In this document: in pieces, positions 1 through 64,000 of the stretch
How the letters are laid out: each line of letters begins with the position of its first letter
How positions within the stretch are numbered: position 1 is the stretch's first letter
Assembly: GCF_019173455.1 (NCBI RefSeq)
Contig: NZ_JADPQH010000001.1
Span: 806,001 to 870,000, forward strand
DNA from: Nesterenkonia sp. Act20
GTDB taxonomy: Bacteria; Actinomycetota; Actinomycetes; Actinomycetales; Micrococcaceae
Direction: 5' to 3'
DNA length: 64,000 nt
The notes under the pieces: generated by a model
The model's input: the letters and a program-made list of their open reading frames with translations, nothing else
Told to the model about the DNA's origin: nothing
The model's database searches: none
Position numbers and translations under genes: made by a program

Positions 1-1200
1 GGGAAACTCCGTGATGGGGATACCTTCCTTCTCCAGCACCTGCAATGTCCTGGTCCACCGGAACGGGTCCGCCGTGACCTCCAGAACGTTCCACCGCTTG
101 CACGCCGCCCGGATCGCGTCCTCGACTTCCTCCACCGGCACCCGGTAGCTGTCATCGTCACCAGGGGGTTCCCACAGGCCCACCACGTCGAAGTGAGGTT
201 CCATCCCGATACGTGCCACCAGGACACCTGTGGCGTCGCCGTTGAAGGAGCCGTCCAGGGCCAGGACCACGTCCTCCCCCTCCGCGATCTCTTCCCCGGT
301 GTTCATCTCTTCCCACCGACCTTCTGGCAGGAACGCGCCCGTGGTCTCCGTGACAAACTGGCAGAGACGTGCGCGCCGGTAGGTCGCTTCACGGGTCTTC
401 GGGGGAAGCAGCGCCTTGATGGTCGAGATGTTCAGGAAGTCGCCTAGAGCAGGATTCGCCAGCTTCAAGCAGTGGTCACAGTCCACCGGGTGATGTTCAA
501 AACCAGCAGCCGAGAACTCACGCCAGACCAGCGTCGGATCATCCGGGTACTTCCGGTGGTAGTCCCTGAGATTGGTCAGCACGGAGTTGTGAGGATCAGG
601 TCCAGGGGTGCCGATACCGACCATCGTGGAGCGTTCCCGCTTGCCCTGCGCCAGTGCGACGACTTCCCAGACATCCTGTGAGATCACGCCGATCTCGTCC
701 GCCAGGGCGAGTGTGAAGTCCAAACCTTCAAGCGCTTTCGGAGACGCGGGGAGCACCTGGAAGCTTGACCCCCGGGACGGGACCTCTAGCCGGTCTTTGT
801 AGACCTGGACCCGTGAGGAAAGATCCTCATTCAGCTCCACCATCCGGACCGCGACGTTGAAGATGATCTTTGCCTGAGTCTCATTCACCGCGACCACGAC
901 GACCGACGCCCCGACATCTCCCAGCAGCAGGTCATAGAGTCCCCACGCCGACATGAGCGCGCTCTTCCCGGAGCCACGCGGCATCATGAAACCTGCCTGT
1001 ACCGGCATAGGATCTGCGTCCAGGACCGAGCCCACCAGATCGAGTTGCCAGTCCCTCAGCCGCAGCGGAGAGCCCGCCCCGTGGCCCTTCGGCACCATGA
1101 TGAACTTCTCGCAGAACTTCCCAAACCGAGCAGCACCAGACACACGCGGCCTGAACGGGAGCGGAGAGTCATCAACCTGCCCTTTAGGCCCTGCCTTCAT
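1..1200 (-). CDS. Phage terminase large subunit (C-terminus outside window)
   Basis: ATPase-nuclease motor that packages phage DNA into preformed heads. About 400 N-terminal residues are visible; the family is usually 450-550 aa, so the C-terminus lies beyond base 1. Near residue 70 is a Walker A-like MPRGSGKS. A Walker B-like LALADEIG follows near residue 160. A nuclease-type acidic motif (LALDGSFNGD) near residue 305 marks the RNase H-like domain. The ATG at 1200 overlaps the end of the HNH gene by 17 nt, so the two are translationally coupled. HNH next to terminase is typical of HK97-type packaging modules. No small-terminase gene is visible between them. Identification rests on the motifs and the HNH neighbour. 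Confidence 0.88.
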   Translation of the reverse strand, partial: MKAGPKGQVDDSPLPFRPRVSGAARFGKFCEKFIMVPKGHGAGSPLRLRDWQLDLVGSVLDADPMPVQAGFMMPRGSGKSALMSAWGLYDLLLGDVGASVVVVAVNETQAKIIFNVAVRMVELNEDLSSRVQVYKDRLEVPSRGSSFQVLPASPKALEGLDFTLALADEIGVISQDVWEVVALAQGKRERSTMVGIGTPGPDPHNSVLTNLRDYHRKYPDDPTLVWREFSAAGFEHHPVDCDHCLKLANPALGDFLNISTIKALLPPKTREATYRRARLCQFVTETTGAFLPEGRWEEMNTGEEIAEGEDVVLALDGSFNGDATGVLVARIGMEPHFDVVGLWEPPGDDDSYRVPVEEVEDAIRAACKRWNVLEVTADPFRWTRTLQVLEKEGIPITEFP

Positions 1201-1615
1201 GTTCCACCCCCTCTAACTGCGAACCATTCGCATGAGTAATAGCCGATTGGCCTACCGGCCCGCGTCTTGAAAGGGGTTCGGGTGACCCCCCTCCCCCAGG
1301 TCTTGCTTGACCGCGAGCAACATTGCAGGCCGAGCACACAACTCCGCCCGTGTGTTCTAGTCCGATTGGTTTGCCGTTGAAGTGTCGCCACCAGGTTTCT
1401 TCTGTGTGGTCGAGCTGGAGATCCTGTGTGGACCCGCAGTCTGAGCAGAAGGGCTGGAGCTTGCGGGCCTTGCGGGATAGGCGCGCCCAGCGGGAGTCGT
1501 AGCCGCGTGCTGAGCTGCTGGTCTTCTTCGGTCGTTGTGCTTTGCGGACTTCGAGCAGGTGCTCGTCGCAGTAGCTGTTCTGTGATGGCTCTCCACAGCT
1601 GAGGCAGAACTTCAT
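1184..1615 (-). CDS. HNH endonuclease of the packaging module
   Basis: Small nuclease (143 aa) that in HK97-like phages works with the terminase to cut DNA for packaging. A CxxC pair at the N-terminus (CLSCG) and another at CSDCG bracket the core; LQLDHTEE supplies the HNH histidine, and CSACN closes the zinc site. The C-terminal 35 residues are Gly/Ser/Arg-rich and not recognised. The ATG at 1615 is preferred because GGGAGGA lies 8-9 nt before it and because it overlaps the upstream stop codon (ATGA). A longer reading from 1669 lacks these signals. The end overlaps the terminase start. Confidence 0.85.
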   Translation of the reverse strand: MKFCLSCGEPSQNSYCDEHLLEVRKAQRPKKTSSSARGYDSRWARLSRKARKLQPFCSDCGSTQDLQLDHTEETWWRHFNGKPIGLEHTGGVVCSACNVARGQARPGGGGSPEPLSRRGPVGQSAITHANGSQLEGVEHEGRA

Positions 1616-1824
1616 GCTGATTCCTCCCAAGTTGCGGCGCGCTTGGACCAGCAGGAAGGACAAGGACAAGATGTCTCTGTAGCACCTCGATGCGGGCGAG
1701 GCCGCGTGACCATCTCCAAGGCGACAGATGCAAGCGACTCATAAGGTCCACCAGGAGCAAGGTTTGAGATGTAGCTACAGGCACAGGGCCAGTACCCGCA
1801 GCGGAGGCAGGTCACAGTACTCAC
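1612..1824 (-). CDS. Small Cys-rich phage protein, function unknown
   Basis: A 70-residue protein starting with GTG. The N-terminus carries CLRCGYWPCAC, and a second CPCPSC occurs near residue 54, suggesting a small zinc-binding protein. Its start overlaps the previous stop by 4 nt (GTGA), and its own stop overlaps the HNH start by 4 nt (ATGA). This supports expression as part of the early operon, although no family is recognised. It could be an accessory DNA-binding factor or, speculatively, occupy the place of a small terminase. Confidence 0.55.
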   Translation of the reverse strand: MSTVTCLRCGYWPCACSYISNLAPGGPYESLASVALEMVTRPRPHRGATETSCPCPSCWSKRAATWEESA

Positions 1825-2540
1825 GCCGCCCCCTCCCTCATCGCCGGATTCCTGAAGGCGTTGAAGTCGAACGTGGAGGGGCCATCTGGAGCACGATCCA
1901 CCGGGGGATCTCCGAACAACTCATCCGGGCCAGGGGTGTGCGTTGGACGCACATACTCCGGGGGGTGTTCAGTAGACACGCCCTCAGGGGTCGCATTTGA
2001 AATGCGAGCTGATGACGGGGCCGAGGTGATCTCCCCGGTCTGGAGGTCTACTTCTCCTTGTGATTCAGGAACCCCCACTTCCTCTTCCTTGCGCTCTGCC
2101 TCTGCCTTACCTCTGCCTTCAATCGTCCGTGGACTGTCCGTGGACATCCCCTTCCTCTGTGGTGCATGAGGACACTTCCCCGGCTGGCACATGGAGTGGT
2201 CTCCACGTTCATGCCGTCGATCCCGCTGCTTCCGCGTTCGGTCACGTTCAAGCCGGTTCTCCGTGGACGCCCCCATCTGCGCCGCCGAGGTCTGGAACTT
2301 CTGGAAGTCAGCTATCAGGTAGCCGTTATCGTCTTGCTTCCAGAGGCCCAGGTTCACCAGCTCCGCAGCGTGCTCTGTGGAGGAGAACTGCACCAGCGGC
2401 AAGTCCTCGTGGGAGATGAATCCGTCCGTCATGTTGGAGACCGACCAGGCTGTCCCGAGCACGAACTGCCGGAACGCTGGCAGACTGGCCCGCAGTACTC
2501 TCCGGTCGTTCAGATAGTGCGTGGGGAATCGGGAATCCAT
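1821..2540 (-). CDS. Phage replication-type protein (winged-helix N-terminus)
   Basis: A 239-residue protein. The first ~85 residues (MDSRFPTHYLNDRRVLR..., then TDGFISHEDL, LVNLGLW and YLIADF) look like the winged-helix domain found at the start of many actinophage replisome-organiser or DnaT/DnaD-like proteins. The middle (residues ~95-150) is highly charged and the C-terminal ~100 residues are Pro/Glu/Thr-rich and likely disordered. By position between the regulatory genes and the HNH/terminase pair it would be the replication gene of the element. The family match is from memory of similar actinophage proteins; function is inferred. It overlaps both neighbours by 4 nt. Confidence 0.6.
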   Translation of the reverse strand: MDSRFPTHYLNDRRVLRASLPAFRQFVLGTAWSVSNMTDGFISHEDLPLVQFSSTEHAAELVNLGLWKQDDNGYLIADFQKFQTSAAQMGASTENRLERDRTRKQRDRRHERGDHSMCQPGKCPHAPQRKGMSTDSPRTIEGRGKAEAERKEEEVGVPESQGEVDLQTGEITSAPSSARISNATPEGVSTEHPPEYVRPTHTPGPDELFGDPPVDRAPDGPSTFDFNAFRNPAMREGAA

Positions 2541-2944
2541 CAGCCCTCCTGGGGATCTCCTGCGGCGCTGAGATCATCGGCGTGCTCTGCTGCCCAGGCG
2601 TCCATAGCGTCTGCCTTCGCCGTGATCCACTGAGCGAGTTGCCGTGCTCGGAACGTGGACATGTAGATGCCGAGTTCTGAGTCATCGGGCGAGTCCAGCC
2701 GGAGCGAGATCCCCATAGATGCTTCGTCGGGTCCGCCGTCGAGTGAGCTGACGTACATCATTCGTCGTGCGGTGGCCGTGAAGCCTTCGCCGTCCTCGAC
2801 GGTGCCGAACTCCCCGTCCTTCTTTGTGAGGGTGTCGGGATCGGAGTAGTGGAATGGTTCGCCGGTCCCGCATGCCTCTGGACCGCACATGTCGGGATCA
2901 GTGGCGCACCAGTCGGGCTGCCAGGTAGTGAGGTCGGCGCTCAT
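2540..2944 (-). CDS. DUF6907-like phage/actinobacterial protein
   Basis: A 134-residue acidic protein. An N-terminal Cys/His cluster (WCATDPDMCGPEAC, then H) is followed by a beta-rich region and the helical ending LAQWITAKADAMDAWAAEH. This layout resembles the DUF6907 family common in actinobacteria and their phages, for which no function is known. ATGA overlaps at both ends place it inside the early operon. Assignment to the family is tentative. Confidence 0.55.
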   Translation of the reverse strand: MSADLTTWQPDWCATDPDMCGPEACGTGEPFHYSDPDTLTKKDGEFGTVEDGEGFTATARRMMYVSSLDGGPDEASMGISLRLDSPDDSELGIYMSTFRARQLAQWITAKADAMDAWAAEHADDLSAAGDPQEG

Positions 2945-3432
2945 CGGGTCTCACCTGCCATTGCTGCGTGGGCGAGGCTGATAGCGGTCTGTCCGAGGTC
3001 TGCGCCGTAGACGGCGACCTGGGACATGGCGCTGACCAACCGTGACGGGGTGACGCCGATCAGGTCCGACAGGAGAATGATCTCCCTGACGGTCCAGTCA
3101 CTTTCTCCGGTGAGCCGTCGATGGACGGTGCCGCGCCCCAGGGGGGTGCGCTGAACGATGATGTCCTCTGCCTCTACTCCGAGCAGTTCGGTCATGAGGT
3201 CCGCGAGTCCGTGGCTATAGGTCGCAGAACGGATAGAATGTTTCATAGCAGATGCTCCTTCGTGAGTGTCTGAGTTGAGAGCGGCCCGGTGTTCTTGTTT
3301 GGCGACAGGCACCGGGTCGTTTTTTTGTTCAGTGCTTTCGCATCTAACGGTTTCGCAGAAGTACTCATCCTGCGGTGCGCCGTAGTGCCACAGCTCCAAG
3401 CCGCACCGGATGCAATGGACGGTGATCTTCAT
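2941..3432 (-). CDS. Zinc-ribbon plus HTH regulatory protein, with possible internal start
   Basis: A 163-residue protein. Residues 1-30 carry a zinc-ribbon-like CIRCG...CETVRC; residues ~63-163 form a helical domain with an HTH-like stretch (TVHRRLTGESDWTVREIILLSD resembles the recognition part of XRE-type domains). The ATG at 3432 has AAGGTGAG upstream and overlaps the excisionase stop by 4 nt. A second in-frame ATG at 3246 has a strong AAGGAG 8 nt before it, so a 101-residue HTH-only product is likely made as well. Function unknown; a role in control or copy number of the element is inferred. Confidence 0.6.
   Translation of the reverse strand: MKITVHCIRCGLELWHYGAPQDEYFCETVRCESTEQKNDPVPVAKQEHRAALNSDTHEGASAMKHSIRSATYSHGLADLMTELLGVEAEDIIVQRTPLGRGTVHRRLTGESDWTVREIILLSDLIGVTPSRLVSAMSQVAVYGADLGQTAISLAHAAMAGETR
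3255..3260 (-). promoter_or_regulatory. Internal Shine-Dalgarno AAGGAG before ATG 3246
   Basis: AAGGAG is followed by 8 nt and an in-frame ATG (3244-3246) inside the zinc-ribbon/HTH gene. It is a better site than the one at the upstream start and suggests that the C-terminal HTH domain is also produced alone. Confidence 0.55.
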
Positions 3433-3629
3433 GCGCTCACCTTCTTTGCTTCGGCCTCGAACTTCGCATCGATCCAATCGATGACGTCTTGTCTCCGGTA
3501 GAAAACGCGCCGCCCGATCCTCACTGAGGTTGGGCCTGTTCCCATGTGGCGCCAATACCTCCAAGTCGCCTCGGGGATGCCCGTCATGACTTCGTTGTCA
3601 GCTGCGCTCTGCAACGTCTGCTGTTCCAT
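3429..3629 (-). CDS. Excisionase-like MerR/AlpA-type HTH protein
   Basis: A 66-residue protein with a winged HTH of the AlpA/excisionase type: a helix-turn-helix around IPEATWRYWRHMG, then the wing RIGRRVFYRRQDVIDWI. Such proteins direct the integrase toward excision and often act as transcription factors. It is the first gene of the leftward early operon, directly downstream of the operator region. The ATG at 3629 has GGAGAG upstream; a longer in-frame reading to 3836 would run through the operators and the repressor gene and is rejected. Confidence 0.75.
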   Translation of the reverse strand: MEQQTLQSAADNEVMTGIPEATWRYWRHMGTGPTSVRIGRRVFYRRQDVIDWIDAKFEAEAKKVSA

Positions 3630-3648
3630 CTGCTCTCCAAACGCTGGT

Positions 3649-3693
3649 GTTTGCTTACTCAAACAGCGTACCACAGTGTTTGAGCTTTCAAAC
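3649..3693. promoter_or_regulatory. Twin operators GTTTG-N6-CAAAC between repressor and early operon
   Basis: Two 16-bp inverted repeats with identical arms lie at 3649-3664 and 3678-3693, 29 bp apart centre to centre. A leftward promoter can be read as -35 TTTGAA (3692-3687), 16-nt spacer, -10 TACGCT (3670-3665). Its -35 lies in the right operator and its start point falls in the left one. A CAAAC half-site at 3638-3642 adds a further inverted arrangement. This is the expected layout for binding by the adjacent Cro/CI-type repressor. Confidence 0.7.
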
Positions 3694-3716
3694 GTATGTG
3701 TGCAAGAATCAACGCC

Positions 3717-4283
3717 ATGACCCCCAGCCGCAGCAATATCCGCCTGACAGAGGGCGAGCGCTATTTCTCGCAGAACTTGCGTGAGCGGCGCGTCGAGCAG
3801 GGCCTCTCGCAGGACGCTTTGGCCGAATTGATGCAAGAGCAGGGATTCGAAGGCTTCAACCAGATGACGGTTTCGAGGTTGGAGAAGGGAACCCGACCAG
3901 TCCGACTGAGTGAAGCTCGAGCCCTGGCATTCCTCTTGCAGACGAGCACCGAACAGATGTCGATGCCAACCGAGGAAGTCTCAGCCATCAACGACGTGTT
4001 CGCAGCCGCCGATGCAATCGAGACCCTCTACGCAAGCGTTGCGGACCTGAAGATCGATGCCGTCAATCAACGGGCCGTGGGGCAAGACGCGCTGAGGCGA
4101 TTCGATGAGTTCATCGGCAGCGATCAGCTCATACTCCCGCCCAGGACGCGTCACAAGTTGTCCGAAAGTCGTCGGATTATCCAAGAATTTGTGGACGGTG
4201 GTCACCATGAGTTCGTGCGTGAGGTCGACCGACACGTGTCTGAGCATTTCGGTTTCAGGGAGTCGGGCGATGGCGAGCATTGA
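3717..4283 (+). CDS. Cro/CI-type (XRE) repressor of the integrated element
   Basis: A 188-residue protein with an XRE HTH at residues ~14-70 (LRERRVEQGLSQDALAELM, MTVSRLEKGTR) and a helical C-terminal region with no peptidase motif, so it is not a self-cleaving CI. It faces the early operon across two matching operators, the usual arrangement of a lysogeny repressor. The ATG at 3717 is chosen because it leaves the operators outside the gene; an ATG at 3696, 3 nt after the right operator, would add 7 residues. The end overlaps the integrase start by 14 nt, so both are probably on one transcript. Confidence 0.78.
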   Translation: MTPSRSNIRLTEGERYFSQNLRERRVEQGLSQDALAELMQEQGFEGFNQMTVSRLEKGTRPVRLSEARALAFLLQTSTEQMSMPTEEVSAINDVFAAADAIETLYASVADLKIDAVNQRAVGQDALRRFDEFIGSDQLILPPRTRHKLSESRRIIQEFVDGGHHEFVREVDRHVSEHFGFRESGDGEH

Positions 4284-5385
4284 CCGGCGGTCCCTCAAGT
4301 CTGGTGTCACCTGGCGTGTCCGGTGGCGTGACGAGGACGGCAAGCAGAATGCTAAGCACTTTCCCCGCAAGGTGGACGCGCAGCGCTTCAAGACGTCTGT
4401 AGAGACGGACCTGCACACCGGCCGCTATGTCTCCCCGGCCGCCGGTCAGGTGACGTTCCGGGCCTTCTACGAGCAGTGGAGTCAGCATCAGCTCTGGGAG
4501 ACCGGCACCCGCGAAGGGTTTGACCTCGTGGTGAAGCAGGCCGGGTTCACTGACATGCCGCTGGGCAAGATCAAGCGGTCCCACGTCGAGGTGTGGGTGA
4601 AGGCGATGGACACCAGGAAGTTCGCGCCTCAGACGATCAGGAATCGGCTCGGCTGGGCTGGGACGATCTTCCGTGCCGCGATAGCTGACCAGCATCTAGC
4701 CGTAGACCCCTCTGCTGGTGTCAGGACGCCGCGCTTAGCGCCGAAGTCTGAGCGGATGACCATTCCCACCGCCGACGAGGTCAGGACGCTCCTGGAGCAC
4801 TCCCCCGCATGGTTCAAGCCGATGATCGCGCTCGGAGCGTTCGCCGGTCTGAGGATCGGTGAGGTGAACGGGCTCCAGGGTTCAGACGTGGACTTCCTGC
4901 GCCGGACGATCAAGGTGAATCGACAGGTGCAGCGCCGCTCTAATCTGCCGCTGGAGATCCGGGCGCCGAAGTACCAGTCATTCCGGACGATCTCGGCACC
5001 AGCGGGTCTGCTGGAGATCCTGTCTCAGCACATGGAGCAGGTGGGCCTCTATGGGGACGACGGTTGGTTCATGCCGGGACGTGATGGCGGACCCGCATGG
5101 CCGCGCTCGGTGGACTACCACTGGACCCGGACCCGCGAGGCTGCGGGGCTGGCGACGAAGTTCCACAGTCTGCGCCACTTCTACGCCTCCGGGCTGATCG
5201 CGGCAGGGTGCGATGTCGTCACTGTGCAGCACGCTCTCGGCCACAAGTCTGCGTCGGTGACCTTGAACGTCTACAGCCACCTCTGGGAGACCAGCGAGGA
5301 CACTACACGGGCGGCAGCTCAGGGCCTCATGGACGCGGTCCTCAGCTCTGGTGAGGACTCATTGAGGACTCAGGGCACTAGCTGA
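4270..5385 (+). CDS. Tyrosine site-specific integrase
   Basis: A 371-residue phage-type integrase. Residues ~1-60 carry an arm-binding domain (GVTWRVRWRDEDGK), ~65-145 a core-binding domain, and ~165-350 the catalytic domain. Catalytic residues are Arg in FAGLRIGEV, HSLRH (His-x-x-Arg), the His in ALGHKS, and the nucleophile Tyr in NVYSHL. The ATG at 4270 lies inside the repressor's last codons; an earlier in-frame ATG at 4105 would overlap the repressor heavily and lacks homology-like sequence. The 3' end abuts the truncated tadA/cpaF gene, as expected for an integrase next to its attachment site. Confidence 0.92.
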   Translation: MASIDRRSLKSGVTWRVRWRDEDGKQNAKHFPRKVDAQRFKTSVETDLHTGRYVSPAAGQVTFRAFYEQWSQHQLWETGTREGFDLVVKQAGFTDMPLGKIKRSHVEVWVKAMDTRKFAPQTIRNRLGWAGTIFRAAIADQHLAVDPSAGVRTPRLAPKSERMTIPTADEVRTLLEHSPAWFKPMIALGAFAGLRIGEVNGLQGSDVDFLRRTIKVNRQVQRRSNLPLEIRAPKYQSFRTISAPAGLLEILSQHMEQVGLYGDDGWFMPGRDGGPAWPRSVDYHWTRTREAAGLATKFHSLRHFYASGLIAAGCDVVTVQHALGHKSASVTLNVYSHLWETSEDTTRAAAQGLMDAVLSSGEDSLRTQGTS

Positions 5386-5679
5386 GCGTCTGACCTGGAG
5401 CGATGTCCAAATAGTGGCGTTGATCCAGATCTCCTCTATTGAGGTGTCGTCAAGGAGTGGCTGCAGCTCTCCGAAACCGGCGACGGCGTCGACAATGTGC
5501 TTCACCGCTTTCTCGACAGAACCAATGAGGGGCAGCGCAGTCACCATAGAACGGCGGTCGTACTGGGTGACGGCATCTTCCACGAGCTGCCGAACACCAT
5601 AGGGGTCCGCAGCAGGGTCAAGTCCGCGTTGGCGGATCTGTTCCCGCACCTCGTCTTCAACGATCGTCAAAGCGTCCAC
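5359..5679 (-). pseudogene. Truncated N-terminus of a TadA/CpaF secretion ATPase
   Basis: Starting from GTG at 5679, about 88 residues read like the N-terminal domain of CpaF/TadA ATPases that power tight-adherence pili: an ALTIVEDEVRE helix, RGLDPAADPYGVRQLVEDAV, and the hallmark GFGELQPLLDD followed by IEEIWIN. Homology stops abruptly after EEIWIN at about 5416; the remaining ~18 residues are unrelated and overlap the integrase end. The ATPase domain is missing. The simplest reading is that the integrated element split the gene, with the rest at the element's far end outside the window. Confidence 0.75.
5416..5436. other. Probable attachment-site core (right junction) of the integrated element
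   Basis: This 21-bp stretch encodes the EEIWIN segment where tadA/cpaF homology ends, 30 nt beyond the integrase stop. The core must lie at or close to it, since homology is chromosomal on the right and element-derived on the left. The matching copy should occur at the other junction, which is outside the window, so the exact core cannot be set. Confidence 0.5.
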
Positions 5680-5761
5680 CGGCCCGGCCTTGTCTAGGAT
5701 TCCAGCGTGGTGAGATCACGATAACCAGGTATCCGAGGGCCCGCCAGAGATTGTTCAATTC

Positions 5762-5800
5762 CTGTGGACAATTCTCACCTTCCAGGCTCGTTGTCCACAG
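5762..5800. promoter_or_regulatory. Inverted pair of perfect DnaA boxes
   Basis: CTGTGGACAA (5762-5771) and TTGTCCACAG (5791-5800) form a perfect 10-bp inverted repeat with a 19-bp gap. Each arm contains TTGTCCACA, the consensus DnaA box of high-GC actinobacteria. The pair lies in the 224-bp gap between the tadA fragment and the FHA-FtsK gene. No dnaA or dnaN is nearby, so it is not the chromosomal origin; it could be a DnaA-titration or regulatory site. The rest of the gap shows nothing further except the ribosome binding site before 5904. Confidence 0.55.
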
Positions 5801-5903
5801 CTACTCGGACCCGGGCGGGGAGAGAATCGTCCCCTTCTAATCTGAGGCTGGCGCTCTGCCCGTCCAGACGCCCCCGATGATGCGGAGACGAAGGAGGAGT
5901 TGA

Positions 5904-8900
5904 ATGGTGATAGCCGGAGAAGAGGCGCTGACGTGCACCGTCGTGCACGCACCCGGTTCTGTCCCTGAACCGGTTTGGCAATGCCTGTGGAGCGTCGCAG
6001 GGGGTGCCGGCCACCACGAATTGAGGGTCGTCGCTGAGGGAATGACGACACCCTCGGGAGTCCAACTGGATCAGGCGCTGACGGACTGGATTCTGGGGCA
6101 GACGCGACGAGAGTTGGAGGGGAGGCCGGTCCAACACGGACCCGTTGCGCCCACTTGGGCCACCCACTTGGACGGGGTGCGACTGAACACTCACGGACCT
6201 GACTCCCCCGCCATCCATCCCGGCATGACCGTGGTGCTCCATCCCCACACTCGAGGGAGGCACCATCACCGAACACAGACTTCGGATCTTCGACTCTGCG
6301 TCAATACAGGCCCCGACGCTGGACAGTTGATCAGGCTCCGACGAGGCTTCTATACGTTGGGCAGGGGCACCTCGACGGAGGGAAAAGCCGACATTCGGAT
6401 CAACGACCCCCAGCTCCGGCGCATTCATGCATCTCTGGCGGTCGGCGAACAGAAGGCGACGCTGCGCACACCGGGAACCCACCCCTTCGTGATCGAAGCG
6501 GGCACAACGTTCACCATTGGAGTTTCACAGCTCGAGCTGGTGCACGGTCATCCTGCACCACACACACCTTCTTCGTGGCCGATTCCGCCAGAGACCATCC
6601 GCGGGCACCCACCCCAGGATCGTCATCGCGCCATGCTCTTGATGTCACTGGCACCGCTCGTTGTAGGACTGGTGCTCGTGTTCGTCACGGGCATGTGGAT
6701 CTTCCTGCTCTTCACCCTCGCATCGGTACTCATGGCGTTGGCGATGACGATTCACGCAGCACGCGCTCGACACCGATTTCATTGCGCGGTGAAAACCGCG
6801 GCGATCACCTGGGCACACCGGCGCGACGAGGTGCTGGCGTCTCCGGGGCGGGCCATCAGACTCCTACGAGCGCAGCTGGCCCCCGATAACCCCACGATAA
6901 ATGTGGAAGGTCGAGGAGCCGCAGTGGTCACAGTTGGAAGAGGACGCCAGGAGGCCGAACTGAGCTACGAAGACCAGGAGACCGCGTCACGCACGCACGC
7001 TCACGGGATGGTCCACTCGGCCGCGACTCTTTACCTTGCTGCGGGTGAGGTCACCACGGTGAGCGGCCCGCCTCACGAGCAGGACGGGGTCATGCGCTGG
7101 ATGCTCGCCCAGTTGGCACAACGATTCGGTTGCCTCTCACCTAGGACCGTCGTAGCGGATCCCGATTCCGCCCGCACACACGGTAGTGCACAGGCCCTGG
7201 TGGATCCCGGCGACCTGCGCGACTGGTCGTGGGTGCGCACCGTGCCTATGCAAGGTCTCAGCAGAGAACTGAGCACCACCCCGACTCCCGTTTCGGACGC
7301 ACTGGCGCCGGTGCTCCTCAGCCCCGTCCCCGTGGACGCGAACCTTCATGAGACCGCAGGCAGGGCTGGGTGGCATGTCATCGCCCCCGCGTTTACGAAC
7401 CCCGGAGACGAGACACCGCAACAACGCAGAGTCATGACCGGGTGGGATCTGGACCTCCACAAAAGCGAACTGCGTCGGGTCGACCCTGAACAGACAAGCG
7501 TCATGGCGACCGAACTGGTATCAGATGGACTCTCTCGAAGCTCTGTCGCCGAGCATCTTCGAGTAGGCCTTCAGGGACCGCGGGCACCCGGAACGTTCGC
7601 AGGGACGCCTGCATACTTCACCCGCGCGCTCGAAGCGCCGCTCATGATTCACCGTGCTCATGAGTCCTTGCGAACCTTGATCGGGATGGGCCCTCAGCAG
7701 TTGGAGATGCTGGACATCGTTGAGGACGGGCCCCACATCCTCCTCGCGGGCACCACCGGGTCCGGAAAGTCGGAGCTGCTGAAGTCCATGCTTCTGGGAT
7801 GGGTCAGTCGGTATGGACCTGAAGAGTTGAATCTCATACTTTTCGATTTCAAGGGTGGATCGACTTTCCAGCACATTGCAGACCTCGGACATTGCCTCGG
7901 TCTGGTCACAGACCTCTCCCAGGCGCAGGCGGAACGCACCCTCGAAGCGGTACGGTCGGAGCTGACGCGTCGAGAGCGGCTCTTTCTCGACGCCGGAGTC
8001 TCGGACTACGCGGACTACCGAGCCAGCAGCCATGATCGCCCCCTCGCCCGGATTCTGATCGTCATCGATGAATTTCGCGTCTTCTCCCACTCGCTGCCCC
8101 GTGCCATGGATGAGCTGATGCGATTGGCGACGCTAGGCCGGTCTCTGGGCCTGCACCTCGTGCTCTCCACTCAACGACCCCAAGGTGTCGTCACCGCAGA
8201 CATTCGAGCAAACATCGGCACGGTCATCAGCCTTCGCCTGCGCAGCGAGGACGAATCACGAGAGCTCGTAGGCACCCCCGAGGCGGCGATGATCCCTCGA
8301 GGATCGCCGGGACGTGGAGTGATCCGCCGTCCCGGAGAAGCACCGACACCGTTCCAATCAGTCCAACTCCACGACAGTGCAGCTCAACTGTCGATTCGCT
8401 CGGAGGCCTCCCAGACATCACGCACAAACCTTCGGAGTGAACCAACCTCCCTCGTCACCGCTGCCCTCCAAGCAGCTATCGACCGTCAACGACGAGCCCG
8501 TCCCCACACCCCGCTGTGTCCACCCCTCCCAGAGACGGTCCTCGGACGTCTCGGTGGAGACGAAATTCTCCTAGGTCTGATCGATGAACCTGCACATCAG
8601 CGACAGCCCTCATTGCATCTGCCGGTGGAGGAAGGCCAAACGATTGCTCTGGTGGGCGAGCCCGAATCGGGGGCACCAGAGGTGCTTAGCGCCCTGACCC
8701 GACAGCTCCTCGCCCGACCCCAGCAAGTCCATGTCTATCTCCTAGACGGCAACCTTTCGCTCTCGGAGTTTCGCTCGCACCCTCGAGTGGGCGCCTGGCT
8801 GAGCGAAGACCACGTCGAAGAGGCGGTGTACCTATTGGACCAGCTGCAGAAGACTGTCGACGGACGACGTGCAGCGGAAGCGTCCCAGCGAATGCCGATC

Positions 8901-9842
8901 GTGCTGGTCATCAGCGCTTACGCCCAATGGCACGCCGCCGGCCAGCTCGCGGGCGGAGCAGGCTTGGAACACCGATTGAGCACGCTTTTCGCTGAGTGCC
9001 CCGGTTCGGCCATCAGCGCAGTCATCTCAGGTGGCCGCGAATTAGCCACCGGCAGACTCGGGTCTCGCATTGCTCGAAAGGTGTATCTGCCCTACGCCGT
9101 GCCGGAGGACACCCAGTACCTCTGGCCCAAGCTTCGCGTCACTGACCCCCTGCCCGGACGTGGAGTCCTCGTGGAACCCGCAGAGGGGCCACCTGGAAGA
9201 ACCGTTCAGATGATCACGGGAGTGAGAGCTCCCGTGCCGCAGCCTGCCTCGAAGTCGGCCAGGCACCCCGACCCGGTGCAGATGCTGCGTGTTCACGCAT
9301 TGCCGACATCGGTCAAGAGGTCGGCGCGGTCTTCACCGCACCTGTCGTTGGGACTGACGCGGTTCTCCCACGAACCTGCCATCCTGGACCCCCAAAGCTT
9401 CCACGTCGGCCTGGTCCTTGGTGCCGCAGGAACGGGCAAGAGCAATGCTCTTCGGATCCTCGCAGCCCAGGAGCACTGCATCTTCCCCGCGGACCTCGAT
9501 GAAGAACCGATGCCTCCATCCGCTGGTTCCCAGAGGCTTCCACTGCTGCTGGTCGATGATGCTGATCGCTGTTCTCTGGTGCTGCATCAACGGGTCGAAG
9601 CATGGATCCTGTCGGGCGGCAGGGTGATCGCTTCGGCGCACCCCAACATGAGGGTCTTCAGTCTGTTGCCGTGGGCGCACCGTGCACGGGGAGGTCCAGC
9701 AAACTTTTTGCTCAGTCCCACCAGTCGGGGTCAGGGAGATGTCTTCGGGACCCCGATACCTGTGTTCAGCTCAACGATTCCGGGGCGAGCGGTCTGGTTC
9801 CGGCATGAAGGCCCTCAAGTCATCCAGTGGTGGCTCGCCTGA
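5904..9842 (+). CDS. FHA-domain FtsK/SpoIIIE ATPase of EssC/EccC type
   Basis: A 1312-residue membrane ATPase with the layout of type VII secretion motors. Residues ~1-110 are an EssC-like N-terminal domain. Residues ~130-225 form an FHA domain (GRGTS, RRIHASL). Two membrane segments follow at ~243-285. ATPase 1 has GTTGSGKS near 616, DFKGGSTF near 650 and LIVIDEF near 717. ATPase 2 is degenerate: its P-loop GEPESGAP lacks Gly-Lys-Ser/Thr. ATPase 3 has GAAGTGKS near 1170 and LLLVDDAD near 1212. The ATG follows a strong GGAGGAG. No WXG100, EccB/D/E or mycosin genes are visible nearby, so the substrate is unknown. It is too large and differently built to be the cell-division FtsK, which lies at 31935-35234. 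Confidence 0.82.
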   Translation: MVIAGEEALTCTVVHAPGSVPEPVWQCLWSVAGGAGHHELRVVAEGMTTPSGVQLDQALTDWILGQTRRELEGRPVQHGPVAPTWATHLDGVRLNTHGPDSPAIHPGMTVVLHPHTRGRHHHRTQTSDLRLCVNTGPDAGQLIRLRRGFYTLGRGTSTEGKADIRINDPQLRRIHASLAVGEQKATLRTPGTHPFVIEAGTTFTIGVSQLELVHGHPAPHTPSSWPIPPETIRGHPPQDRHRAMLLMSLAPLVVGLVLVFVTGMWIFLLFTLASVLMALAMTIHAARARHRFHCAVKTAAITWAHRRDEVLASPGRAIRLLRAQLAPDNPTINVEGRGAAVVTVGRGRQEAELSYEDQETASRTHAHGMVHSAATLYLAAGEVTTVSGPPHEQDGVMRWMLAQLAQRFGCLSPRTVVADPDSARTHGSAQALVDPGDLRDWSWVRTVPMQGLSRELSTTPTPVSDALAPVLLSPVPVDANLHETAGRAGWHVIAPAFTNPGDETPQQRRVMTGWDLDLHKSELRRVDPEQTSVMATELVSDGLSRSSVAEHLRVGLQGPRAPGTFAGTPAYFTRALEAPLMIHRAHESLRTLIGMGPQQLEMLDIVEDGPHILLAGTTGSGKSELLKSMLLGWVSRYGPEELNLILFDFKGGSTFQHIADLGHCLGLVTDLSQAQAERTLEAVRSELTRRERLFLDAGVSDYADYRASSHDRPLARILIVIDEFRVFSHSLPRAMDELMRLATLGRSLGLHLVLSTQRPQGVVTADIRANIGTVISLRLRSEDESRELVGTPEAAMIPRGSPGRGVIRRPGEAPTPFQSVQLHDSAAQLSIRSEASQTSRTNLRSEPTSLVTAALQAAIDRQRRARPHTPLCPPLPETVLGRLGGDEILLGLIDEPAHQRQPSLHLPVEEGQTIALVGEPESGAPEVLSALTRQLLARPQQVHVYLLDGNLSLSEFRSHPRVGAWLSEDHVEEAVYLLDQLQKTVDGRRAAEASQRMPIVLVISAYAQWHAAGQLAGGAGLEHRLSTLFAECPGSAISAVISGGRELATGRLGSRIARKVYLPYAVPEDTQYLWPKLRVTDPLPGRGVLVEPAEGPPGRTVQMITGVRAPVPQPASKSARHPDPVQMLRVHALPTSVKRSARSSPHLSLGLTRFSHEPAILDPQSFHVGLVLGAAGTGKSNALRILAAQEHCIFPADLDEEPMPPSAGSQRLPLLLVDDADRCSLVLHQRVEAWILSGGRVIASAHPNMRVFSLLPWAHRARGGPANFLLSPTSRGQGDVFGTPIPVFSSTIPGRAVWFRHEGPQVIQWWLA

Positions 9843-9963
9843 GGGACGAACGCCACCTCAGCGCTCCTCCCCTCTGAACCCCAGTGTCCATTCAGCGGGC
9901 ATCGAGACAGGAGCGCTATAACTTGGGGCAGATCAGCAGCCACCCCACGGAAAGAGACTCTTC

Positions 9964-10605
9964 ATGATGAACTCCCGCTGGAACAACTCGTCTGCTCTTC
10001 TCTCGGTCGCCGCCATCTCGGCCCTCGCCTTGAGCTCCTGCGCTGCAGACGACATGGATTCAGACGAAGAGGAGGCGCAGCCGACAGCCACCGTGACCGA
10101 GACCGTCGAGGCCGAGTCCACCGACTCGACCGATGCCCCAGAGACCGACTCCACAGACGAGCCCTCTGCAGAGGCAGAGCCCACCGACGAGGCCACGAGT
10201 TCGCCGGGCGCCGGGGGCGAGGAAGGTGTCTATCAGGCAGTGGACGCCGTGAACGAGGAGTACCCCGACGCTGTGGTCCTCGATATGGACACCGAAGGCA
10301 GCGCCTACGAGTTCACCATCTTCGAAGCGGGCTCCGAGTGGGAGCTCGACGTGGACCGCGAGACCTTCGAAATCTCCAACACGCAGGAAGACGATATCGA
10401 TGGCGACGATCAGCGCGATGCCGAGGCCGTGGAGATCGACTTCGCCGACGCGCTGCGCACGGCCTCCGAAGAGAGTGGTGGCTCCCCGGAACAGGCAGAC
10501 CTCAGCGAAGACAACGGGACGGTGACCTGGGAGATCGAGCTGGACAACGGCACCGAGGTCCATGTGGATGTGGCCTCAGGCGATGTCGACCGGGTGGACA
10601 ACTGA
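9964..10605 (+). CDS. Acidic secreted lipoprotein with two PepSY-like repeats
   Basis: A 213-residue protein with a lipoprotein signal (LALSSCAA, lipid-anchored Cys at residue ~22). A Thr/Glu/Asp-rich linker covers ~30-85. Two similar modules follow (~88-140 and ~148-210), each with a helix, then strand EFTIFEAGSEWELDVD or VTWEIELDNGTEVHVDV and an Asp-rich end, the pattern of PepSY domains. It would be attached to the outer membrane face. GGAAAGAG precedes the ATG at 9964, and a TATAAC -10-like box lies about 45 nt upstream. The family call is by fold pattern; function unknown. Confidence 0.65.
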   Translation: MMNSRWNNSSALLSVAAISALALSSCAADDMDSDEEEAQPTATVTETVEAESTDSTDAPETDSTDEPSAEAEPTDEATSSPGAGGEEGVYQAVDAVNEEYPDAVVLDMDTEGSAYEFTIFEAGSEWELDVDRETFEISNTQEDDIDGDDQRDAEAVEIDFADALRTASEESGGSPEQADLSEDNGTVTWEIELDNGTEVHVDVASGDVDRVDN

Positions 10606-10614
10606 CATAGACTG

Positions 10615-10633
10615 AGCTGAGTGCAATTCAGCT
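10615..10633. promoter_or_regulatory. Inverted repeat AGCTGA-N7-TCAGCT before marR
   Basis: A perfect 6-bp inverted repeat with a 7-nt gap, 27 bp before the GTG of the MarR gene and 10 bp after the lipoprotein stop. Its position and size fit an autoregulatory MarR operator; a weak terminator of the lipoprotein gene is the alternative. Confidence 0.4.
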
Positions 10634-10659
10634 TTCTACGTCGGGGATGAGGTGGGGTC

Positions 10660-11172
10660 GTGACGGCCAGCAACGGCGGTACGGCAACCGGGAATGACCA
10701 GCGCGGCCGCCATGACCTCACCGGGCATTCCCCCAAGGCCCGTGCCTGGCGCGCGTTCTTCGAGACCTCAGCCATCATCAGTGATCGTATGGAGAAGCGG
10801 CTGCATTCCAGCACGGGTCTGCGCCTGACCGACTACAACCTGATGCTGCTGCTCGCCGAAGCTGACGAGTACCAGCTGCGCATGGGTGAACTCGCTGAGG
10901 GTATGGTCTTCTCCCCCTCGCGCCTGTCCTACCAGGTCAAGTCGCTTGAGAAGCGCGGCTTGATCACCCGGTTCGCTGACCCCGAGGACCGGCGGGGCAT
11001 GACTGCTCAGCTCACCGAAGAGGGACGTCGGGTCTTTGAACAGGCCTCCCGGCTCCACGGTCAGCACATCAAGCAGCTCTTCCACCCGGCGCTGGATGAT
11101 GAAGAAGCACGCATCTTCAAGCTCATCTGCGATCAGATCAAGACCACGGCCACCGCAGAGGATCGGGCCTAG
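10660..11172 (+). CDS. MarR-family transcriptional regulator
   Basis: A 170-residue regulator with a ~20-residue unstructured N-terminus. The winged HTH covers ~75-125: MGELAEGMVFSPSRLSYQVKSLEKRGLI is the recognition region and DPEDRRGMTAQLTEEG is the wing. Members sense small phenolic or oxidising ligands and repress neighbouring genes. Starts at GTG 10660 with a purine-rich GATGAGG upstream. The neighbours give no target; the inverted repeat upstream suggests self-control. Confidence 0.85.
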   Translation: MTASNGGTATGNDQRGRHDLTGHSPKARAWRAFFETSAIISDRMEKRLHSSTGLRLTDYNLMLLLAEADEYQLRMGELAEGMVFSPSRLSYQVKSLEKRGLITRFADPEDRRGMTAQLTEEGRRVFEQASRLHGQHIKQLFHPALDDEEARIFKLICDQIKTTATAEDRA

Positions 11173-11202
11173 CCAGACCAGGCCGAGCCGAACCACACCA
11201 GA

Positions 11203-12204
11203 TCAGCGGACCAGCTTCACCTGGACCGAATCGGCGCGCTCACGCAGCAGCTCCACGTCGGCAAGTGCGGCCTGCACGCTTGCCAGCGCCAGCCGGGCGT
11301 CGACGTCGTCGGCTCCCGGGACCAGCACCACACCGATGTTCAGCTCCGGGCCGCTTCCGCCGCCGGGCACGGTCCGGCCATCTGCGGTGGCCGAGCTGAC
11401 GCCGTCGCCGGGCTGGACCTGCAGCTGGGCGACCCCGGGGCACAGATCGAGGATCCCTCCGAGCGCCTCCGCCAGCTCGGGATCCCGATAGGACGGCACC
11501 CAGCGTGCGGCTTGGGCCAGCGCCTGAAGGGCAGGGCGGCGCAGCACGAACGTGAACTCCGCGCCCGGATCCAGCACCGCGAGCTCGGCGCCTTCGGCCA
11601 GTGCGGCCAGCATGACGCGCTCCGCCTCGGCGGCCACCGGCCGGGCCTGCGCGTGCCACGCGGTCAGTGCCTCCACCGAGGTGAACACGGGCATGGTCTG
11701 CCGTCCGTCGCGGCTGCTGATGCTGATCAAGGTGATATCGGCCTGCTTGTCGCCCACCGGGCCGCCGCGCTGATCCGCGTCGACGTCGGATGTAGAAACC
11801 TCAGCTTCTTCGGCCAGCTCGGCGAGTACCGGGACGAAGAGGCGCTGCCCGGCCAGGGCGTTGACGAATCCGGCCTCGTCGAGCTCTCCGGCGAGCAGTT
11901 GCTCACGGGCTTCGCGGACTGCCGGAGAGGCCAGGCCGTCGTCGCCATCGAAGGTGTGCAGCGGGTTGCCCTCACCGGAGAGGTCACGATCCTCCCAGGC
12001 CACGCCGGCTGAATCCGCCGGACGTCCCTGGTCATCCCGAGCCTGGCGCTGCAGCAGAGCAGCGATGTGACCCGGCAGGTCCTTGCCGGAGTCGGCCCGG
12101 AAGTCACTGCCGGTGTCGGCCCGGAAGTCACTTCCAGAGTTTGCACCGGGGGTGTTGCTGCGGGCGCCGCTCGGGATGTTGCTGGGGGTCTCGCGCTGGC
12201 TCAT
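11203..12204 (-). CDS. SseB-family protein downstream of priA
   Basis: A 333-residue protein. The N-terminal ~60 residues are low complexity and contain a duplicated SDFRAD(T/S)G unit. The central and C-terminal parts match the actinobacterial SseB-like family: [20 protein letters not shown], then [19 protein letters not shown] with a phenylalanine-threonine-serine block, and [14 protein letters not shown]. Family members are named for a Salmonella secretion chaperone but their role here is unknown. It overlaps the priA stop by 4 nt (ATGA), so it is the last gene of the his operon. Confidence 0.75.
12085..12132. repeat. 24-bp tandem duplication in the SseB-like gene
   Basis: Two adjacent 24-bp units differing at one base (12085-12108, 12109-12132) encode the doubled SDFRADxG of the SseB-like N-terminus. 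The period is a multiple of three, so copy number can vary without a frameshift. Confidence 0.8.
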
Positions 12205-12959
12205 GCGGAGGCTGCGGCCACCTTCAGGGCGTCGGGGAACTCGAACTTCCCGGCGTAGAGGGCTTTGCCCATGATGGCGCCCTCCACGCCGAGGGACACC
12301 ATCTTGGCCAGCGCCGCGATGTCATCCAGGGAGGAGATGCCCCCGGAGGCGACCACGGGCTTCTTGGTCTTGGCGCACACCTGGGCGAGCAGCTCGGTGT
12401 TGGGGCCGCGCAGGGTGCCGTCCTTGGTGACATCGGTGACCACGTAGCGCGGGCAGCCGGCGTCCTCCAGGCGCTGCAGGACCTCCCAGATGTTGCCGCC
12501 CTCGCGGGTCCAGCCGCGGGCTGCGAGAGTCTCCCCGCGCACGTCCAGGCCCACAGCGATCGCGTCACCGTGGCGTTCGATCGCGCGGGCGGTCCACTCC
12601 GGGTCCTCCAGGGCCGCGGTGCCCAGGTTCACCCGGGTGGCGCCGAGCTCGAGGGCGCGGTCCAGGGATTCGTCATCGCGGATGCCGCCGGAGAGCTCGA
12701 TCTTCACGCCGAGCTCGTTGACGACCCGGGCCATGATGTCGCGGTTGTCTCCGCGGCCGAACGCGGCGTCGAGGTCCACAAGGTGGATCCACTCGGCGCC
12801 CTGCTGCTGCCAGTTCAACGCTGCTTCCAGCGGGTCGCCGTAGCCGGTCTCCGATCCGGCCTCGCCCTGCACCAGACGGACCGCCTGGCCATCGGCGACG
12901 TCGACGGCGGGCAGGAGCTCCAGTGCGGGAACGGCTGAGGAGGCGGGGGCGTCAGTCAT
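12201..12959 (-). CDS. priA: PriA, bifunctional HisA/TrpF isomerase
   Basis: A 252-residue (beta/alpha)8 isomerase. In actinobacteria it converts ProFAR to PRFAR in histidine synthesis and also does the TrpF step of tryptophan synthesis. Seen: [20 protein letters not shown] with the catalytic Asp, the phosphate loop GGIRDD, VGLDVRG, the second Asp in [14 protein letters not shown], and [10 protein letters not shown]. The ATG at 12959 gives the usual length; the region up to 13025 is spacer. Whether it is truly bifunctional rests on family knowledge, since trpF is not in the window to compare. Operon: hisH lies upstream and the SseB-like gene overlaps downstream. Confidence 0.9.
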
Positions 12960-13035
12960 GAATCTGCTTTCGGCTGGTGTGTCAGGTGGTCGGGTTGTCG
13001 AACAGGGCGCGCCGAACAGCGGCACGCCGAAAAGG

Positions 13036-13677
13036 TCAGAGGCTCAGGATCCAGTTGCGCAGCAGCTGCATCCCGGCGTCCCCGGACTTCTCCGGGTGGA
13101 ACTGGGTGGCCGAGAGCGGCCCGTTCTCCACAGCGGCGATGAAATCAGAGCCGTGGTGGCTCCAGGTCACCTTGGGCGGGTTCATCGACTCGATGCTCTG
13201 ATCGAAGTCCCAGGACTGCACCGCATAGGAATGCACGAAGTAGAAGCGCTCATCGGCAAGCCCCTCGAAGAGCACGCTGTCCTGCGGAGGGCGCACGGTG
13301 TTCCAGCCCATATGCGGGACCACCGCGTCCTCCGGCAGGGCGGTGACTTCTCCGGGCCACTCCCCCAGGCCCTCGGCGGGGATGCCGTGTTCGACCCCGC
13401 GTTCGAACATGACCTGGTGACCCACGCAGATGCCCAGCACCGGACGCGATCCTGCGATCCGCCGGCCGATCCAGCGGGGACCGTCGATCTCCCGCAGCGC
13501 TGACATCACGGCGGCGAAGGCGCCGACACCGGGAACCACCAGCCCAGCGGCGTTGAGCACGGCCTCGGTGTCCTTGGTCAGTGTGACGTCCGCACCGGCG
13601 CGCTCGAGTGCCCGGACCGCGGAGTGAATGTTGCCTGAGCCGTAGTCCAGGACGACGACGTCTGGCCTGCCGCTCAC
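13036..13677 (-). CDS. hisH: Imidazole glycerol phosphate synthase, glutaminase subunit
   Basis: A 213-residue class I glutamine amidotransferase that feeds ammonia to HisF for imidazole ring formation. N-terminal VLDYGSGN, oxyanion PGVGAF, nucleophile Cys in LGICVGHQ near residue 88, and the His-Glu pair in QFHPEKS near residue 195 are all present. Starts at GTG 13677, overlapping the hisB stop by 4 nt (GTGA). The hisF partner is not in the window. Confidence 0.95.
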
Positions 13678-14291
13678 AGGGCACCCTTGGTGGAGGGGAT
13701 CTCGTCGGTGCGCGGATCGGACTCCACGGCCTGGCGCAGCGCACGGGCGAAGGCCTTGAACTGGGCCTCCACGATGTGGTGCGGGTCGCGGCCACCGAGC
13801 AGGTTCATATGCAGGCAGATCCCGGAGTGGTAGGTGATCGCCTCGAAGACATGGCGGGTCATCGAACCCGTGAAGTGCCCGCCGATCAGGTGGTACTGCT
13901 GTCCCTCGGGCTCACCGGAGTGCACCAGGTAGGGCCGCCCGGAGACGTCGACGACGGCGTGGGCCAGGGCCTCGTCCAGGGGGACGGTGGCGTCGCCGAA
14001 GCGTCGGATGCCGCGCTTGTCACCCAGCGCGGTCCGCAGCACCTCGCCGAGCACGATCGCAGTGTCCTCCACGGTGTGGTGCACGTCGATGTGGGTGTCA
14101 CCGGAGGCTTCGATGTCCAGGTCGATCAGTGAGTGCTTGGACAGCGCGGTGAGCATGTGGTCGTAGAACGGCACGCCGGTGCTGATCGTGGAGGCGCCGG
14201 TGCCGTCCAGGTCCATGCGGACCTTGACGCTGGACTCGCTGGTGACTCGTTCCATCTGGGCGATGCGCCCGGAGATCAGTTCTGCTCCCAT
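13674..14291 (-). CDS. hisB: Imidazoleglycerol-phosphate dehydratase
   Basis: Dehydrates imidazole glycerol phosphate in histidine synthesis using a manganese site. The 205-residue chain has [16 protein letters not shown], the metal-binding HHTVED and, in the second half, [17 protein letters not shown]. It is the dehydratase alone, without the phosphatase half of enterobacterial HisB. ATG 14291 gives the usual N-terminal length, though its Shine-Dalgarno is too close. A TTG at 14321 lies 6 nt after a TAGAAT -10 hexamer made in part by the hisC stop codon, so an internal promoter and a 10-residue longer leaderless form are possible. Confidence 0.93.
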
Positions 14292-14330
14292 AGCTCCTGC
14301 TCGGTGGTGGGGGTACGCCAACGCCCTATT

Positions 14331-15470
14331 CTACGCGGTGGCGCTGGTGATGTACCGCCGCAGCGAGGTGAGGAACTCGGTGGTCTCCGCTTCGGTGCCC
14401 GCGGTGACTCGCAGGTGTCCGGGGATGCCGACGTCGCGGATCAGGATGCCGTCCTCGAGCAGGTGCTGCCAGGCGGCCTTCTCATCGTGGAGTCCGCTGA
14501 AGAAGACGAAGTTTGCGTCTGAGGGGGCGGGGTGCAGACCCATCTCCTGCAGCGAGGCGACGATGCGGTCACGCTGCTCTTTGATCCGCTCCACATTGGC
14601 CATCAGGGTCTCCGAGTGGTCCAGGGCCGCCACGGCGGTCGCCTGGGTGACCGCGGAGAGGTGGTAGGGCAACCGGACCAGGCGCATCGCGTCGGTGACC
14701 TCAGCTGCGGCGGCCAGGTAGCCCAGCCGGCCACCGGCCAGGGCGAAGGCCTTGCTCATGGTCCGGGAGACGATGAGCCGCTCCCGGCCGGGCAGCAGCG
14801 CCAGCGCGGACCCGGTGCCGGCCTGGCGGAATTCGCCGTAGGCTTCATCGACGACGACCATGGTCTCGGATTCCGCGGCCGCCTCATAGGCAGCTTCCAC
14901 GGTCTGGAGGCTCAGCGCCGTGCCGGTGGGGTTGTTCGGCGAGCAGAGGATGACGACGTTCGGCCGGTGTTCGCGGATCTGCGCGGCCACGTCTTCAGGG
15001 GTCTGGGTGAAATCCGCGCTGCGGGTCCCGGCGATGTACTCGCTATAGGTCCCGCGGGCATAGAGCGGGTACATGGAGTAGGTCGGGGGGAAGGACAACA
15101 CGGACCGTCCCGGTCCGGCGAAGGCCTGCAGGATGTGCTGCATGATCTCGTTGGAGCCGTTCGCGGCCCAGATGTTCTCTGCGGTCAGCACGGCGGGTTC
15201 ACTCTCGGCCTCGAGGTCCCGGTTCAGGTAGTCGGCGAGCTTCTCGCGCAGAGTGGAGAATTCGCGGTCCGGGTATCGGTTGAGCTGGGCTGCCGCGGTG
15301 CGGACTTCCTTGGCGATCGCATCAACCACGTCCGCGGGGACGTCGTAGGTGGTCTCGTTGACGTTGAGCATGGCCTTTGCGGCCAGCTGGGGGGCTCCGT
15401 AGGGCTCTTGGCCCTGGAGCTCCTCTCGCAGCGGGAGGCGGGACAGATTCCTGGAGCGGGGTGAAGTCAC
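14331..15470 (-). CDS. hisC: Histidinol-phosphate aminotransferase
   Basis: A 379-residue fold-type I PLP aminotransferase that makes histidinol phosphate from imidazole acetol phosphate. Seen: ANGSNEIMQHIL near residue 100, the cofactor-binding SPNNPTG near 175, VVDEAYGEF near 205, and the Schiff-base Lys in SRTMSKAFALAGGR near 240. First gene of hisC-hisB-hisH-priA-sseB. Its GTG start at 15470 lies 6 nt after a TAGACT -10 hexamer, so translation is probably leaderless. Confidence 0.95.
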   Translation of the reverse strand: MTSPRSRNLSRLPLREELQGQEPYGAPQLAAKAMLNVNETTYDVPADVVDAIAKEVRTAAAQLNRYPDREFSTLREKLADYLNRDLEAESEPAVLTAENIWAANGSNEIMQHILQAFAGPGRSVLSFPPTYSMYPLYARGTYSEYIAGTRSADFTQTPEDVAAQIREHRPNVVILCSPNNPTGTALSLQTVEAAYEAAAESETMVVVDEAYGEFRQAGTGSALALLPGRERLIVSRTMSKAFALAGGRLGYLAAAAEVTDAMRLVRLPYHLSAVTQATAVAALDHSETLMANVERIKEQRDRIVASLQEMGLHPAPSDANFVFFSGLHDEKAAWQHLLEDGILIRDVGIPGHLRVTAGTEAETTEFLTSLRRYITSATA

Positions 15471-15476
15471 CGCCCC

Positions 15477-15482
15477 AGTCTA
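15477..15482 (-). promoter_or_regulatory. -10 box TAGACT for leaderless hisC
   Basis: TAGACT on the minus strand, followed by GGGGCG and the GTG start of hisC. Transcription would begin at or next to the start codon. No Shine-Dalgarno is available. Confidence 0.55.
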
Positions 15483-15521
15483 GTCACGCGCGGCGACAGG
15501 CCCACTGGGACTGGCGCTGGG

Positions 15522-15950
15522 TCAGTCCACCGGGACGAAGAGCTCCTGGCCCGGTGAGAGCTCGGAAGAACTCAGGTCATTGAGCTCGGCGATCTGTCCG
15601 ATCAGCACCTGGGTGCGCTCCTCGGACTCCACCGCATTGGCCACGCTCCAGAGCGTGTCCCCCGCACCGACGGTGATGACCTGGGCTTCGACGCCGGGAG
15701 CCTCGGCCGAGGAGGCCTGGGCCTGGTTCAGCAACGAGGTGGCCAGCATCATGGCGCCGAGGATCAGGAAGGCCAGTGCAGCCAGTGTGGGAAGGCCAAG
15801 GAGCAGGAAGCGTCCGCGGCGGGTGAGGTGCAGGGCGCCGGCTGACGAGGCGTGGCTGTGTGGTTCGGTGACGCGCGCCGCAGGGGTGGACACTGCGGAG
15901 ACGCTGGGCGCGGTGACAACAGGTGCAAGAGCAAGCTGTGCTGTACGCAT
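15522..15950 (-). CDS. LysM-domain membrane protein under LexA control (YneA-like)
   Basis: A 142-residue protein with a cytoplasmic N-terminus, one membrane segment at ~48-72 (FLLLGLPTLAALAFLIL) and an extracellular LysM peptidoglycan-binding domain at ~90-140 (VGAGDTLWSVAN...LSPGQELFVPV). It diverges from lexA and has a near-consensus LexA box 18 bp before its start. The same topology and location are known for YneA and related SOS-induced cell-division suppressors; function here is inferred from that. Confidence 0.75.
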   Translation of the reverse strand: MRTAQLALAPVVTAPSVSAVSTPAARVTEPHSHASSAGALHLTRRGRFLLLGLPTLAALAFLILGAMMLATSLLNQAQASSAEAPGVEAQVITVGAGDTLWSVANAVESEERTQVLIGQIAELNDLSSSELSPGQELFVPVD

Positions 15951-15967
15951 GGGGAAGAACCTTTCAA

Positions 15968-15983
15968 TCGAACGTGTGTTCTA
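15968..15983. promoter_or_regulatory. LexA box TCGAAC-GTGT-GTTCTA upstream of the LysM gene
   Basis: Matches 11 of 12 arm positions of the actinobacterial SOS box TCGAAC-N4-GTTCGA. It is 18 bp before the ATG of the LysM gene, where bound LexA would block transcription. Confidence 0.8.
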
Positions 15984-16071
15984 TTTCTAGCACATAGTTT
16001 CGAAGCTTGGCCAGACTCGCCGCGGAATCAATGGAATATCTCTACGGTTTCGCGTAACCTGAGCGCCAAGT

Positions 16072-16087
16072 TCGAAGTGATCTTCGA
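16072..16087. promoter_or_regulatory. LexA box TCGAAG-TGAT-CTTCGA upstream of lexA
   Basis: A perfect palindrome with the same 16-bp layout as SOS boxes but G/C in place of C/G at the inner arm ends. It lies 70 bp before lexA, consistent with autoregulation. The rest of the 206-bp gap between the LysM gene and lexA shows no gene. Confidence 0.65.
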
Positions 16088-16156
16088 TCCGAATCTCACC
16101 GTGAACAGTTCATCAGCAGGGTCTGACACGGACGGCGACGCAACCAGGAGGCGGCA

Positions 16157-16876
16157 ATGGCGCAGGACACCAAGGGCACATCGGCGGCGCCGCGACTGAC
16201 GGATCGGCAGCGTCAGATCGTCGACGTCATCCAGGCGTCGCTCGCGGAGCGCAGCTACCCACCGTCGATGCGTGAGATCGGTGACGCGTGCGGCCTTGCT
16301 TCGCTCTCCTCGGTGACCCACCAGCTGGCCCGGCTTCAGGAGCTGGGGTACCTGATGCGGGTGCCCGGACGTCCGCGGGCCATGGAGGTGCTGCGGGACT
16401 CCACAGGCAAGCTGCTGCTGAGCGAGCCCACCCCGGAGGCCGAGCCTGCTTCCGAGGACACCGTGGTGGACCTGCAGGGGTACCGGGTGCAGTCGGACAG
16501 CCGGATCTCAGAGATTCCCATGGTCGGTCAGATCGCTGCAGGTGGGCCGATCCTCGCCGATCAGCAGGTCGAGGACATCATGCCGCTGCCGCGTCAGCTC
16601 ACCGGAGAGGGCGAGCTCTTCATGCTTCAGGTCCGCGGTGACTCGATGATCGAGGCTGGCATCTTCGAGGGAGACTGGGTCGTGGTGCGTCGCCAGAACA
16701 CCGCGGAGAACGGCGACATCGTGGCCGCGCTGCTGGAGGACGAGGCGACGGTCAAGACGCTCAAGCGCCGCGACGGCCACGTCTGGCTTCTGCCGCAGAA
16801 CCGCCAGTACGAGCCGATCCTCGGCGACGAGTCCACCATCATGGGCAAGGTCGTCACCGTGCTGCGCAGCCTCTGA
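16157..16876 (+). CDS. lexA: SOS repressor LexA
   Basis: A 239-residue SOS master repressor that cleaves itself when RecA is activated. The N-terminal winged HTH ([36 protein letters not shown]) covers ~14-75. The cleavage site is Ala-Gly in VGQIAAGGP near residue 128, the catalytic Ser is in GDSMIEAG near 160, and the catalytic Lys is in ATVKTLKR near 198. GGAGG lies just before the ATG. It diverges from the LysM gene; both have LexA boxes. Confidence 0.97.
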
Positions 16877-16888
16877 GCCAGGTCTCCC

Positions 16889-18163
16889 CTAGCTGCCGCG
16901 CGGGACGACCACTGGCGCGTCCCCGGTGGGCGAGGGTGGCTGCTCACGGAGTTGCCGGCCCGTCATGACGTCGAGGATTCCCGACCACCGGTCGGCAATG
17001 GTCCGCTCACTGAGCTCCACCGCTGCAGGGGCCTCTCCCTCGGCAAGGTCGCGCAGCGACCAGATCCCCCGGTGGGGTTCATCGTCAGTCGGTCCCCTGT
17101 CCACGGTCACCGGCAGCCAGTCCATGGAGCGGACCCGGGCGCCGTCGTCGTCGACCTCCACAGTGGCGTAGGCGACCGTGCCGCTGGCAGTCTCCGGAGC
17201 GCAGCAGGCCTCGTCCTGATTCGAGAGGAAGTTGCCCATGGACCACGCCACCCACATGCCCGCCTCCGCCGGGCCTCCCTCGAGGCGCTCCATCGGCTGG
17301 GGCGTGTGGGGGTGGCTGCCGAAGACGGCGTCGATCTCGCCACCGGCAGCGAGCCGCTCACCGTAGTCCCGCTGTGCCTGCGCGGGTGCGTCGGTGTATT
17401 CCTCACCCCAGTGCACCGAGGCGACGACGACGTCCGCGCCCTCCTCCCGCGCTTGGGCGGCCTGCTGGGTGAGCTCGTCGGGACTGACATCGGAGACCCG
17501 CCACGGTTCATCCTCCGGAGGCGGGTACCCCTGATTGTGGAGCATCGTCGTAGCCAGGTGTGCCACGGTCACCTCTCTGCCGCCTCGTTCCAGCGTGTAG
17601 AGCTGGGGTTCAGAAGCTTCGGCCGGGGTGCGCGCGGTGCCTGCATGTCCCAGTCCGGCGGCGTCGAGGACCTCGAGCGTGCGCTCCTGACCGTCGGCCC
17701 CCTGGTCGAAGGAATGGTTGTTGGCGGTGGAGCAGCCGTCGAAACCGACCTCGGCGAGATCGGCGGCGATCTCCGGCGGGGCGGCGAAGACCGGGTATCC
17801 CACCGGCTCCACGCCCTCCGGCGCGATCGGGACCTCCAGTCCGCACAGCGCCAGGTCGGCACCGGCGATGAGATCTTCGACACCGCTCATCAGCGGCGCG
17901 AACGAGTAGTCCTGCTCAGCGGCGAGCTCCGCGGCCTCCTCGAGGAGGTTGTCGTGGAGAAGCACGTCCCCCGTGGCAGCGATGGTGAACTGGTCAGAGC
18001 CGGGCTCTTGGGGTGCGGGGGCTTCGTCAGCGGCGTCGGCCGCGTCACCGCTGTCATCGCTGTTCCCGTCGGCCTGGCCGCAGCCGGAGAGGGCGAAAGC
18101 CGCTGCGAGCACCCCGGCGAGGAACACGGGGGCCGAGCCCCTGGCGCTCTGTGCATCCGGCAT
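16889..18163 (-). CDS. CapA-family lipoprotein (metallophosphatase-like)
   Basis: A 424-residue exported protein. The lipobox FALSGCGQ puts a lipid-anchored Cys near residue 28, and an Asp/Ala/Glu-rich linker follows. The CapA/PgsA metallophosphatase-like domain covers ~55-330: FTIAATGDVLLHDN, STANNHSFDQG, VASVHWGEEY and VFGSHPHTPQP supply the metal ligands. Family members take part in poly-gamma-glutamate capsule synthesis, but many actinobacterial ones have no known substrate; no capsule genes are nearby. It is transcribed divergently from vanY with only 18 bp between start codons, so its promoter must lie within the vanY coding region. Confidence 0.85.
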   Translation of the reverse strand: MPDAQSARGSAPVFLAGVLAAAFALSGCGQADGNSDDSGDAADAADEAPAPQEPGSDQFTIAATGDVLLHDNLLEEAAELAAEQDYSFAPLMSGVEDLIAGADLALCGLEVPIAPEGVEPVGYPVFAAPPEIAADLAEVGFDGCSTANNHSFDQGADGQERTLEVLDAAGLGHAGTARTPAEASEPQLYTLERGGREVTVAHLATTMLHNQGYPPPEDEPWRVSDVSPDELTQQAAQAREEGADVVVASVHWGEEYTDAPAQAQRDYGERLAAGGEIDAVFGSHPHTPQPMERLEGGPAEAGMWVAWSMGNFLSNQDEACCAPETASGTVAYATVEVDDDGARVRSMDWLPVTVDRGPTDDEPHRGIWSLRDLAEGEAPAAVELSERTIADRWSGILDVMTGRQLREQPPSPTGDAPVVVPRGS

Positions 18164-18167
18164 CGTC

Positions 18168-18173
18168 TACGAT
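18168..18173 (+). promoter_or_regulatory. -10 box TACGAT for leaderless vanY-like gene
   Basis: TACGAT followed by 8 nt and GTG 18182. It sits in the 18-bp gap between the divergent capA and vanY-like starts; the same bases on the other strand include the capA Shine-Dalgarno AGGAG. Confidence 0.5.
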
Positions 18174-18181
18174 CTCCTAGC

Positions 18182-18973
18182 GTGGCTACCCGTAACGTTG
18201 TCCTGACGCGCATCCTGGCGGTGGCCGCCTGTGTGACGTTCCTGTTGATCGTAGCGGGCGAGGACGCATCCCAGGACGCTGGACGCAAGGAGAGCTCCGC
18301 GTCAGACGACTCGAGCTCGGCGGACCGAGGGCCTGCGCCCGCACATGCGAGTCCCGACTCCGTCCATGTGCTGGTGAACAAACGGAATCCGCTGAGTCCC
18401 CGGGACTACGCGCCCGATGACCTGCGGAACGTGGACGCGCCCCACGAATTCGCTGACGCTCCCCTGCGCGAGGAGGCAGCGGGAGCCTATGAGGAGCTCC
18501 ATAGGGCGGCGGTCGAGGAGGGTATCGAGCTCTGGGTGACCACGGCTTATCGCGACGAGGACTTCCAGCAGACGCTCTACGAGCAGCGACGCCTCCAGGA
18601 CGGCCCCGAGGCTGCGGACCGGGTCAGCGCGCGACCGGGGCACTCCGAGCATCAGACAGGGCTGGCCGTGGACGTGGCCGACCTGCAGGACCGGGAATGC
18701 TATCTGCACCCCTGCTTCGGCGACTCCGCGCAGGGCCGCTGGCTGGCGGAGCATGCGCACGAGTTCGGCTTCATCATCCGATACCCCGAGGGCGCGGAGG
18801 CGATCACAGGCTTCCACTACGAGCCGTGGCATCTTCGCTACCTCGGAGCAGAGACCGCGGAAGAGGTCCACGAAAGCGGACTCACCCTGGAAGAGTTCTG
18901 GGACCTGCCGCCGGCCTCGGACTATGCGGAGGCGTACGATCCCGACCATGCGGAGGCGTACGCCCCGGACTAG
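18182..18973 (+). CDS. VanY-type D-Ala-D-Ala carboxypeptidase
   Basis: A 263-residue exported zinc peptidase that trims stem peptides of peptidoglycan. A membrane/signal segment at ~8-26 is followed by an Asp/Ser-rich linker. The M15 domain has VTTAYRDEDFQQTLYEQ, the zinc motif SARPGHSEHQTGLAVDV (His...Asp) and FHYEPWHLRYLG with the catalytic Glu and third His ligand. The GTG at 18182 is chosen because it follows a -10 box by 8 nt and opens a plausible signal segment; any longer reading would run antisense through capA. The C-terminus has a duplicated AEAYDPD/AEAYAPD tail. Confidence 0.88.
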   Translation: MATRNVVLTRILAVAACVTFLLIVAGEDASQDAGRKESSASDDSSSADRGPAPAHASPDSVHVLVNKRNPLSPRDYAPDDLRNVDAPHEFADAPLREEAAGAYEELHRAAVEEGIELWVTTAYRDEDFQQTLYEQRRLQDGPEAADRVSARPGHSEHQTGLAVDVADLQDRECYLHPCFGDSAQGRWLAEHAHEFGFIIRYPEGAEAITGFHYEPWHLRYLGAETAEEVHESGLTLEEFWDLPPASDYAEAYDPDHAEAYAPD

Positions 18974-21003
18974 CGCTCCAGGTCGGCGAGTCTGCTCAGC
19001 GCACCGCGGGCGAGATCGCCGTTGACCGTGGGCCAGAAGTCGGGCATGGAGCGCTTGAGGAAGCCCCCGTAGCGCGCCGTGGCCAGGCGCGAATCAAGGA
19101 TCGCCAGCACGCCCTTGTCCTCAGAGGTGCGGATGAGTCGGCCGGCGCCCTGCGCCAGTCGGGTTGCCGCGTGGGTGGCGGCGACCTGCATGAAACCGTT
19201 GCCGCCGTTCTTCGCCACCTCCTGGCTGCGCGCGCTGAGCAGCGGATCATCTGGGCGGGGGAACGGGATGCGGTCGATCGCCACGAGCCGGCAGGCCCGT
19301 CCCGGGACATCGACTCCCTGCCAGAGACTCATTGTGCCGAACAGGCAGGTCTCCTCATCCTCGGCGAATTCGCGCACGAGCGCCGACATCGTGGAATCGC
19401 CCTGACACAGGATCGGGACATCAAGACGCTGACGAAGATCCTCCGCGGCATCCTCGGCGGCACGGCGTGAGGAGAAGAGCGCCAGGGTGGCCCCGCGCGA
19501 GGCCTCGATGAGCCCGGCGAGTTCATCGCGCTGCGCCTGGGCGGTGTTCATCGAGGGTGCTGGCAGGTGCTTGGCCACGTAGAGCACGCCCTGTCTGGGA
19601 TAGTCGAACGGACTTCCGACATCGACGGCGTCCCAGGCGGGAGCCTTCTCGCCGGCCAGGCCGAGCGCGCCGGCCACTGGGTCGAAGCTGTCGCCGATGG
19701 TCAGCGTGGCGGAGGTGAGGATGACCGTGCGGTCTCCGAAGAGTCCTTCGCGCAGCCGTCCAGCCACCGAGGTGGGGGCCACGTAAAGGATCGGCGGCTC
19801 CTCGAGGTCGGCCTCCTGGTAGCCGCGCCCCGGGACGAACGATCCCTGCCTGTTGAGCCAGACGACATCCGGGGTCTCGGGAGATTCCAGGATGCGGTTG
19901 GCGGTCTCGAGCACGGCCTGCATGCGGGACCGCGCCGTGCTTCGGCCAGGATCCGCCTCGCCGTCGCCGGAGGGCTTCGAGTCCGAGAGCGCGGTGCGGG
20001 CGGCGTTGCGGGCCAGCTCCACAGCTTCGCGCTGCTGGGGGTTCAGCCCGCGGGCCAGCAGTCCCGAGTCCACTCGGTGGAAGGCGGCCTCCACTGCCGT
20101 GCCTGCGCTCTGCAGCGCGTCCACGTTGATGGCAGTATGGCGGCGCGCCGAGGAGGCCGCTGCCTTGATCATCTGGGCGGAGAGCTGGGCGGTGACGGCA
20201 GAGGTGACACGGTCCGCGAGCTCGTGAGCCTCATCGACGATGACTGCATCGTGGTCGGGCAGCACATCGAGCCCCTCGAAGGCGTCGATGGCGAGCATGG
20301 CGTGGTTGGTGACGACCAGGTCCGCGTCCTTGGCCTTCTCGCGGGCACGTTCGGAGAAGCACTCGGCGGCCATGGGGCATTTGCGGGCGCCGATGCAGTC
20401 CACAGCGTTGACCGAGACGTGCCGCCAGGCGCGGTCGGTGACGCCCGTAGGCAGATCGTCGCGGTCACCGGTCTCGGTGACCTCCGCCCATTCGCGCAGG
20501 GTGACGATCTCGCGGCCCAGCTGCGAACCGGGTTCCAGCGCGGTGGCGCCGGGACCGGGCTCATCGGCGAAGGAGAAGAGAGCCTGCTCGTCGTCGTCCT
20601 CGGGGAAGCCGCCGTCGATCTTGTGCTTGCACACGTAGTTCGAGCGGCCCTTGACCAGTGCGACGTCCACCGGGCGCTCCACGTGGTCGGCGATGTTCTC
20701 CAACAGCCGCGGCAGGTCTCGGCCCATGATCTGGGCCTGCAGAGCCAGCGTGGCGGTGGAGATCAGGACGGGCTTCTCAGCGTCCAAGGCGTGGACCACG
20801 GCGGGCACCAGGTAGGCCAGGGACTTGCCCGTGCCGGTGCCGGCCTGGACCAGCAGGTGTCGGCGCTTGCGCAGCGCCATGGCCACGTGTTCGGCCATGG
20901 TGACCTGCCCGGAACGCTCGACGCCGCCCATGGCGCTCACCGCGCGACCGAGCAGCTCGGTGGTCTCCTTGTGCCCGGTGGACCGCGTGGTGGGCACGCT
21001 CAA
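18970..21003 (-). CDS. DinG-like XPD-family ATP-dependent DNA helicase
   Basis: A 677-residue superfamily 2 helicase with an iron-sulfur cluster that unwinds DNA 5' to 3'. Walker A is AGTGTGKSLAYL near residue 56. Four Cys ligands occur between NYVCK and DCIGARKCPMAAECF (~125-215). The DEAH box is VDEAHELADR near 265. C-terminal motifs include LFSSRRAAE, SLWQGVDVPG and QGAGRLIR. DinG is SOS-induced in E. coli, but no LexA box was seen here; the gene overlaps hflX by 4 nt and starts with TTG, so it is coupled to hflX. The end overlaps the vanY stop tail to tail. Confidence 0.9.
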   Translation of the reverse strand: MSVPTTRSTGHKETTELLGRAVSAMGGVERSGQVTMAEHVAMALRKRRHLLVQAGTGTGKSLAYLVPAVVHALDAEKPVLISTATLALQAQIMGRDLPRLLENIADHVERPVDVALVKGRSNYVCKHKIDGGFPEDDDEQALFSFADEPGPGATALEPGSQLGREIVTLREWAEVTETGDRDDLPTGVTDRAWRHVSVNAVDCIGARKCPMAAECFSERAREKAKDADLVVTNHAMLAIDAFEGLDVLPDHDAVIVDEAHELADRVTSAVTAQLSAQMIKAAASSARRHTAINVDALQSAGTAVEAAFHRVDSGLLARGLNPQQREAVELARNAARTALSDSKPSGDGEADPGRSTARSRMQAVLETANRILESPETPDVVWLNRQGSFVPGRGYQEADLEEPPILYVAPTSVAGRLREGLFGDRTVILTSATLTIGDSFDPVAGALGLAGEKAPAWDAVDVGSPFDYPRQGVLYVAKHLPAPSMNTAQAQRDELAGLIEASRGATLALFSSRRAAEDAAEDLRQRLDVPILCQGDSTMSALVREFAEDEETCLFGTMSLWQGVDVPGRACRLVAIDRIPFPRPDDPLLSARSQEVAKNGGNGFMQVAATHAATRLAQGAGRLIRTSEDKGVLAILDSRLATARYGGFLKRSMPDFWPTVNGDLARGALSRLADLER

Positions 21004-22625
21004 GCTTTCGGCTCGGGCTGGACCTGGTACTCCGAGAGGTCTGCCACCAGTTCGCGGCGAACCAGGACCTTCAACAAGGTGCCCTCCTCGAGGTACTCCG
21101 TGGAGAGGATCTCGGCGTCCTCGGCATGCAGCCGGGAGACGACGTCGCCCTGGGCGTAGGGCACCATGAGGTCCAGCGGCACACTGGGCCGCGGGATGGA
21201 GTTGCTGATCAGCTCCCGGAGCTCCTCGATCCCCTCGCCGGTGTGCGCCGAGACCACGATCGTGTGCGGTTCGCGGCGGCGGATCCGTTCCACCACGTCC
21301 CAGTCGGCGAGGTCGGCCTTGTTCAGCACGATGACCTCGTCCACTTCGTGGGCGTCCACCTCGGCCAGCACCGTGCGCACGGCGCGGATCTGACCCTCGG
21401 GCTCGGGGTGGGAGGCGTCCACCACATGCAGGATGAGATCCGCGTCGGCGACCTCCTCCAGCGTGGAGCGGAAGGCTTCGATGAGCTGAGTCGGCAGCTG
21501 CCGGACGAAGCCCACGGTGTCCGAGAGCGTGTAGCCGATGCCATCGGGGGTGACCGCCTTGCGGGTGGTCGGGTCAAGGGTGGCGAAGAGAGCGTTTTCC
21601 ACCATCACTCCCGCATCGGTGAGCCGGTTCAGCAGCGAGGACTTGCCGGCGTTGGTATAGCCGGCGATGGCCACCGAGGGCACCGCATTGCGCTTGCGGT
21701 TGGCGCGCTTGGCATCGCGGGCGGGCTTCATAGCCGTGATGTCGCGGCGCAGCTTCGCCATCCGCTTATTGATGCGACGACGGTCAAGCTCGATCTTGGT
21801 CTCACCGGGACCACGGGAACCGATGCCGGCCCCGGCGCCGCCCACCTGGCCACCGGCCTGGCGGGAGAGCGACTCGCCCCAGCCACGCAGACGCGGAAGC
21901 ATGTACTCCATCTGCGCGAGCTCGACCTGGGCCTTGCCCTCGCGGGACTTGGCATGCTGGGCGAAGATGTCCAGGATCAGTCCGGTGCGGTCGATGACCT
22001 TGACCTTGACGATGTCCTCCAGGCCGCGACGCTGGGACGGCGCCAGCTCGGAGTCCACCACCACGGTGTCGGCGCCGAGTTCGGCCACCGCTTCGCGGAT
22101 CTCCTCGGCCTTGCCGGAGCCGAAGAACGTGCCGGGATCGGGCTTGGCCCGGCGCTGAAGGAAGCCGTCCAGGACGGTGGAGCCCGCGGTCTCGGCCAGA
22201 GCCGAAAGCTCGCGCAGCGAGTATTCCGCCTCAGCGACGGTCCCTTCGCCCCAGAGGCCAGCGAGCACGACGCGCTCGAGTCGAAGCTGGCGGTACTCGA
22301 CCTCGGAGACGTCTTCGAGCTCGGTGGAGAGTCCGTCGACGCGGCGCAGGGAGCGCCGTTCGAGCAGATCGTAGTTCTCCCCCTCCGAGTCGGAGTGGGA
22401 GGTGTCCTGAGCGAGCTCGCGTGCCTGTTCACCCAGGATGCCGCGGCGCTTGAAGTCCGGCTCGGCCTCGAACCGGGTGGTGCGTTCCGGGGCTTCTTCG
22501 CGCGCTCGGTCAGCCGCGAGGATCCGTTCGATGGTGGCATCCACCGAGGACTGGACATCGTCCTGCGCTGCCTGCTCGTCGGGGGTCTCGCCTGAGGGGT
22601 CTGGCGTGTGGTTCTGCTTGGTCAT
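21000..22625 (-). CDS. hflX: Ribosome-associated GTPase HflX
   Basis: A 541-residue GTPase that splits stalled or stressed 70S ribosomes. The N-terminal HflX domain (~100-300) has GSGKAEEIREAV, VDSELAPSQRRGLE and the Gly-rich GGAGAGIGSRGPGE. The G domain has G1 GYTNAGKSSLLNRL, G3 DTVGF and G4 NKADL. The first ~60 residues are an acidic extension. AAGGAGATC precedes the ATG. It leads a two-gene operon with the DinG-like helicase. Confidence 0.95.
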   Translation of the reverse strand: MTKQNHTPDPSGETPDEQAAQDDVQSSVDATIERILAADRAREEAPERTTRFEAEPDFKRRGILGEQARELAQDTSHSDSEGENYDLLERRSLRRVDGLSTELEDVSEVEYRQLRLERVVLAGLWGEGTVAEAEYSLRELSALAETAGSTVLDGFLQRRAKPDPGTFFGSGKAEEIREAVAELGADTVVVDSELAPSQRRGLEDIVKVKVIDRTGLILDIFAQHAKSREGKAQVELAQMEYMLPRLRGWGESLSRQAGGQVGGAGAGIGSRGPGETKIELDRRRINKRMAKLRRDITAMKPARDAKRANRKRNAVPSVAIAGYTNAGKSSLLNRLTDAGVMVENALFATLDPTTRKAVTPDGIGYTLSDTVGFVRQLPTQLIEAFRSTLEEVADADLILHVVDASHPEPEGQIRAVRTVLAEVDAHEVDEVIVLNKADLADWDVVERIRRREPHTIVVSAHTGEGIEELRELISNSIPRPSVPLDLMVPYAQGDVVSRLHAEDAEILSTEYLEEGTLLKVLVRRELVADLSEYQVQPEPKA

Positions 22626-22855
22626 GATCTCCTTAGGACCAGTTTTCGGGCTGGCCCTGCCCGCTGTGGGTATCCATCCTACGTTCAGCCATGGACACGG
22701 GTAAGTGCGCGGGGCCGTTGTGGATACGCTGCGGGACTTGTTCGAGGATGTGGATGAATTCCGTCGCCGACACAGAGGTCCGGCGGGCTGGTGAGGGGTG
22801 ACTCAACCGCGAGGGCGGGAGTACGTCAGGTGAATCCACATGACGTCTAGTCTAC

Positions 22856-22861
22856 TACGAT
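22856..22861 (+). promoter_or_regulatory. -10 box TACGAT for leaderless methyltransferase gene
   Basis: TACGAT followed by 7 nt and GTG 22869. The 243-bp gap from hflX (22626-22868) holds this promoter and the hflX promoter; no convincing gene was found in it. Confidence 0.5.
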
Positions 22862-22868
22862 TCACCCT

Positions 22869-23486
22869 GTGAGCTCCCAGCATTATTTCTCCGCTTCTCC
22901 CGAGGGCCCCTTCACCCGCCGCCGAGTGGAGGTGACGCTCGACGGACGTCCTGTGGCGGTCAACACCGCGGGCGGGATCTTCTCCCCGGAGGGAGTGGAC
23001 AAGGGCACCGCGGTGCTGCTCAAGCACGCCCCGGATCCTGCAGCGACGGGCAATCTGCTGGACATCGGCTGCGGCTGGGGTCCCATCGCGCTGGTGCTGG
23101 CGATGCGCTCTCCGGAGGCGACCGTCTGGGCGGTGGATGTCAACGAACGCTCCCGGGCACTGTGCTCGGAGAACGCCGAGGCACTGGGACTGAGCAATGT
23201 CCGGGTGATGGCACCCGAAGAGGTCCCCTCCGATCTGCACTTCGAGACCATCTGGTCCAATCCCCCGATCAGGGTGGGCAAGCAGGCCCTTCATGACCTG
23301 CTCGCACACTGGCTGCCACGGCTGCAGCCCGGCGGGGAAGCATGGCTCGTGGTGCAGAAGAACCTCGGTGCAGACTCGCTGCTGACCTGGATCGGCGAGA
23401 TGCTGAGCCCTGCGGCGGGAGAGTTTCGCAATGAACGCGCGGAGACCTCCAAGGGATTCCGTCTGCTGCGGATCGCCCGAACCTAG
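22869..23486 (+). CDS. RsmC-like class I methyltransferase
   Basis: A 205-residue SAM-dependent methyltransferase of the RsmC/RlmG type that methylates guanine in ribosomal RNA. N-terminal HYFSASPEGPFTRR and GGIFSPEGVDKGT are typical of the single-domain bacterial form. SAM-binding motif I is LLDIGCGWGP, an acidic motif VWAVDVNERS follows, and the substrate motif is SNPPIRVGK (NPPF-like). Starts at GTG 22869, probably leaderless, and converges with dapF. The exact target nucleotide cannot be read from sequence. Confidence 0.85.
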   Translation: MSSQHYFSASPEGPFTRRRVEVTLDGRPVAVNTAGGIFSPEGVDKGTAVLLKHAPDPAATGNLLDIGCGWGPIALVLAMRSPEATVWAVDVNERSRALCSENAEALGLSNVRVMAPEEVPSDLHFETIWSNPPIRVGKQALHDLLAHWLPRLQPGGEAWLVVQKNLGADSLLTWIGEMLSPAAGEFRNERAETSKGFRLLRIART

Positions 23487-23507
23487 CGGACTGGGCTGCT
23501 CCGCGGC

Positions 23508-24497
23508 TCAGCTCAGGATGCCGCGGAGCACCAGCTCGGCGGGGCCTGCGAGCTCGACATCCTCGGCGCCGTCGGGCCGAGCGGTGAAGCGGACCGTCAC
23601 CTGCCCTCCGGGCACGTCGACCTTCCAGGCAGTGACCGAGTCATCCGAGGCCCAGACGCGCACCGCCGCTGCTGCCGCACAGGCGCCAGTGCCGCAGGAC
23701 ATGGTCTCGCCCACCCCGCGCTCGTGCACCCGCATCCTCACCCGTCCCACCGGCTCCCCCGCCGCGTCTGTGCTCACCAGCGGGTCCGCCGGCACGACGA
23801 ACTCCACGTTGGTTCCGTGGGGCGGCACGGGATCGACCTTGGGCTCCTCGTGCAGGTTGAGACCTTCGAGCACATCGAGGTCACCGAGGGCGACGACGGT
23901 GTGCGGATTGCCCATCGAGATGCTCAGCGCCGGCCGGGGCTCGTCCAGTCCGGAGGCGATCACGAGCGAATCGGAGGCGTTGGAGGAGGCAAGCTCGGGG
24001 TCGATGAAGGACCAGACGCCCATCCCGATCGCGTAACCCTCGGGGACCTTCCGCACACTGCGCAGTCCCGCGCGGGTCAATACCGGAAGCTCCTGCCCCT
24101 CGGAGAGCTGCACTAGGTCCTCTGCGATCAGGAAGTGCGCGAAGGCGCGGACACCGTTGCCGCACATCTCGGCGATCGAACCGTCTCCGTTGCGGTAGTC
24201 CATGAACCACAGCGGCGCATCTTCGGTGCTGGTCAGCTCGGGGTCCTCGGCGAGCATCCGGGAGACTGAGGCATCGCCAGAGACCCGGTGGGCCGGCACG
24301 GCGCGGATCACGCCGTCACCGCCGATCCCGAGGTGGCGGTCGCACAGCGCGGCCACCTGATGGGCTTCGAGCTCATGCTCGCCGAGACGATCCGCAAGCA
24401 TCACGAAATCGTTGCCGGTGGCATGGGCCTTGGTGACGGTGATGCCGGCAAGCGCATCGAGGCCGGTCAGGTGGTGGGCCACGCGATTCTCCTTCAT
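23508..24497 (-). CDS. dapF: Diaminopimelate epimerase
   Basis: A 329-residue PLP-independent epimerase that turns LL- into meso-diaminopimelate for peptidoglycan and lysine. Both catalytic cysteines are seen: MCGNGVRAF near residue 135 and SCGTGACAAA near 275, with substrate-contact GNDFVML and DYRNGDGS. It is somewhat longer than the ~280-residue norm because of an N-terminal extension and an insert after IRAVPAH. ATG 24497 is the only ATG that avoids miaA overlap; its Shine-Dalgarno is poor. Last gene of recA-recX-miaB-miaA-dapF. Confidence 0.94.
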   Translation of the reverse strand: MKENRVAHHLTGLDALAGITVTKAHATGNDFVMLADRLGEHELEAHQVAALCDRHLGIGGDGVIRAVPAHRVSGDASVSRMLAEDPELTSTEDAPLWFMDYRNGDGSIAEMCGNGVRAFAHFLIAEDLVQLSEGQELPVLTRAGLRSVRKVPEGYAIGMGVWSFIDPELASSNASDSLVIASGLDEPRPALSISMGNPHTVVALGDLDVLEGLNLHEEPKVDPVPPHGTNVEFVVPADPLVSTDAAGEPVGRVRMRVHERGVGETMSCGTGACAAAAAVRVWASDDSVTAWKVDVPGGQVTVRFTARPDGAEDVELAGPAELVLRGILS

Positions 24498-24546
24498 AGC
24501 TTCGAAGCGGACGATGGACGCAGGACCCTGCGCCGTCTCACTTGGT

Positions 24547-25458
24547 TCAACGCCCCGCGACGCCGATCGCTTCCAGGGCCGTGTCGGCGAGGTGCTCCGA
24601 GGGAGCACTCATCCAGGTGACGCGGGGATCGGCACGGAACCAGGTCTCTTGGCGCCGGGCGAACTTTCGGGTGGCCACCGTGGTGGACTCTACGGCCTGG
24701 GCCTGGTCGATCTCCCCGTCGAGGACCTGGAGGAACTGCTGATACCCGATGGCACGGGAGGCGGTCCTCCCCTCGCGCAGCCCCGCGGCTTCCAGGGACT
24801 GCACCTCCTGCAGCATGCCCTGCTCCGCCATGTGCTGCACGCGCGAGGCGATGCGCTCATGCAGCAGGGCTCGGTCCACATCGAGGCCCAGCTGCACCAC
24901 GGGGCCGAGACTCGGTTCGTAGGTGCGCTGCGGCATGAACGACGAGAACGTGCGGCCGGTCAGCTGGGTCACTTCCAGGGCGCGCACGAGCCGACGATCG
25001 TCTTTGATGACCGCCGCTGACTCCGGGTCGACTGCACGCAGCTCCAGTCGCAGGGCGGCGGCACCCTCCTTCTCGAGGCGGTCGGTGAGTCGGCTGCGCA
25101 GCTGAGGATCGGTGGGCGGGAACTCGATGACGTCGATGGCCGCCCGCACGTAGAGCCCGGAACCGCCCACCATGATGGGGGTCCGTCCTCGGGAGCGGAT
25201 CTGCTCGACGGTCTGCCGGGCCTGTTCCTGGAACGTCGCCACGGAGGCTTCACTGGTCACCTCGAGCACGTCGAGGAGATGATGCGGAACCTCACCTGCT
25301 TCTGCGGCGGTGACCTTTGCCGTTCCGATGTCCATGCCGCGGTAGAGCTGCATGGAGTCGGCGTTGATGATCTCCCCATCGAGCCGACGCGCCAGCTCGA
25401 TCCCCAGCGCAGACTTTCCGGAGGCGGTGGGCCCGACGATGACGACCAGCGGTGACAT
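24547..25458 (-). CDS. miaA: tRNA dimethylallyltransferase
   Basis: A 303-residue enzyme that adds an isopentenyl group to A37 of tRNAs reading UNN codons. P-loop [14 protein letters not shown] at residue ~9, [18 protein letters not shown] near 33, GGSGLYVRA near 103, and C-terminal GYQQFLQ with [11 protein letters not shown] 25458 overlaps the miaB stop by 4 nt. It provides the substrate for the MiaB thiomethylation step, which explains the pairing. Confidence 0.96.
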
Positions 25459-27017
25459 CAAGGCCCGACGCGCAGGGTGGGCATGCCCAGCGACACTGCG
25501 GCCGGGGTGGATCCGCTCACCTGCGTGGTGCCCACTCCGCAGGAGTCTGCCTGCCAGCGGTCCCAGGCGTCGCCTGCTGGAGAGCGGCGCAGCCGGTAGT
25601 CCTCGGCGCCGCCCGGGTCCGCAAGCAGGTGGAAGCCTGCCGCCTTGGTGATGGTCACGGTGACGAAGTCCCCGGGACGCGGTGCGGGCTCTCCCGTTGG
25701 CACGGAGAAGTGCACCAGTCGGTTGTCCGGCGCACGCCCCGAGAGACGGCCGGTCTCGGCGGACTTGGACCCGGAATCTGCAGTCACCAGGAGTTCCTGG
25801 GCGGTGCCCAGCAGCGTGGCGTTCTCCTCGGCGCAGATGCGGTCCTGAAGGGCGCACAGCCGTTCGAAGCGTTCCTGCACGACAGCCTTGGGGATCTGAT
25901 CCTCCATGGTGGCGGCGGGGGTCCCTGGTCGCGGGGAGTACTGGAAGGTATAGGCCGAGGAGAACCGTGACGCTTCGACCACGCGCATGGTCTCGAGGAA
26001 GTCCTCTTCCGTCTCTCCCGGGAAGCCGACGATGATGTCGGTGGTCACCGCAGCATGCGGCATCCGCTCACGCACCTTGTCCAGGATGCCGAGGAACTTC
26101 TTGGACCGGTAGGAGCGGCGCATGTCCTTGAGCACCTTGTCGGAGCCTGACTGCAGCGGCATGTGCAGCTGGGGCATAACGTTGGGCGTCTCGGCCATGG
26201 CGTCGATGACGTCGTCGGTGAAGGAGGCCGGGTGCGGGCTGGTGAAGCGCACCCGCTCCAGACCCTGGATCTCACCACAGGCGCGCAACAGCTTGGCGAA
26301 TGCGCCACGGTCACCGAACTCCACGCCGTAGGTGTTCACGTTCTGCCCCAGCAGGGTCACCTCCACCGCACCGTCGGCAACCAGTGCACGGACCTCGGCG
26401 AGGATGTCCCCCGGGCGTCGGTCGCGTTCTTTGCCGCGCAGCGAGGGGACGATGCAGAAGGTGCAGGTGTTGTTGCAGCCGACTGAGATCGACACCCAGC
26501 CGGAGTGCACAGATTCGCGCTTGGTCGGGAGTGTGGAGGGGAAGGTCTCGAGAGATTCGAGGATCTCGAGCTCGGCTTCGGCATTGTGGCGGGAACGTTC
26601 AAGCAGCGTGGGCAGCGAGCCGATGTTGTGGGTGCCGAAGACGACGTCGACCCAGGGGGCCTTGGCGAGGACCGTGTCTTGATCCTTCTGGGCCAGGCAG
26701 CCACCGACGGCGATCTGCATGCCCTCATGCTTGGCCTTGGTCTGGCGCAGCATGCCGAGGTTGCCGTAGAGCTTGTTGTCCGCGTTCTCCCGCACCGCAC
26801 AGGTGTTGAAGACCACCAGATCGGGGGTCGCGTCGCTGGCGGCAGGTGTGTACCCGGCGTCTTCGAGCAGACCGGACATGCGCTCAGAGTCATGGACGTT
26901 CATCTGGCAACCGAAGGTGCGCACCTCATAGGTGCGAGCCTTCACCGCCGGGCTCTCTGCGGTCGCGGCAGGATCCAGGGCGGTGGCATCGGCGCGGTGC
27001 GTCACTACATCAGTCAT
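25458..27017 (-). CDS. miaB: tRNA-2-methylthio-N6-dimethylallyladenosine synthase
   Basis: A 519-residue radical-SAM methylthiotransferase that turns i6A37 into ms2i6A37. The N-terminal UPF0004 domain carries cluster Cys in [16 protein letters not shown] and GGCLAQK. The radical SAM motif is CNNTCTFC near residue 188. A TRAM domain (LLVTADSG...[10 protein letters not shown]) ends near 460, followed by ~50 extra residues without recognised features. Upstream recX is 11 nt away. Confidence 0.96.
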
Positions 27018-27028
27018 CGCTGAGAATT

Positions 27029-27895
27029 CTACGCGCTGGCGCGTTCGTCGAGCACCTCGCGCACGATCTGGAAGGCGGTTCCGGGGGCATGCCCGCGTCG
27101 GGCCAGCATGGAGACCAGACGTCGGGTGATCTTGTCCCGCTCGGCACGCTCCTCAGGTCCCGAGCCCGCGGGAACTGGTTTGTCCCGCAGCTTGCGCTGA
27201 ACCAGCTCACGAGCCGCCGACAGCTCATCCTCATCACTGAGCTGCTCCAGGGCCTGCTCTGTGTCGGGTTCGCTGACGCCCTTCTCGCGCAGTTCGCGGC
27301 GCAGCGCCGACTTGCCCAGGTTCTTGAGCTCATGACGCCCCCGGACCCAGGTGCGCGCGAACTCAGCGTCGTTGATCAGATGGACTTCCTCCATGCGATC
27401 CAGGACCCGGCTGATGATCTCGGAGGAGAACTCCTTCTCGGTGAGCGCCGTGGCCAGCTGCTGCCGGGTCTTGGGCGACCCGGTGAGCTTGCGCAGCACC
27501 ACGGCGCGAGCCTTCTCGTACTGCTGCTCAGGGCTCAGCGACTCAAGGTCGCCTGCAGTGTCCTCGTCATCGTCCGCGTCATCGTCCTCGGCATGGTCCT
27601 GGTCCTCCGTGCTCGGCGAGCCGGAATCCACGCGGGCCGCGGAGAGATCGGGAAGCTCCTCGCGCGAGAACTCCCCGCCGCTGCCCGGCTTCGGCTGGGG
27701 GTCGCCCGCGGTGGGAGCGTCCGTGCTGGCTTCGGCTGCGGTCGCTGTTGCGCTCTCCGGGCTTGCGTCCTCGGGGAACTCCCCGGCGGGCTTGCTCACA
27801 TCGAGGAAGTCCGGCACCGGAGCATCCGGGTCTCGTTCCTCGATGCGAGTCAGGGCCTCGCGCAGCGCGTTGATGGTCTGCTGCTGGTCACCCAT
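27029..27895 (-). CDS. recX: RecA regulator RecX with long acidic N-terminus
   Basis: RecX binds RecA filaments and limits recombination. The RecX core covers ~120-288: [26 protein letters not shown], then [12 protein letters not shown] and [14 protein letters not shown], with C-terminal [17 protein letters not shown]. The first ~115 residues are Glu/Asp/Ser-rich and likely disordered; RecX is usually 150-200 aa, so at 288 aa this one carries an unusual extension. It follows recA by 12 nt and shares its transcript. Confidence 0.9.
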
Positions 27896-27907
27896 GGAGA
27901 CCTCCTA

Positions 27908-28951
27908 TCAGGCGTCGACCGCCTTCAGCGCGGGACCGCCCTCTTCCTCCAGCGGTGAGATCAGGCCCAGCTTCTCGCGGATGCGGCGCTCGATCTCGTC
28001 GGCGAGGTCAGGGTTGTCCTTGAGGAAGGTGCGGGCCTTCTCCTTGCCCTGTCCGAGCTGGTCACCGTCATAGGTGAACCAGGCGCCGGACTTCTTGACC
28101 AGGCCGTTCTCCACGCCCACGTCGATGAGTCCTCCCTCTCGGGAGATTCCCTCGCCGTAGATGATGTCGAACTCGGCCTGCTTGAACGGGGGCGCCATCT
28201 TGTTCTTGACGATCTTGGCGCGGGTGCGGTTGCCCACCGCGTTGGTGCCCTCTTTGAGGGTCTCGATGCGGCGCACGTCGACACGGACCGAGGCGTAGAA
28301 CTTCAGCGCCTTGCCGCCCGAGGTGGTCTCCGGGGAGCCGAAGAAGACGCCGATCTTCTCACGCAGCTGGTTGATGAAGATGGCGGTGGTCTTGGTCTGG
28401 GAGAGGCGTCCCGCGATCTTGCGCAGCGCCTGTGACATCAGACGTGCCTGCAGGCCCACGTGGGAGTCACCCATCTCGCCCTCGATCTCCGCACGGGGCA
28501 CCAAGGCCGCCACGGAGTCGATGACCACGATGTCGATGGACCCGGAGGAGACCAGCATGTCCATGATCTCCAGGGCCTGCTCGCCGGTGTCCGGCTGCGA
28601 GACCAGGAGTGCGTCGGTGTCCACGCCGAGCTTCTGCGCGTACACCGGGTCGAGGGCGTGCTCCGCGTCGATGAACGCTGCGATCCCGCCCATCTTCTGC
28701 GCGTTGGCCACCGCATGCAGGGCGACGGTGGTCTTGCCTGAGGACTCGGGTCCATAGATCTCCACCACACGTCCGCGGGGGAAGCCGCCGATGCCGAGTG
28801 CGGCATCCATGGCGATCGAGGAGGTCGGGATGGTCTCGATCGGCGCACGGGTGTCGTCACCCAGACGCATGACCGAACCCTTGCCGTACTGCTTGTCGAT
28901 CTGCGCCAGCGCTGCTTCGAGCGCCTTTTCACGATCCTGGCTCACTGCCAT
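27908..28951 (-). CDS. recA: Recombinase RecA
   Basis: A 347-residue recombinase that forms filaments on single-stranded DNA, drives strand exchange and triggers LexA cleavage. [13 protein letters not shown], Walker [14 protein letters not shown] near residue 67, Walker [11 protein letters not shown] near 142, and the DNA-binding loop [16 protein letters not shown] near 195 are all intact. No intein is present. A LexA box lies ~147 bp upstream. recX follows at once. Confidence 0.98.
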
Positions 28952-29097
28952 GATTCACCTCGATGATTCGTTGTAGGTATGTGGTGCCAGATTAGGCGGA
29001 CCCTCTGACATGCCCGCGTGCACCAAGGGGGCCTGTGCACTCCACCGAGCTCCACCCCGCCGTCCGGGCCTTCTGGGGAAAACTCTAACGCATCGGA

Positions 29098-29113
29098 TCG
29101 AACATATCTTCGA
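29098..29113. promoter_or_regulatory. LexA box TCGAAC-ATAT-CTTCGA upstream of recA
   Basis: Matches 11 of 12 arm positions of the SOS box. It lies in the 243-bp gap between DUF3046 and recA, with the possible -10 TAGAGT just downstream on the minus strand. The rest of the gap is presumably the recA leader; no other structure is evident. Confidence 0.8.
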
Positions 29114-29194
29114 CTGCCGCCCGCGTGTCTCCGCCCAATCGCTCCAGGTCGTTCACGGCCGACGCTGAAAGGGTGACCGCGTCGGCGGGATCCC

Positions 29195-29413
29195 TCACGG
29201 CTTGGGTGCGATGTCGCGGCCGAGCCGGCGATCCACGGGGACGTCCTGCTGATCACAGACCGCGTCCCAGACGTCTCGGGGGCTGACCCCAGACTCCAGC
29301 GCCGCCTTCGCCGTCTTCTGATATTGACTGAGCACCAGGGAGTCGGCGAGGACATGCGCGTAGCCGGGGCCGAACTCCCCCTCCATGAGGAACCAGAATC
29401 GACTTTCTCTCAT
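29195..29413 (-). CDS. DUF3046 family protein
   Basis: A 72-residue protein of a family found next to recA across actinobacteria. The conserved pattern F(W)xLMExxFGxxYAxxLAxDxVL...G.SPRDVWDAVC..xDVP is seen. Function unknown. Start ATG 29413, with GGGAG 5 nt upstream, overlaps the stop of the MarR gene (TGATG); a TTG just before would add one residue. Confidence 0.85.
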   Translation of the reverse strand: MRESRFWFLMEGEFGPGYAHVLADSLVLSQYQKTAKAALESGVSPRDVWDAVCDQQDVPVDRRLGRDIAPKP

Positions 29414-29940
29414 CAATCTCCCTTGATCGCTTCGGTCTTCGCGGCCTGGTGCTCCGCCGCCCCATTGCTCAGGGGCGGTTCGTTCTCGGCGTCGAACTCG
29501 GTATAGGTGCGGTTCAGCTTGGCCAGCAGTCCGGAGAGCAGGTTGATCTCCTGCTCCTCCCAGGGCTGCAGCATCTGCAGATAGCGCTCGGCCCGATCGC
29601 CCTGTGCAGACTCGAGGCGACTGCGGCCTTCCTCGGTGAGTGAGACCATCTGTGCGCGTCCGTCGTCGGGATCGGTGGCCTTTTCGACGAAGCCGCGCGC
29701 CTCGAGCGTGCTCAACTGTCGCGAGAGGGTGGGTTTGCCGATGCCCAGATGCCGTGCAATCGCCGTCATCCGCTGGGGTCCCATCTGCTGCAGAGTGGCC
29801 AGCACCGAGTAGGAGGCTGGCTCGATCTCCGGGTCGATCTGCCGTGCAAGCTGCAGCGCGTTGAATCGGCGCCGGACGAAGAGTCTGTTGAACTCCTGCT
29901 CGAGCTCGTGGACTTTGGCGCGACGATCATGGCTTTCCAT
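29413..29940 (-). CDS. MarR-family transcriptional regulator
   Basis: A 175-residue regulator. The winged HTH spans ~50-115: RMTAIARHLGIGKPTLSRQLSTLEARGFV, then wing DPDDGRAQMVSLTEEG. It lies between a strong terminator and DUF3046, so it may be cotranscribed with DUF3046 and perhaps recA. The C-terminal ~25 residues are Ala/Glu-rich. Its ATG comes 7 nt after a TAGACT -10 box. The regulated genes cannot be told from sequence. Confidence 0.85.
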   Translation of the reverse strand: MESHDRRAKVHELEQEFNRLFVRRRFNALQLARQIDPEIEPASYSVLATLQQMGPQRMTAIARHLGIGKPTLSRQLSTLEARGFVEKATDPDDGRAQMVSLTEEGRSRLESAQGDRAERYLQMLQPWEEQEINLLSGLLAKLNRTYTEFDAENEPPLSNGAAEHQAAKTEAIKGD

Positions 29941-29947
29941 GCACCTC

Positions 29948-29953
29948 AGTCTA
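29948..29953 (-). promoter_or_regulatory. -10 box TAGACT for marR
   Basis: TAGACT on the minus strand, 7 nt before ATG 29940. A GAGG also lies 3 nt before the ATG, too close for a normal Shine-Dalgarno, so leaderless translation is favoured. Confidence 0.45.
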
Positions 29954-29971
29954 AGTCAGTAATGACACAGC

Positions 29972-30004
29972 AAGGGAGGGCCACCTTAGAGGGGGCCCTC
30001 CCTT
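29972..30004 (-). terminator. Hairpin terminator after clgR
   Basis: AAGGGAGGGCC (29972-29982) pairs perfectly with GGCCCTCCCTT (29994-30004) around an 11-nt loop. It sits 60 bp after the clgR stop and before the marR promoter, where it would end the ftsK-to-clgR direction transcript. The T tract is short. Confidence 0.75.
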
Positions 30005-30063
30005 ATCGGCTCCGGCTGTACCTGAGGTCACTGCGGCTCAGGCCGCGGAGTCACCCAAGACCT

Positions 30064-30510
30064 TCAAGAACCGCTGCGTGCAAGCTCTTCGCGCGTCATG
30101 TTGTCGGGCACCCGGTCGGGAACCACTCCGCCGCCGAACTCGCGCTGGAATTCGGTGGGCACGGTATCCGGGACATGCAGCCCTTCGGCGTTTGCGATGC
30201 GCTCGGCGACCTGGGAGAGCATCGTGGAGAGCGGGACATCGAGTGCCGAGCAGATGGAGGCCAGCAGCTCCGAAGAGGCTTCCTTCTGTCCGCGTTCGAC
30301 CTCGGAGAGGTACCCCAGTGACACTCGCGCGTCGTGGGACACATCGCGCAGGGTGCGGCCTTCTGCCTGGCGGATGCTGCGCAGGACATCGCCGATCTCC
30401 TGGCGCAGGATCACGCCCTTGGACTCTCGGACCTCGGTGGCGGCGACGCCGTCAACGTCCATATCTTTCCAACGGGTCACCCCGTTGACAGTGACTGGTT
30501 GTCTCACCAT
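30064..30510 (-). CDS. clgR: ClgR, XRE-type activator of clp genes
   Basis: A 148-residue regulator that activates Clp protease and chaperone genes in actinobacteria. The HTH at ~38-95 is highly conserved: [55 protein letters not shown]. The N-terminal [14 protein letters not shown] is typical. ATG 30510 has GAGGAG 9 nt upstream; a further in-frame reading to 30549 has no such signal. The location after cinA and near recA is conserved. ClgR is commonly destroyed by ClpP; the C-terminus here ends ARSGS, not the LAA-type end. Confidence 0.88.
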
Positions 30511-30603
30511 GGACTCACTCCTCTTTCGGTATGTTCCACCTGTGATCAACGGTCTTCGCAGGTGTTTTCTTCCCGGTGTGGTTGCAGGTCCTCGATCTCT
30601 ACT

Positions 30604-31257
30604 CTAGTCCCGATCGCCGATCCCTGGCGGAACGGTGAGAAGAAAGTCCTCGACCAGTTTCAGTGCTCCCTCGACCGCGGCGTCGCGGATCTGTTCGCGG
30701 TCTCCCTCGAGGTCCAGCAGCAGCGAGCCGGAGAGCCACTCCTCGGCCTCGGCTGCGCTCAGCCCGGCCTGTGGAGGCTCGCAGACTCCCGGAAGACTCA
30801 GTCCAAGGCGTCGCGCCTGGGTCTTTCTGCAGGCCAGGCCCAGATAGACGGTCCCGACCTCCTTGCCTTCGTGGGGCTCCGGGCCTGCCACTCCGGTCGT
30901 AGAGATGCCGATGTCGGCACCGATGCAGGAGGCCGCTCCGCGAGCCATGGCTGCCGCGACATCCGGGTCCACGGCTCCGCGCTGGGCCAGCAGCTCATCG
31001 TCGACCCCGAGCACATGACGTTTTACGGCACTGGAATAGGCGACGACGCCGCCCAGCAGCGCGACCGAGGTCCCGGGAACCTCGGCGATCCGGGAGGAGA
31101 GACCGCCGGCCGTCAGCGACTCCGCGGTGGCGAGGGTCGCCCCACGGTGCCCGAGGGTCTGGATGATCGCGGTCGGGACAGTGGTGCGCTGGACCTCGCG
31201 GGCGAGCAGACCGGCATCCTTCGATCGCAGCAGGTCCTCGCTGGAGGCCTCACTCAT
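30604..31257 (-). CDS. pncC: CinA C-terminal domain / nicotinamide-nucleotide amidase
   Basis: A 217-residue single-domain CinA-family protein (PncC) that deamidates nicotinamide mononucleotide. ATAESLTAGGLSSRIAEVPGTS holds the catalytic Ser/Thr region; GGVVAYSSAVK, GVD, STTGVAGPEPHEGKEVGTVY complete the signature. The molybdopterin-binding half of full CinA is missing, as usual in actinobacteria. ATG 31257 overlaps the pgsA end by 8 nt. A ~30-residue insert (GVCEPPQAGLSAAEAEEWL) near the C-terminus is unusual. Confidence 0.88.
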   Translation of the reverse strand: MSEASSEDLLRSKDAGLLAREVQRTTVPTAIIQTLGHRGATLATAESLTAGGLSSRIAEVPGTSVALLGGVVAYSSAVKRHVLGVDDELLAQRGAVDPDVAAAMARGAASCIGADIGISTTGVAGPEPHEGKEVGTVYLGLACRKTQARRLGLSLPGVCEPPQAGLSAAEAEEWLSGSLLLDLEGDREQIRDAAVEGALKLVEDFLLTVPPGIGDRD

Positions 31258-31927
31258 GGGGGTCCCGGTGGGGCGCTCCGGTCCCACTGGCCCGGGAAGC
31301 GCGCACGCGGCGCCGCATCTTCAGCGCTGAGATCAGGTAGTCCACGCCGGTGATGACCGTGACGACCAGGGCGAGAATCATGATCCAGAACGCGACGTCG
31401 GCCAACCAGCCGGCAAGCACGACCAGTGGGAGCAGCATCAGCTGCAGGCCGGCGGACTGAAGCACGGTCTTGAGCTTGCCGCCGCGGGAGGCGGGCATGA
31501 CCCCGTAGCGGATCACCGCCATGCGCAGCACGGTGACTCCCAGTTCGCGGACCAGGATCACAATTGTGACCCACCAGGGAAGCTCGGAGAGCAGGGACAG
31601 CATGATCAGGCCCGCCCCGATCAGCAGCTTGTCCGCGATGGGGTCCGCGATCTTGCCAAAGTCGGTGACCAGATTCCGCGCGCGAGCGAGGTCGCCGTCG
31701 ATCTTGTCCGTCAGCACCGCCACTGCGAAGACGACCGCGGCGGCCCAGCGCCAGCCGCCATTGGTCGGCTCGGCACCGCCCCCGAAGAGCTCGCCCTCCG
31801 AGTCCAGAATCAGGAACCAGATGAAGACGGGCACCAGGGCGATGCGGACCATGGTCAAGATGTTCGCGATGTTCAGCAGCGGAGCTTGTCCGGTCTGCGC
31901 CGATGTGTCGCGGGGGGTGTCAGTCAT
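31250..31927 (-). CDS. pgsA: CDP-diacylglycerol-glycerol-3-phosphate phosphatidyltransferase
   Basis: A 225-residue membrane enzyme that makes phosphatidylglycerol phosphate, the route to PG and cardiolipin. The CDP-alcohol phosphotransferase motif is complete: DKIDGDLARARN then GKIADPIADKLL. Four to six membrane segments are evident. It lies between ftsK and cinA. Start ATG 31927 lies 7 nt after the ftsK stop. Confidence 0.93.
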   Translation of the reverse strand: MTDTPRDTSAQTGQAPLLNIANILTMVRIALVPVFIWFLILDSEGELFGGGAEPTNGGWRWAAAVVFAVAVLTDKIDGDLARARNLVTDFGKIADPIADKLLIGAGLIMLSLLSELPWWVTIVILVRELGVTVLRMAVIRYGVMPASRGGKLKTVLQSAGLQLMLLPLVVLAGWLADVAFWIMILALVVTVITGVDYLISALKMRRRVRASRASGTGAPHRDPHE

Positions 31928-31934
31928 GGGCCTC

Positions 31935-34900
31935 TCAGCGTCCGGTCAGTTCCCACATATCCTCGCCGGATGTGGAGTCATGACCGTCATAATAGTCGTT
32001 CGCCTGGGGCAGCGCGGCAGTGCGCTCGGCCAGATCGCGAGCGATCAGGTCCGCACTGGAGAGCGAGGCGCGGCTCACGCGGCGCTCCCCCACCGCCTGG
32101 GTGGGCGCGGTCTGTGTGGGCTCGGTCTGTGTGGGCTCGCGGGAACCGGGGTCATGCGCACCGGGGTCGGACTCACCGGGCTCGGACGCGACAGGCTCAG
32201 TGACCCGAGGTGCAGTGACCCGAGTTTCAGACTGACCCGACTCCGCATACTCCGTCGCCGAGGCAGCCGAGGGGGCTGAGGCTCCGGAGAGAGCCGACGT
32301 GCCCGCTGCCTCTTGGTCTGCGCCGAGGACTCCCGAGGGTGCGGTCTGCACCGACTGTCCCGGCTCGTACTCGATCCCGGTGTTGTCGTACGCCTCGGGT
32401 GCTGCCTCGCTGGGCGCCGTCGCCCGAGGTTCTTCGCCGCGCATGGTGGCGAGCAGTCCGGGCAGCTCCTCCGGGGAGACCAGTACGTCGCGGGCCTTGG
32501 AGCCTTCGGAGGCGCTGACCACTCCGCGGGACTCCATCAGGTCCATGAGGCGGCCGGCCTTGGCGAAGCCGACGCGCAGCTTGCGCTGGAGCATGGAGGT
32601 GGAGCCGAACTGCGTCGTGACCACCAGTTCGGTGGCCTGCAGCAGCACATCGAGATCGTCTCCGATGTCCTCGTCGATCTTCTTCGACACCTTCTCCGGC
32701 ACCACGTCTTCGCGGTACTGGGCCTTGAGCTGGGATTTCACGTGCTCGACCACAGCGTGGACCTCGGAGTCGTTGACCCAGGCGCCCTGGACGCGCATCG
32801 CGTTGGGGCGCCCTGCCGGCAGGAAGAGCGCATCGCCCTGACCCAGCAGCTTCTCCGCCCCCACCGAGTCCAGCACGACCCTGGAGTCGGTGGCCGAGGA
32901 GGTGGCGAAGGCCATGCGGGAGGGGATGTTGGCCTTGATCAGACCGGTGACCACGTTCACCGAGGGGCGCTGGGTGGCCAGCACCAGGTGGATGCCGGCG
33001 GCGCGGGCCAGCTGGGTGATGCGCACGATCGAGTCCTCGACGTCGCGCGGGGCGACCATCATCAGGTCGGCGAGCTCATCGACGATGACCAGCAGGTACG
33101 GATAAGGACGCAGATCCCGCTTGGAGTCCGGCGGAAGCTGGATCTTCCCGGCGCGGATCGCCTTGTTGAAGTCATCGACGTGCTTATAGCCGAAGTGGGC
33201 GAGGTCGTCGTAGCGGTTGTCCATCTCCTTGACCACCCACTGCAGCGCCTCGGCGGCCTTCTTGGCGTCGGTGATGATCGGGGTGACCAGATGCGGGACG
33301 CCCTCGTAGGCGGTGAGCTCCACGCGTTTGGGGTCGACCATGACCAGGCGGACCTCGTCCGGGGTGGCGCGCATCAGGATGGAGGTCACCATGGAGTTCA
33401 CGAACGCCGACTTACCGGCACCGGTGGCGCCGGCGACCAGCAGGTGCGGCATCTTGGCGAGGTTGGCGACCACGAAGCCGCCCTCCACGTCCTTGCCCAC
33501 GCCCATGATCATCGGGTGGTCTGTCTTGCGGGCGGCGTTGGAGCGCAGCACGTCGCCCAGGGCGACGACTTCCTTGTCCTTGTTCGGAATCTCGATGCCG
33601 ATGGCGGACTTGCCCGGGATCGGCGAAAGGATGCGGACCTCGTTGGAAGCTACGGCCAGGGAGATGTTCTTCTCCAGTCCGGTGACCTTCTCCACCTTGG
33701 TGCCGGGGACCAGCTCCACCTCATAGCGGGTGACCGTCGGGCCGCGGGAGAACCCGGTGACCTGGGCATCGACCTTGAACTGCTGGAAGGTCTGGTTCAG
33801 CGCATGGACGATCTCGTCGTTGGCCGCGGTGTGTTCCTTGGCCGGCGGACCCGATGGCAGCAGGCCCTGTTCGGGCAGGGTGTAGGTGACGTCTCCGCCG
33901 AGCGCGAGCTGCTCGGAACGCACCGGCATGGCTGCGGCCGGTGCTGGGGCTTCCCGCTCGGGGTTGTTCATCAGCGCCGCCGAGGAGGGCACGGCTGCCC
34001 CTGCTGCGGCGGTGGGCTGGGTCTCGGTGGCCGGCGCCGCCTTCTCCCGCGCGCGTTGGATGGCCAGCTCCTGGGCGGTCGGGCGGCGCACCCCGGCGGG
34101 AACTGCGGGAGAGCCGAAGGACTCCTCGGCGGGCTCGGCCGCAGACTCCCCTGACACCGGGTCTTCATAGGCTCCGGCGGCGGCGCGCTGGGTCTCGGAG
34201 TCGCTCGAGTGGTCATTTCCGAAGGACTCAGCGTCTGCGGCCTCGGAGTCGGCGGACTTGGGGCCCATGATCTTGGCGAACAGCGACTTCTTCGTGCCGG
34301 TCTCCGCGGCAGAGGGATCCTCGGCATGGCGGGCGGAGCGGCGGGGCCGAGCCGCGGCGTCGTCGTCGGGGGACTTCGCAGCGGCGCGTGCAGCTGACTT
34401 CGCGCCGGAGGGCTCGGAGGGGTCCCGCTGCTGGGAGGCTCCGCCGGAGGGCAGGTTCGGATCCTGCTCCACCTCGCGGCGCTCCCCCACCAGGTAGCTC
34501 TTGGCGACGGCGGCGCGCTCGGGCAGGCGGCGCAGCGGGGTGTCGGTGAGGATCAGCAGCCCCGCGAGCAGCGCAAGGATCAGCAGCGCCCAGACCGGAT
34601 ACGGGGTGACCAGCGAGGCCAATGGCACGCTGATCAGGTAGCCGACGACGCCGCCCGAGGTCAGCAGGGCGGTGAAGGTGCCGTCAGGGCCCACGGTGAA
34701 GGACTCGTTGATCGTGGGCAGGCCGTTGGCGAGGTGCACGATCCCAGCTGCGGCGACCAGGATGATGGTGCTGCCCGCGGCGATCCGGGCGTTGCCGGAG
34801 TGGTCCTGCGGGGCGCGGAAGTAGCGCACGGCGGCGATCAGCAGGATCAGCGGCAGGATCACCGAGGCCCAACCGAAGGTGCCGGCCGTGGAGGTGTGGA

Positions 34901-35234
34901 CGAGGTTGAACGTCCAGTGATCGATGGCGCGCGCACCCCACCAGTCCACCACTGCGGTGAGCAGGGCCAGCAGGAAGAACACCAGCCCAGCGCCGTCGCG
35001 GCGGTCCTCGGGGTGGACCTTCACCTGCCGTCCGATGCCCCGCACAGCCGAGGCGACCGGGGTGGCCAGGGCCAGCCAGAGGCCGCGCGCGGCAGAGGCC
35101 AGCAGGTTCCCGCCGGGGGACTCTGCTGGTTCGTTGGAAGAATTCTTCGACGTCGTCCCGCGGCCGGACGCACTCTTGGAAGGCTTGCTTCCTTTGGTGC
35201 TGGCGGCTCGCGAGGGGGAAGTACGTGTCGCCAT
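31935..35234 (-). CDS. ftsK: DNA translocase FtsK
   Basis: A ~1099-residue septal motor that clears chromosome ends at division. Four N-terminal membrane segments (~65-200) precede a long Ala/Pro/Glu-rich linker (~215-470). The motor has Walker [16 protein letters not shown] near 625 and Walker [14 protein letters not shown] near 730. The DNA-reading gamma domain is [29 protein letters not shown]. An unusual tail of ~130 residues follows, rich in Ser/Ala/Pro/Thr with repeated EPTQTAPTQ-type units. ATG 35234 has GGAGGG 13 nt upstream; an ATG 21 nt earlier is possible. Function is distinct from the FHA-FtsK protein at 5904. Confidence 0.95.
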
Positions 35235-35279
35235 AGGGGCTAACTTACCCTCCATGCCGACTCAGGTCATCGATCGGCA

Positions 35280-35328
35280 CACCTTTGGGCCCCGCTGACT
35301 GCGGGGCTGACTGCGGGGCCCAAAGGTG
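35280..35328 (-). terminator. Strong hairpin terminator after rnj
   Basis: A perfect 16-bp stem (35280-35295 with 35313-35328) around a 17-nt loop. The loop and right arm include a 12-bp direct duplication (TGACTGCGGGGC twice), so the arm can pair in two registers. It lies between the rnj stop and ftsK start. No T tract follows. Confidence 0.7.
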
Positions 35329-35349
35329 CTGCAGTTCGGCGCGAGCCGA

Positions 35350-37032
35350 TCAGGTCTCGACGACCACCGGAACGATCATCGGCTTGCGGCGCAGCTTGCG
35401 CGCCACCCAGGAGCCCATGGTGCGGCGCACGATCTGCTGAAGCTGATGCGTGGTGTGCTCCTTGTTGTCCTGGATCGCCTCGGTCAGCGCGCGGGAGATC
35501 TTCGGCTTGATGTCCTTGAAGACCTGGTCCTCCTCGGCCACGCCGCGGGCGTGGATGTCGGGCCCGGAGATGATCTTGCCGGTCTGCCGGTTGACCACGA
35601 CGACCACCGAGATGAAGCCTTCTTCACCCAGGACGCGGCGGTCCTTGAGGTCGGTGTCGGTGATCTCGCCGATGGACGAGCCGTCCACGTAGACGTAGCC
35701 GCATTCGACCTGACCCACGATCTGGGCCACGCCCTTGTGCAGGTCCACCACGGTGCCGTCGTCGGCCATCATCACGCGGTCGCCGGGGATCCCGGTCTCT
35801 TCGGCGAGCTTGCCGTTGGCGATCAGGTGGCGGGTCTCCCCGTGGACCGGCATGACGTTCTTGGGACGCACGATGTTGTAGCAGTAGAGCAGCTCGCCGG
35901 CGGAGGCGTGTCCGGAGACGTGGACCTTCGCGGTGCCCTTGTGGATGACGTCGGTGCCGAGCTTGAGCAGGCCGTTGATGACCCGGAAGACGGCGTTCTC
36001 GTTGCCCGGGATCAGCGAGGAGGCGAGGATGACGGTGTCGTCCTGGCCCACCTGGATCGGGTGATCGCCGTTGGCCATGCGCGAGAGCGCGGCCATGGGC
36101 TCGCCCTGGGAGCCGGTGGACATCAGCACCACCTCGGAGTCCGGGTAGTTGTCCACCTTCTTCATGTCCACCAGGATGCCCTCGGGGACGTCGAGGAAGC
36201 CGAGCTTGGAGGCGATGCCCATGTTGCGCACCATGGAGCGCCCGACGAAGGCCACCTTGCGGTTGTGCGCCTGGGCGGCGTTGAGCACCTGCTGGACGCG
36301 GTGCACGTGGGAGGAGAAGGAGGCGACGATGATGCGTCGGCTCGAGTTTCCGAAGAGCTGCTCCAGGGTCGGGCCGATCTCCTTCTCCGGGGTGGTGAAT
36401 CCGGGGACGTCGGCGTTGGTGGAGTCGGTCAGGAAGAGGTCCACGCCCTCTTCGCCGAGCTTGGCGAAGTGGCGCAGGTCGGTGATCCGGCCGTCCAGCG
36501 GGAGCTGGTCCATCTTGAAGTCACCGGTGTGCAGGACGGTGCCGGCCTCGGTGCGGATGAACAGGGCCAGCGCGTCCGGGATGGAGTGGTTGACCGCGAT
36601 GAACTCGCACTGGAAGGGACCGAAGTCCTCCACATCGCCCTCTTTGACCTCGAGGGTGTACGGCTTGATCCGGTGCTCGGCCAGCTTGGCCTCGATGAAG
36701 GCCAGGGTCAGCGTGGAGCCGATCAGCGGGATGTCGGGCTTCTTGCGGAGCAGGTAGGGGACGGCTCCGATGTGGTCCTCGTGCCCGTGGGTGAGGACCA
36801 GGCCGACGACGTCGTCGAGTCGGTTCTCGATGTAGCTGAAGTCGGGAAGGATCAGGTCTACGCCGGGCTGCTCCTCTTCGGGGAAGAGGACGCCGCAGTC
36901 GACGATCAGCAGTTTGCCGCCGATCTCGAAGACCGTCATGTTGCGCCCGACCTCCCCCAGGCCGCCCAGGGCGACGGTGCGAAGAGTGCCGCGGCGTAAT
37001 TTCGGTGGAGTGATGAGGCGCTGTGCTGCCAA
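35350..37032 (-). CDS. rnj: Ribonuclease J
   Basis: A 560-residue metallo-beta-lactamase/beta-CASP RNase that degrades and matures RNA by endo- and 5' exonuclease action. Metal motif HGHEDHIGAVPYLL near residue 90, LHTGDFKMD, LTDSTNADVPGF, then beta-CASP motifs SFSSHVHRVQ, STGSQGEP and VHVSGHA, and PVHGETRHL. The C-terminal domain KDIKPKISRALTEA is present. Starts at TTG 37032 with GAGGAGGA 8 nt upstream. dapA lies 95 bp upstream in the same direction. Confidence 0.95.
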   Translation of the reverse strand: MAAQRLITPPKLRRGTLRTVALGGLGEVGRNMTVFEIGGKLLIVDCGVLFPEEEQPGVDLILPDFSYIENRLDDVVGLVLTHGHEDHIGAVPYLLRKKPDIPLIGSTLTLAFIEAKLAEHRIKPYTLEVKEGDVEDFGPFQCEFIAVNHSIPDALALFIRTEAGTVLHTGDFKMDQLPLDGRITDLRHFAKLGEEGVDLFLTDSTNADVPGFTTPEKEIGPTLEQLFGNSSRRIIVASFSSHVHRVQQVLNAAQAHNRKVAFVGRSMVRNMGIASKLGFLDVPEGILVDMKKVDNYPDSEVVLMSTGSQGEPMAALSRMANGDHPIQVGQDDTVILASSLIPGNENAVFRVINGLLKLGTDVIHKGTAKVHVSGHASAGELLYCYNIVRPKNVMPVHGETRHLIANGKLAEETGIPGDRVMMADDGTVVDLHKGVAQIVGQVECGYVYVDGSSIGEITDTDLKDRRVLGEEGFISVVVVVNRQTGKIISGPDIHARGVAEEDQVFKDIKPKISRALTEAIQDNKEHTTHQLQQIVRRTMGSWVARKLRRKPMIVPVVVET

Positions 37033-37127
37033 GGTGATGTTCCTCCTCTAGACGTCCCTGTCGGGGCGTCCGTTGTGTAGGTCGTTCATGGTCTGCCCCG
37101 TGGGCCGCCCGGTGTGCGGCCGAGCCC

Positions 37128-38090
37128 TCAGAGCTGCCAGCCTGCCTCTCGCAGGTCGGCGATGATCAGTTGTTTCTCAAGTTCGTTGGCCTGCACGAGC
37201 GGCAGGCGGACGCCGGGCTGCATCCCGGTGCCGAGCCAGTTGAGCACCTGCTTGCAGGAGACCGCCCCCTGCACGCGGGTCATCATGGCGCGGATGACAG
37301 GGCCGAGCTCGCCGTGGGCGATGCGGGCCTCGCGCAGGTCATAGTTGAGCACCGCGTCGATCATCCGGCGGAAGGTCGGGGAGGCCACATGGGCGGTCAC
37401 CGAGACGACGCCGGCCGCACCCATGGCCATCCAGGCGAGCACGTTCTGGTCATCACCGGAGTAGACCTCGAGGTCGGTCTTGGTCAGCACCTCGGTGGTG
37501 GCCGTGATGTCATTCTTCGCGTCTTTGAGCGACATGATGTGCGGGTGCTCGGCGAGCTTCAGGATCGTCTCGGTGGAGATCGGGATGCCGGTGCGCCCGG
37601 GGATGTCATAGATCATCAGCGGCAGGTCCGCGGCGTTGGCCACGGCGGTGAAGTGCGCGAGCACCCCGTCCTGGCTGGGCTTGTTGTAGTACGGGGTGAC
37701 GACCAGCTGCCCGTCGGCTCCGGCCCGCTCGGCACGCTTGGCCATGAGCAGGTCGTGATCGGTGTGGTTCGTCGAGGTGCCGGCGATGACCTTGGCACGA
37801 TCCCCGACGGCGGACTTGGCCGCCCGCACCAGGGATTCCTTCTCGTGGTCCTCCAGCGTGGAGACCTCACCGGTGGTGCCGGAGACCACCAGGGAGTCGT
37901 TGCCCTCCTCGACGAGCTTGACCGCGAGCGCCTCGAACGCGTCGAAATCGATCTTGTCATCCGGGGTGAATGGGGTGACCATCGCCGTGATCAGATGCCC
38001 GAAATGCGGGTCGGTCTGATCCGGGTGCTGCACCTGTCCCTGGGTGAGATGAGGATCGAATTCGTGTGTGGGCTCGTTGTCGCTTGCCAT
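37128..38090 (-). CDS. dapA: 4-hydroxy-tetrahydrodipicolinate synthase
   Basis: A 320-residue aldolase that condenses pyruvate and aspartate semialdehyde, the first step of the lysine/DAP branch. SGTTGE near residue 70 binds substrate, VTPYYNKPSQDG and YDIPGRTG contain the catalytic Tyr, and the Schiff-base Lys is in MSLKDAKND near 190. It has a ~30-residue N-terminal extension. ATG 38090 lies 6 nt after a TAGGCT -10 box. dapB (47071) and dapF (23508) are elsewhere in the window. Confidence 0.95.
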   Translation of the reverse strand: MASDNEPTHEFDPHLTQGQVQHPDQTDPHFGHLITAMVTPFTPDDKIDFDAFEALAVKLVEEGNDSLVVSGTTGEVSTLEDHEKESLVRAAKSAVGDRAKVIAGTSTNHTDHDLLMAKRAERAGADGQLVVTPYYNKPSQDGVLAHFTAVANAADLPLMIYDIPGRTGIPISTETILKLAEHPHIMSLKDAKNDITATTEVLTKTDLEVYSGDDQNVLAWMAMGAAGVVSVTAHVASPTFRRMIDAVLNYDLREARIAHGELGPVIRAMMTRVQGAVSCKQVLNWLGTGMQPGVRLPLVQANELEKQLIIADLREAGWQL

Positions 38091-38096
38091 GGGGCC

Positions 38097-38102
38097 AGCC
38101 TA
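38097..38102 (-). promoter_or_regulatory. -10 box TAGGCT for leaderless dapA
   Basis: TAGGCT on the minus strand followed by 6 nt and ATG 38090. The same TAGGCT-N6-ATG layout precedes dapB and the NUDIX gene. Confidence 0.55.
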
Positions 38103-38122
38103 CCGTGCCCCTGTCCCACCCG

Positions 38123-38197
38123 GCGTTTTACCGGGCCGTACGTGGATTACCTGGCAGACGGCGGGGCTGGTAATTCACCCAAGTCCCGGTAAAACGC
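38123..38197. repeat. 75-bp nested palindromic element, copy A
   Basis: Outer arms GCGTTTTACCGGG (38123-38135) and CCCGGTAAAACGC (38185-38197) pair perfectly over 13 bp. Inner arms GTGGATTACC and GGTAATTCAC pair 9 of 10. Same length and layout as the elements at 42545 and 46968. It lies between the anti-sigma gene end and the dapA promoter. Confidence 0.85.
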
Positions 38198-38213
38198 TCG
38201 GGGTGGGGTGGGA

Positions 38214-39035
38214 TCAGCTGTCCGCGGGCTCCATGGGGCCCGCGGCGAGGGTGGTGCCGCTGTGGCCGGGATCCCCGTCGAAGTGCTCATGGGAGACGTC
38301 GACCACCGGGTACTCGCTCAGGTCCAGACCTTCCGGAACCTGGAAGGTGGTGGACTCGGTGCCGGTGACCGCGCCCAGAGACTGCAGGCGGGAGCCGTCC
38401 TCGTTGCGCAGCCAGACCTCGAAGTACCCGGCCTCGGGGTCTGGTGCCTCGGAGACCTCCACGGTGATCTCGAGCAGGCCGTCCTCGGTCTCCACCATCT
38501 CGGCCTGTCCGGAGATGTCTTCGGCGGCGACCGGTTCCAGCGCGGCGTCGCCGAGGACGGTGGGCGCGGCCACGGGCGGCTCTGCGGGGGCCTCCTCCTC
38601 GGAGCCCTGGCCCAGCACACCGGCGACGGCGGCGCCACCGATCAGCACTCCGGCCGCGGCAGCCGCCAGCGGCACCCAGCGACGACTTGGGGTGGGCCGC
38701 GGGCGCAGCTGATGGACCGAGGCCCCAGTCGGCCCGGGGGCCGCCGGGGTCTCAGCGATCTCCGCAGCGATGCGGTCCCAGAGCCCAGCGGGGGGTTCGA
38801 GCAGATTCACCGGATCACGCAGCGCGTTCAGCGCACGCTCCGTGGCCGCCAGGGCCTCCCGGCAGGGGGCGCACAGCGCGAGATGCCGCTGCGCCTCGGT
38901 CAATCGATCTTCGGTCGGAGGCGCGGCGGCGCCCTCCTCCTCGGCGAGACGGGGGTCTGCCAGCATGGCCAGCTCGTGGTCGCTCAGGTGCGCAGCGGAG
39001 TCGGAGCGCTCGTTCGGCGGGAACTGCTCAGTCAC
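38214..39035 (-). CDS. Anti-sigma factor (RskA-like)
   Basis: A 273-residue membrane protein that would hold the adjacent sigma factor. The cytosolic part (~1-115) has an H-x3-C-x2-C zinc motif: the His of RHLALCAPC followed by the two Cys. A membrane segment at ~128-148 (WVPLAAAAAGVLIGGAAVAG) is followed by an extracellular RskA C-terminal domain: EITVEVSEAPDPEAGYFEVWLRNED, SSTFQVPEGLDLSEYPVVDVS, DGDPGHSGTTL. The GTG at 39035 overlaps the sigma stop by 8 nt, so the pair is coupled. Confidence 0.88.
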   Translation of the reverse strand: MTEQFPPNERSDSAAHLSDHELAMLADPRLAEEEGAAAPPTEDRLTEAQRHLALCAPCREALAATERALNALRDPVNLLEPPAGLWDRIAAEIAETPAAPGPTGASVHQLRPRPTPSRRWVPLAAAAAGVLIGGAAVAGVLGQGSEEEAPAEPPVAAPTVLGDAALEPVAAEDISGQAEMVETEDGLLEITVEVSEAPDPEAGYFEVWLRNEDGSRLQSLGAVTGTESTTFQVPEGLDLSEYPVVDVSHEHFDGDPGHSGTTLAAGPMEPADS

Positions 39036-39606
39036 TATGCACCTCCAGACTCTTTCGCATGCGGGCCAGGCCCCTGTGGACATGGGATTTCACGGTACCC
39101 AGCGGCATTCCCAGACGCTCGGCGATGATCTTGAGTGGGAGGTCCTCCGCGTAGGCCAGGCGAAGTATCTCATCCTGCGGCGGGCCCAGTGCATCCAGGC
39201 TCTGCTGGACCACCACGCGGTCCACCACCGCGTCTGTGGGCTGTGGAGCATCCTCACGGACCTGTTCCTCGACCCCGGCCCTGGCGGCCTGCAGGTCTCG
39301 CTCCCGCCGCGCGAACGTGTCAGCGATGACGCGTCGGGTGATCCCGGTCAGCCAGGCACCCGTGGGCTGGGTGATGTCGTAGGTGTCGTGGGAGCGCCAG
39401 GCACGCGTGAACACCGCTTGGGTGGCGTCCTCGGCGTCTTGGCGGTGCCGCAGGGCTGCCATGCACAGCGAGAACACGAAGGCGCCGTGCTGCCGATAGA
39501 GGTCCTGCATGGCCGCCGGCTCGCCGGCCGCGAAACGCATCGCCAGGGGCTGCGGGTCCAGAGCGCCTCCTCGGTCGGGGAACGGTTTCACACTCGGCGC
39601 GGACAC
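39028..39606 (-). CDS. ECF sigma factor (SigK-like)
   Basis: A 192-residue extracytoplasmic-function sigma factor. Region 2 is LYRQHGAFVFSLCMAAL...DAEDATQAVFTRAWR (~35-75); region 4 is LGPPQDEILRLAYAEDLPLKIIAERL with GTVKSHVHRGLARMRKSL (~135-188). GTG 39606 with GAGG upstream is chosen; a reading from 39660 would run into the sortase gene. Its anti-sigma partner follows. In Mycobacterium the related SigK/RskA pair controls secreted antigens; here the co-transcribed surface genes are likely targets. Confidence 0.9.
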   Translation of the reverse strand: MSAPSVKPFPDRGGALDPQPLAMRFAAGEPAAMQDLYRQHGAFVFSLCMAALRHRQDAEDATQAVFTRAWRSHDTYDITQPTGAWLTGITRRVIADTFARRERDLQAARAGVEEQVREDAPQPTDAVVDRVVVQQSLDALGPPQDEILRLAYAEDLPLKIIAERLGMPLGTVKSHVHRGLARMRKSLEVHSD

Positions 39607-39619
39607 GGTCCTCGACCGT

Positions 39620-40324
39620 TCAGTCCGCAGGTTCAGCAACCACGATGATGTTGTCAGCATAGCTGTTTCGCTCAGGAATCCACTGACCTCCGCAGGTGAT
39701 CAGCACCAGACGATGCTGACCCGCTCGGTCGAAGTATGGAGCAAAGTCCAGCCCGTCCTTGCCGAGCTGCTCGACCTCGGTGACCGCGTAGCGGTGTTCC
39801 TCCCCGGACTCGTCGAGGACGGTGATCTCCTCCCCGGGGCGAGCATCCTTGAGCGCATACAGCGGTCCGATCGGAGTCTCCTCAGAACCAGCATGGGCTG
39901 AGATGACAGTGGTGCCGACGTCGTCGGCCGGTGCCTTGCCGTATTGGTACCAGGCAGCCTGGGCGGCGTCGTCGGGGATATCCATCTGCCCGTCGCTGGC
40001 CACGCCGCGCGGCTGCACCGGCAGCTCGGCGTCAATCCCCGGGTAACGAACCTCCACCGGTTCCGGGGCCTCCTGAGCCCTGCCCAGCTCGGCCGAGCGG
40101 ACCTGCACCTCGGAGCCGTCCAACCCTGCGGAGGAGTCCGCCTGACCGGGGGCCTCCGGCGCCCTGAACGCCGAAGGCCCCGCAGAATCATCAGGTGCGG
40201 ACATCTCCGCCGTCGGCTCATTCCCGGAGCCTCCCGCGCAGCCGGAGACCGCCAGCGCGGCGATCACCGCCAGGCTCAGGACGCGCGGATGACCCCGGGA
40301 TGGGCCGCGACGGGTGGTGCTCAT
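39620..40324 (-). CDS. Class F-like sortase with lipoprotein signal
   Basis: A 234-residue transpeptidase that joins surface proteins to the cell wall. N-terminal AALAVSGCAGG is a lipobox, so it appears lipid-anchored rather than held by a membrane helix. The sortase barrel covers ~95-234: catalytic His in TVISAHAGS, Cys in LVLITCGGQW, and Arg in PERNSYADN. The actinobacterial sequence resembles class F/E, not SrtA. ATG 40324 lies 1 nt after the stop of the DUF4397 gene. The neighbouring DUF4397 protein is the probable substrate. Confidence 0.85.
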   Translation of the reverse strand: MSTTRRGPSRGHPRVLSLAVIAALAVSGCAGGSGNEPTAEMSAPDDSAGPSAFRAPEAPGQADSSAGLDGSEVQVRSAELGRAQEAPEPVEVRYPGIDAELPVQPRGVASDGQMDIPDDAAQAAWYQYGKAPADDVGTTVISAHAGSEETPIGPLYALKDARPGEEITVLDESGEEHRYAVTEVEQLGKDGLDFAPYFDRAGQHRLVLITCGGQWIPERNSYADNIIVVAEPAD

Positions 40325-40325
40325 C

Positions 40326-41150
40326 TCAGGCGCGGCTCTTCGCGCGAGCGCCGAAGGCCACAGCGCCGACGCCTGCCAGGGCCAGCACGCCGAGACCAGC
40401 GATCCAGCCCGTGGAGGACTGTGCGGCGGGAACCTCGTAGTTGCCGGTCGGGACACCGTCCGGCGAGGAGTGCATGCCCTCGACGGTCTGGGTGGCCAGG
40501 GCGAGGTTTCCGTTCTCCGCCGAGCCCCACGCGTAGACGATGGTGGAGGCACCCTCAGCGACTGCCACATCGGCGGGACCGATGACGGGATCAGACTCGC
40601 CGGTCAGTGAGACCGCGGCCTCGAGGGTGCCGGCGGGCAGCTCCAGGCTGGCCTCATCGGGGTTCGCGAGCGCCTCGACGGCGACCTCCCCGTTGGCCCA
40701 GATGTCGACCTCGGGGGCAGCGGCCAGGTGACGAACGGTCAGTCGACCCTCACCGGCTGCCAGCTCCGAGGTGTCGTTCTCGAACGGGGTCACGGTGGGC
40801 TGGCCGTCAGCGTCCAGATGGGCCGCGGCGGTGTAGTTCACACCCTCCTCGAGGGTCAGATCCACCGGTCCGAGAACCGGCTCGGAGTCATCCTCAGCGT
40901 CGGCGGCGGTGATGGCGACCTCGTAGTCCCCGCCGGGCAGCTCCAGCGGTCCGGCCAGGTCGCCGGGGGCGAAATCATCGAGGGTCAGTTCACCGTTGAC
41001 GTAGACGTCCACGGGAAGGTCCGGCACGGCGTGCAGCACGGACAGATGCGCGGAGGCACCCTCGTGTGAATCGGCGTAGGCCGGGGCTGCGGATCCGGCG
41101 ATGGCCAGACCCACAACTGCGGTGGTTGCTAGGGGCAGTGACTTACGCAT
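40326..41150 (-). CDS. DUF4397 surface protein with sorting-signal-like C-terminus
   Basis: A 274-residue exported protein. A signal peptide (TTAVVGLAIAGSAAPAYA) is followed by two DUF4397 beta-sandwich repeats: ~35-115 (LHAVPDLPVDVYVNGEL) and ~135-210 (RHLAAAPEVDIWANGEVAVE). The C-terminus ends in a hydrophobic stretch (WIAGLGVLALAGVGAVAF) and a basic RAKSRA tail, as in sorted proteins, but a canonical LPxTG is lacking; the closest is QSSTG just before the hydrophobic part. AGGAGAGG lies before the ATG. First gene of the operon with sortase, sigma and anti-sigma. Confidence 0.85.
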   Translation of the reverse strand: MRKSLPLATTAVVGLAIAGSAAPAYADSHEGASAHLSVLHAVPDLPVDVYVNGELTLDDFAPGDLAGPLELPGGDYEVAITAADAEDDSEPVLGPVDLTLEEGVNYTAAAHLDADGQPTVTPFENDTSELAAGEGRLTVRHLAAAPEVDIWANGEVAVEALANPDEASLELPAGTLEAAVSLTGESDPVIGPADVAVAEGASTIVYAWGSAENGNLALATQTVEGMHSSPDGVPTGNYEVPAAQSSTGWIAGLGVLALAGVGAVAFGARAKSRA

Positions 41151-41231
41151 GACGTTGCCTCTCCTGGTTCCTCAAGCAGTGATTGTGATCACGTGTTGTG
41201 CTCACACCAGGACTACCGCCGGGGACGGTGA

Positions 41232-41267
41232 AAGGTTGCAGGGACCGGGAAGTTTTTTTCAGGTTCC
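41232..41267 (-). promoter_or_regulatory. Possible ECF-type promoter elements before the DUF4397 gene
   Basis: On the minus strand two AACC-type -35 motifs, GGAACC (41267-41262) and GCAACC (41239-41234), lie upstream of the DUF4397-sortase-sigma operon. AACC is the usual ECF -35 core, so one of them may be used by the operon's own sigma factor. The -10 cannot be assigned with confidence. Confidence 0.3.
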
Positions 41268-41303
41268 ATGTCAGGTGATCTCCGGCCGACGCACAGGAGG
41301 CAG

Positions 41304-41309
41304 TAGCGT
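41304..41309 (+). promoter_or_regulatory. -10 box TAGCGT before the membrane acyltransferase-like gene
   Basis: TAGCGT followed by 7 nt and GTG 41317, consistent with a leaderless start. An AGGAGG at 41296-41301 is 15 nt from the GTG, too far for a normal ribosome site. Confidence 0.4.
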
Positions 41310-41316
41310 ACGGTCT

Positions 41317-42531
41317 GTGATCACAGCCGGCACCGCCTCCGCACGTACCCGTCGCATCTCGGGAGTCGACGCCGCCCGCGGCCTCGCACTGCTGGGGATG
41401 ATGACCGTCCACGTGCTGCCCACCATCTCCGAGCCCGGCCACGAGGCCACCTGGGCGGGGCTGCTCTTCACGGGCCGCCCCTCAGCCCTCTTCGCGCTGC
41501 TGGCAGGTGTCGGCCTGGCGCTGCTCAGCGGCGGCGCCGGACGGGCGCACTCCAAGACGCAGCTGGCCGGGGACCGCAAGGCCATCGCCGTGCGGGCGGT
41601 GATCGTGGTGGTCATCGGGCTGCTCGTCGCACACCTGGACTCTGGCGTGGCGATCATCCTGGTCCACTACGGGCTGCTGTTCCTGCTCGCGATCCCGTTC
41701 CTGCGCCTGGGCGCGGTCCCGCTGTTCGCCCTGGCGGGTCTCTGGGTGGCCGCCGCCCCGGTGGCGTATTGGTGGCTGCACAATGATCTGCGTGACAGCC
41801 TCACCCAGTTCCCCGACACCTGGAGACTGTGGCACTCCCCCTCGCTGACCGACCTCGCGGACCCCGGTCTGATGGGCATGGATCTCGCGCTGACCGGGTA
41901 TTACCCGCTCTTGATCTGGCCCGCGTACCTCTTCGCCGGCATGGCCATCGGCCGGTTGAAGCTGCAGCGCACGAGCACCGCGCTCAGACTCGCGGGCACG
42001 GGCCTGGCCCTGGCGCTGATCAGCTATGGCGTCCACCTGTGGATGCTCTTCCAGTCCGAATTCATCACCGAACTGGCGGGCCGCTATGGCTGGTCCACCG
42101 CGGAGCTGCGCGCCGAGCTGCTGGCCGGCACGTATCAGGTGCCCCTGGTGACCGAGAACGCCTGGTTCCTGCTCGCCACCCCGCATCAGGGCTCCACCAT
42201 GGACCTGATCCACACCCTGGGCACCTCGATGCTGGTGCTCGGGATGTGCCTGCTCATCGCGGAGAAGCTGCGCTGGCTGCTGGCTCCGCTGATCGGCGCC
42301 GGAGCCATGCCGCTGACCCTGTATGTGGGCCACCTGGTGGTGCTGCACTACTGGAACGGGGCTCAGGTGCCGGAGTTCATGACCTTCCTGGCGCAGTATT
42401 CCGCCACACAGATGCTCATGATCCTGATCCTGGGGGCGCTGGCGGCGGGTCTGCTGCGGTTCCTGCTGCGCCGACGCGGCCCCTTGGAGGCGCTCACCCA
42501 CGCAGCCGGCAACGCCGTCGCCCGCCGCTGA
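41317..42531 (+). CDS. Polytopic membrane protein, HGSNAT/DUF1624 acyltransferase-like
   Basis: A 404-residue protein with about ten membrane segments. The N-terminal RRISGVDAARGLALLGMMTVHV carries the Arg/Asp/Gly pattern and loop His of heparan-alpha-glucosaminide N-acetyltransferase-like and DUF418 proteins. Later LYVGHLVVLHYW resembles the C-terminal motif of the same group. Such proteins move acyl groups across the membrane, often onto cell-wall sugars. Substrate unknown. GTG 41317 is chosen by the -10 box before it. It diverges from the DUF4397 operon. Confidence 0.75.
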   Translation: MITAGTASARTRRISGVDAARGLALLGMMTVHVLPTISEPGHEATWAGLLFTGRPSALFALLAGVGLALLSGGAGRAHSKTQLAGDRKAIAVRAVIVVVIGLLVAHLDSGVAIILVHYGLLFLLAIPFLRLGAVPLFALAGLWVAAAPVAYWWLHNDLRDSLTQFPDTWRLWHSPSLTDLADPGLMGMDLALTGYYPLLIWPAYLFAGMAIGRLKLQRTSTALRLAGTGLALALISYGVHLWMLFQSEFITELAGRYGWSTAELRAELLAGTYQVPLVTENAWFLLATPHQGSTMDLIHTLGTSMLVLGMCLLIAEKLRWLLAPLIGAGAMPLTLYVGHLVVLHYWNGAQVPEFMTFLAQYSATQMLMILILGALAAGLLRFLLRRRGPLEALTHAAGNAVARR

Positions 42532-42544
42532 GGTTCCTCCCGCC

Positions 42545-42619
42545 GCGTTTTACCCCGCCCTCCGTGGAATACCTCCGCGACGGTGGGCCCGGTAAACCAC
42601 GGACGCGGGGGTAAAACGC
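42545..42619. repeat. 75-bp nested palindromic element, copy B
   Basis: Outer arms GCGTTTTACCCC (42545-42556) and GGGGTAAAACGC (42608-42619), inner arms CCGTGGAATACC (42562-42573) and GGTAAACCACGG (42591-42602) with two mismatches. It lies between the convergent membrane-protein gene and galK. Confidence 0.85.
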
Positions 42620-42640
42620 TGGGGTCTGGGAGGGGCGGGG

Positions 42641-43822
42641 TCAGCTGAGTCGGCGGGCGCCCGCGGAGGGCTGAGCGAGGAAACCGGTGGGCTCGGTGAA
42701 GCCGTGCCGACGGGCGTTCTCCTGCACGGCGCCGAGCAGCCCCTCGAAGGAGTCGGCGTCGATCAGCGCGATCACGCAGCCGCCGAAGCCCCCGCCCACC
42801 TGTCGGGCTCCCAGCGCGGGCTGGGCTCCATGATCCTGGTGCGGGGCCATCAGCGTCTCGACCAGCGTGTCGGTCTCCGGGACCGTGATCTCAAAGTCAT
42901 CGCGCTGCGAAGCATGGGAGGCACTGAGGATCTCACCGAGCTCGGCGTAGGCGCCGATGCTCAGCGCTTCGCGAGCCGCAAGCACGCGGGTGTTCTCGGT
43001 GAGCACGTGGCGGACCCGGCGCAGGATGACCGGGTCCTCAAGCCGAGCGGACAGCTCCTCCGGCGCGACGCCGTCGTCGTTGAGCTCGCGCAGACTCTCC
43101 AGACCCAGCTGCCGCGCTCCTGTCTCGCACTGGGAACGGCGAGCGGCGTACTCGCCGTCGACCAGCCGGTGTTCCGCCAGTGAATCGATGACCAGCAGCG
43201 CCAGCCCGTCCTGCGCCAGCATGAACGGGACGTGCTCGATCGCCATGCTCCGGGTGTCAAGCAGCAGCGCATGCTCGGCCTGCGCGGCGATCGACGCCAT
43301 CTGATCCATGATTCCGCAGGGCATCCCGACAAAGTCGTTCTCCGCATGCTGTGCCAGCTGAGCAAGCTCGACGGCGGGAAGTCCGACGCCGGCCAGTTCG
43401 GTGGCAGCCAGGCCGACGGAGCATTCCAGGGCGGCCGAGGAGGACAGTCCCGCGCCGATCGGGACTTCCGAGTCGATGAGCAGGTCCATCCCCGGCAGCA
43501 GGTGCCCAGCCTGCTCGAGCGACCACAGCATCCCCGCGGCGTAGGCGGCCCAGCCCTCGACGACGCCGGGGCGCAGCCCATCCAGGCTGAACTCCGCGGT
43601 CTCACCGTTGAGCAGGGACCGGACATGCACGATCCGGTCGCCGCGGGTGGCGGCGGCGACCCGGCTGGTCTGTGGCAGTGCGAAGGGCAGCACGAAGCCA
43701 CCGTTGTAGTCGGTGTGCTCCCCGATCAGGTTCACCCGCCCGGGGGCCGCCCAGATTCCGGCACTGTCCCGGCCGAAGACCTCCTGGAAGGCGTCGGAGA
43801 GCGCACGCGGTGCGGAGCTCAT
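42641..43822 (-). CDS. galK: Galactokinase
   Basis: A 393-residue GHMP kinase that phosphorylates galactose at C1. Substrate signature GRVNLIGEHTDYNGGFVLP near residue 30, ATP motif PIGAGLSSSAALE near 125, the catalytic Asp in MPCGIMDQMAS, and QVGGGFGGCVIAL near 345. ATG 43822 overlaps the galE stop by 4 nt. Last gene of deoR-galT-galE-galK. Confidence 0.96.
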   Translation of the reverse strand: MSSAPRALSDAFQEVFGRDSAGIWAAPGRVNLIGEHTDYNGGFVLPFALPQTSRVAAATRGDRIVHVRSLLNGETAEFSLDGLRPGVVEGWAAYAAGMLWSLEQAGHLLPGMDLLIDSEVPIGAGLSSSAALECSVGLAATELAGVGLPAVELAQLAQHAENDFVGMPCGIMDQMASIAAQAEHALLLDTRSMAIEHVPFMLAQDGLALLVIDSLAEHRLVDGEYAARRSQCETGARQLGLESLRELNDDGVAPEELSARLEDPVILRRVRHVLTENTRVLAAREALSIGAYAELGEILSASHASQRDDFEITVPETDTLVETLMAPHQDHGAQPALGARQVGGGFGGCVIALIDADSFEGLLGAVQENARRHGFTEPTGFLAQPSAGARRLS

Positions 43823-44832
43823 GCGGCGCCTCCGGTGGAGCTGATTGCGGAGGGGACAGAAGAGGTTTCGGAAGCGCCTCCCCGGGCGTCGCCGTCCAGC
43901 GCGTTCCACGCGTCGGCCACCATCTGGCGGACATCCCTGGTGGGCTGCCAGCCGAGGTCCTCCAGCGCTCGCTGTCCGGAGGCCACCAGCACGGCGGGGT
44001 CACCGGCCCGGCGAGGCTCTTCGACTGCGGGGACCTCGCGGCCCGTGACCTCACGGACGGCGTCGATGATCTCTCGCACCGAGGTGCCGGTGCCGGTGCC
44101 CAGGTTGTAGATCTCGTGGGTGCCCGGCGTGGCCGCCTTGAGTGCGCGCAGGTGCGCCTCGGCGAGGTCGCGCACGTGGATATAGTCGCGCACCGCCGTG
44201 CCGTCCTCGGTCGGGTAGTCGGTCCCGAAGATGCTTGCGCTCTCCTTCTCCCCCGCGGCGACCTTCAGCAGGTTCGGGATCAGGTGGGTCTCCGGGTCGT
44301 GGCGCTCGCGCAGCTCCCCGGAGGCACCGGCGACGTTGAAGTAGCGCAGGCTGATCGCCGCCAGGCCGTGAGCGTGCGCCTCGGCGGTGAGCATGTGATC
44401 GATCGCGAGCTTCGACGCGCCGTAGGGGTTGGTCGGCATGGTCTGATCGGTCTCGGAGATGCTGGCGCCGGCCGGCTCCCCGTAGACGGCTGCCGTGGAG
44501 GAGAACACCAGGCGGGGCACCCCGGCCTCGCGCATCGCGTCGATCAGGGCGAGGGTGGCCACGATATTGCCGTGCCAGTACCGCTCCGGGTGGGAGACCG
44601 ATTCCCCGACCAGGGAGCGTGCGGCGAGGTGGACCACTCCGTCGAAGCTGGAGTCCAGGATGCGCCCCACCTGGTGCAGGTCGGCCTCATGCCAGATCGC
44701 TCCGCCGAGGATGGAATCGGCGTGGCCGGTGCTCAGGTTGTCCAGCACCTCTACGGTGTGGCCTTCGGCGAGCAGCTGCTGCACCACCACTGATCCGATG
44801 TATCCGGCGCCCCCGGTGACCAGCAGCTTCAT
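43819..44832 (-). CDS. galE: UDP-glucose 4-epimerase
   Basis: A 337-residue short-chain dehydrogenase-type epimerase that interconverts UDP-galactose and UDP-glucose. NAD motif TGGAGYIGS at residue ~6, substrate Ser in VFSSTAAVYG, and the catalytic YGASK pair near residue 146. The C-terminal ~20 residues are Ala/Ser-rich. Overlaps of 4 nt with galT and galK tie it to the Leloir operon. Confidence 0.95.
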   Translation of the reverse strand: MKLLVTGGAGYIGSVVVQQLLAEGHTVEVLDNLSTGHADSILGGAIWHEADLHQVGRILDSSFDGVVHLAARSLVGESVSHPERYWHGNIVATLALIDAMREAGVPRLVFSSTAAVYGEPAGASISETDQTMPTNPYGASKLAIDHMLTAEAHAHGLAAISLRYFNVAGASGELRERHDPETHLIPNLLKVAAGEKESASIFGTDYPTEDGTAVRDYIHVRDLAEAHLRALKAATPGTHEIYNLGTGTGTSVREIIDAVREVTGREVPAVEEPRRAGDPAVLVASGQRALEDLGWQPTRDVRQMVADAWNALDGDARGGASETSSVPSAISSTGGAA

Positions 44833-46010
44833 CGTGTCTCCCCTGTCTGTGGTTCAGCGTCTGTCGAAGATTCAGCACCCAGGTCCACCAGCCGACGGGC
44901 CATGTCCTCAGGCGCGATGTCATTGATGAACACCCCCATGCCGGATTCCGAGCCGGCCAGGAACTTCAGCTTATTCTCCGCGCGCCGGATCGAGAACAGC
45001 TGCAGGTGCAGGCGCATCAGTCCGCGCTCCGCGGAGGCCGGGGCCTGCTGCCAGCCGGAGATATAGGGCAGCGGGCCGTCGAAGAGCCGGTCCCCGCGCT
45101 GAAGCAGGTCCAAGTAGAGCGCGGCGAAGTCTTCCCGCTCCGCATCGGTGAGTTCCGGGAGACGCTCCACCGCGCGATGCGGGTAGATGTGCAGCTCCAC
45201 CGGCCAGCGCGCCCAGGCGGGGATGAACGCGGTCCAATGCTCGGTGCGCGCCACGATCCGCCGGCCGTCGGAGACCTCCGCGGCCAGGACGTCGGCGAAG
45301 AGGTCCGCTCCCCGGCGCTCCCGGTAGTCCGCGGCGGATTCCAGCAGGGCCCGGGTGCGCGGGGTGACGAACGGATAGCCGTAGATCTGCCCATGCGGAT
45401 GGTGCAGGGTCACACCGATCTCCTCGCCGCGATTCTCGAAGCAGTAGACCTGCTCGACTCCGGGCTCTGCCAACATCGCTTCCGTGCGGTCCGCCCAGGC
45501 ATCCACCACGGTGCGCATCCGCGCGGCACTGACCTGGGCCAGCTGGGAGGTGTGGTCATCGGTGAAGCAGACCACCTCGCATCGGCCCGAGCCGGGCTGG
45601 CGGATTCCTGCGGACTCGGCGGCCGCCGTCGTCGTGCTCAGGAAGTCGGCGGGAACCGGGATGTCGCCGCGGAAGGAGGGGAAGCGGTTCTCGAAGACGA
45701 CGACGTCGTACTCGGCCTGCGGGACCTCGCTGGCGCGATCTTCCGTGGTCGGGCAGAGCGGGCATTGATCACTGGAGGGCAGGTGGGTGCGGTGCTGGCG
45801 AGCCGCGGCGATGGCCACCCATTCACGCAGCAGCGGGTCATAGCGCATCTCATTGCCACCCTCGGGGCGGGTGATCTCGCGTCGATCCTGGATGGTCCGG
45901 GTGCGCGGAACATCGTCGAAGAAGATGATCTCGCGGCCATCGGCGAGCTGCGCATGGGACTTATGCGCGCGCCGATGCGGGGTTTCGGGGACCTCGGGAG
46001 CGGTGGTCAT
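44829..46010 (-). CDS. galT: Galactose-1-phosphate uridylyltransferase
   Basis: A 393-residue HIT-superfamily enzyme that exchanges UMP between UDP-glucose and galactose-1-phosphate. Zinc-binding CPLCP near residue 85, and the active-site HHPHGQIYGYP near 207 with the nucleophilic His. The N-terminal ~50 residues extend beyond the E. coli form. It overlaps both deoR and galE by 4 nt. Confidence 0.95.
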   Translation of the reverse strand: MTTAPEVPETPHRRAHKSHAQLADGREIIFFDDVPRTRTIQDRREITRPEGGNEMRYDPLLREWVAIAAARQHRTHLPSSDQCPLCPTTEDRASEVPQAEYDVVVFENRFPSFRGDIPVPADFLSTTTAAAESAGIRQPGSGRCEVVCFTDDHTSQLAQVSAARMRTVVDAWADRTEAMLAEPGVEQVYCFENRGEEIGVTLHHPHGQIYGYPFVTPRTRALLESAADYRERRGADLFADVLAAEVSDGRRIVARTEHWTAFIPAWARWPVELHIYPHRAVERLPELTDAEREDFAALYLDLLQRGDRLFDGPLPYISGWQQAPASAERGLMRLHLQLFSIRRAENKLKFLAGSESGMGVFINDIAPEDMARRLVDLGAESSTDAEPQTGETR

Positions 46011-46891
46011 CAGGATCTCCTGGTCTCAGTGGTCTCGGGTGTCTCGGCGAGGGTCAGCGTCAGCTGCTCGCGCAGCTCTGCGGCGGCGGCGTTCGGCAGC
46101 CCGGTGTCGCTGATCAGCGCGTCGATCTGTGGGAGCCGGGCGAAGGTGCCCAGGGCCGTGATGTTCCATTTGCTGTGATCAGCCAGCACGGCGGCGCGCG
46201 CCCCGGACTCCAGCAGGGTGCGGTTGGTCTCAGCCTCCTCGAGGTTTGGTGTGGTGAATCCCGCGGCGGCGGAGAAGCCGTGCGTGCCGAGAAAGACGAG
46301 GTCCAGGTGCAGGGAGCGCAGCGCCTGATTTGCGAGGGGGCCGACGAGCGCGTCGGAGGGCGTGCGCACCCCTCCGGTGAGGATCACCTTCGGGTCTGCC
46401 GCGCTGCTGGCCCGCTCGCCGACCTGCTCCCGAGCCCGCTCCCGGGCGTGGGTATCGGCCCGGGCGTCGGCGGCGCGGTGAAAGATCGCCGCGATCCGCG
46501 GCGAGTTGGTCACCACGGTGAGCTCGGGGACGCTGAGCAGGTGATGAGCCAGGGCCCAGGTGGTGGTCCCGGCCGAGAGCCCGACGGACATTCCCGGGGC
46601 GAGAAGCTCAGCCGCGGCCGCGGCGATGGCCTGCTTCTCGGGGAGCATCTGGTCAGATTTGGCCTCGAACCCGGGCTCCTCCGTGCGCCGCGCTGCCGCG
46701 GCGGCGCCGGCTGCGGGAGACACGGCCCCGCCGTGGACCTTGGCGATGAGCCCTGCCTCAGCGAGGTTCTCGAGATCGCGGCGGATGGTCATGTCGGAGA
46801 CCTCGAAGCGAGTGGCCAGCTCCGAGACGCTGACCGCCCCGGCGCTGTCGAGCAGCGAGACGATCCCGGCGCGACGCTGAGCTGCGAGCAT
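46010..46891 (-). CDS. DeoR-family regulator of the gal operon
   Basis: A 293-residue sugar-responsive repressor. The N-terminal HTH is RRAGIVSLLDSAGAVSVSELATRFEVSDMTIRRDLENL (residues ~6-45), followed by KVHGGA. The effector domain has SAGTTTWALAHHL near 110, VTNSPRIAAIF, LTGGVRTPSDALVGP and FLGTHGFSAAAGFTTPNLEEAETN. An insert of ~25 Arg/Ala-rich residues (RADTHARERAREQVGERA) is unusual. ATG 46891 follows GGAGG. First gene of the gal operon, so it probably controls its own transcript in response to a galactose-pathway phosphate. Confidence 0.9.
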   Translation of the reverse strand: MLAAQRRAGIVSLLDSAGAVSVSELATRFEVSDMTIRRDLENLAEAGLIAKVHGGAVSPAAGAAAAARRTEEPGFEAKSDQMLPEKQAIAAAAAELLAPGMSVGLSAGTTTWALAHHLLSVPELTVVTNSPRIAAIFHRAADARADTHARERAREQVGERASSAADPKVILTGGVRTPSDALVGPLANQALRSLHLDLVFLGTHGFSAAAGFTTPNLEEAETNRTLLESGARAAVLADHSKWNITALGTFARLPQIDALISDTGLPNAAAAELREQLTLTLAETPETTETRRS

Positions 46892-46923
46892 GGGACCTCC
46901 TCGGGACGCGCGGACCGGACGAT

Positions 46924-46955
46924 CACATTCAAACACAAGTGAACACATTCCAACA
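46924..46955 (-). promoter_or_regulatory. Direct-repeat operator for the DeoR regulator
   Basis: Read on the minus strand, TGTTGGAATGTG and TGTTTGAATGTG occur 20 bp apart (46955-46944 and 46935-46924), 33 bp before the deoR ATG. DeoR-type regulators bind tandem repeats of this kind. The 179-bp gap to dapB also holds palindromic copy C. Confidence 0.6.
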
Positions 46956-46967
46956 GGCCATCCCCCG

Positions 46968-47042
46968 GCGTTTTACCCCTCCTTCCGTGGTTTACCGCCC
47001 CCGCCGTGAGCCCGGTAAACCACGCCCCACGGGGTAAAACGC
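46968..47042. repeat. 75-bp nested palindromic element, copy C
   Basis: Outer arms GCGTTTTACCCC (46968-46979) and GGGGTAAAACGC (47031-47042) and inner arms CGTGGTTTACC (46986-46996) and GGTAAACCACG (47014-47024) all pair perfectly. It lies between the divergent deoR and dapB starts, so it cannot be a terminator for either. Confidence 0.88.
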
Positions 47043-47058
47043 AGAGTGGGGTGCGCGT

Positions 47059-47064
47059 TAGGCT
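47059..47064 (+). promoter_or_regulatory. -10 box TAGGCT for leaderless dapB
   Basis: TAGGCT followed by 6 nt and ATG 47071; no Shine-Dalgarno. Same layout as dapA. Confidence 0.55.
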
Positions 47065-47070
47065 GGGTTC

Positions 47071-47832
47071 ATGAGCAATGCAGAGATTCGAGTCGCCGTG
47101 CTCGGCGCCGGTGGGCGCATGGGCCGCGAGGCCGTCGAGGCTGTGAAGAATGCACCGGACATGGAGCTGGTCGCGGCCCACGGTCGCAGCGACACCCTGG
47201 AAGAGATCCTCACGGCAGGTGCCACGCACATCGTGGACCTCACCGTGCCGGATGCCACCGAGGCCAATGTGCGCTTCGCCGTGGAACACGGGATCCACGC
47301 CGTGGTCGGGACCACCGGATGGGACGCCGATCGGCTGGAACGCCTCGAGCAGCTGCTGTCCGAACACCCCGAATCCGGCGTGCTGATCGCCCCGAACTTT
47401 GCGCTGGGCTCCGTGCTGGCCACGGCGTTCGCCGCCAAGGCCGCGCAGTACTTCGAGTCCGCGGAGGTCATCGAGCTCCACCACCCGCAGAAGGTCGACG
47501 CCCCTTCGGGCACCGCGGTGCGCACCGCGGAGCTGATGGGCGCGGCGCGGGAGGCCGCCGACGTCGCCCCCTCCCCTGATGCGACCGAGACCGCGCTCGA
47601 CGGCGCTCGCGGCGCCGAGGTGGCCGGCATCCACGTGCATTCGGTCCGGCTGCGCGGCCTGGTCGCCCACCAAGAGGTGCTGCTGGGCTCCGCCGGGGAG
47701 CAGCTGAGCATCCGCCACGACTCCTTCGACCGTGCCTCGTTCATGCCCGGCGTACTGCTCGGACTGCGCACCGTGGGATCGCGACCCGGCTTGACCCACG
47801 GACTCGACGGCTACCTGGACCTGGGGCTGTAG
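47071..47832 (+). CDS. dapB: 4-hydroxy-tetrahydrodipicolinate reductase
   Basis: A 253-residue NAD(P)H reductase, second step of the DAP/lysine branch. Nucleotide motif VLGAGGRMGREAVE at residue ~9, VVGTTGWD near 75, NFALGSVL near 105, and the catalytic ELHHPQKVDAPSGTA near 132. The start is an ATG 6 nt after TAGGCT, so translation is probably leaderless. A membrane-protein gene follows at 5 nt. Confidence 0.96.
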   Translation: MSNAEIRVAVLGAGGRMGREAVEAVKNAPDMELVAAHGRSDTLEEILTAGATHIVDLTVPDATEANVRFAVEHGIHAVVGTTGWDADRLERLEQLLSEHPESGVLIAPNFALGSVLATAFAAKAAQYFESAEVIELHHPQKVDAPSGTAVRTAELMGAAREAADVAPSPDATETALDGARGAEVAGIHVHSVRLRGLVAHQEVLLGSAGEQLSIRHDSFDRASFMPGVLLGLRTVGSRPGLTHGLDGYLDLGL

Positions 47833-47837
47833 GGCCG

Positions 47838-48290
47838 ATGAAGGCAAAATTTTGGACCGGGCTGGTCATTGCGCTGCTGGCCATCATGCTGGTCGGCGCG
47901 GCGGCCTCCGCCTGGCGATTCCTCCGGGTGGACGACCTCGCCGCGCAGCTGATCGGCGCCGGCGCCATGCTGATCGTGGCGCTGGGCGTGTGGGTGCTGG
48001 GACGCGAGCTGCTCTTCGGCATCGGCACCGAGCGGCTGGGCCGTCGGCTGGAGGCCGAGGGCGGACTGCCCGAGGACACGGTGGAACGCTCGGCCGGTGG
48101 CCGCGCGAACCGCGAGCAGGCCGACGAACAGTTCAAGACCTACGCCGCAGAGGCCCAGGCCGCGCCGGAGGACTGGCGCTCCTGGTTCCGGCTCTCCATC
48201 GCGTATGACACCGCCGGAGACCGGGTGCGGGCGCGCAAGATGATGCGCAAGGCCATCGCTATGGAGAAGTCCGCCCGCGCCGCTCACTGA
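47838..48290 (+). CDS. Membrane protein with TPR-like C-terminus, downstream of dapB
   Basis: A 150-residue protein. Two membrane segments (~6-26 and ~36-58) are followed by a soluble helical region ending in DWRSWFRLSIAYDTAGDRVRARKMMRKAIAME, which has the spacing of a tetratricopeptide repeat. Genes of this kind often follow dapB in actinobacteria; function is unknown. It starts 5 nt after the dapB stop, so both share a transcript. The 78-bp gap to the convergent moaE end shows no clear hairpin. Confidence 0.7.
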   Translation: MKAKFWTGLVIALLAIMLVGAAASAWRFLRVDDLAAQLIGAGAMLIVALGVWVLGRELLFGIGTERLGRRLEAEGGLPEDTVERSAGGRANREQADEQFKTYAAEAQAAPEDWRSWFRLSIAYDTAGDRVRARKMMRKAIAMEKSARAAH

Positions 48291-48368
48291 CCTGCAAGCG
48301 GCACCGGCCGCTCCGCCTCCCGCGATCCCTGCGGCCTCCCTCGGCCTCCTGCGAACTTCCGTGGGGGT

Positions 48369-48857
48369 CTAGCTGCCGACCCACTCCCGGGTGCCGTCGG
48401 AGAAGAACTGTTCCTTCCAGATCGGCACCTGGTCCTTGGTCTGCTCCACCAGCTCGGCGCAGGCCTGGAACGCCTCAGCGCGGTGCGCCGAGGCCACGGC
48501 CGCGACGAGCGCGTGATCGCCTATCTCCAGCTGACCCACCCGGTGGGCCACCCAGACCCGCACGGTCGGGAATCGCGCGGCGACGTCCACGGCCACCTGC
48601 GCGATCGCCTCGGCGGCAGACGGGTGCGCGGTATAGCTGAGCCGGTCCACAGGCCGACCGTGATCGTGATTGCGCACGATCCCGGAGAAGCCGACGACGG
48701 CGCCCGCCCGGTCCGCCCAGACCTCCACCTCGGCCTGGGTCAGGCTCAGCGGTTGGTCACTGAGCTCGGCCTGGATCACTCGTTCCTGCGGAAACTCGAA
48801 GGGCTCATCGGCGGAGAGTCCCGCCTGGTTCAGGGACTGTGGACCGTCTGCGCTCAT
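48369..48857 (-). CDS. moaE: Molybdopterin synthase catalytic subunit
   Basis: A 162-residue subunit that puts sulfur from MoaD onto precursor Z. Conserved: GAVVGFSGIVRNHDHGRPVDRLSYTAH, the loop HRVGQLEIGD and catalytic-Lys region KDQVPIWKEQFF near the C-terminus. Last gene of moeA-moaC-moaB-moaE, overlapping moaB by 4 nt. MoaD is encoded at 52566 on the other strand. Confidence 0.95.
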   Translation of the reverse strand: MSADGPQSLNQAGLSADEPFEFPQERVIQAELSDQPLSLTQAEVEVWADRAGAVVGFSGIVRNHDHGRPVDRLSYTAHPSAAEAIAQVAVDVAARFPTVRVWVAHRVGQLEIGDHALVAAVASAHRAEAFQACAELVEQTKDQVPIWKEQFFSDGTREWVGS

Positions 48858-49402
48858 GAGTCGCTGCCCCAGGAGTCGTGATCGCGGATGTCGGAGACCT
48901 GATCGCAGAGGTGTGGCAGCAGCTGCACGAGCACCTCCATGCCTTCGCGCACGGCCTTGGGCGAGCCCGGAAGGTTCACGATGACCGTCTTGCCGGTCAC
49001 CCCAGCTACTCCCCGGCTCAGCGCGGCCAGCGGATTCTTCGACTGCCCATGGGCGCGCACGGCCTCCATGATGCCCGGGATCTCCTTGTCCAAGAGTGGT
49101 TTGGTGAACTCCGGGGTCAGGTCATCTGGGGTGAGGCCGGTGCCGCCGGAGGTGATGATCACTGCCGGTTCGATCTGCACCAGCAGTTCGGAAAGGGCCG
49201 CGAGCACGCCTTCGCCGTCGGGGATGATCACCGGCGGCCTCGCGAAGAAGCCGATCGTCTGCGCGAGCTCGGCGATGACCGGCGCGGAACGATCTTCGGT
49301 GACGCCGGTGGCCGCCCGGGTGGAGACGATCACGGGAGCGATCATGCGAGAGGTCTCGGCGTCGGAGTAGTCGGTCTTTCCCAGTTCCGGGGTGTCAGTC
49401 AT
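48854..49402 (-). CDS. moaB: MoaB/MogA-type molybdopterin adenylyltransferase
   Basis: A 182-residue protein with the MoCF-binding fold that prepares molybdopterin for metal insertion. The signature [15 protein letters not shown] near residue 85 and [17 protein letters not shown] near 140 are seen. MoaB and MogA differ little; the actinobacterial gene is usually called moaB or mog, so the symbol is by convention. It overlaps moaC and moaE by 4 nt each. Confidence 0.88.
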
Positions 49403-49947
49403 CCAGTCTCCGTCTCAGTCCTGGTCCATTCGCCGCTTCTGCCCCCTGCTTTGAAGAGGACCTTCTGGTCGGTGATCACGGCGGCCTTGTCCACGGCCTT
49501 GACCATGTCGTACAAAGTCAACGCCGCCACTGCCGCCGCGGTCAATGCTTCGATCTCCACCCCGGTGCGTGAGGTGGTCTTCACCTCGGTGGTGATGAGC
49601 ACCGATCCCGGTGCGGGGGCATCGACCTCAAGGTCGACGGTCACCTTCGCCACGGGCAGCGGGTGGCACAGCGGCACCAGCTCGGGCGTCTTCTTCGCCG
49701 CCATGATGCCTGCGATCCGGGCGGTGGCCAGGGCATCTCCCTTGGGCAAACCGTCGGCGGCCAGCAGGGCGGTGACGCTGGTGGTCGTGGTGAGCACTGC
49801 CTGCGCGCGCGCCACCCGGGAGGTGATCTCCTTGCCGGAGACATCGACCATGTGCGCGCTGCCGTCTCCTCGGACATGGGTCAGCTGCTGCGCGCCGTCG
49901 TCGTGTTCGCCGGTGGGCTCCACCGGCTGCGGGTGGGACGCGCTCAT
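49399..49947 (-). CDS. moaC: Cyclic pyranopterin monophosphate synthase
   Basis: A 182-residue enzyme that, with MoaA, makes cyclic pyranopterin monophosphate from [46 protein letters not shown] with the catalytic His, [20 protein letters not shown] and KAVDKAAVI are conserved. The N-terminal ~28 residues are an unconserved extension. Overlaps of 4 nt with moeA and moaB. Confidence 0.95.
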
Positions 49948-51287
49948 CGGGTGCCCACTCCCCGGCCCGTGATCAGCACTGCCTGCCGTTCCGAGCCGGC
50001 GGGAACCTCGACGTCGTCCTCGGGCAGCTCCAGCAGCGCGTCCGCGCGGGCCAGATGGCCGAGCAGATGCGAGCCCGGGCCGCCTTCGAGCGCCACGGTG
50101 GGCACGCCGCCTGCCTCGGCCGCCGCGTCATCGAGGATGCGCACCCGACGGAACTGCCGCACACCCTGCGGGGAGCTGATGTCCTCCACGGTGCGCACCG
50201 TGATGCGGCGCGGTGGTGCACAGTTGGGGTCCACCGCTGCCAGCGCGGGACGCACCAGGGTTTCCATGCTGACGGCGGAGGAGACGGGGTTTCCGGGCAG
50301 CGCGATCACTGCAATGGGTGCGTGGGGGTCCTCCTGCTGGGAACGCCAGTGCAGCAGCCCCCGGCCTTCGAGGTCGCCTTCGAGCAGGCCCCAGCCCTGG
50401 GGGCCGCCGGGCTGCTGGGCCACGGTGCCGAAGGAGATGCCACGGTTGCCCAGGCCCTGGCGCACGACTTCGTAGGCGCCCTTGCTGATGCCGCCGGCGG
50501 TGATGATCAGGTGCGGGTGGTGCACGGCCACGAGTGCATCGAGCGCGTCGAGGAACCAGGCAGGGTCATCGGTGCCGACGCGAGAGGTCACGACCTGGTG
50601 ACCGAAGGTCTCCAGCACGGCACCCAGCAGCGGGGTGTCCGCGTCGTAGAGCTGCCCGGGGCGCAGTTCGGAGCCGGGTCTGCGGATCTCATCACCGGTG
50701 GAGAGCACCAGGGTGCGGATGGGTTCGAGCACCTCGACCTCGGCGTAGCCGCAGGCGACGAGCACGGCCAGCTGGGCGGGGCTGATCACATCGCCGGGCT
50801 CGGCCAGCAGCTCACCGGCGGCGATGTCCGATCCGATGGCGCGGATGTAACGTCCGCGGGCGACGTCGGCCTCGCTCAGTCCGGTGAAATGGACTTCCTT
50901 CGCGCCGAAGCCCTCGGTGAACTCCACGGGGATGACCAGGTCTGCTCCGGCCGGAATCGGCGCGCCGGTCATCACCTCGAAGGCGGCACCGAGCGGCAGC
51001 AGCGCAGGCTCATTGCCGGCGGCGGTGGTGCCCGCCACGGGCAGCCTCGCCTCGCCGTCGCGCACAGTGAGATCGGCGGCGCGCAGCGCGAAGCCGTCCA
51101 TCTGCGAGTTGTCGAACCCGGGAAGCGGGACCTCGGAGACCAGCCGTTCGGCGATGATCCGGCCGGCCACGCTGCCGGCGGAGATCTCCAGGGTTTCGGT
51201 GGCCCGGGCACCCAGCGCGGCACCCAGGACGTCTTTCAGGCGGCTGATGTGCTCTTCAACGGGCACGCGCGTAGTGGTCTCTGACAT
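49944..51287 (-). CDS. moeA: Molybdopterin molybdotransferase
   Basis: A 447-residue enzyme that inserts molybdate into adenylylated molybdopterin. [18 protein letters not shown] near residue 55, [17 protein letters not shown] near 108, [13 protein letters not shown] near 195, [15 protein letters not shown] near 270 and ALPGNPVSS near 340 mark the family. First gene of the leftward operon; ATG 51287 lies 7 nt after a TAGACT -10 box. Confidence 0.95.
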
Positions 51288-51294
51288 GGGGCCC

Positions 51295-51300
51295 AGTCTA
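51295..51300 (-). promoter_or_regulatory. -10 box TAGACT for leaderless moeA
   Basis: TAGACT on the minus strand followed by 7 nt and ATG 51287. It faces the moaA -10 at 51355 within an 79-bp divergent gap. Confidence 0.55.
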
Positions 51301-51354
51301 CGCGGAGCCCCTGACTTCTCCCGAGACAGCCAGCGGGGATCCAGCCGACGGGGA

Positions 51355-51360
51355 TACGAT
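51355..51360 (+). promoter_or_regulatory. -10 box TACGAT for leaderless moaA
   Basis: TACGAT followed by 6 nt and ATG 51367. The divergent moeA-moaA promoters lie close together, allowing shared control. No Moco riboswitch fits in this space. Confidence 0.55.
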
Positions 51361-51366
51361 GGCCGG

Positions 51367-52560
51367 ATGCAGCAGGCTCAGCATGACCTCACCCCTGCTC
51401 CGGGCCATGCGGCGCCGGTGCAGCTGGGAATGCCGGCGCTGCGGAGCCAGGCCGACTCCAGCGATCGTCCGCCCACTGGGGCGACGGGTCCCGACACCAC
51501 CGGACCTGATCCTTCGCGCGGGCTCATGGACTCCTTCGGCCGCCGGGCCACCGACCTGCGGATCTCGCTGATCGACAAGTGCAATCTGCGCTGCACCTAC
51601 TGCATGCCGGCCGAGGGGCTCCCCTGGCTCAGCAAGGACCAGCTGCTTTCGGCCGCTGAGATCCGGCGTCTGGTCCACATCGGCGTGAACACGCTCGGCG
51701 TGCGAGAACTGCGCCTGACCGGTGGGGAGCCGCTTGTCCGCGCCGATCTGGTGGACATCATCGCGGGGCTCCGCGCAGACCACCCCGACCTGCCCATCGC
51801 CATGACCACCAACGCCATCGGTCTGGAGCGCAAGGCCGCAGCTCTCGCCGAGGCCGGGCTGACCCGGGTGAACATCTCCCTGGACTCGGTGCACCGAGAG
51901 ACCTTCGCCCAGCTGACCCGTCGCGACTCCCTGGACAAGGTGCTGGTGGGCGTCGAGGCCGCGGCGGCCGCCGGACTGACTCCGCTGAAGATCAACGCCG
52001 TGCTGATGCGCGGGGTCAACGACGCCCAGGCCGCGGACCTGCTGGAATGGTCCGTGGCGCGTGGCTTCGAGCTGCGCTTCATCGAACAGATGCCACTCGA
52101 CGGGGACCAGCAGTGGAAGGCCGAGGGCACCATCTCCGCCGCCGAGACCCGCGCGCTGCTCTCCGAGCGGTTCCGGCTCGCCCCGACCCAGGAGAACCGC
52201 GACGGCGCCCCGGCCGAGCGCTTCGATGTGTTCCCGCTGGACACCTTCCCCGGAGCGTCCGCAGAGACTGAGCCTCTCGGCCGCGTCGGCGTGATCGCCT
52301 CGGTGACCGAGCCCTTCTGCGGGGACTGCCGCCGCACCCGCCTGACCGCGGAGGGACGTGTGATGAGCTGCCTGTTCTCCAACGAGGAGTTCGACCTCAT
52401 GCACCTACTGCGCGCCCCCGAGAGCACGGACGCGGACATCGCCCAGGCCTGGGCCGAGGCCATGTGGGTCAAGCCCGCCGCGCACGGCACCGACCGCCCC
52501 GGCTTCGACCTGGCAAGCTTCCACCGCCCCGACCGCTCCATGTCAGCCATCGGAGGCTGA
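51367..52560 (+). CDS. moaA: GTP 3',8-cyclase (radical SAM)
   Basis: A 397-residue enzyme that starts molybdenum-cofactor synthesis from GTP. Radical SAM motif CNLRCTYC near residue 77; RLTGGEPLVRADLV near 115; C-terminal cluster Cys in FCGDCRRTRLTAEGRVMSCL near 320. The C-terminus SAIGG matches the family's ending with the conserved double Gly. The first ~55 residues are a Pro/Gln/Ala-rich extension, so the true start could be a later ATG (MDSFGRRATDL), but the upstream ATG has a -10 box 6 nt before it. Confidence 0.95.
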   Translation: MQQAQHDLTPAPGHAAPVQLGMPALRSQADSSDRPPTGATGPDTTGPDPSRGLMDSFGRRATDLRISLIDKCNLRCTYCMPAEGLPWLSKDQLLSAAEIRRLVHIGVNTLGVRELRLTGGEPLVRADLVDIIAGLRADHPDLPIAMTTNAIGLERKAAALAEAGLTRVNISLDSVHRETFAQLTRRDSLDKVLVGVEAAAAAGLTPLKINAVLMRGVNDAQAADLLEWSVARGFELRFIEQMPLDGDQQWKAEGTISAAETRALLSERFRLAPTQENRDGAPAERFDVFPLDTFPGASAETEPLGRVGVIASVTEPFCGDCRRTRLTAEGRVMSCLFSNEEFDLMHLLRAPESTDADIAQAWAEAMWVKPAAHGTDRPGFDLASFHRPDRSMSAIGG

Positions 52561-52565
52561 TCACC

Positions 52566-53024
52566 ATGACCATCCAAGACCCCTCCGCCGCGCAGACCGC
52601 AGGCACCGCCGGTGACCCGGCTGGCGTCACCACAGGCACTGTCGCAGGCGTCGCGACCGGCGCCGAAAGCACACAAGGCCCGGCCAGCCAGCAGATCACC
52701 GTCCGGTTCTTCGCCGCCGCAGCCGAGGCCGCTGGTGCCGAACAGCTGCAGCTCCCGCTGCCCTCACCGCTCCCCTCCGAAGGTCTCGTCCTCGCCGACC
52801 TGATCGCAGATCTGCCACAGCTGGTGCGGGCGCAGACTTCCGGACGCACCGCGACCGACGACGTCGCCACCGCCTCGGACTCGGCCCCCTCCGCGGCGCC
52901 CAGCTTGGACCGGGTGTGTGCGCGCAGCTCGTTCCTGGTCAACGGGGTGCGTGCCCGGGCCGAGAGCACCGTCCTGAAGCCGGGCGACCAGCTGGACGTG
53001 TTGCCACCCTTCGCCGGAGGCTGA
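52566..53024 (+). CDS. moaD: MoaD-like sulfur carrier with N-terminal extension and insert
   Basis: A ubiquitin-fold sulfur carrier for molybdopterin synthase. ITVRFFAAAAEAAG opens the fold near residue 43 and the essential C-terminal PPFAGG ends it. At 152 residues it is nearly twice the usual ~80: about 42 Thr/Ala/Gly-rich residues precede the fold, and an insert of ~30 Ser/Ala/Asp-rich residues follows LVRAQT. ATG 52566 lies 5 nt after the moaA stop. Its partner MoaE is encoded 3.7 kb away on the other strand. Confidence 0.85.
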   Translation: MTIQDPSAAQTAGTAGDPAGVTTGTVAGVATGAESTQGPASQQITVRFFAAAAEAAGAEQLQLPLPSPLPSEGLVLADLIADLPQLVRAQTSGRTATDDVATASDSAPSAAPSLDRVCARSSFLVNGVRARAESTVLKPGDQLDVLPPFAGG

Positions 53025-53073
53025 GCAGATCCTCAAGGGGGATCAACTCCTGACACGCGACGCAGCGGCGGAG

Positions 53074-53106
53074 TAGATTCCGGGCATGATCTGGACAGCT
53101 CGGTGA
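53074..53106 (+). promoter_or_regulatory. -10 box and possible six-residue leaderless leader ORF
   Basis: TAGATT (53074-53079) is followed by 6 nt and an ATG that opens MIWTAR and a stop (53086-53106). The layout equals the leaderless starts elsewhere in the window. It may be a leader peptide of the NTF2-like gene, or the ATG may be chance and TAGATT simply its promoter. Confidence 0.35.
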
Positions 53107-53160
53107 CTTGGACAGCACGGTGAGTCGGAACAGGTGGCGACCTCGACATCACGGTGAGCC
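53093..53160 (+). repeat. Four tandem 17-bp units before the NTF2-like gene
   Basis: Units begin at 53093, 53110, 53127 and 53144. Units 1, 2 and 4 share GACAnCnCGGTGA; unit 3 is degenerate. They fill the space between the putative -10 and the ribosome binding site. Confidence 0.7.
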
Positions 53161-53170
53161 GGAGCCAGCG

Positions 53171-53536
53171 ATGTCCCGCACCCCGCTGGAGACGGCCCTG
53201 GCGCAGTTCGCGGCCTATCGCGTCGGGGACATCCACGCGGCCCGCGTGCTGCTCGACGAGGACATGACCTTCACCTCCCCGCAGGATGACCACCTGGACA
53301 AGCTCACGTTCCTGGAGGTCTGCTTCCCCACGGCGGAGCAGTTCCTGCGTCAGGAGATCACTCTGGCGGTGGAGGTCTCCCCCGACACGGTGATGCTGCG
53401 CTACACGGCGCAGCGGGCGGGGCAGCCGCCGTTCAGCAATGTAGAGCTGCTGACCGTGGTCGAGGGGCACATCACCGAGATCCGGGTGTATTTCGGCGGG
53501 GTCGAGACCTCGCCTCCCTCCTCGACTAGCGATTGA
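53171..53536 (+). CDS. NTF2/SnoaL-like small protein
   Basis: A 121-residue protein with the NTF2-like pattern: an N-terminal helix LETALAQFAAYRVGDIHAARVLL, then DEDMTFTSPQDDHLDKLTF, LEVCFP, and strands VMLRYTAQR and ITEIRVYFGG. The fold serves as a small-molecule binding or enzyme cavity; function unknown. ATG 53171 has GGAG 6 nt upstream. A TTG at 53108 in frame is rejected because it lies in the tandem repeats. The end overlaps the convergent lipoprotein gene by 11 nt. Confidence 0.75.
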   Translation: MSRTPLETALAQFAAYRVGDIHAARVLLDEDMTFTSPQDDHLDKLTFLEVCFPTAEQFLRQEITLAVEVSPDTVMLRYTAQRAGQPPFSNVELLTVVEGHITEIRVYFGGVETSPPSSTSD

Positions 53537-54038
53537 GCTCCACCTCGGTCAGGGGGAGCACCTCACGGTCTGCCAGCGGGCCATCCAGCTCAACCGTCAC
53601 GGAGACGTACCGCGCCTCCTGGGTGCAGGCTGAGTCGGTCGCATCGAGCAGCGTTCCGGAGATCGTCGCGACGCGGACTTCCTGATCATTCTCAGCGAGA
53701 ACCGAGCGCACGCCGTAACAGGCAGGATTGCCGGTGTAGAACGCGAGCTGCAGCTCGGTCTCGGAGACCACGGTGTAGTCCTGCCAGGCGGAGAGGTGTT
53801 CGGCCACCATCTCCTCGGTCTCTTGGATCGGGTCAGGCATCAGATCCGGGGAGACTGCCGCGCCGTCGCTGGGACCCGGCGCCGCGGCGCCGTCGTCGGG
53901 GTGCACGGCAGCCGGCGGGCTGGTGGGCTCATCACCATCACCCGAACCTGCGCCGATCTCGCCGGGGTTCTCCGCGCAGGAGGACAGCGTGATCGCCGCG
54001 GCGGCGAGAGCCAACAGCGTCCTGCGCGCGCCGCGCAT
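53526..54038 (-). CDS. Secreted lipoprotein, function unknown
   Basis: A 170-residue protein with a lipobox ITLSSCAE (Cys ~21) and a Pro/Gly/Asp-rich linker to ~70. A globular domain follows: ETELQLAFYTGNPACYGVRSVLAENDQEVRVATISGTL, with a Cys in each half (ACYG and SACT) that could form a disulfide. No family recognised. It follows the M16 protease gene by 6 nt and is likely cotranscribed. Confidence 0.7.
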   Translation of the reverse strand: MRGARRTLLALAAAAITLSSCAENPGEIGAGSGDGDEPTSPPAAVHPDDGAAAPGPSDGAAVSPDLMPDPIQETEEMVAEHLSAWQDYTVVSETELQLAFYTGNPACYGVRSVLAENDQEVRVATISGTLLDATDSACTQEARYVSVTVELDGPLADREVLPLTEVELNR

Positions 54039-54044
54039 CGCGGC

Positions 54045-55346
54045 CTAGCTGGGTCCGACCACGGTGACAGCTCGCGGGGAGCTGGCCAGCCGGGCGGCGA
54101 CCTTGCGCAGGTCCTCGGCGGTGATGGCGTCGATAGTCTCCAGCGTGTCGGAGATGTCCACGAACTCTCCACGCACCAGCTCCGCGCGGCCGAGCCTGGA
54201 CATGCGCGAGGAGGTCTCCTCCATGCCCAGCACAGTGCCTCCGCGCAGCTGGCCCTTGGCTCGGGCGAGCTCCTCGGCGCTCACGTGGTCGGTGGCGATG
54301 CGCTCGAGTTCGGCGGCCATGACCTCGGTGACCTTCTCCACCTTGCTGGGAAGACACCCTGCGTAGAGGCCGAAGTAGCCGGCGTCGGTCATCGCCGAGG
54401 AGAAGGAGTAGGTGGAATAGGCCAGGCCGCGGCGTTCGCGGACCTCCTGGAACAGCCGGGAGGACATGCCGCCTCCCAGGACCGCGTGCATCACCGAGAG
54501 TGCGAAGCGGTCCTCGTCGGCGGCGGCCATGCCGCGTCCGCCGAGGATCACCTGCGACTGCTCCACGGGTTTGATGATGGTCTCGGTGCCGGCGCGGACT
54601 GGAATCTCGGTCTCCTGGCCGACCCGGCGCTCAGCCGGTGAACCTGCGACGCTCATGTCCCAGGCGGACTTGTCCAGAGCCTCAGCGATCAGCGAGACCA
54701 CGTGGTCATGGTCGAGTCCGCCGGCGGCGGTGATGACCAGCTCATCGGGGCGGTACCAGCGCTGGTAGTGGTCGAAGACGTCGTCGCGGCTGGCGGCGTT
54801 GATCTCCTCGGGCGTGCCGCCGATGGGTCGACCCAGCGGGTGACCGTCCATGACCTGCTCGCCGAAGCGTTCGTGGACCACATCCTCGGGATCATCCTCG
54901 GCCATGGCGAGCTCTTCGAGGATGACCCCGCGCTCGATCTCCATCTCGGCCGGATCCAGCAGCGCGGAGGTGACGATGTCGGTGAGCACCTCGACTGCCA
55001 TGGGCAGGTCGGTGTCGAGCACCCGGGCGTAGTAACAGGTGTGCTCTTTGCCGGTGGCGGCGTTGGACTCGCCGCCCACGCTGTCGAAGGCCGAGGCGAT
55101 GTCCAGGGCGGAGCGGGTCTTGGTGCCCTTGAAGAGCAGGTGCTCCAGGAAGTGGGTGGAGCCGTGCTGGTGGGCGGCCTCGTCGCGGGAGCCCACGCCG
55201 ATCCAGAACCCAAGGGTGACCGAGCGCTGGCCCGGCATCTCTTCGGTGAGCACGCGCACCCCGGAGGGCAGCACGGAGCGGCGGACGGTGGAGCCGGCGT
55301 CGTTGTTCAGGACGCCTTCGGTGTGGGGATCAATGGTGACGCGCAT
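54045..55346 (-). CDS. M16-family zinc protease (processing peptidase-like)
   Basis: A 433-residue protein with the inverted zinc motif HFLEH near residue 66 and its distal Glu in IERGVILEELAMAEDDP ~75 residues later. RGLAYSTYSF is in the C-terminal half. This is the single-chain PqqL/YmxG-like form common in actinobacteria, often near pnp and rpsO; those genes are not seen here. ATG 55346 gives the standard length. A TAACCT 8 nt upstream may be its -10. Confidence 0.9.
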   Translation of the reverse strand: MRVTIDPHTEGVLNNDAGSTVRRSVLPSGVRVLTEEMPGQRSVTLGFWIGVGSRDEAAHQHGSTHFLEHLLFKGTKTRSALDIASAFDSVGGESNAATGKEHTCYYARVLDTDLPMAVEVLTDIVTSALLDPAEMEIERGVILEELAMAEDDPEDVVHERFGEQVMDGHPLGRPIGGTPEEINAASRDDVFDHYQRWYRPDELVITAAGGLDHDHVVSLIAEALDKSAWDMSVAGSPAERRVGQETEIPVRAGTETIIKPVEQSQVILGGRGMAAADEDRFALSVMHAVLGGGMSSRLFQEVRERRGLAYSTYSFSSAMTDAGYFGLYAGCLPSKVEKVTEVMAAELERIATDHVSAEELARAKGQLRGGTVLGMEETSSRMSRLGRAELVRGEFVDISDTLETIDAITAEDLRKVAARLASSPRAVTVVGPS

Positions 55347-55366
55347 AGGCCCCCAGGTTACCCGGG

Positions 55367-55458
55367 CAGTTGAGTAACCCGGCATCAGCGTTAGGACCGG
55401 AAAGCCCAACCACCCGGGAGGATCGGGAGGAAAACGACGACGACGGCGCCCGTTCGCC
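55367..55458. repeat. Dispersed repeat family 2, copy 1
   Basis: Begins CAGTTGAGTAACCCGG and ends GACGACGACGGCGCCCG-T-TCGCCT. It aligns along its whole length with 58163-58255. It lies between the M16 protease start and the Lrp gene end. Confidence 0.65.
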
Positions 55459-55478
55459 TCCCAGCAGCGGGCCGAGCA

Positions 55479-55919
55479 TCAGCGCACCACGGAGCTCAGC
55501 AGCAAGCTGGTCTCGCTGTTCACCACGCCCTTGATGCCACGGACCCGGCGCAGCACCTCATCGAAGTCGCGCAGGTTTTCACAGGAGATCTCCGCGACCA
55601 GGTCCCAGCCGCCATTCGTGGTGTGCAGGGCCATGATCTCCGGGAAGCCGCGAAGTTCCGCAATGACATGGTCGGTGGTGCGGCCCACCACCTCGATGAA
55701 GGAGATCGCGCGGACCTCCCCGGTCTCATTGTGATCATGGACCCGCACGCTGAACCCGACGATGACCCCTGCCGCCTTGAGCTTCTCGATCCGGCTGGTC
55801 ACCGTGGCGCGCGCGACCCCGAGCTGTTCGGCCAGCGCCGCGACCGGGGCACGGCCGTCCTTGCGCAGCGCGGAGATCATACGGCGGTCAAGGTCGGTGA
55901 GGCGAGGCATGAACAACAT
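55479..55919 (-). CDS. Lrp/AsnC-family regulator
   Basis: A 146-residue regulator. N-terminal HTH LTDLDRRMISALRKDGRAPVAALAEQLGVARATVTSRIEKL (~6-50), then the RAM ligand domain with FIEVVGRTTDHVIAEL and ALHTTNGGWDLVAEI. It diverges from ocd-ctlX, whose promoter region contains a palindrome, so it probably controls citrulline/ornithine use in response to an amino acid. ATG 55919 or ATG 55910 could be the start; neither has a good ribosome site. Confidence 0.88.
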   Translation of the reverse strand: MLFMPRLTDLDRRMISALRKDGRAPVAALAEQLGVARATVTSRIEKLKAAGVIVGFSVRVHDHNETGEVRAISFIEVVGRTTDHVIAELRGFPEIMALHTTNGGWDLVAEISCENLRDFDEVLRRVRGIKGVVNSETSLLLSSVVR

Positions 55920-55977
55920 GCTAACCGGAACCCGACAAACTGACACGTGAGTGGTCGAAACTTCAACAGAACTTCTC

Positions 55978-56006
55978 TTACATGTGCACATCGAGATTTC
56001 TAGGCT
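55978..56006 (+). promoter_or_regulatory. ocd promoter with overlapping palindrome
   Basis: -35 TTACAT (55978-55983), 17-nt spacer, -10 TAGGCT (56001-56006). The perfect palindrome ATGTGCACAT (55982-55991) overlaps the -35 end, a fitting place for Lrp-type control. A GAGGAG ribosome site precedes ATG 56073. Confidence 0.5.
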
Positions 56007-56072
56007 GAAGGGCATCAACCTGGCACGAGTCACGCGCCACTACCCGCACCACCAGCAGCAGAGGAGTTCGTC

Positions 56073-57101
56073 ATGACGCAGTTCGTCGACGTGAAGAACA
56101 TGGCCCGATGGATCCAGCGCGAGGGCGTGGAGCCCCTAATGACCGAGATGATCGGCTACCTCGAAGATGATTTCCGCCGCTGGGAGAGCTTCGACAAGAT
56201 CCCGCGCATCGCCAGCCACACCCCCTTCGGCGTGATCGAGCTGATGCCCACCTCTGATCTGGAGACCTACGCCTTCAAGTACGTCAACGGGCACCCGCTG
56301 AACCCCTCCCGCGGATTCCAGACCGTCACCGCCTTCGGCATGCTCGCCGATGTCGACAACGGCTACCCCACGTTCATCGCGGAGATGACACTGCTCACCG
56401 CGCTGCGCACTGCGGCCACCTCGGCGATGACCGCCAAGGCCCTGGCGCGGAAAGACTCCACCCGGATGGCCCTGATCGGCGCCGGTTCGCAGGCCGAGTT
56501 CCAGGCTCTGGCCTTCCGCTCCGCGCTGGGAATCGAAGACCTGCAGGTCTTCGACGTGGATCCCGCGGCAGTGGAGAAGCTGCGTCGAAACCTGGAGCCG
56601 CTGGGCTTCCGCGTGCTTGCGGCGCGCTCCACCGATGAGGCGGTGGCCGGGGCGGACATCATCACCACCTGCACCGCCGACAAAGCGCAGAACACCATCC
56701 TGAGCTCCGCGCAGGTCTCCCCCGGCGTGCACCTCAACGCCGTGGGCGGGGACTGCCCCGGCAAGACCGAGCTGGACGCGGAGATCCTGCGCCGCGGCCG
56801 GGTCTTTGTGGAGTACCCCGAGCAGACTCGGATCGAGGGCGAGATCCAGCAGATGGAGGCCGACTTCCCCGTGGTCGAGTTCTGGAAGGTGCTCACCGGC
56901 GAAGAGGCTGGACGGCAGTCGGAGGAGCAGATCACCATCTTCGACTCGGTGGGCTTCGCCATCGCCGATCTCTCCGCGCTGCGCTTCGTCCGCGACGCCA
57001 CCGCCGGAACCGACCTGCAGACCACGCTGGACCTCGTGGCCGACCCCGAAGACCCGAAGGATCTGTTCTCGCTGGTCAGTTCGATGAAGCCGGTGGGGTG
57101 A
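56073..57101 (+). CDS. ocd: Ornithine cyclodeaminase
   Basis: A 342-residue NAD-dependent enzyme of the OCD/mu-crystallin family that turns ornithine into proline and ammonia. KYVNGHPLNPSRGFQT near residue 68 and LLTALRTAATSAMTAKAL near 108 form the active site; MALIGAGSQAEFQALAF near 131 is the nucleotide site; VGGDCPGKTELD near 228 holds the catalytic Asp region. ctlX follows 4 nt later, so ornithine is likely supplied by citrulline hydrolysis. Confidence 0.9.
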   Translation: MTQFVDVKNMARWIQREGVEPLMTEMIGYLEDDFRRWESFDKIPRIASHTPFGVIELMPTSDLETYAFKYVNGHPLNPSRGFQTVTAFGMLADVDNGYPTFIAEMTLLTALRTAATSAMTAKALARKDSTRMALIGAGSQAEFQALAFRSALGIEDLQVFDVDPAAVEKLRRNLEPLGFRVLAARSTDEAVAGADIITTCTADKAQNTILSSAQVSPGVHLNAVGGDCPGKTELDAEILRRGRVFVEYPEQTRIEGEIQQMEADFPVVEFWKVLTGEEAGRQSEEQITIFDSVGFAIADLSALRFVRDATAGTDLQTTLDLVADPEDPKDLFSLVSSMKPVG

Positions 57102-57105
57102 CCCT

Positions 57106-58152
57106 GTGACAGAGGTTGTTCAGTCCCCGGTCGCGCGCTTCACTCTGCGCGACGACGGCGCGGCAAAGGTCACCGCGACTGATCGCGAGCCCGAACAGTC
57201 ACCGTCTCGGGTGGTGCTCGTGCGGCCGCATCAGTTCACGCCGAATCCCGAGACCGCGGCAGACAACAGGTTCCAGCAGCGCATGCTCGAGGCATTGCTT
57301 CCCTCCGCGGTGCAGGGAGCCGTTCAGCGGGCGGCCCTGGAATCGGCTCGTCGGGTCGCCGGGGCGGCTTACGCTGAGGTCACCGAACTGGGGCGACGGT
57401 TGGAAGCACTGGGCATTGGCGTGGATCTCTTCGATGATCACTCGGCCGAGACGCCTGACAGCGTGTTCCCGAACAACTGGTTCAGCACCCATCCCGACGG
57501 CACCGTGACGCTCTACCCGATGTATGCGCAGAACCGTCGGGGCGAGCGTCGGGCGGACATCCTCGCGCACCTTCAGGAGACCTACCGGGTGCGCCGGGTG
57601 GTGGATTATTCCTCCGCCGAGCGTTTCGGTGAGTACCTCGAGGGCACCGGTTCCATGGTGCTGGATCACCGCGAGCGCCTGGCCTATGCGTGTCGCTCCC
57701 GGCGACTCTCACCCGGCCTGTTCAGCGAATTCTGCCGCGACTTCGGCTACTCACCGGTGCTCTTCGACGCCACCGACGGGACGGGGGCGCCGGTTTACCA
57801 CACCAATGTGATGATGTCGGTGGGCACCGAGTTGGCGCTGATCAGCAGTGAATTGATCCGTGACCACTCCCAGCGCGAGCACGTGCTCGGCGTCCTGCGC
57901 GACTCCGGCCGGACCGTGGTGGATCTGGGGGTAGAACAGATCAACCGCTTCGCCGGGAACTGCCTGGAACTCAACGCGCACGGCCAGCGCTACCTGGTGC
58001 TCTCCACGACGGCCGAGCAATCCCTCACGGGCGAGCAGCGGGAGAGGATCTCCGAGTTCTGCACGCTGGTGCCAGTGGATGTCTCCACAGTGGAGGCCGC
58101 CGGAGGTTCGGTGCGCTGCATGATCGCCGGCAACCACCTCCCCTCACGCTGA
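57106..58152 (+). CDS. ctlX: Citrulline-hydrolase-type amidinotransferase (CtlX-like)
   Basis: A 348-residue guanidine-modifying superfamily protein. VLVRPHQFTPNPETAADNRF, DSVFPNNWFSTHPDGTV, YLEGTGSMVLDH with its Glu, YHTNVMMSVG with the catalytic His, and SVRCMIAGNHLP with the nucleophilic Cys form the known pattern. Members called CtlX hydrolyse citrulline to ornithine; related dimethylargininases are an alternative. Pairing with ocd favours the citrulline role. Starts at GTG 57106. Confidence 0.82.
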   Translation: MTEVVQSPVARFTLRDDGAAKVTATDREPEQSPSRVVLVRPHQFTPNPETAADNRFQQRMLEALLPSAVQGAVQRAALESARRVAGAAYAEVTELGRRLEALGIGVDLFDDHSAETPDSVFPNNWFSTHPDGTVTLYPMYAQNRRGERRADILAHLQETYRVRRVVDYSSAERFGEYLEGTGSMVLDHRERLAYACRSRRLSPGLFSEFCRDFGYSPVLFDATDGTGAPVYHTNVMMSVGTELALISSELIRDHSQREHVLGVLRDSGRTVVDLGVEQINRFAGNCLELNAHGQRYLVLSTTAEQSLTGEQRERISEFCTLVPVDVSTVEAAGGSVRCMIAGNHLPSR

Positions 58153-58162
58153 TCTTCCTGGC

Positions 58163-58255
58163 CAGTTGAGTAACCCGGTGGCAACGTAACGACCAGAGAA
58201 CTCAACTGACCGTGAGGATCGGTGGGCAGCGGACGACGACGGCGCCCGGTCGCCT
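58163..58255. repeat. Dispersed repeat family 2, copy 2
   Basis: Starts CAGTTGAGTAACCCGG and ends GACGACGACGGCGCCCG-G-TCGCCT, matching 55367-55458. CAGTTGAG (58163-58170) and CTCAACTG (58201-58208) form a perfect 8-bp inverted repeat. It lies between ctlX and the convergent PKD gene. Confidence 0.65.
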
Positions 58256-58284
58256 GCGCCGATGGCCCGGGCGCGAGGCACGGA

Positions 58285-59406
58285 TCAGTTGCCCAGCCAG
58301 TTGCCGTTGGCATCGTACTGATCCGCGAAGATCTTCGGCGGAGTGTCACCGGGTTCGAGGGTGACGGGCCCGTTACATCCCCAGCTGCTCGTGTCGCGGC
58401 AGGAGCCGGAGACGTTGCGTGCGGCGACCCGCCAGATGTCAGCCTCTCCTGGAGAAGCCTGCACGTCGACCGAGCCGGGGATCACGATCCACGGCCCTCC
58501 TCCGCCGACCCGGTATTCGCCCACGAAAGTTATAGTCAGCGCGACCGGGAAGCGTCCCGTGTCGGTGTAGACGTGACTCGTAGGAGTTTCCTGGTTTGTC
58601 TTGACGACGGTCTCGCCGCCCCAGTTGTCTGGCATGGGTTCGCCGGGGTCATAAGTGACACCGCTGGTCCCGTCTCCGTAGTTCCAATTGAAGGTCTGCG
58701 GGTGAACCCGGATCTCGACCGGAATGCCGAGAAGAGTCTCATTGAGCGTCTGCGTGTCCACATCGGCGAACATGTGCGTATGCCGGTCCTTATAGCCGAA
58801 GCCGAGTAGGTCTGGCTCGAACTGCACTGTGCCACCGGAGATGGGGAGCGTGGCGAACGCTTCCTCGACCGCGCCAGGCAGGAGGGCCATGACGTCGATG
58901 GTCTCCTCCTCATTCACGTCTTCGATCTCTACCGCGTCAACCACTGTTTGAGTCGGCAGGCAGGCAAAGCCCTCGTCTGCAGACTCGGGGTGATCAGTGA
59001 CGACAAACTCGTTCCCATCCATGAAACACGCGCGTTCGGTTCGCTCCCGACAGTCGACTCTTTCGACACCAGCGGTCCCGGCACACCAGACGGGTGGGCC
59101 TTCCAGATCCTCGCTCTCCTGGTCACTTAATCCGGAGCCAGCTCCGGGCATGTCAGACGTATCGGGTCGAGCAATGGGAGCTCGCTCTGAAGATGGAATT
59201 CTGTCGAGTCCTCGTTCGAGCGAGCCAGATCTACCCGAGGATCCGCAGGTTCCTCTCGCGGTTACTCCCTCTTCTGTCCACTCGGCAGAGTGGTCACAAG
59301 ATCGGCCAGCAGCGACCGAAGTGTCCACACCGATTAGCAGCGCCCCTGCAAGGATCCCCACCCCCACGAGCAATAGCACCAAAACTTTGGGCATCGCAAC
59401 GCGCAT
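58285..59406 (-). CDS. Exported PKD-domain protein
   Basis: A 373-residue protein. A signal or anchor segment (VLVLLLVGVGILAGALLIG) is followed by a Cys-containing region (~35-150). A PKD-like beta-sandwich covers ~235-320: FNWNYGDGTSG near 240 and SHVYTDTGRFPVALTITF near 270 are the hallmark. A C-terminal Cys pair (SCRDTSSWGC) may form a disulfide. It begins 2 nt after the DUF6318 gene ends, so the two are coupled. Probably a cell-surface or pilus-related protein; function unknown. Confidence 0.72.
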   Translation of the reverse strand: MRVAMPKVLVLLLVGVGILAGALLIGVDTSVAAGRSCDHSAEWTEEGVTARGTCGSSGRSGSLERGLDRIPSSERAPIARPDTSDMPGAGSGLSDQESEDLEGPPVWCAGTAGVERVDCRERTERACFMDGNEFVVTDHPESADEGFACLPTQTVVDAVEIEDVNEEETIDVMALLPGAVEEAFATLPISGGTVQFEPDLLGFGYKDRHTHMFADVDTQTLNETLLGIPVEIRVHPQTFNWNYGDGTSGVTYDPGEPMPDNWGGETVVKTNQETPTSHVYTDTGRFPVALTITFVGEYRVGGGGPWIVIPGSVDVQASPGEADIWRVAARNVSGSCRDTSSWGCNGPVTLEPGDTPPKIFADQYDANGNWLGN

Positions 59407-59408
59407 CT

Positions 59409-60152
59409 CTACTGCTCAGCTTCCCGAACGACAAGCTCCTGAAGCGTCCAGACGCCATCCTCATAGCCAACGGTCGCCTCAGCGTTTTCGTAGGTTCGCG
59501 GTGGTGTCACTCCCTGGGATTCTCCCGAGGCATCGAAAACCTCGAATTCGCCGTCCTCGATATGGAAGAGAATGGCAACCGTCTCACCACCCTCGAGCAC
59601 CGTTGATATCTCATCCTCGGCCGCAGTGCCATCGGCTCGATACCATCCCTCCTCATTGATGTAGAGATCGAGATACCGGTCAATGCGGCTTAGACAAACT
59701 TCACATTCGGAACCAGTGACTGATTCGACAGGCCCAGAATCGCCAGTCATCTGCAGATAGTTGATCGCCTCGAACCAATACCTCAGAGCCGCCAGCGCGC
59801 CCTCTTCGGTCTCTTCGTAGATCTCGTCTGGAACCTCAGGCTCGGGCCAGTTCTCTGCGGGTCCATCCGAAGACGCAGGGACCGGCGTCGGCGACGATTC
59901 AGGATCCTCGGCCGCGCCCCCTTCACCACTCGGCTCTTCTGGATCCGAAGATCCGTCCTCCGACCCGGTCTCCCCCGCACTCGGCTCACCATTCGCCGCA
60001 TCAGGTTCCGCCCCAGCATCTTCACCTCCGCAAGAAATCACACTCAACCCAAGAACCACCGCGAGGCCCACCGCACTGAGCCCACCCGCTGAAGTGTCCA
60101 TGAACCTGTTCCGTCCACCCTGAGACTGCCTCCGCAACCACCTGTGGGGCAA
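59409..60152 (-). CDS. DUF6318-like lipoprotein
   Basis: A 247-residue lipoprotein with lipobox LSVISCGG (Cys ~41) and a Glu/Ser/Pro-rich linker to ~105. The domain EEGALAALRYWFEAINYLQMTGDSGPVESVTGSECEVC...WYRADG resembles DUF6318, a secreted family of Micrococcales with a conserved Cys pair; the two Cys (SECEVC) are present. TTG 60152 is preferred because it supplies the Arg-rich signal n-region (HRWLRRQ); ATG 60101 would leave none. Pairs with the PKD protein. Confidence 0.65.
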   Translation of the reverse strand: MPHRWLRRQSQGGRNRFMDTSAGGLSAVGLAVVLGLSVISCGGEDAGAEPDAANGEPSAGETGSEDGSSDPEEPSGEGGAAEDPESSPTPVPASSDGPAENWPEPEVPDEIYEETEEGALAALRYWFEAINYLQMTGDSGPVESVTGSECEVCLSRIDRYLDLYINEEGWYRADGTAAEDEISTVLEGGETVAILFHIEDGEFEVFDASGESQGVTPPRTYENAEATVGYEDGVWTLQELVVREAEQ

Positions 60153-60166
60153 CAGACTAAACAGAA

Positions 60167-60195
60167 CCGCCCCGGCACAAAAGGGGCCGGGGCGG
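60167..60195 (-). terminator. Intrinsic terminator after poxB
   Basis: CCGCCCCGGC (60167-60176) pairs perfectly with GCCGGGGCGG (60186-60195) around a 9-nt loop. On the minus strand TTCTGTTT follows, giving a T-rich tail for poxB transcripts. Confidence 0.85.
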
Positions 60196-60214
60196 ACTGT
60201 GGAGAAGCGCAGTT

Positions 60215-61930
60215 CTAGAACAACTGGCGGAAGTTCGTCTTCGCGAGGTCGATCAGCTCGTCTCCGCGACCACTCAGCACGGTGCGCACTGCGTAGAGCG
60301 TGAAGCCTTTCGCCTGCTCAGCAGTGATGTTGGGCGGCATCGAGAGTTCCTGGCGCTCGGTGACAACATCGAGCAGCGCCGGGCCGTCGTGGGCCAGGAA
60401 CTCCTCGACGGCCGCGGGAAGATCTTCAGATTTCTCCACCCGGATGCCCTTGATGTCCATCGCCTCAGCCACGGCGGCGAAGTTGGGATTCTTCAGTTCG
60501 GTGCCGTAATTGACGAATCCGGCGGCCTTCATCTCCACCTCGACAAAGTTCAGGGAGGAGTTGTTGTAGACCACGGTCTTGATCGGCAGCTCGTTCTGCG
60601 TGATGGTCAGCAGCTCACCCATGAGCATCGCCAGTCCGCCATCGCCGGCGAGCGCGATGATCTGCTTCTCCGGCTCGGCCATCTGCGCACCGATCCCCTG
60701 CGAGATCGCATTGGCCATGGACCCGTGGCTGAAGGAGCCCAGCAGTCGCCGCTTGCCGTTCATCGTCAGATACCGGCACGCCCAGACCACCGGTGAGCCG
60801 ACGTCGGGAAGGAAGATGGCGTCGTCGTCGGCGCCCTCATCGATCAGCCGGGTCAGGTACTGCGGGTGAATGGTGCGCTTGGACGGAGTGGCCAGCGCGT
60901 CCAGGTCCTTGCGGGTCTTGGTGTAGTGCTCGGTGGAGTCTTTCAGGTGCTCGGAGCTGCGGTGCTCATCGAGCTTGGGCAGCAGCGCGTCCACGGTGTC
61001 CTTGACCGTGCCCACCAGGCCCACGTCCACCGGTGTGCGTCGGCCGATCTGCTCACCGCGAATGTCGACCTGCACCACCTTCGCGTGCTCCGGATAGAAC
61101 TGCTGATAGGGAAGATCCGAACCGAGCACCAGCAGCGTCTCGCAGACCTCCATCGCTCGGTACCCGGAGGAGAAGCCGAGCAGACCAGTCATGCCGACGT
61201 CGTAGGGGTTGTCCCACTCGACATGCTCCTTGCCGCGCAGCGCATGCACGATCGGCGCCTGCAGACGCTCAGCGATCGCGAGCATCTCCGCGTGTGCCCC
61301 GGCTGTCCCGGCCCCCGCAAGGATAGTCACGCGCTCACAGGTGTTCAGAGCTTCGGCCGCCCGATCCAAATCCGCCTCGGCTGGGATCATCCTCGAACCC
61401 ATGGGCAGAATGGCATGTGGCTCCGCAGAACTCGCCGCGAGCGCGACGTCGCCCGGAATGACCAGCACTGCCACGCCGCGCTTCTCTATGGCCTCGCGCA
61501 TGGCGATCCGCAGCAGCCGCGGCATCTGGTCCGCGTGGGCGACGTGCTCCACGTAGACGCTGCAGTCGCGGAAAAGCTCCTGCGGATGAGTCTCCTGGAA
61601 ATAGTTGGAACCGATCTCCTCGCTGGGGATCTGCGCGGCGATGGCCAGCACCGGGGTCCGCGAGCGCTGTGCATCGAAGAGCCCGTTGATCAGATGCAGG
61701 TTGCCGGGGCCGCAGCTGCCCGCGCAGACCGCGAGATCTCCGGTGACCTGGGCTTCGGCGCTGGCGGCGAAGGCGGCGGCCTCCTCATGACGGGTCTGCA
61801 CCCATTCGATGGTGCCCGCGGCGCGCAGCGCGTCGGTCAGGCCGTTGAGAGAATCCCCAGGGATTCCGTAGATCCGCTCCACTCCGCTCGCGTGCAGGGT
61901 GTCAACGATGTTCCGTGCGACTGTCGGCAT
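60215..61930 (-). CDS. poxB: Pyruvate dehydrogenase (quinone)/pyruvate oxidase
   Basis: A 571-residue thiamine-diphosphate flavoenzyme that decarboxylates pyruvate to acetate and passes electrons to quinones. The ThDP-activating Glu is in TRHEEAAAFAAS near residue 48; FAD-domain SDLPYQQFYPEH near 270; ThDP/metal motif GDGGLAMLMGELLTI...YNNSSLNF near 430-465. Length matches E. coli PoxB (572). A good ribosome site (GGAAGGAC) precedes the ATG. A peroxide-forming oxidase is an alternative, but the quinone type is usual in actinobacteria. Confidence 0.9.
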   Translation of the reverse strand: MPTVARNIVDTLHASGVERIYGIPGDSLNGLTDALRAAGTIEWVQTRHEEAAAFAASAEAQVTGDLAVCAGSCGPGNLHLINGLFDAQRSRTPVLAIAAQIPSEEIGSNYFQETHPQELFRDCSVYVEHVAHADQMPRLLRIAMREAIEKRGVAVLVIPGDVALAASSAEPHAILPMGSRMIPAEADLDRAAEALNTCERVTILAGAGTAGAHAEMLAIAERLQAPIVHALRGKEHVEWDNPYDVGMTGLLGFSSGYRAMEVCETLLVLGSDLPYQQFYPEHAKVVQVDIRGEQIGRRTPVDVGLVGTVKDTVDALLPKLDEHRSSEHLKDSTEHYTKTRKDLDALATPSKRTIHPQYLTRLIDEGADDDAIFLPDVGSPVVWACRYLTMNGKRRLLGSFSHGSMANAISQGIGAQMAEPEKQIIALAGDGGLAMLMGELLTITQNELPIKTVVYNNSSLNFVEVEMKAAGFVNYGTELKNPNFAAVAEAMDIKGIRVEKSEDLPAAVEEFLAHDGPALLDVVTERQELSMPPNITAEQAKGFTLYAVRTVLSGRGDELIDLAKTNFRQLF

Positions 61931-62032
61931 GGCGTCCTTCCAAGAGGGTCCCCGCTGCCTGCGCAGGCGAGCGGCGCGTATCTTCGAAGTCTAGGACTCC
62001 CCAGTCCACACGCCTATGGGACAAGTCACGAA

Positions 62033-62057
62033 GAGGACGACGACGGCGCCAGCTCGC
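62033..62057. repeat. Dispersed repeat family 2, partial copy 3
   Basis: GAGGACGACGACGGCGCC followed by A-GCTCGCC repeats the right end of the family seen at 55367 and 58163. The left part is absent. The remainder of the 167-bp gap holds the poxB and NUDIX promoters. Confidence 0.45.
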
Positions 62058-62085
62058 CGCCCAGCCGACGAGCAGAAACCTCCCC

Positions 62086-62091
62086 TAGGCT
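62086..62091 (+). promoter_or_regulatory. -10 box TAGGCT for leaderless NUDIX gene
   Basis: TAGGCT followed by 6 nt and ATG 62098, identical in layout to dapA and dapB. Confidence 0.55.
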
Positions 62092-62097
62092 GACCAC

Positions 62098-62730
62098 ATG
62101 CCCGTTCATGACGCCCCTGCACAGCACCCGATCCTGGAATCCAAGACGCTCCAGAAGACACCCATCTACGACTTGGTGGAAGAGACCTTCCAGTTCGGCG
62201 AGGCCGAGGAGACGCTCACCCGAGCATTTCTGATGCACCTGAGCGCAGTCGCCGTCGTCGCTGTGGACGAGCAGGACCGAGTCCTGCTGATTCGCCAGTA
62301 CCGGCACCCGCTGCGGCAGAACATGTGGGAGGTCCCGGCCGGGCTCTTGGACACCGAGGGCGAGTCGATGCTCGATGCCGCAGCACGGGAGCTGCACGAG
62401 GAAGCAGACATCAGCGCCGAGACCTGGCATACGCTCGCCGATTTCACGACGACTCCCGGGGCGTCGAACGAGGCCATCCGTATCTATCTGGCCGAGGGCA
62501 TCTCCGAGACTCCCGAGGCGGATCAGCACGAACGCGAAGGCGAGGAAGCCGAGATCGTGAAGACCTGGGTCCCGCTCGCAGAGGCCGTGCAAGCGGTGCT
62601 TGCGGGCCAGATCCACAACCCCAGCGCGGTCACCGGAATCCTGGCGTTGCATGCGCTGCGCACCGGCGCGGGAGAGCTGCGCGACGCGCGTGCGCCCTGG
62701 CCGGATCACCCCCGCGGGATCAACCCCTGA
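62098..62730 (+). CDS. NUDIX hydrolase (ADP-ribose pyrophosphatase type)
   Basis: A 210-residue hydrolase. The Nudix box AGLLDTEGESMLDAAARELHEEADI spans ~80-104 with all key Gly and Glu residues. VLLIRQYRHPLRQNMWEVPAG before it and TTPGASNEAIRIYLAEGI after it are typical of ADP-ribose pyrophosphatases (NudF-like). In many actinobacteria this gene lies near recombination or pyrimidine genes; here it stands alone beside poxB. Confidence 0.88.
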   Translation: MPVHDAPAQHPILESKTLQKTPIYDLVEETFQFGEAEETLTRAFLMHLSAVAVVAVDEQDRVLLIRQYRHPLRQNMWEVPAGLLDTEGESMLDAAARELHEEADISAETWHTLADFTTTPGASNEAIRIYLAEGISETPEADQHEREGEEAEIVKTWVPLAEAVQAVLAGQIHNPSAVTGILALHALRTGAGELRDARAPWPDHPRGINP

Positions 62731-62761
62731 CCCTCGTTAGCGCCAGGCGAATCGCTCGTTC

Positions 62762-63706
62762 TCAGGCGCCGTGAGGTGGAGACTCGGACAATCGGTTCGC
62801 AAAAGACTTGGCCGCCACGGTGAGCTCCTCTGGGCCCAGGATCTTGAACGGCGCGTCGAATCGAGCGATCAGCGCTAACACTCCCTGCCAAGACCAGGAC
62901 CCGAGGGTGATATGCGTCGAGGTCTCCGAGAGCTCGTGGAGCTTCCCGTCGTCAATCCAAGGGGCAATCTCCCGCAGGGGCAGTTCAAGGATGATCTCTC
63001 CTATGCACGGCCACTGATCATCCAGTTCAGATCCCTTGAACCGTGCCGCAAGGAATGACGCCGGGTTCGGCGCCGGCAGCGGCCGCGGCGTGAACAACGG
63101 CCCAGGCGGCACCCGGGGAGTCATCCGATCTACGCGATAGATCCGCCAGTCTGTTCGGTCAAGGTCCCACCCAATGAGGTACCAGCGACCCCGACGAGCC
63201 ACGATCGCATGCGGCTGCGTCCTGCGCGGAGCCTGCTCCCGGTAATCGAAGCGCAGCACTCTGCGCTCTCGGACGGCGGCGCTGACCGACTCCAGCACCG
63301 CCGGGTTCACAGGACTTCCAACACGCGGAACCGTGAAACGGACCCCGTCGATCCGATGCCGCAGACGGGCCGGCATCACCTGCCTCACCGTCGCTAGAGC
63401 CCGCTCGGCCCCCTCCTCGATCTCCACACCAGAGCTGGGCGCGCTCTGCAGTGCCACAGCAATCGCCACGGCCTGATCATCGTCGAAGCGCAGGGGCGGC
63501 AGTTCGGATCCCGGCACCAGCCGGTATCCCCCATCAGGCCCCTTGGTCGCGCGGATCTCATAGCCGAGTTCCCGGAGACGCTCGACGTCGCGTCGTACCG
63601 TCCTCGCGGTGACTTCGAGTCGGTCCGCCAGCAGCTGGCCAGGCCAGTCTCGCTGGGTCTGCAACAGCGAGAGCAGCGTGAGCGTTCGGAAGGTGCTTCC
63701 ACTCAT
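62762..63706 (-). CDS. WYL-domain transcriptional regulator (YafY family)
   Basis: A 314-residue regulator. N-terminal HTH RTLTLLSLLQTQRDWPGQLLADRLEVTARTVRRDVERLRELG (~7-50). The WYL ligand domain (~140-220) has VLRFDYREQ and RRGRWYLIGWDLDRTDWRIYRVDRM. It diverges from a VOC-family gene across a 108-bp gap containing an inverted repeat, a common pairing. The ligand is unknown. Confidence 0.9.
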   Translation of the reverse strand: MSGSTFRTLTLLSLLQTQRDWPGQLLADRLEVTARTVRRDVERLRELGYEIRATKGPDGGYRLVPGSELPPLRFDDDQAVAIAVALQSAPSSGVEIEEGAERALATVRQVMPARLRHRIDGVRFTVPRVGSPVNPAVLESVSAAVRERRVLRFDYREQAPRRTQPHAIVARRGRWYLIGWDLDRTDWRIYRVDRMTPRVPPGPLFTPRPLPAPNPASFLAARFKGSELDDQWPCIGEIILELPLREIAPWIDDGKLHELSETSTHITLGSWSWQGVLALIARFDAPFKILGPEELTVAAKSFANRLSESPPHGA

Positions 63707-63725
63707 GGTTCAAGTATCTCCCTTG

Positions 63726-63748
63726 TAGAGGACACTAACTGACCTCTA
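63726..63748. promoter_or_regulatory. Inverted repeat TAGAGG-N11-CCTCTA between WYL and VOC genes
   Basis: A perfect 6-bp inverted repeat with 11-bp gap, 20 bp before the WYL start. It overlaps a TATAAG -10-like box (63747-63752) for the rightward gene. A probable operator of the WYL regulator. Confidence 0.5.
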
Positions 63749-63814
63749 TAAGTGCGATCGTGAATCTCAGACGGCCGCTTCGACCGTCAAAGACACGAGA
63801 AGAGAGACAACGCC

Positions 63815-64000
63815 ATGAGCATCACAACCACGACCCACCTGAACTTCCGCGGCACCGCACGCCCGGCCCTGGAGTTCTACAGGAACATCTTCGGAGGCCA
63901 CCTCACTCTGGCCACTTACGCTGACTTCGGAACGCCCCACGACGCTCCTGGGGCTGACAAGGTCGTCTTCGGTCAGCTTGAGAGTGCCGAGGGCTTTCGC
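63815..64000 (+). CDS. VOC-family (PhnB/glyoxalase-like) protein, cut by window end
   Basis: The first 62 residues of a VOC-superfamily protein: TTTHLNFRGTARPALEFYRNIFGGHLTLATYADFG, then DKVVFGQLESAEGF. This is the PhnB-like group (formerly 3-demethylubiquinone methyltransferase-like) that is typically ~140 aa. It diverges from the WYL regulator, which probably controls it. Substrate unknown. Confidence 0.85.
   Translation, partial: MSITTTTHLNFRGTARPALEFYRNIFGGHLTLATYADFGTPHDAPGADKVVFGQLESAEGFR

Follow-up and report, generated by a model that had tools for sequence, protein, structure and literature searches.

Results

The window analysed here, 64,000 nucleotides of the genome of Nesterenkonia sp. 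Act20 (G000), contains three palindromic elements, A, B and C, listed with their neighbouring genes in Table 1. Each is exactly 75 bp long and has GCGTTTTACC/GGTAAAACGC as its outer arms; the inner arms are of the CGTGGnnTACC/GGTAnn type, as the first-pass annotation had described. The gene calls, which come from a codon-usage script and not from annotation, likewise agree with its account of co-directional, convergent and divergent contexts. Element B fills most of a 109-bp intergenic gap. The four boxes of an element are arranged in the order -> -> <- <- with a spacing of 19/21/19 bp. With at most one mismatch, GCGTTTTACC is found at six sites in the window, all six within A, B and C; shuffled windows have a mean of 0.61 sites, and none of 100 shuffles attains six.

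Table 1. Positions of the elements, their boxes and the associated genes (window coordinates unless stated otherwise)
Feature	Position	Strand	Remarks
Element A, 75 bp	38123..38197	.	DHDPS-family gene start on one side, RskA_C anti-sigma gene end on the other
DHDPS-family gene	37128-38090	-	flanks element A
RskA_C anti-sigma gene	38214-39083	-	flanks element A
Left outer box of A, GCGTTTTACC	38123..38132	+	
Left inner TACC of A	38148..38151	+	also 81-copy alignment
Right inner GGTA of A	38169..38172	+	also 81-copy alignment
Right outer box of A	38188..38197	-	
Element B, 75 bp	42545..42619	.	between converging genes
HGSNAT_cat-family gene	41101-42531	+	flanks element B
Galactokinase gene	42641-43909	-	flanks element B
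Left inner TACC of B	42570..42573	+	also 81-copy alignment
Right inner GGTA of B	42591..42594	+	also 81-copy alignment
Element C, 75 bp	46968..47042	.	between diverging genes
DeoR-family regulator gene	46010-46948	-	flanks element C
dapB	47071-47832	+	flanks element C
Left inner TACC of C	46993..46996	+	also 81-copy alignment
Right inner GGTA of C	47014..47017	+	also 81-copy alignment
Partner gene	G000:C1:970957-972252		bracketed by two element copies; outside window

A genome-wide pattern search of G000 found 13 copies whose outer arms are perfect, 12 measuring 75 bp and one 74 bp, and no match to the reversed pattern used as a control. A covariance model, in which 13 base pairs served purely as a search device, places the element at no fewer than 18 sites in G000 (36 rows, both strands); this is a lower bound, because only 150 first-look candidates were scored. 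Model matches are present in 15 genomes, with 12-20 copies in each of the genomes G009, G011, G012, G019 and G026, so that the further copies which the first-pass annotation had proposed to look for do exist, both within the genome and in sister species. G004, G005, G007, G010, G017, G018, G020, G027 and G028 were left out of the orthology and box counts.

Loci were taken as orthologous on the basis of one homologous neighbour gene (identity above 35%, coverage of the shorter gene above 60%). By this measure, 13 of the 18 G000 loci carry the element in all four related species compared (G009, G012, G019 and G026), and 17 in at least three. Elements B and C have orthologous copies in all four; A has them in G009, G012 and G026, and none was found in G019. 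Among the 12 copies of G011, only the two around the partner gene described below are in the same gene neighbourhood as copies of G000. The copies cluster in one part of the chromosome, but in G000, G009 and G012 they also occur near dnaA (at C1:1.82 Mb in G000 and C1:2.59 Mb in G012), and therefore no simple origin or terminus rule applies.

One copy in G012 has moved recently as a bare 82-bp unit, and dispersed copies that resemble one another while their flanks are unrelated occur in G011 and G179. Inspection by eye of the G012 copy, the G000/G009 site and 21 copies of G179 revealed no target-site duplication, the mark expected of a MITE that a DNA transposon's transposase moves in trans. 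That copies are retained for so long is explained by a host function no less well than by mobility.

The elements are extragenic, and most lie close to gene ends. None of the 18 G000 copies is wholly within a called gene, and two reach 21 and 68 bp into the end of a gene; 14 overlap a stop codon or are located within 25 bp of one. Eight are placed between converging genes, compared with 21 of 114 gaps in the baseline (P ~0.01), and four between diverging genes. In the G179 family, none of 25 copies is inside a gene, 22 overlap a stop or lie at most 40 bp away, and no call places a copy between diverging genes. Both genomes thus have numerous dispersed copies outside genes and close to 3' ends, as in REP/REPIN families.

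Evolutionary comparison separates the boxes from the rest of the element. Between orthologous copies, outer boxes differ by 1.3-3.6% and inner boxes by 0.8-10.4%; other element positions differ by 22-46% and four-fold sites by 21-40%. The locus pairs were picked by hand from the orthology table. L086 and L090 (not 71 bp) were excluded from the comparison of boxes with other element positions, and further pairs of unequal length from an additional comparison of selection on the boxes, which used 14, 15, 12 and 14 loci. The four boxes are kept, the remaining element drifts like four-fold codon sites, and the boxes are under strong purifying selection.

Pairing was examined in the 81 of 91 copies from five genomes that are exactly 71 bp long. 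In this alignment 74.5% of cells are paired, compared with 74.4% in shuffles, and pairs changed on both sides number 19, compared with 19.1; the variable pair 9/63 alone pairs more than expected (0.44 versus 0.33). The differing letters in the arms of A, B and C, noted in the first-pass annotation, are real, but its conclusion that pairing is kept fails because the variable positions do not covary overall. The structured-RNA element that it had also suggested finds no support in these counts, and the window has no match to an Rfam family above the gathering threshold. The absence of covariation at variable positions argues that the element is a site in double-stranded DNA and against an RNA or a hairpin.

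Two copies of the element bracket one gene, here called the partner gene, in G000, G009, G012, G019 and G026; in G005 and G011 it is bracketed by another box flavour, and in G029 the bracketed gene has two in-frame stops. In G020 the partner gene is 69% identical, yet only four covariance-model rows are found. Its neighbours in G000 look by eye like rimP and proS, not like AbiEii, the nucleotidyltransferase toxin that is co-transcribed in AbiE systems. The G011 protein is 43% identical to that of G000, which is nothing special among the neighbour genes there (84% and 43.5%).

The partner protein and 28 relatives were compared with several collections. PADLOC AbiEi models match all 29 at E<=0.1 (best 4e-10). 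The Pfam families listed at the same threshold are AbiEi_4 (18 of 29; 25.5 bits for the G000 protein, cut-off 25), DUF559 (7 of 29; best E 9.7e-6), MTES_1575 and two stray families, with no HUH/Y1 tyrosine transposase family among them. Two further scans at E<=0.01 gave DUF559 in 1 of 10 and 0 of 9 sequences. DUF559 is linked to Vsr-like PD-(D/E)XK proteins. Residues invariant in the 29 sequences include D333, E344, D346 and K370. Profile searches gave no sequence match in PDB, and a scan of viral contigs gave no relative. A 121-residue C-terminal piece folded alone from a single sequence reached a pLDDT of 51; the order of strands and helices in this low-confidence model is compatible with a PD-(D/E)XK core, too weakly to be used. 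The 432-aa protein combines an AbiEi-like winged-helix N-terminus with a PD-(D/E)XK/DUF559-like C-terminus and is a putative nuclease, an assignment based on the invariant residues and weak matches.

Relatives of the partner gene occur in 165 of 198 genomes of the order. In other genera, 28 of 58 of their flanks have a palindrome score of at least 14, on both sides at 11 of 29 loci; for ordinary genes, the fairer control but taken from G000 only, such scores are found at 14 of 268 flanks and on both sides at none of 134 genes, and the other flank control windows are mostly coding. A repeat common to both flanks, above the 99th percentile of mismatched pairs, is found at 23 of 57 genes. The other 34 lack one by this criterion, the G000 group among them because the last part of the gene and the downstream element overlap. 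Some relatives may really be without elements, six Nesterenkonia loci have no convincing element beside the gene, and some flank palindromes look like ordinary terminators.

Three further palindrome families, of 42 bp (8, 4 and 3 copies in G019, G023 and G024), 67 bp (25 copies in G179) and 62 bp (4 copies in G029), each have a copy beside a partner-family gene. They are unrelated, multi-copy and constant in length. In the protein tree, members of close clades have a box type in common; box labels were read by eye, L195, L196, L198, L201, L204 and L208 were labelled 'none', and L187 (in-frame stops) was excluded from alignment A4 and the tree.

Discussion

We consider it rather probable that the element is a four-box binding site which an AbiEi-like, nuclease-like protein reads and rarely copies, and that settled copies are useful to the host. 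Because of the 19/21/19 bp spacing, we propose that the boxes of this double-stranded site face approximately one side of the helix, where the winged-helix N-terminus of the partner protein would read them. Protein and element would form a pair diverging together, and the copy upstream of the partner gene is probably its operator. We infer cleavage and mobilisation as follows: the probable C-terminal nuclease would act at elements, probably leading to rare copying of the bare element elsewhere, mostly just behind stop codons. Settled copies would be retained because the bound sites are of use, most likely by acting as a protein roadblock between genes that are neighbours and often converge, or in chromosome anchoring. 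A nucleoid-protein or architectural role is possible.

The gene-end placement could also reflect bidirectional transcription terminators or RNA elements under hairpin selection. The proximity to stop codons in G000 and G179, the convergent bias and the stable folds of A, B and C (z -3.7 to -7.5) are in line with this. However, an intrinsic terminator has a stem followed by a T-run, conserves its pairing and is absent between diverging genes; the elements do not follow this pattern. The arrangement is the opposite one, the 5' arm carrying the T-run and the 3' arm the A-run; four G000 copies are between diverging genes, and general covariation and Rfam matches are lacking. These observations exclude a simple terminator role, in agreement with the first-pass annotation, and make the broader explanation very unlikely. 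Still less probable is a classic REP/REPIN family moved by a RAYT, an HUH tyrosine transposase, acting on single-stranded hairpins. Palindromes near gene ends, together with copies on either side of one gene, do recall the REPtron layout, as far as it is set out in the available text of PMC8266576 and PMC3733652. The bordered gene, however, is not recognisable as encoding an HUH protein by Pfam, hairpin pairing is not kept, and REPs are given there as 20-40 bp long (PMC3733652), compared with 42-75 bp in the families here. Thus, of the REP/REPIN-like mobile palindrome envisaged in the first-pass annotation, the dispersed REP-like family and a likely partner gene, the one between two copies, remain; that partner is not recognisable as a RAYT, and hairpin pairing is not kept.

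A less remote, though still unlikely, possibility is that the elements are fixed host-serving binding sites (roadblock, insulator or chromosome anchoring) read by the partner protein with no present mobility, the gene-side palindromes being autoregulatory operators. The retention of 17 loci, the selection on the boxes, the 3'-end and convergent bias, and the AbiEi precedent for autoregulation, as it appears in the available text of PMC3985639, are consistent with such sites. Against them stand the recent bare copy in G012, the similar copies scattered between unrelated flanks in G011 and G179, the nuclease-like end with its invariant residues, and the presence of two copies, not one, around the partner gene. 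Alternatively, the elements may hold a nuclease inactive until destruction or loss of the host chromosome releases it, in a defence- or addiction-like manner. The AbiEi relatedness, the invariant nuclease-like residues and the keeping of boxes although each copy adjoins a different gene would suit this idea, but it is purely conjectural and we regard it as very improbable.

In the literature searched, no description of such a gene-plus-palindrome system was found, and PMC1913061 and PMC7890812 contributed nothing on this point. Comparable pairings of gene and palindromes, with other sequences, are present in many related bacteria, and the whole looks like a type of repeat system not described before. 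More tentatively, it may represent a second, unrelated palindrome-mobilising lineage, widespread in the order, in which an AbiEi-type winged helix joined to a PD-(D/E)XK nuclease copies its own double-stranded four-box palindromes around actinobacterial chromosomes, settled copies are selected at gene ends, and protein and palindrome co-diverge. When a bacterial gene has dispersed palindromes of its own, the standard for comparison is RAYT/REP; a further example, in which the protein differs and the site is double-stranded, would mean that the arrangement arose twice. A large family that is so far unexplained would also gain a possible role, and the matched sets of proteins and boxes could be used to learn winged-helix specificity. 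Why such repeats persist becomes testable, given boxes that alone, at independent loci, are under selection.

The system shares parts with several known ones. Its C-terminal motif and weak Pfam matches resemble DUF559/Vsr-like PD-(D/E)XK proteins, for which no link to dispersed palindromes was found in the literature searched. The N-terminal winged helix and the long inverted repeat upstream recall AbiE type IV toxin-antitoxin systems; according to the available text of PMC3985639, AbiEi of S. agalactiae binds long inverted repeats ahead of its own gene. In contrast to AbiE, the partner has a nuclease-like C-terminus, and its sites are on both sides of the gene and dispersed. TIRtrons, in the corresponding text of PMC3733652, have longer palindromes flanking the TIRYT gene, some of them repeated in the genome, but the protein is a tyrosine (HUH) transposase. 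The layout resembles that of the REPtron, described in the portions available of PMC8266576 and PMC3733652 as a RAYT coding sequence bordered by palindromes that are dispersed genome-wide, mostly just behind stops, and that co-evolve with the gene; all of these features have counterparts here. Unlike in REPtrons, no general hairpin constraint is seen where it was tested, a constant GTAG tag is absent from the 81 aligned copies, the closely read families of these longer elements have four boxes, and the partner is an AbiEi-like winged helix with a putative PD-(D/E)XK/DUF559-like end rather than a recognisable HUH protein.

Number, distribution and anatomy of the elements

The first-pass annotation described three palindromic elements, A, B and C, in the window; all are at the positions it gave, each is exactly 75 bp long, and their outer arms of 10 bp are perfect. 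The host genome (G000) contains 13 copies with perfect arms (75 bp in 12 cases, 74 bp in one), versus no match to a reversed-pattern control, and a covariance model built on 40 copies from eight genomes recognizes 18 places in G000 (36 rows, both strands of the palindrome being reported). The same model finds matches at E<=0.001 in 15 of the 30 genomes of the genus; with 150 first-look candidates scored per genome, all these counts are lower bounds. A scan of named genomes for the pattern of four conserved units (boxes, in the order -> -> <- <-) returned 24 stretches, 23 of them in Nesterenkonia (N. cremea, N. haasae, N. massiliensis and an uncultured isolate). The single match outside the genus, with about 0.2 chance matches expected, may be chance or something else.

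Across 81 aligned 71-bp copies, drawn from five genomes, the sequence is nearly constant at GTTTTACC, G.G, TACC, a central C.G, GGTA, C.CG and GGTAAAAC, and the starts of the TACC/GGTA units are spaced by 19, 21 and 19 bp. The flavour in G011, another genome of the genus, differs (accctcGTTTTACCAA, the centre often CGTATACG). In variants with one T-run reversed, the outer arms resemble GTTTTACC and GGTATTTT; five of these variants (L090, L108, L131, L138 and L156) represent one orthologous locus in five genomes, and L137 lies at another place in G019.

According to our own gene calls, none of the 18 G000 copies is wholly within a gene, and two extend into the end of a gene, for 21 and 68 bp. 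Converging genes flank eight copies, co-directional genes six and diverging genes four; as a baseline, 244 kb of G000 contain 114 gaps of 60 bp or more, 21 of them converging (P ~0.01). Fourteen of the 18 overlap a stop codon or sit within 25 bp of one. In the window, RskA_C anti-sigma, sigma-70-like and sortase-domain genes separate element A from a HGSNAT_cat-family gene; in G009 and G026 a 1215-bp gene at the HGSNAT position directly follows the counterpart of element A.

Conservation and movement

Flanks were retrieved in six genomes, for 18, 18, 20, 18, 17 and 12 copies. At 13 of the 18 G000 loci the element is present in all four of the related genomes G009, G012, G019 and G026, and at 17 in at least three. 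Between orthologous copies (15, 15, 12 and 14 loci, respectively, against G000) the outer boxes differ by 3.3, 1.3, 3.6 and 1.3% and the inner TACC by 2.5, 0.8, 10.4 and 0.9%; the CG.G positions are intermediate (5.6-11%), and the remaining positions differ by 22, 42, 46 and 26%. Four-fold codon sites of neighbouring genes differ by 23, 37, 40 and 21%. Per locus, 0-4 changes, mostly 0 or 1, fall in the 24 box positions and 4-27 in the 47 non-box positions. Selection thus acts on the boxes at each place, and the spacers drift. Detection depends on box-like sequence, but 17, 17, 14 and 16 of the 18 loci were recovered, and ascertainment therefore cannot account for the conservation of the boxes.

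There are also signs of movement. A pair of G012 copies separated by 3.1 kb has 94% identity across 82 bp and unrelated flanks; two G011 copies are 0.91 alike, their flanks 0.24 and 0.33. One G009 copy, shared with G012 and, judging from the neighbouring genes, with G026, is absent from G000, where the surrounding DNA is 90-92% identical; this is most simply a loss. G009 and G026 contain a palindrome-gene-palindrome unit that belongs to another family. Its ends lie about 7-25 bp from the points where G000 and G012 cease to be homologous; for G019 the distances are about 55 and 23 bp. G000, G012 and G019 all carry an unrelated gene in the same slot, ATP-grasp-like by eye. The unit therefore came by replacement, or was itself replaced, rather than entering by clean insertion.

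A candidate partner gene

Two of the 12 G011 copies, and only those, share a gene neighbourhood with G000 copies, and the gene that lies between them has 43% identity to the one between the G000 elements at 970951 and 972328. One neighbouring gene is 84% and another 43.5% identical, and the divergence of the bracketed gene is therefore uninformative by itself; it is the common bracketing that is telling. The 432-aa product has an N-terminal AbiEi-like winged helix (Pfam AbiEi_4, 25.5 bits vs a cut-off of 25), and PADLOC AbiEi models match all 29 relatives (E<=0.1). The C-terminal invariant residues (GES, D, E-F-D-G, K-Y, E-K), with weak DUF559 matches in 7 of the 29, suggest a putative PD-(D/E)XK-type nuclease. 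The downstream element contains the 3' end of the gene, the last ~21 codons being element sequence. A G012 copy elsewhere matches the protein tail in a six-frame search.

Coordinates of features discussed in the text
Feature	Genome or locus	Positions
Partner gene	G000	C1:970957-972252
3' end of partner gene within downstream element	G000 (L083)	C1:970954-971021
Partner-family gene with in-frame stops	G029 (L187)	C1:2796936-2798078
Partner-family gene with in-frame stops	G000	C1:236597-237742
Elements bracketing a paralogue	G017	C4:255277-255346; C4:256510-256579
Reversed-T-run variant	G000 (L090)	C1:1515555
Genes between element A and HGSNAT_cat-family gene	G000 window	38214-40570
Four-box match outside the genus	[Muricauda] okinawensis (L076)	4051-4118
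Variable slot, unit or ATP-grasp-like gene	L290	12130-13301
Variable slot, unit or ATP-grasp-like gene	L289	909-2544
Variable slot, unit or ATP-grasp-like gene	L299	4890-6090
Variable slot, unit or ATP-grasp-like gene	L284	8083-9609

Relatives of the gene occur in 28 of 30 genomes of the genus and in 165 of 198 genomes of the order, which in this sample may be drawn wider than the NCBI order Micrococcales of Nesterenkonia. At 16 of 30 loci examined in the genus, some mutually orthologous, at least one flank palindrome exceeds a score of 15, which marks the 99th percentile among 731 control windows (the L192 palindrome crosses an N-run, and one at L197 is terminator-like); 10 of 134 ordinary G000 genes exceed 15 on any side. 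For the G000 gene together with 28 loci in other genera (29 in all), a score of at least 14 is reached by 28 of 58 flanks, versus none of 58 windows further out, which are mostly coding; at 11 loci both flanks reach it. The fairer control, the same 134 ordinary genes, gives 14 of 268 flanks and no gene with both. A repeat common to both flanks exceeds the 99th percentile of 855 mismatched pairs for 23 of 57 genes, two orthologous pairs included.

Box sequence varies from gene to gene (TGTCCCCGTC, CTTCCCACC, GTTGAGTTCTCCGG, ATCGTAG and others), and the four-box order is plain in several loci (for example, L187, L206, L244, L245 and L249), not in all. Box type is common to the members of close clades (support 1.0) in a tree built from 29 Nesterenkonia proteins (GCGTTTTACC, TCGTTTTACCAAG, TTTTACCCTGCC, GTTGAGTTCTCCGG and ATCGTAG); the TTTTACC types and L194 form one larger group, whose deep node is without good support. 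A 42-bp family has 8, 4 and 3 copies in G019, G023 and G024, one in each adjoining a partner-family gene, besides two in G000 and one in G004. A 62-bp family has four copies in G029, two around a partner-family gene carrying two in-frame stops; this gene and another such gene in G000 are probably decayed copies. In G179, from elsewhere in the order, a 67-bp family has 25 copies, two around a partner-family gene, and three further genomes of that genus have none. None of the 25 is inside a called gene or called between diverging genes, and 22 overlap a stop or lie within 40 bp of one. Low-scoring elements in G017 bracket another paralogue of the partner gene, which suggests two element flavours within that genome.

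Hairpin or double-stranded site

The first-pass annotation held that covariation keeps the arms paired. This did not survive comparison of 81 copies: at variable positions 74.5% of cells pair vs 74.4% in shuffles, and 19 pairs are changed on both sides vs 19.1. The pair adjoining the outer box (0.44 vs 0.33) and, slightly, pair 22/50 (0.58 vs 0.48) exceed expectation. A hairpin as the working form would have the variable positions pair, and in general they do not; we therefore read the symmetry as mainly that of a putative protein site on double-stranded DNA.

Proposed working and comparison with known systems

The winged helix of the partner protein would read the four boxes. The model for this is AbiEi, which reads long inverted repeats ahead of its own gene (PMC3985639). 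Given the nuclease-like end, cutting at the elements may feed rare copying, and the selection on boxes at settled places suggests that bound sites could also be of use to the host, roadblocks between genes being the simplest such role. Binding, cutting and host role are all putative.

No paper linking AbiEi/DUF559 proteins with palindromes was found among the matches listed from the literature searched, preprints and most subscription papers lying outside it, and an earlier description is possible. The closest likeness in layout is to REPtrons, in which a RAYT gene goes with its REP/REPIN palindromes; the layout and the preference for 3' ends are common to both, and REPtron proteins are HUH enzymes acting on folded single strands (PMC8266576, PMC3733652). 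Two defining REPtron features were tested for and not found: the product of the bracketed gene is not recognizable as an HUH protein, and the elements do not in general keep a hairpin; the system, although laid out like a REPtron, is therefore not classed as one. Because both protein and site are unlike those of every palindrome system found, it may be new in kind; on a stricter view, it may be a variant of the REPtron idea.
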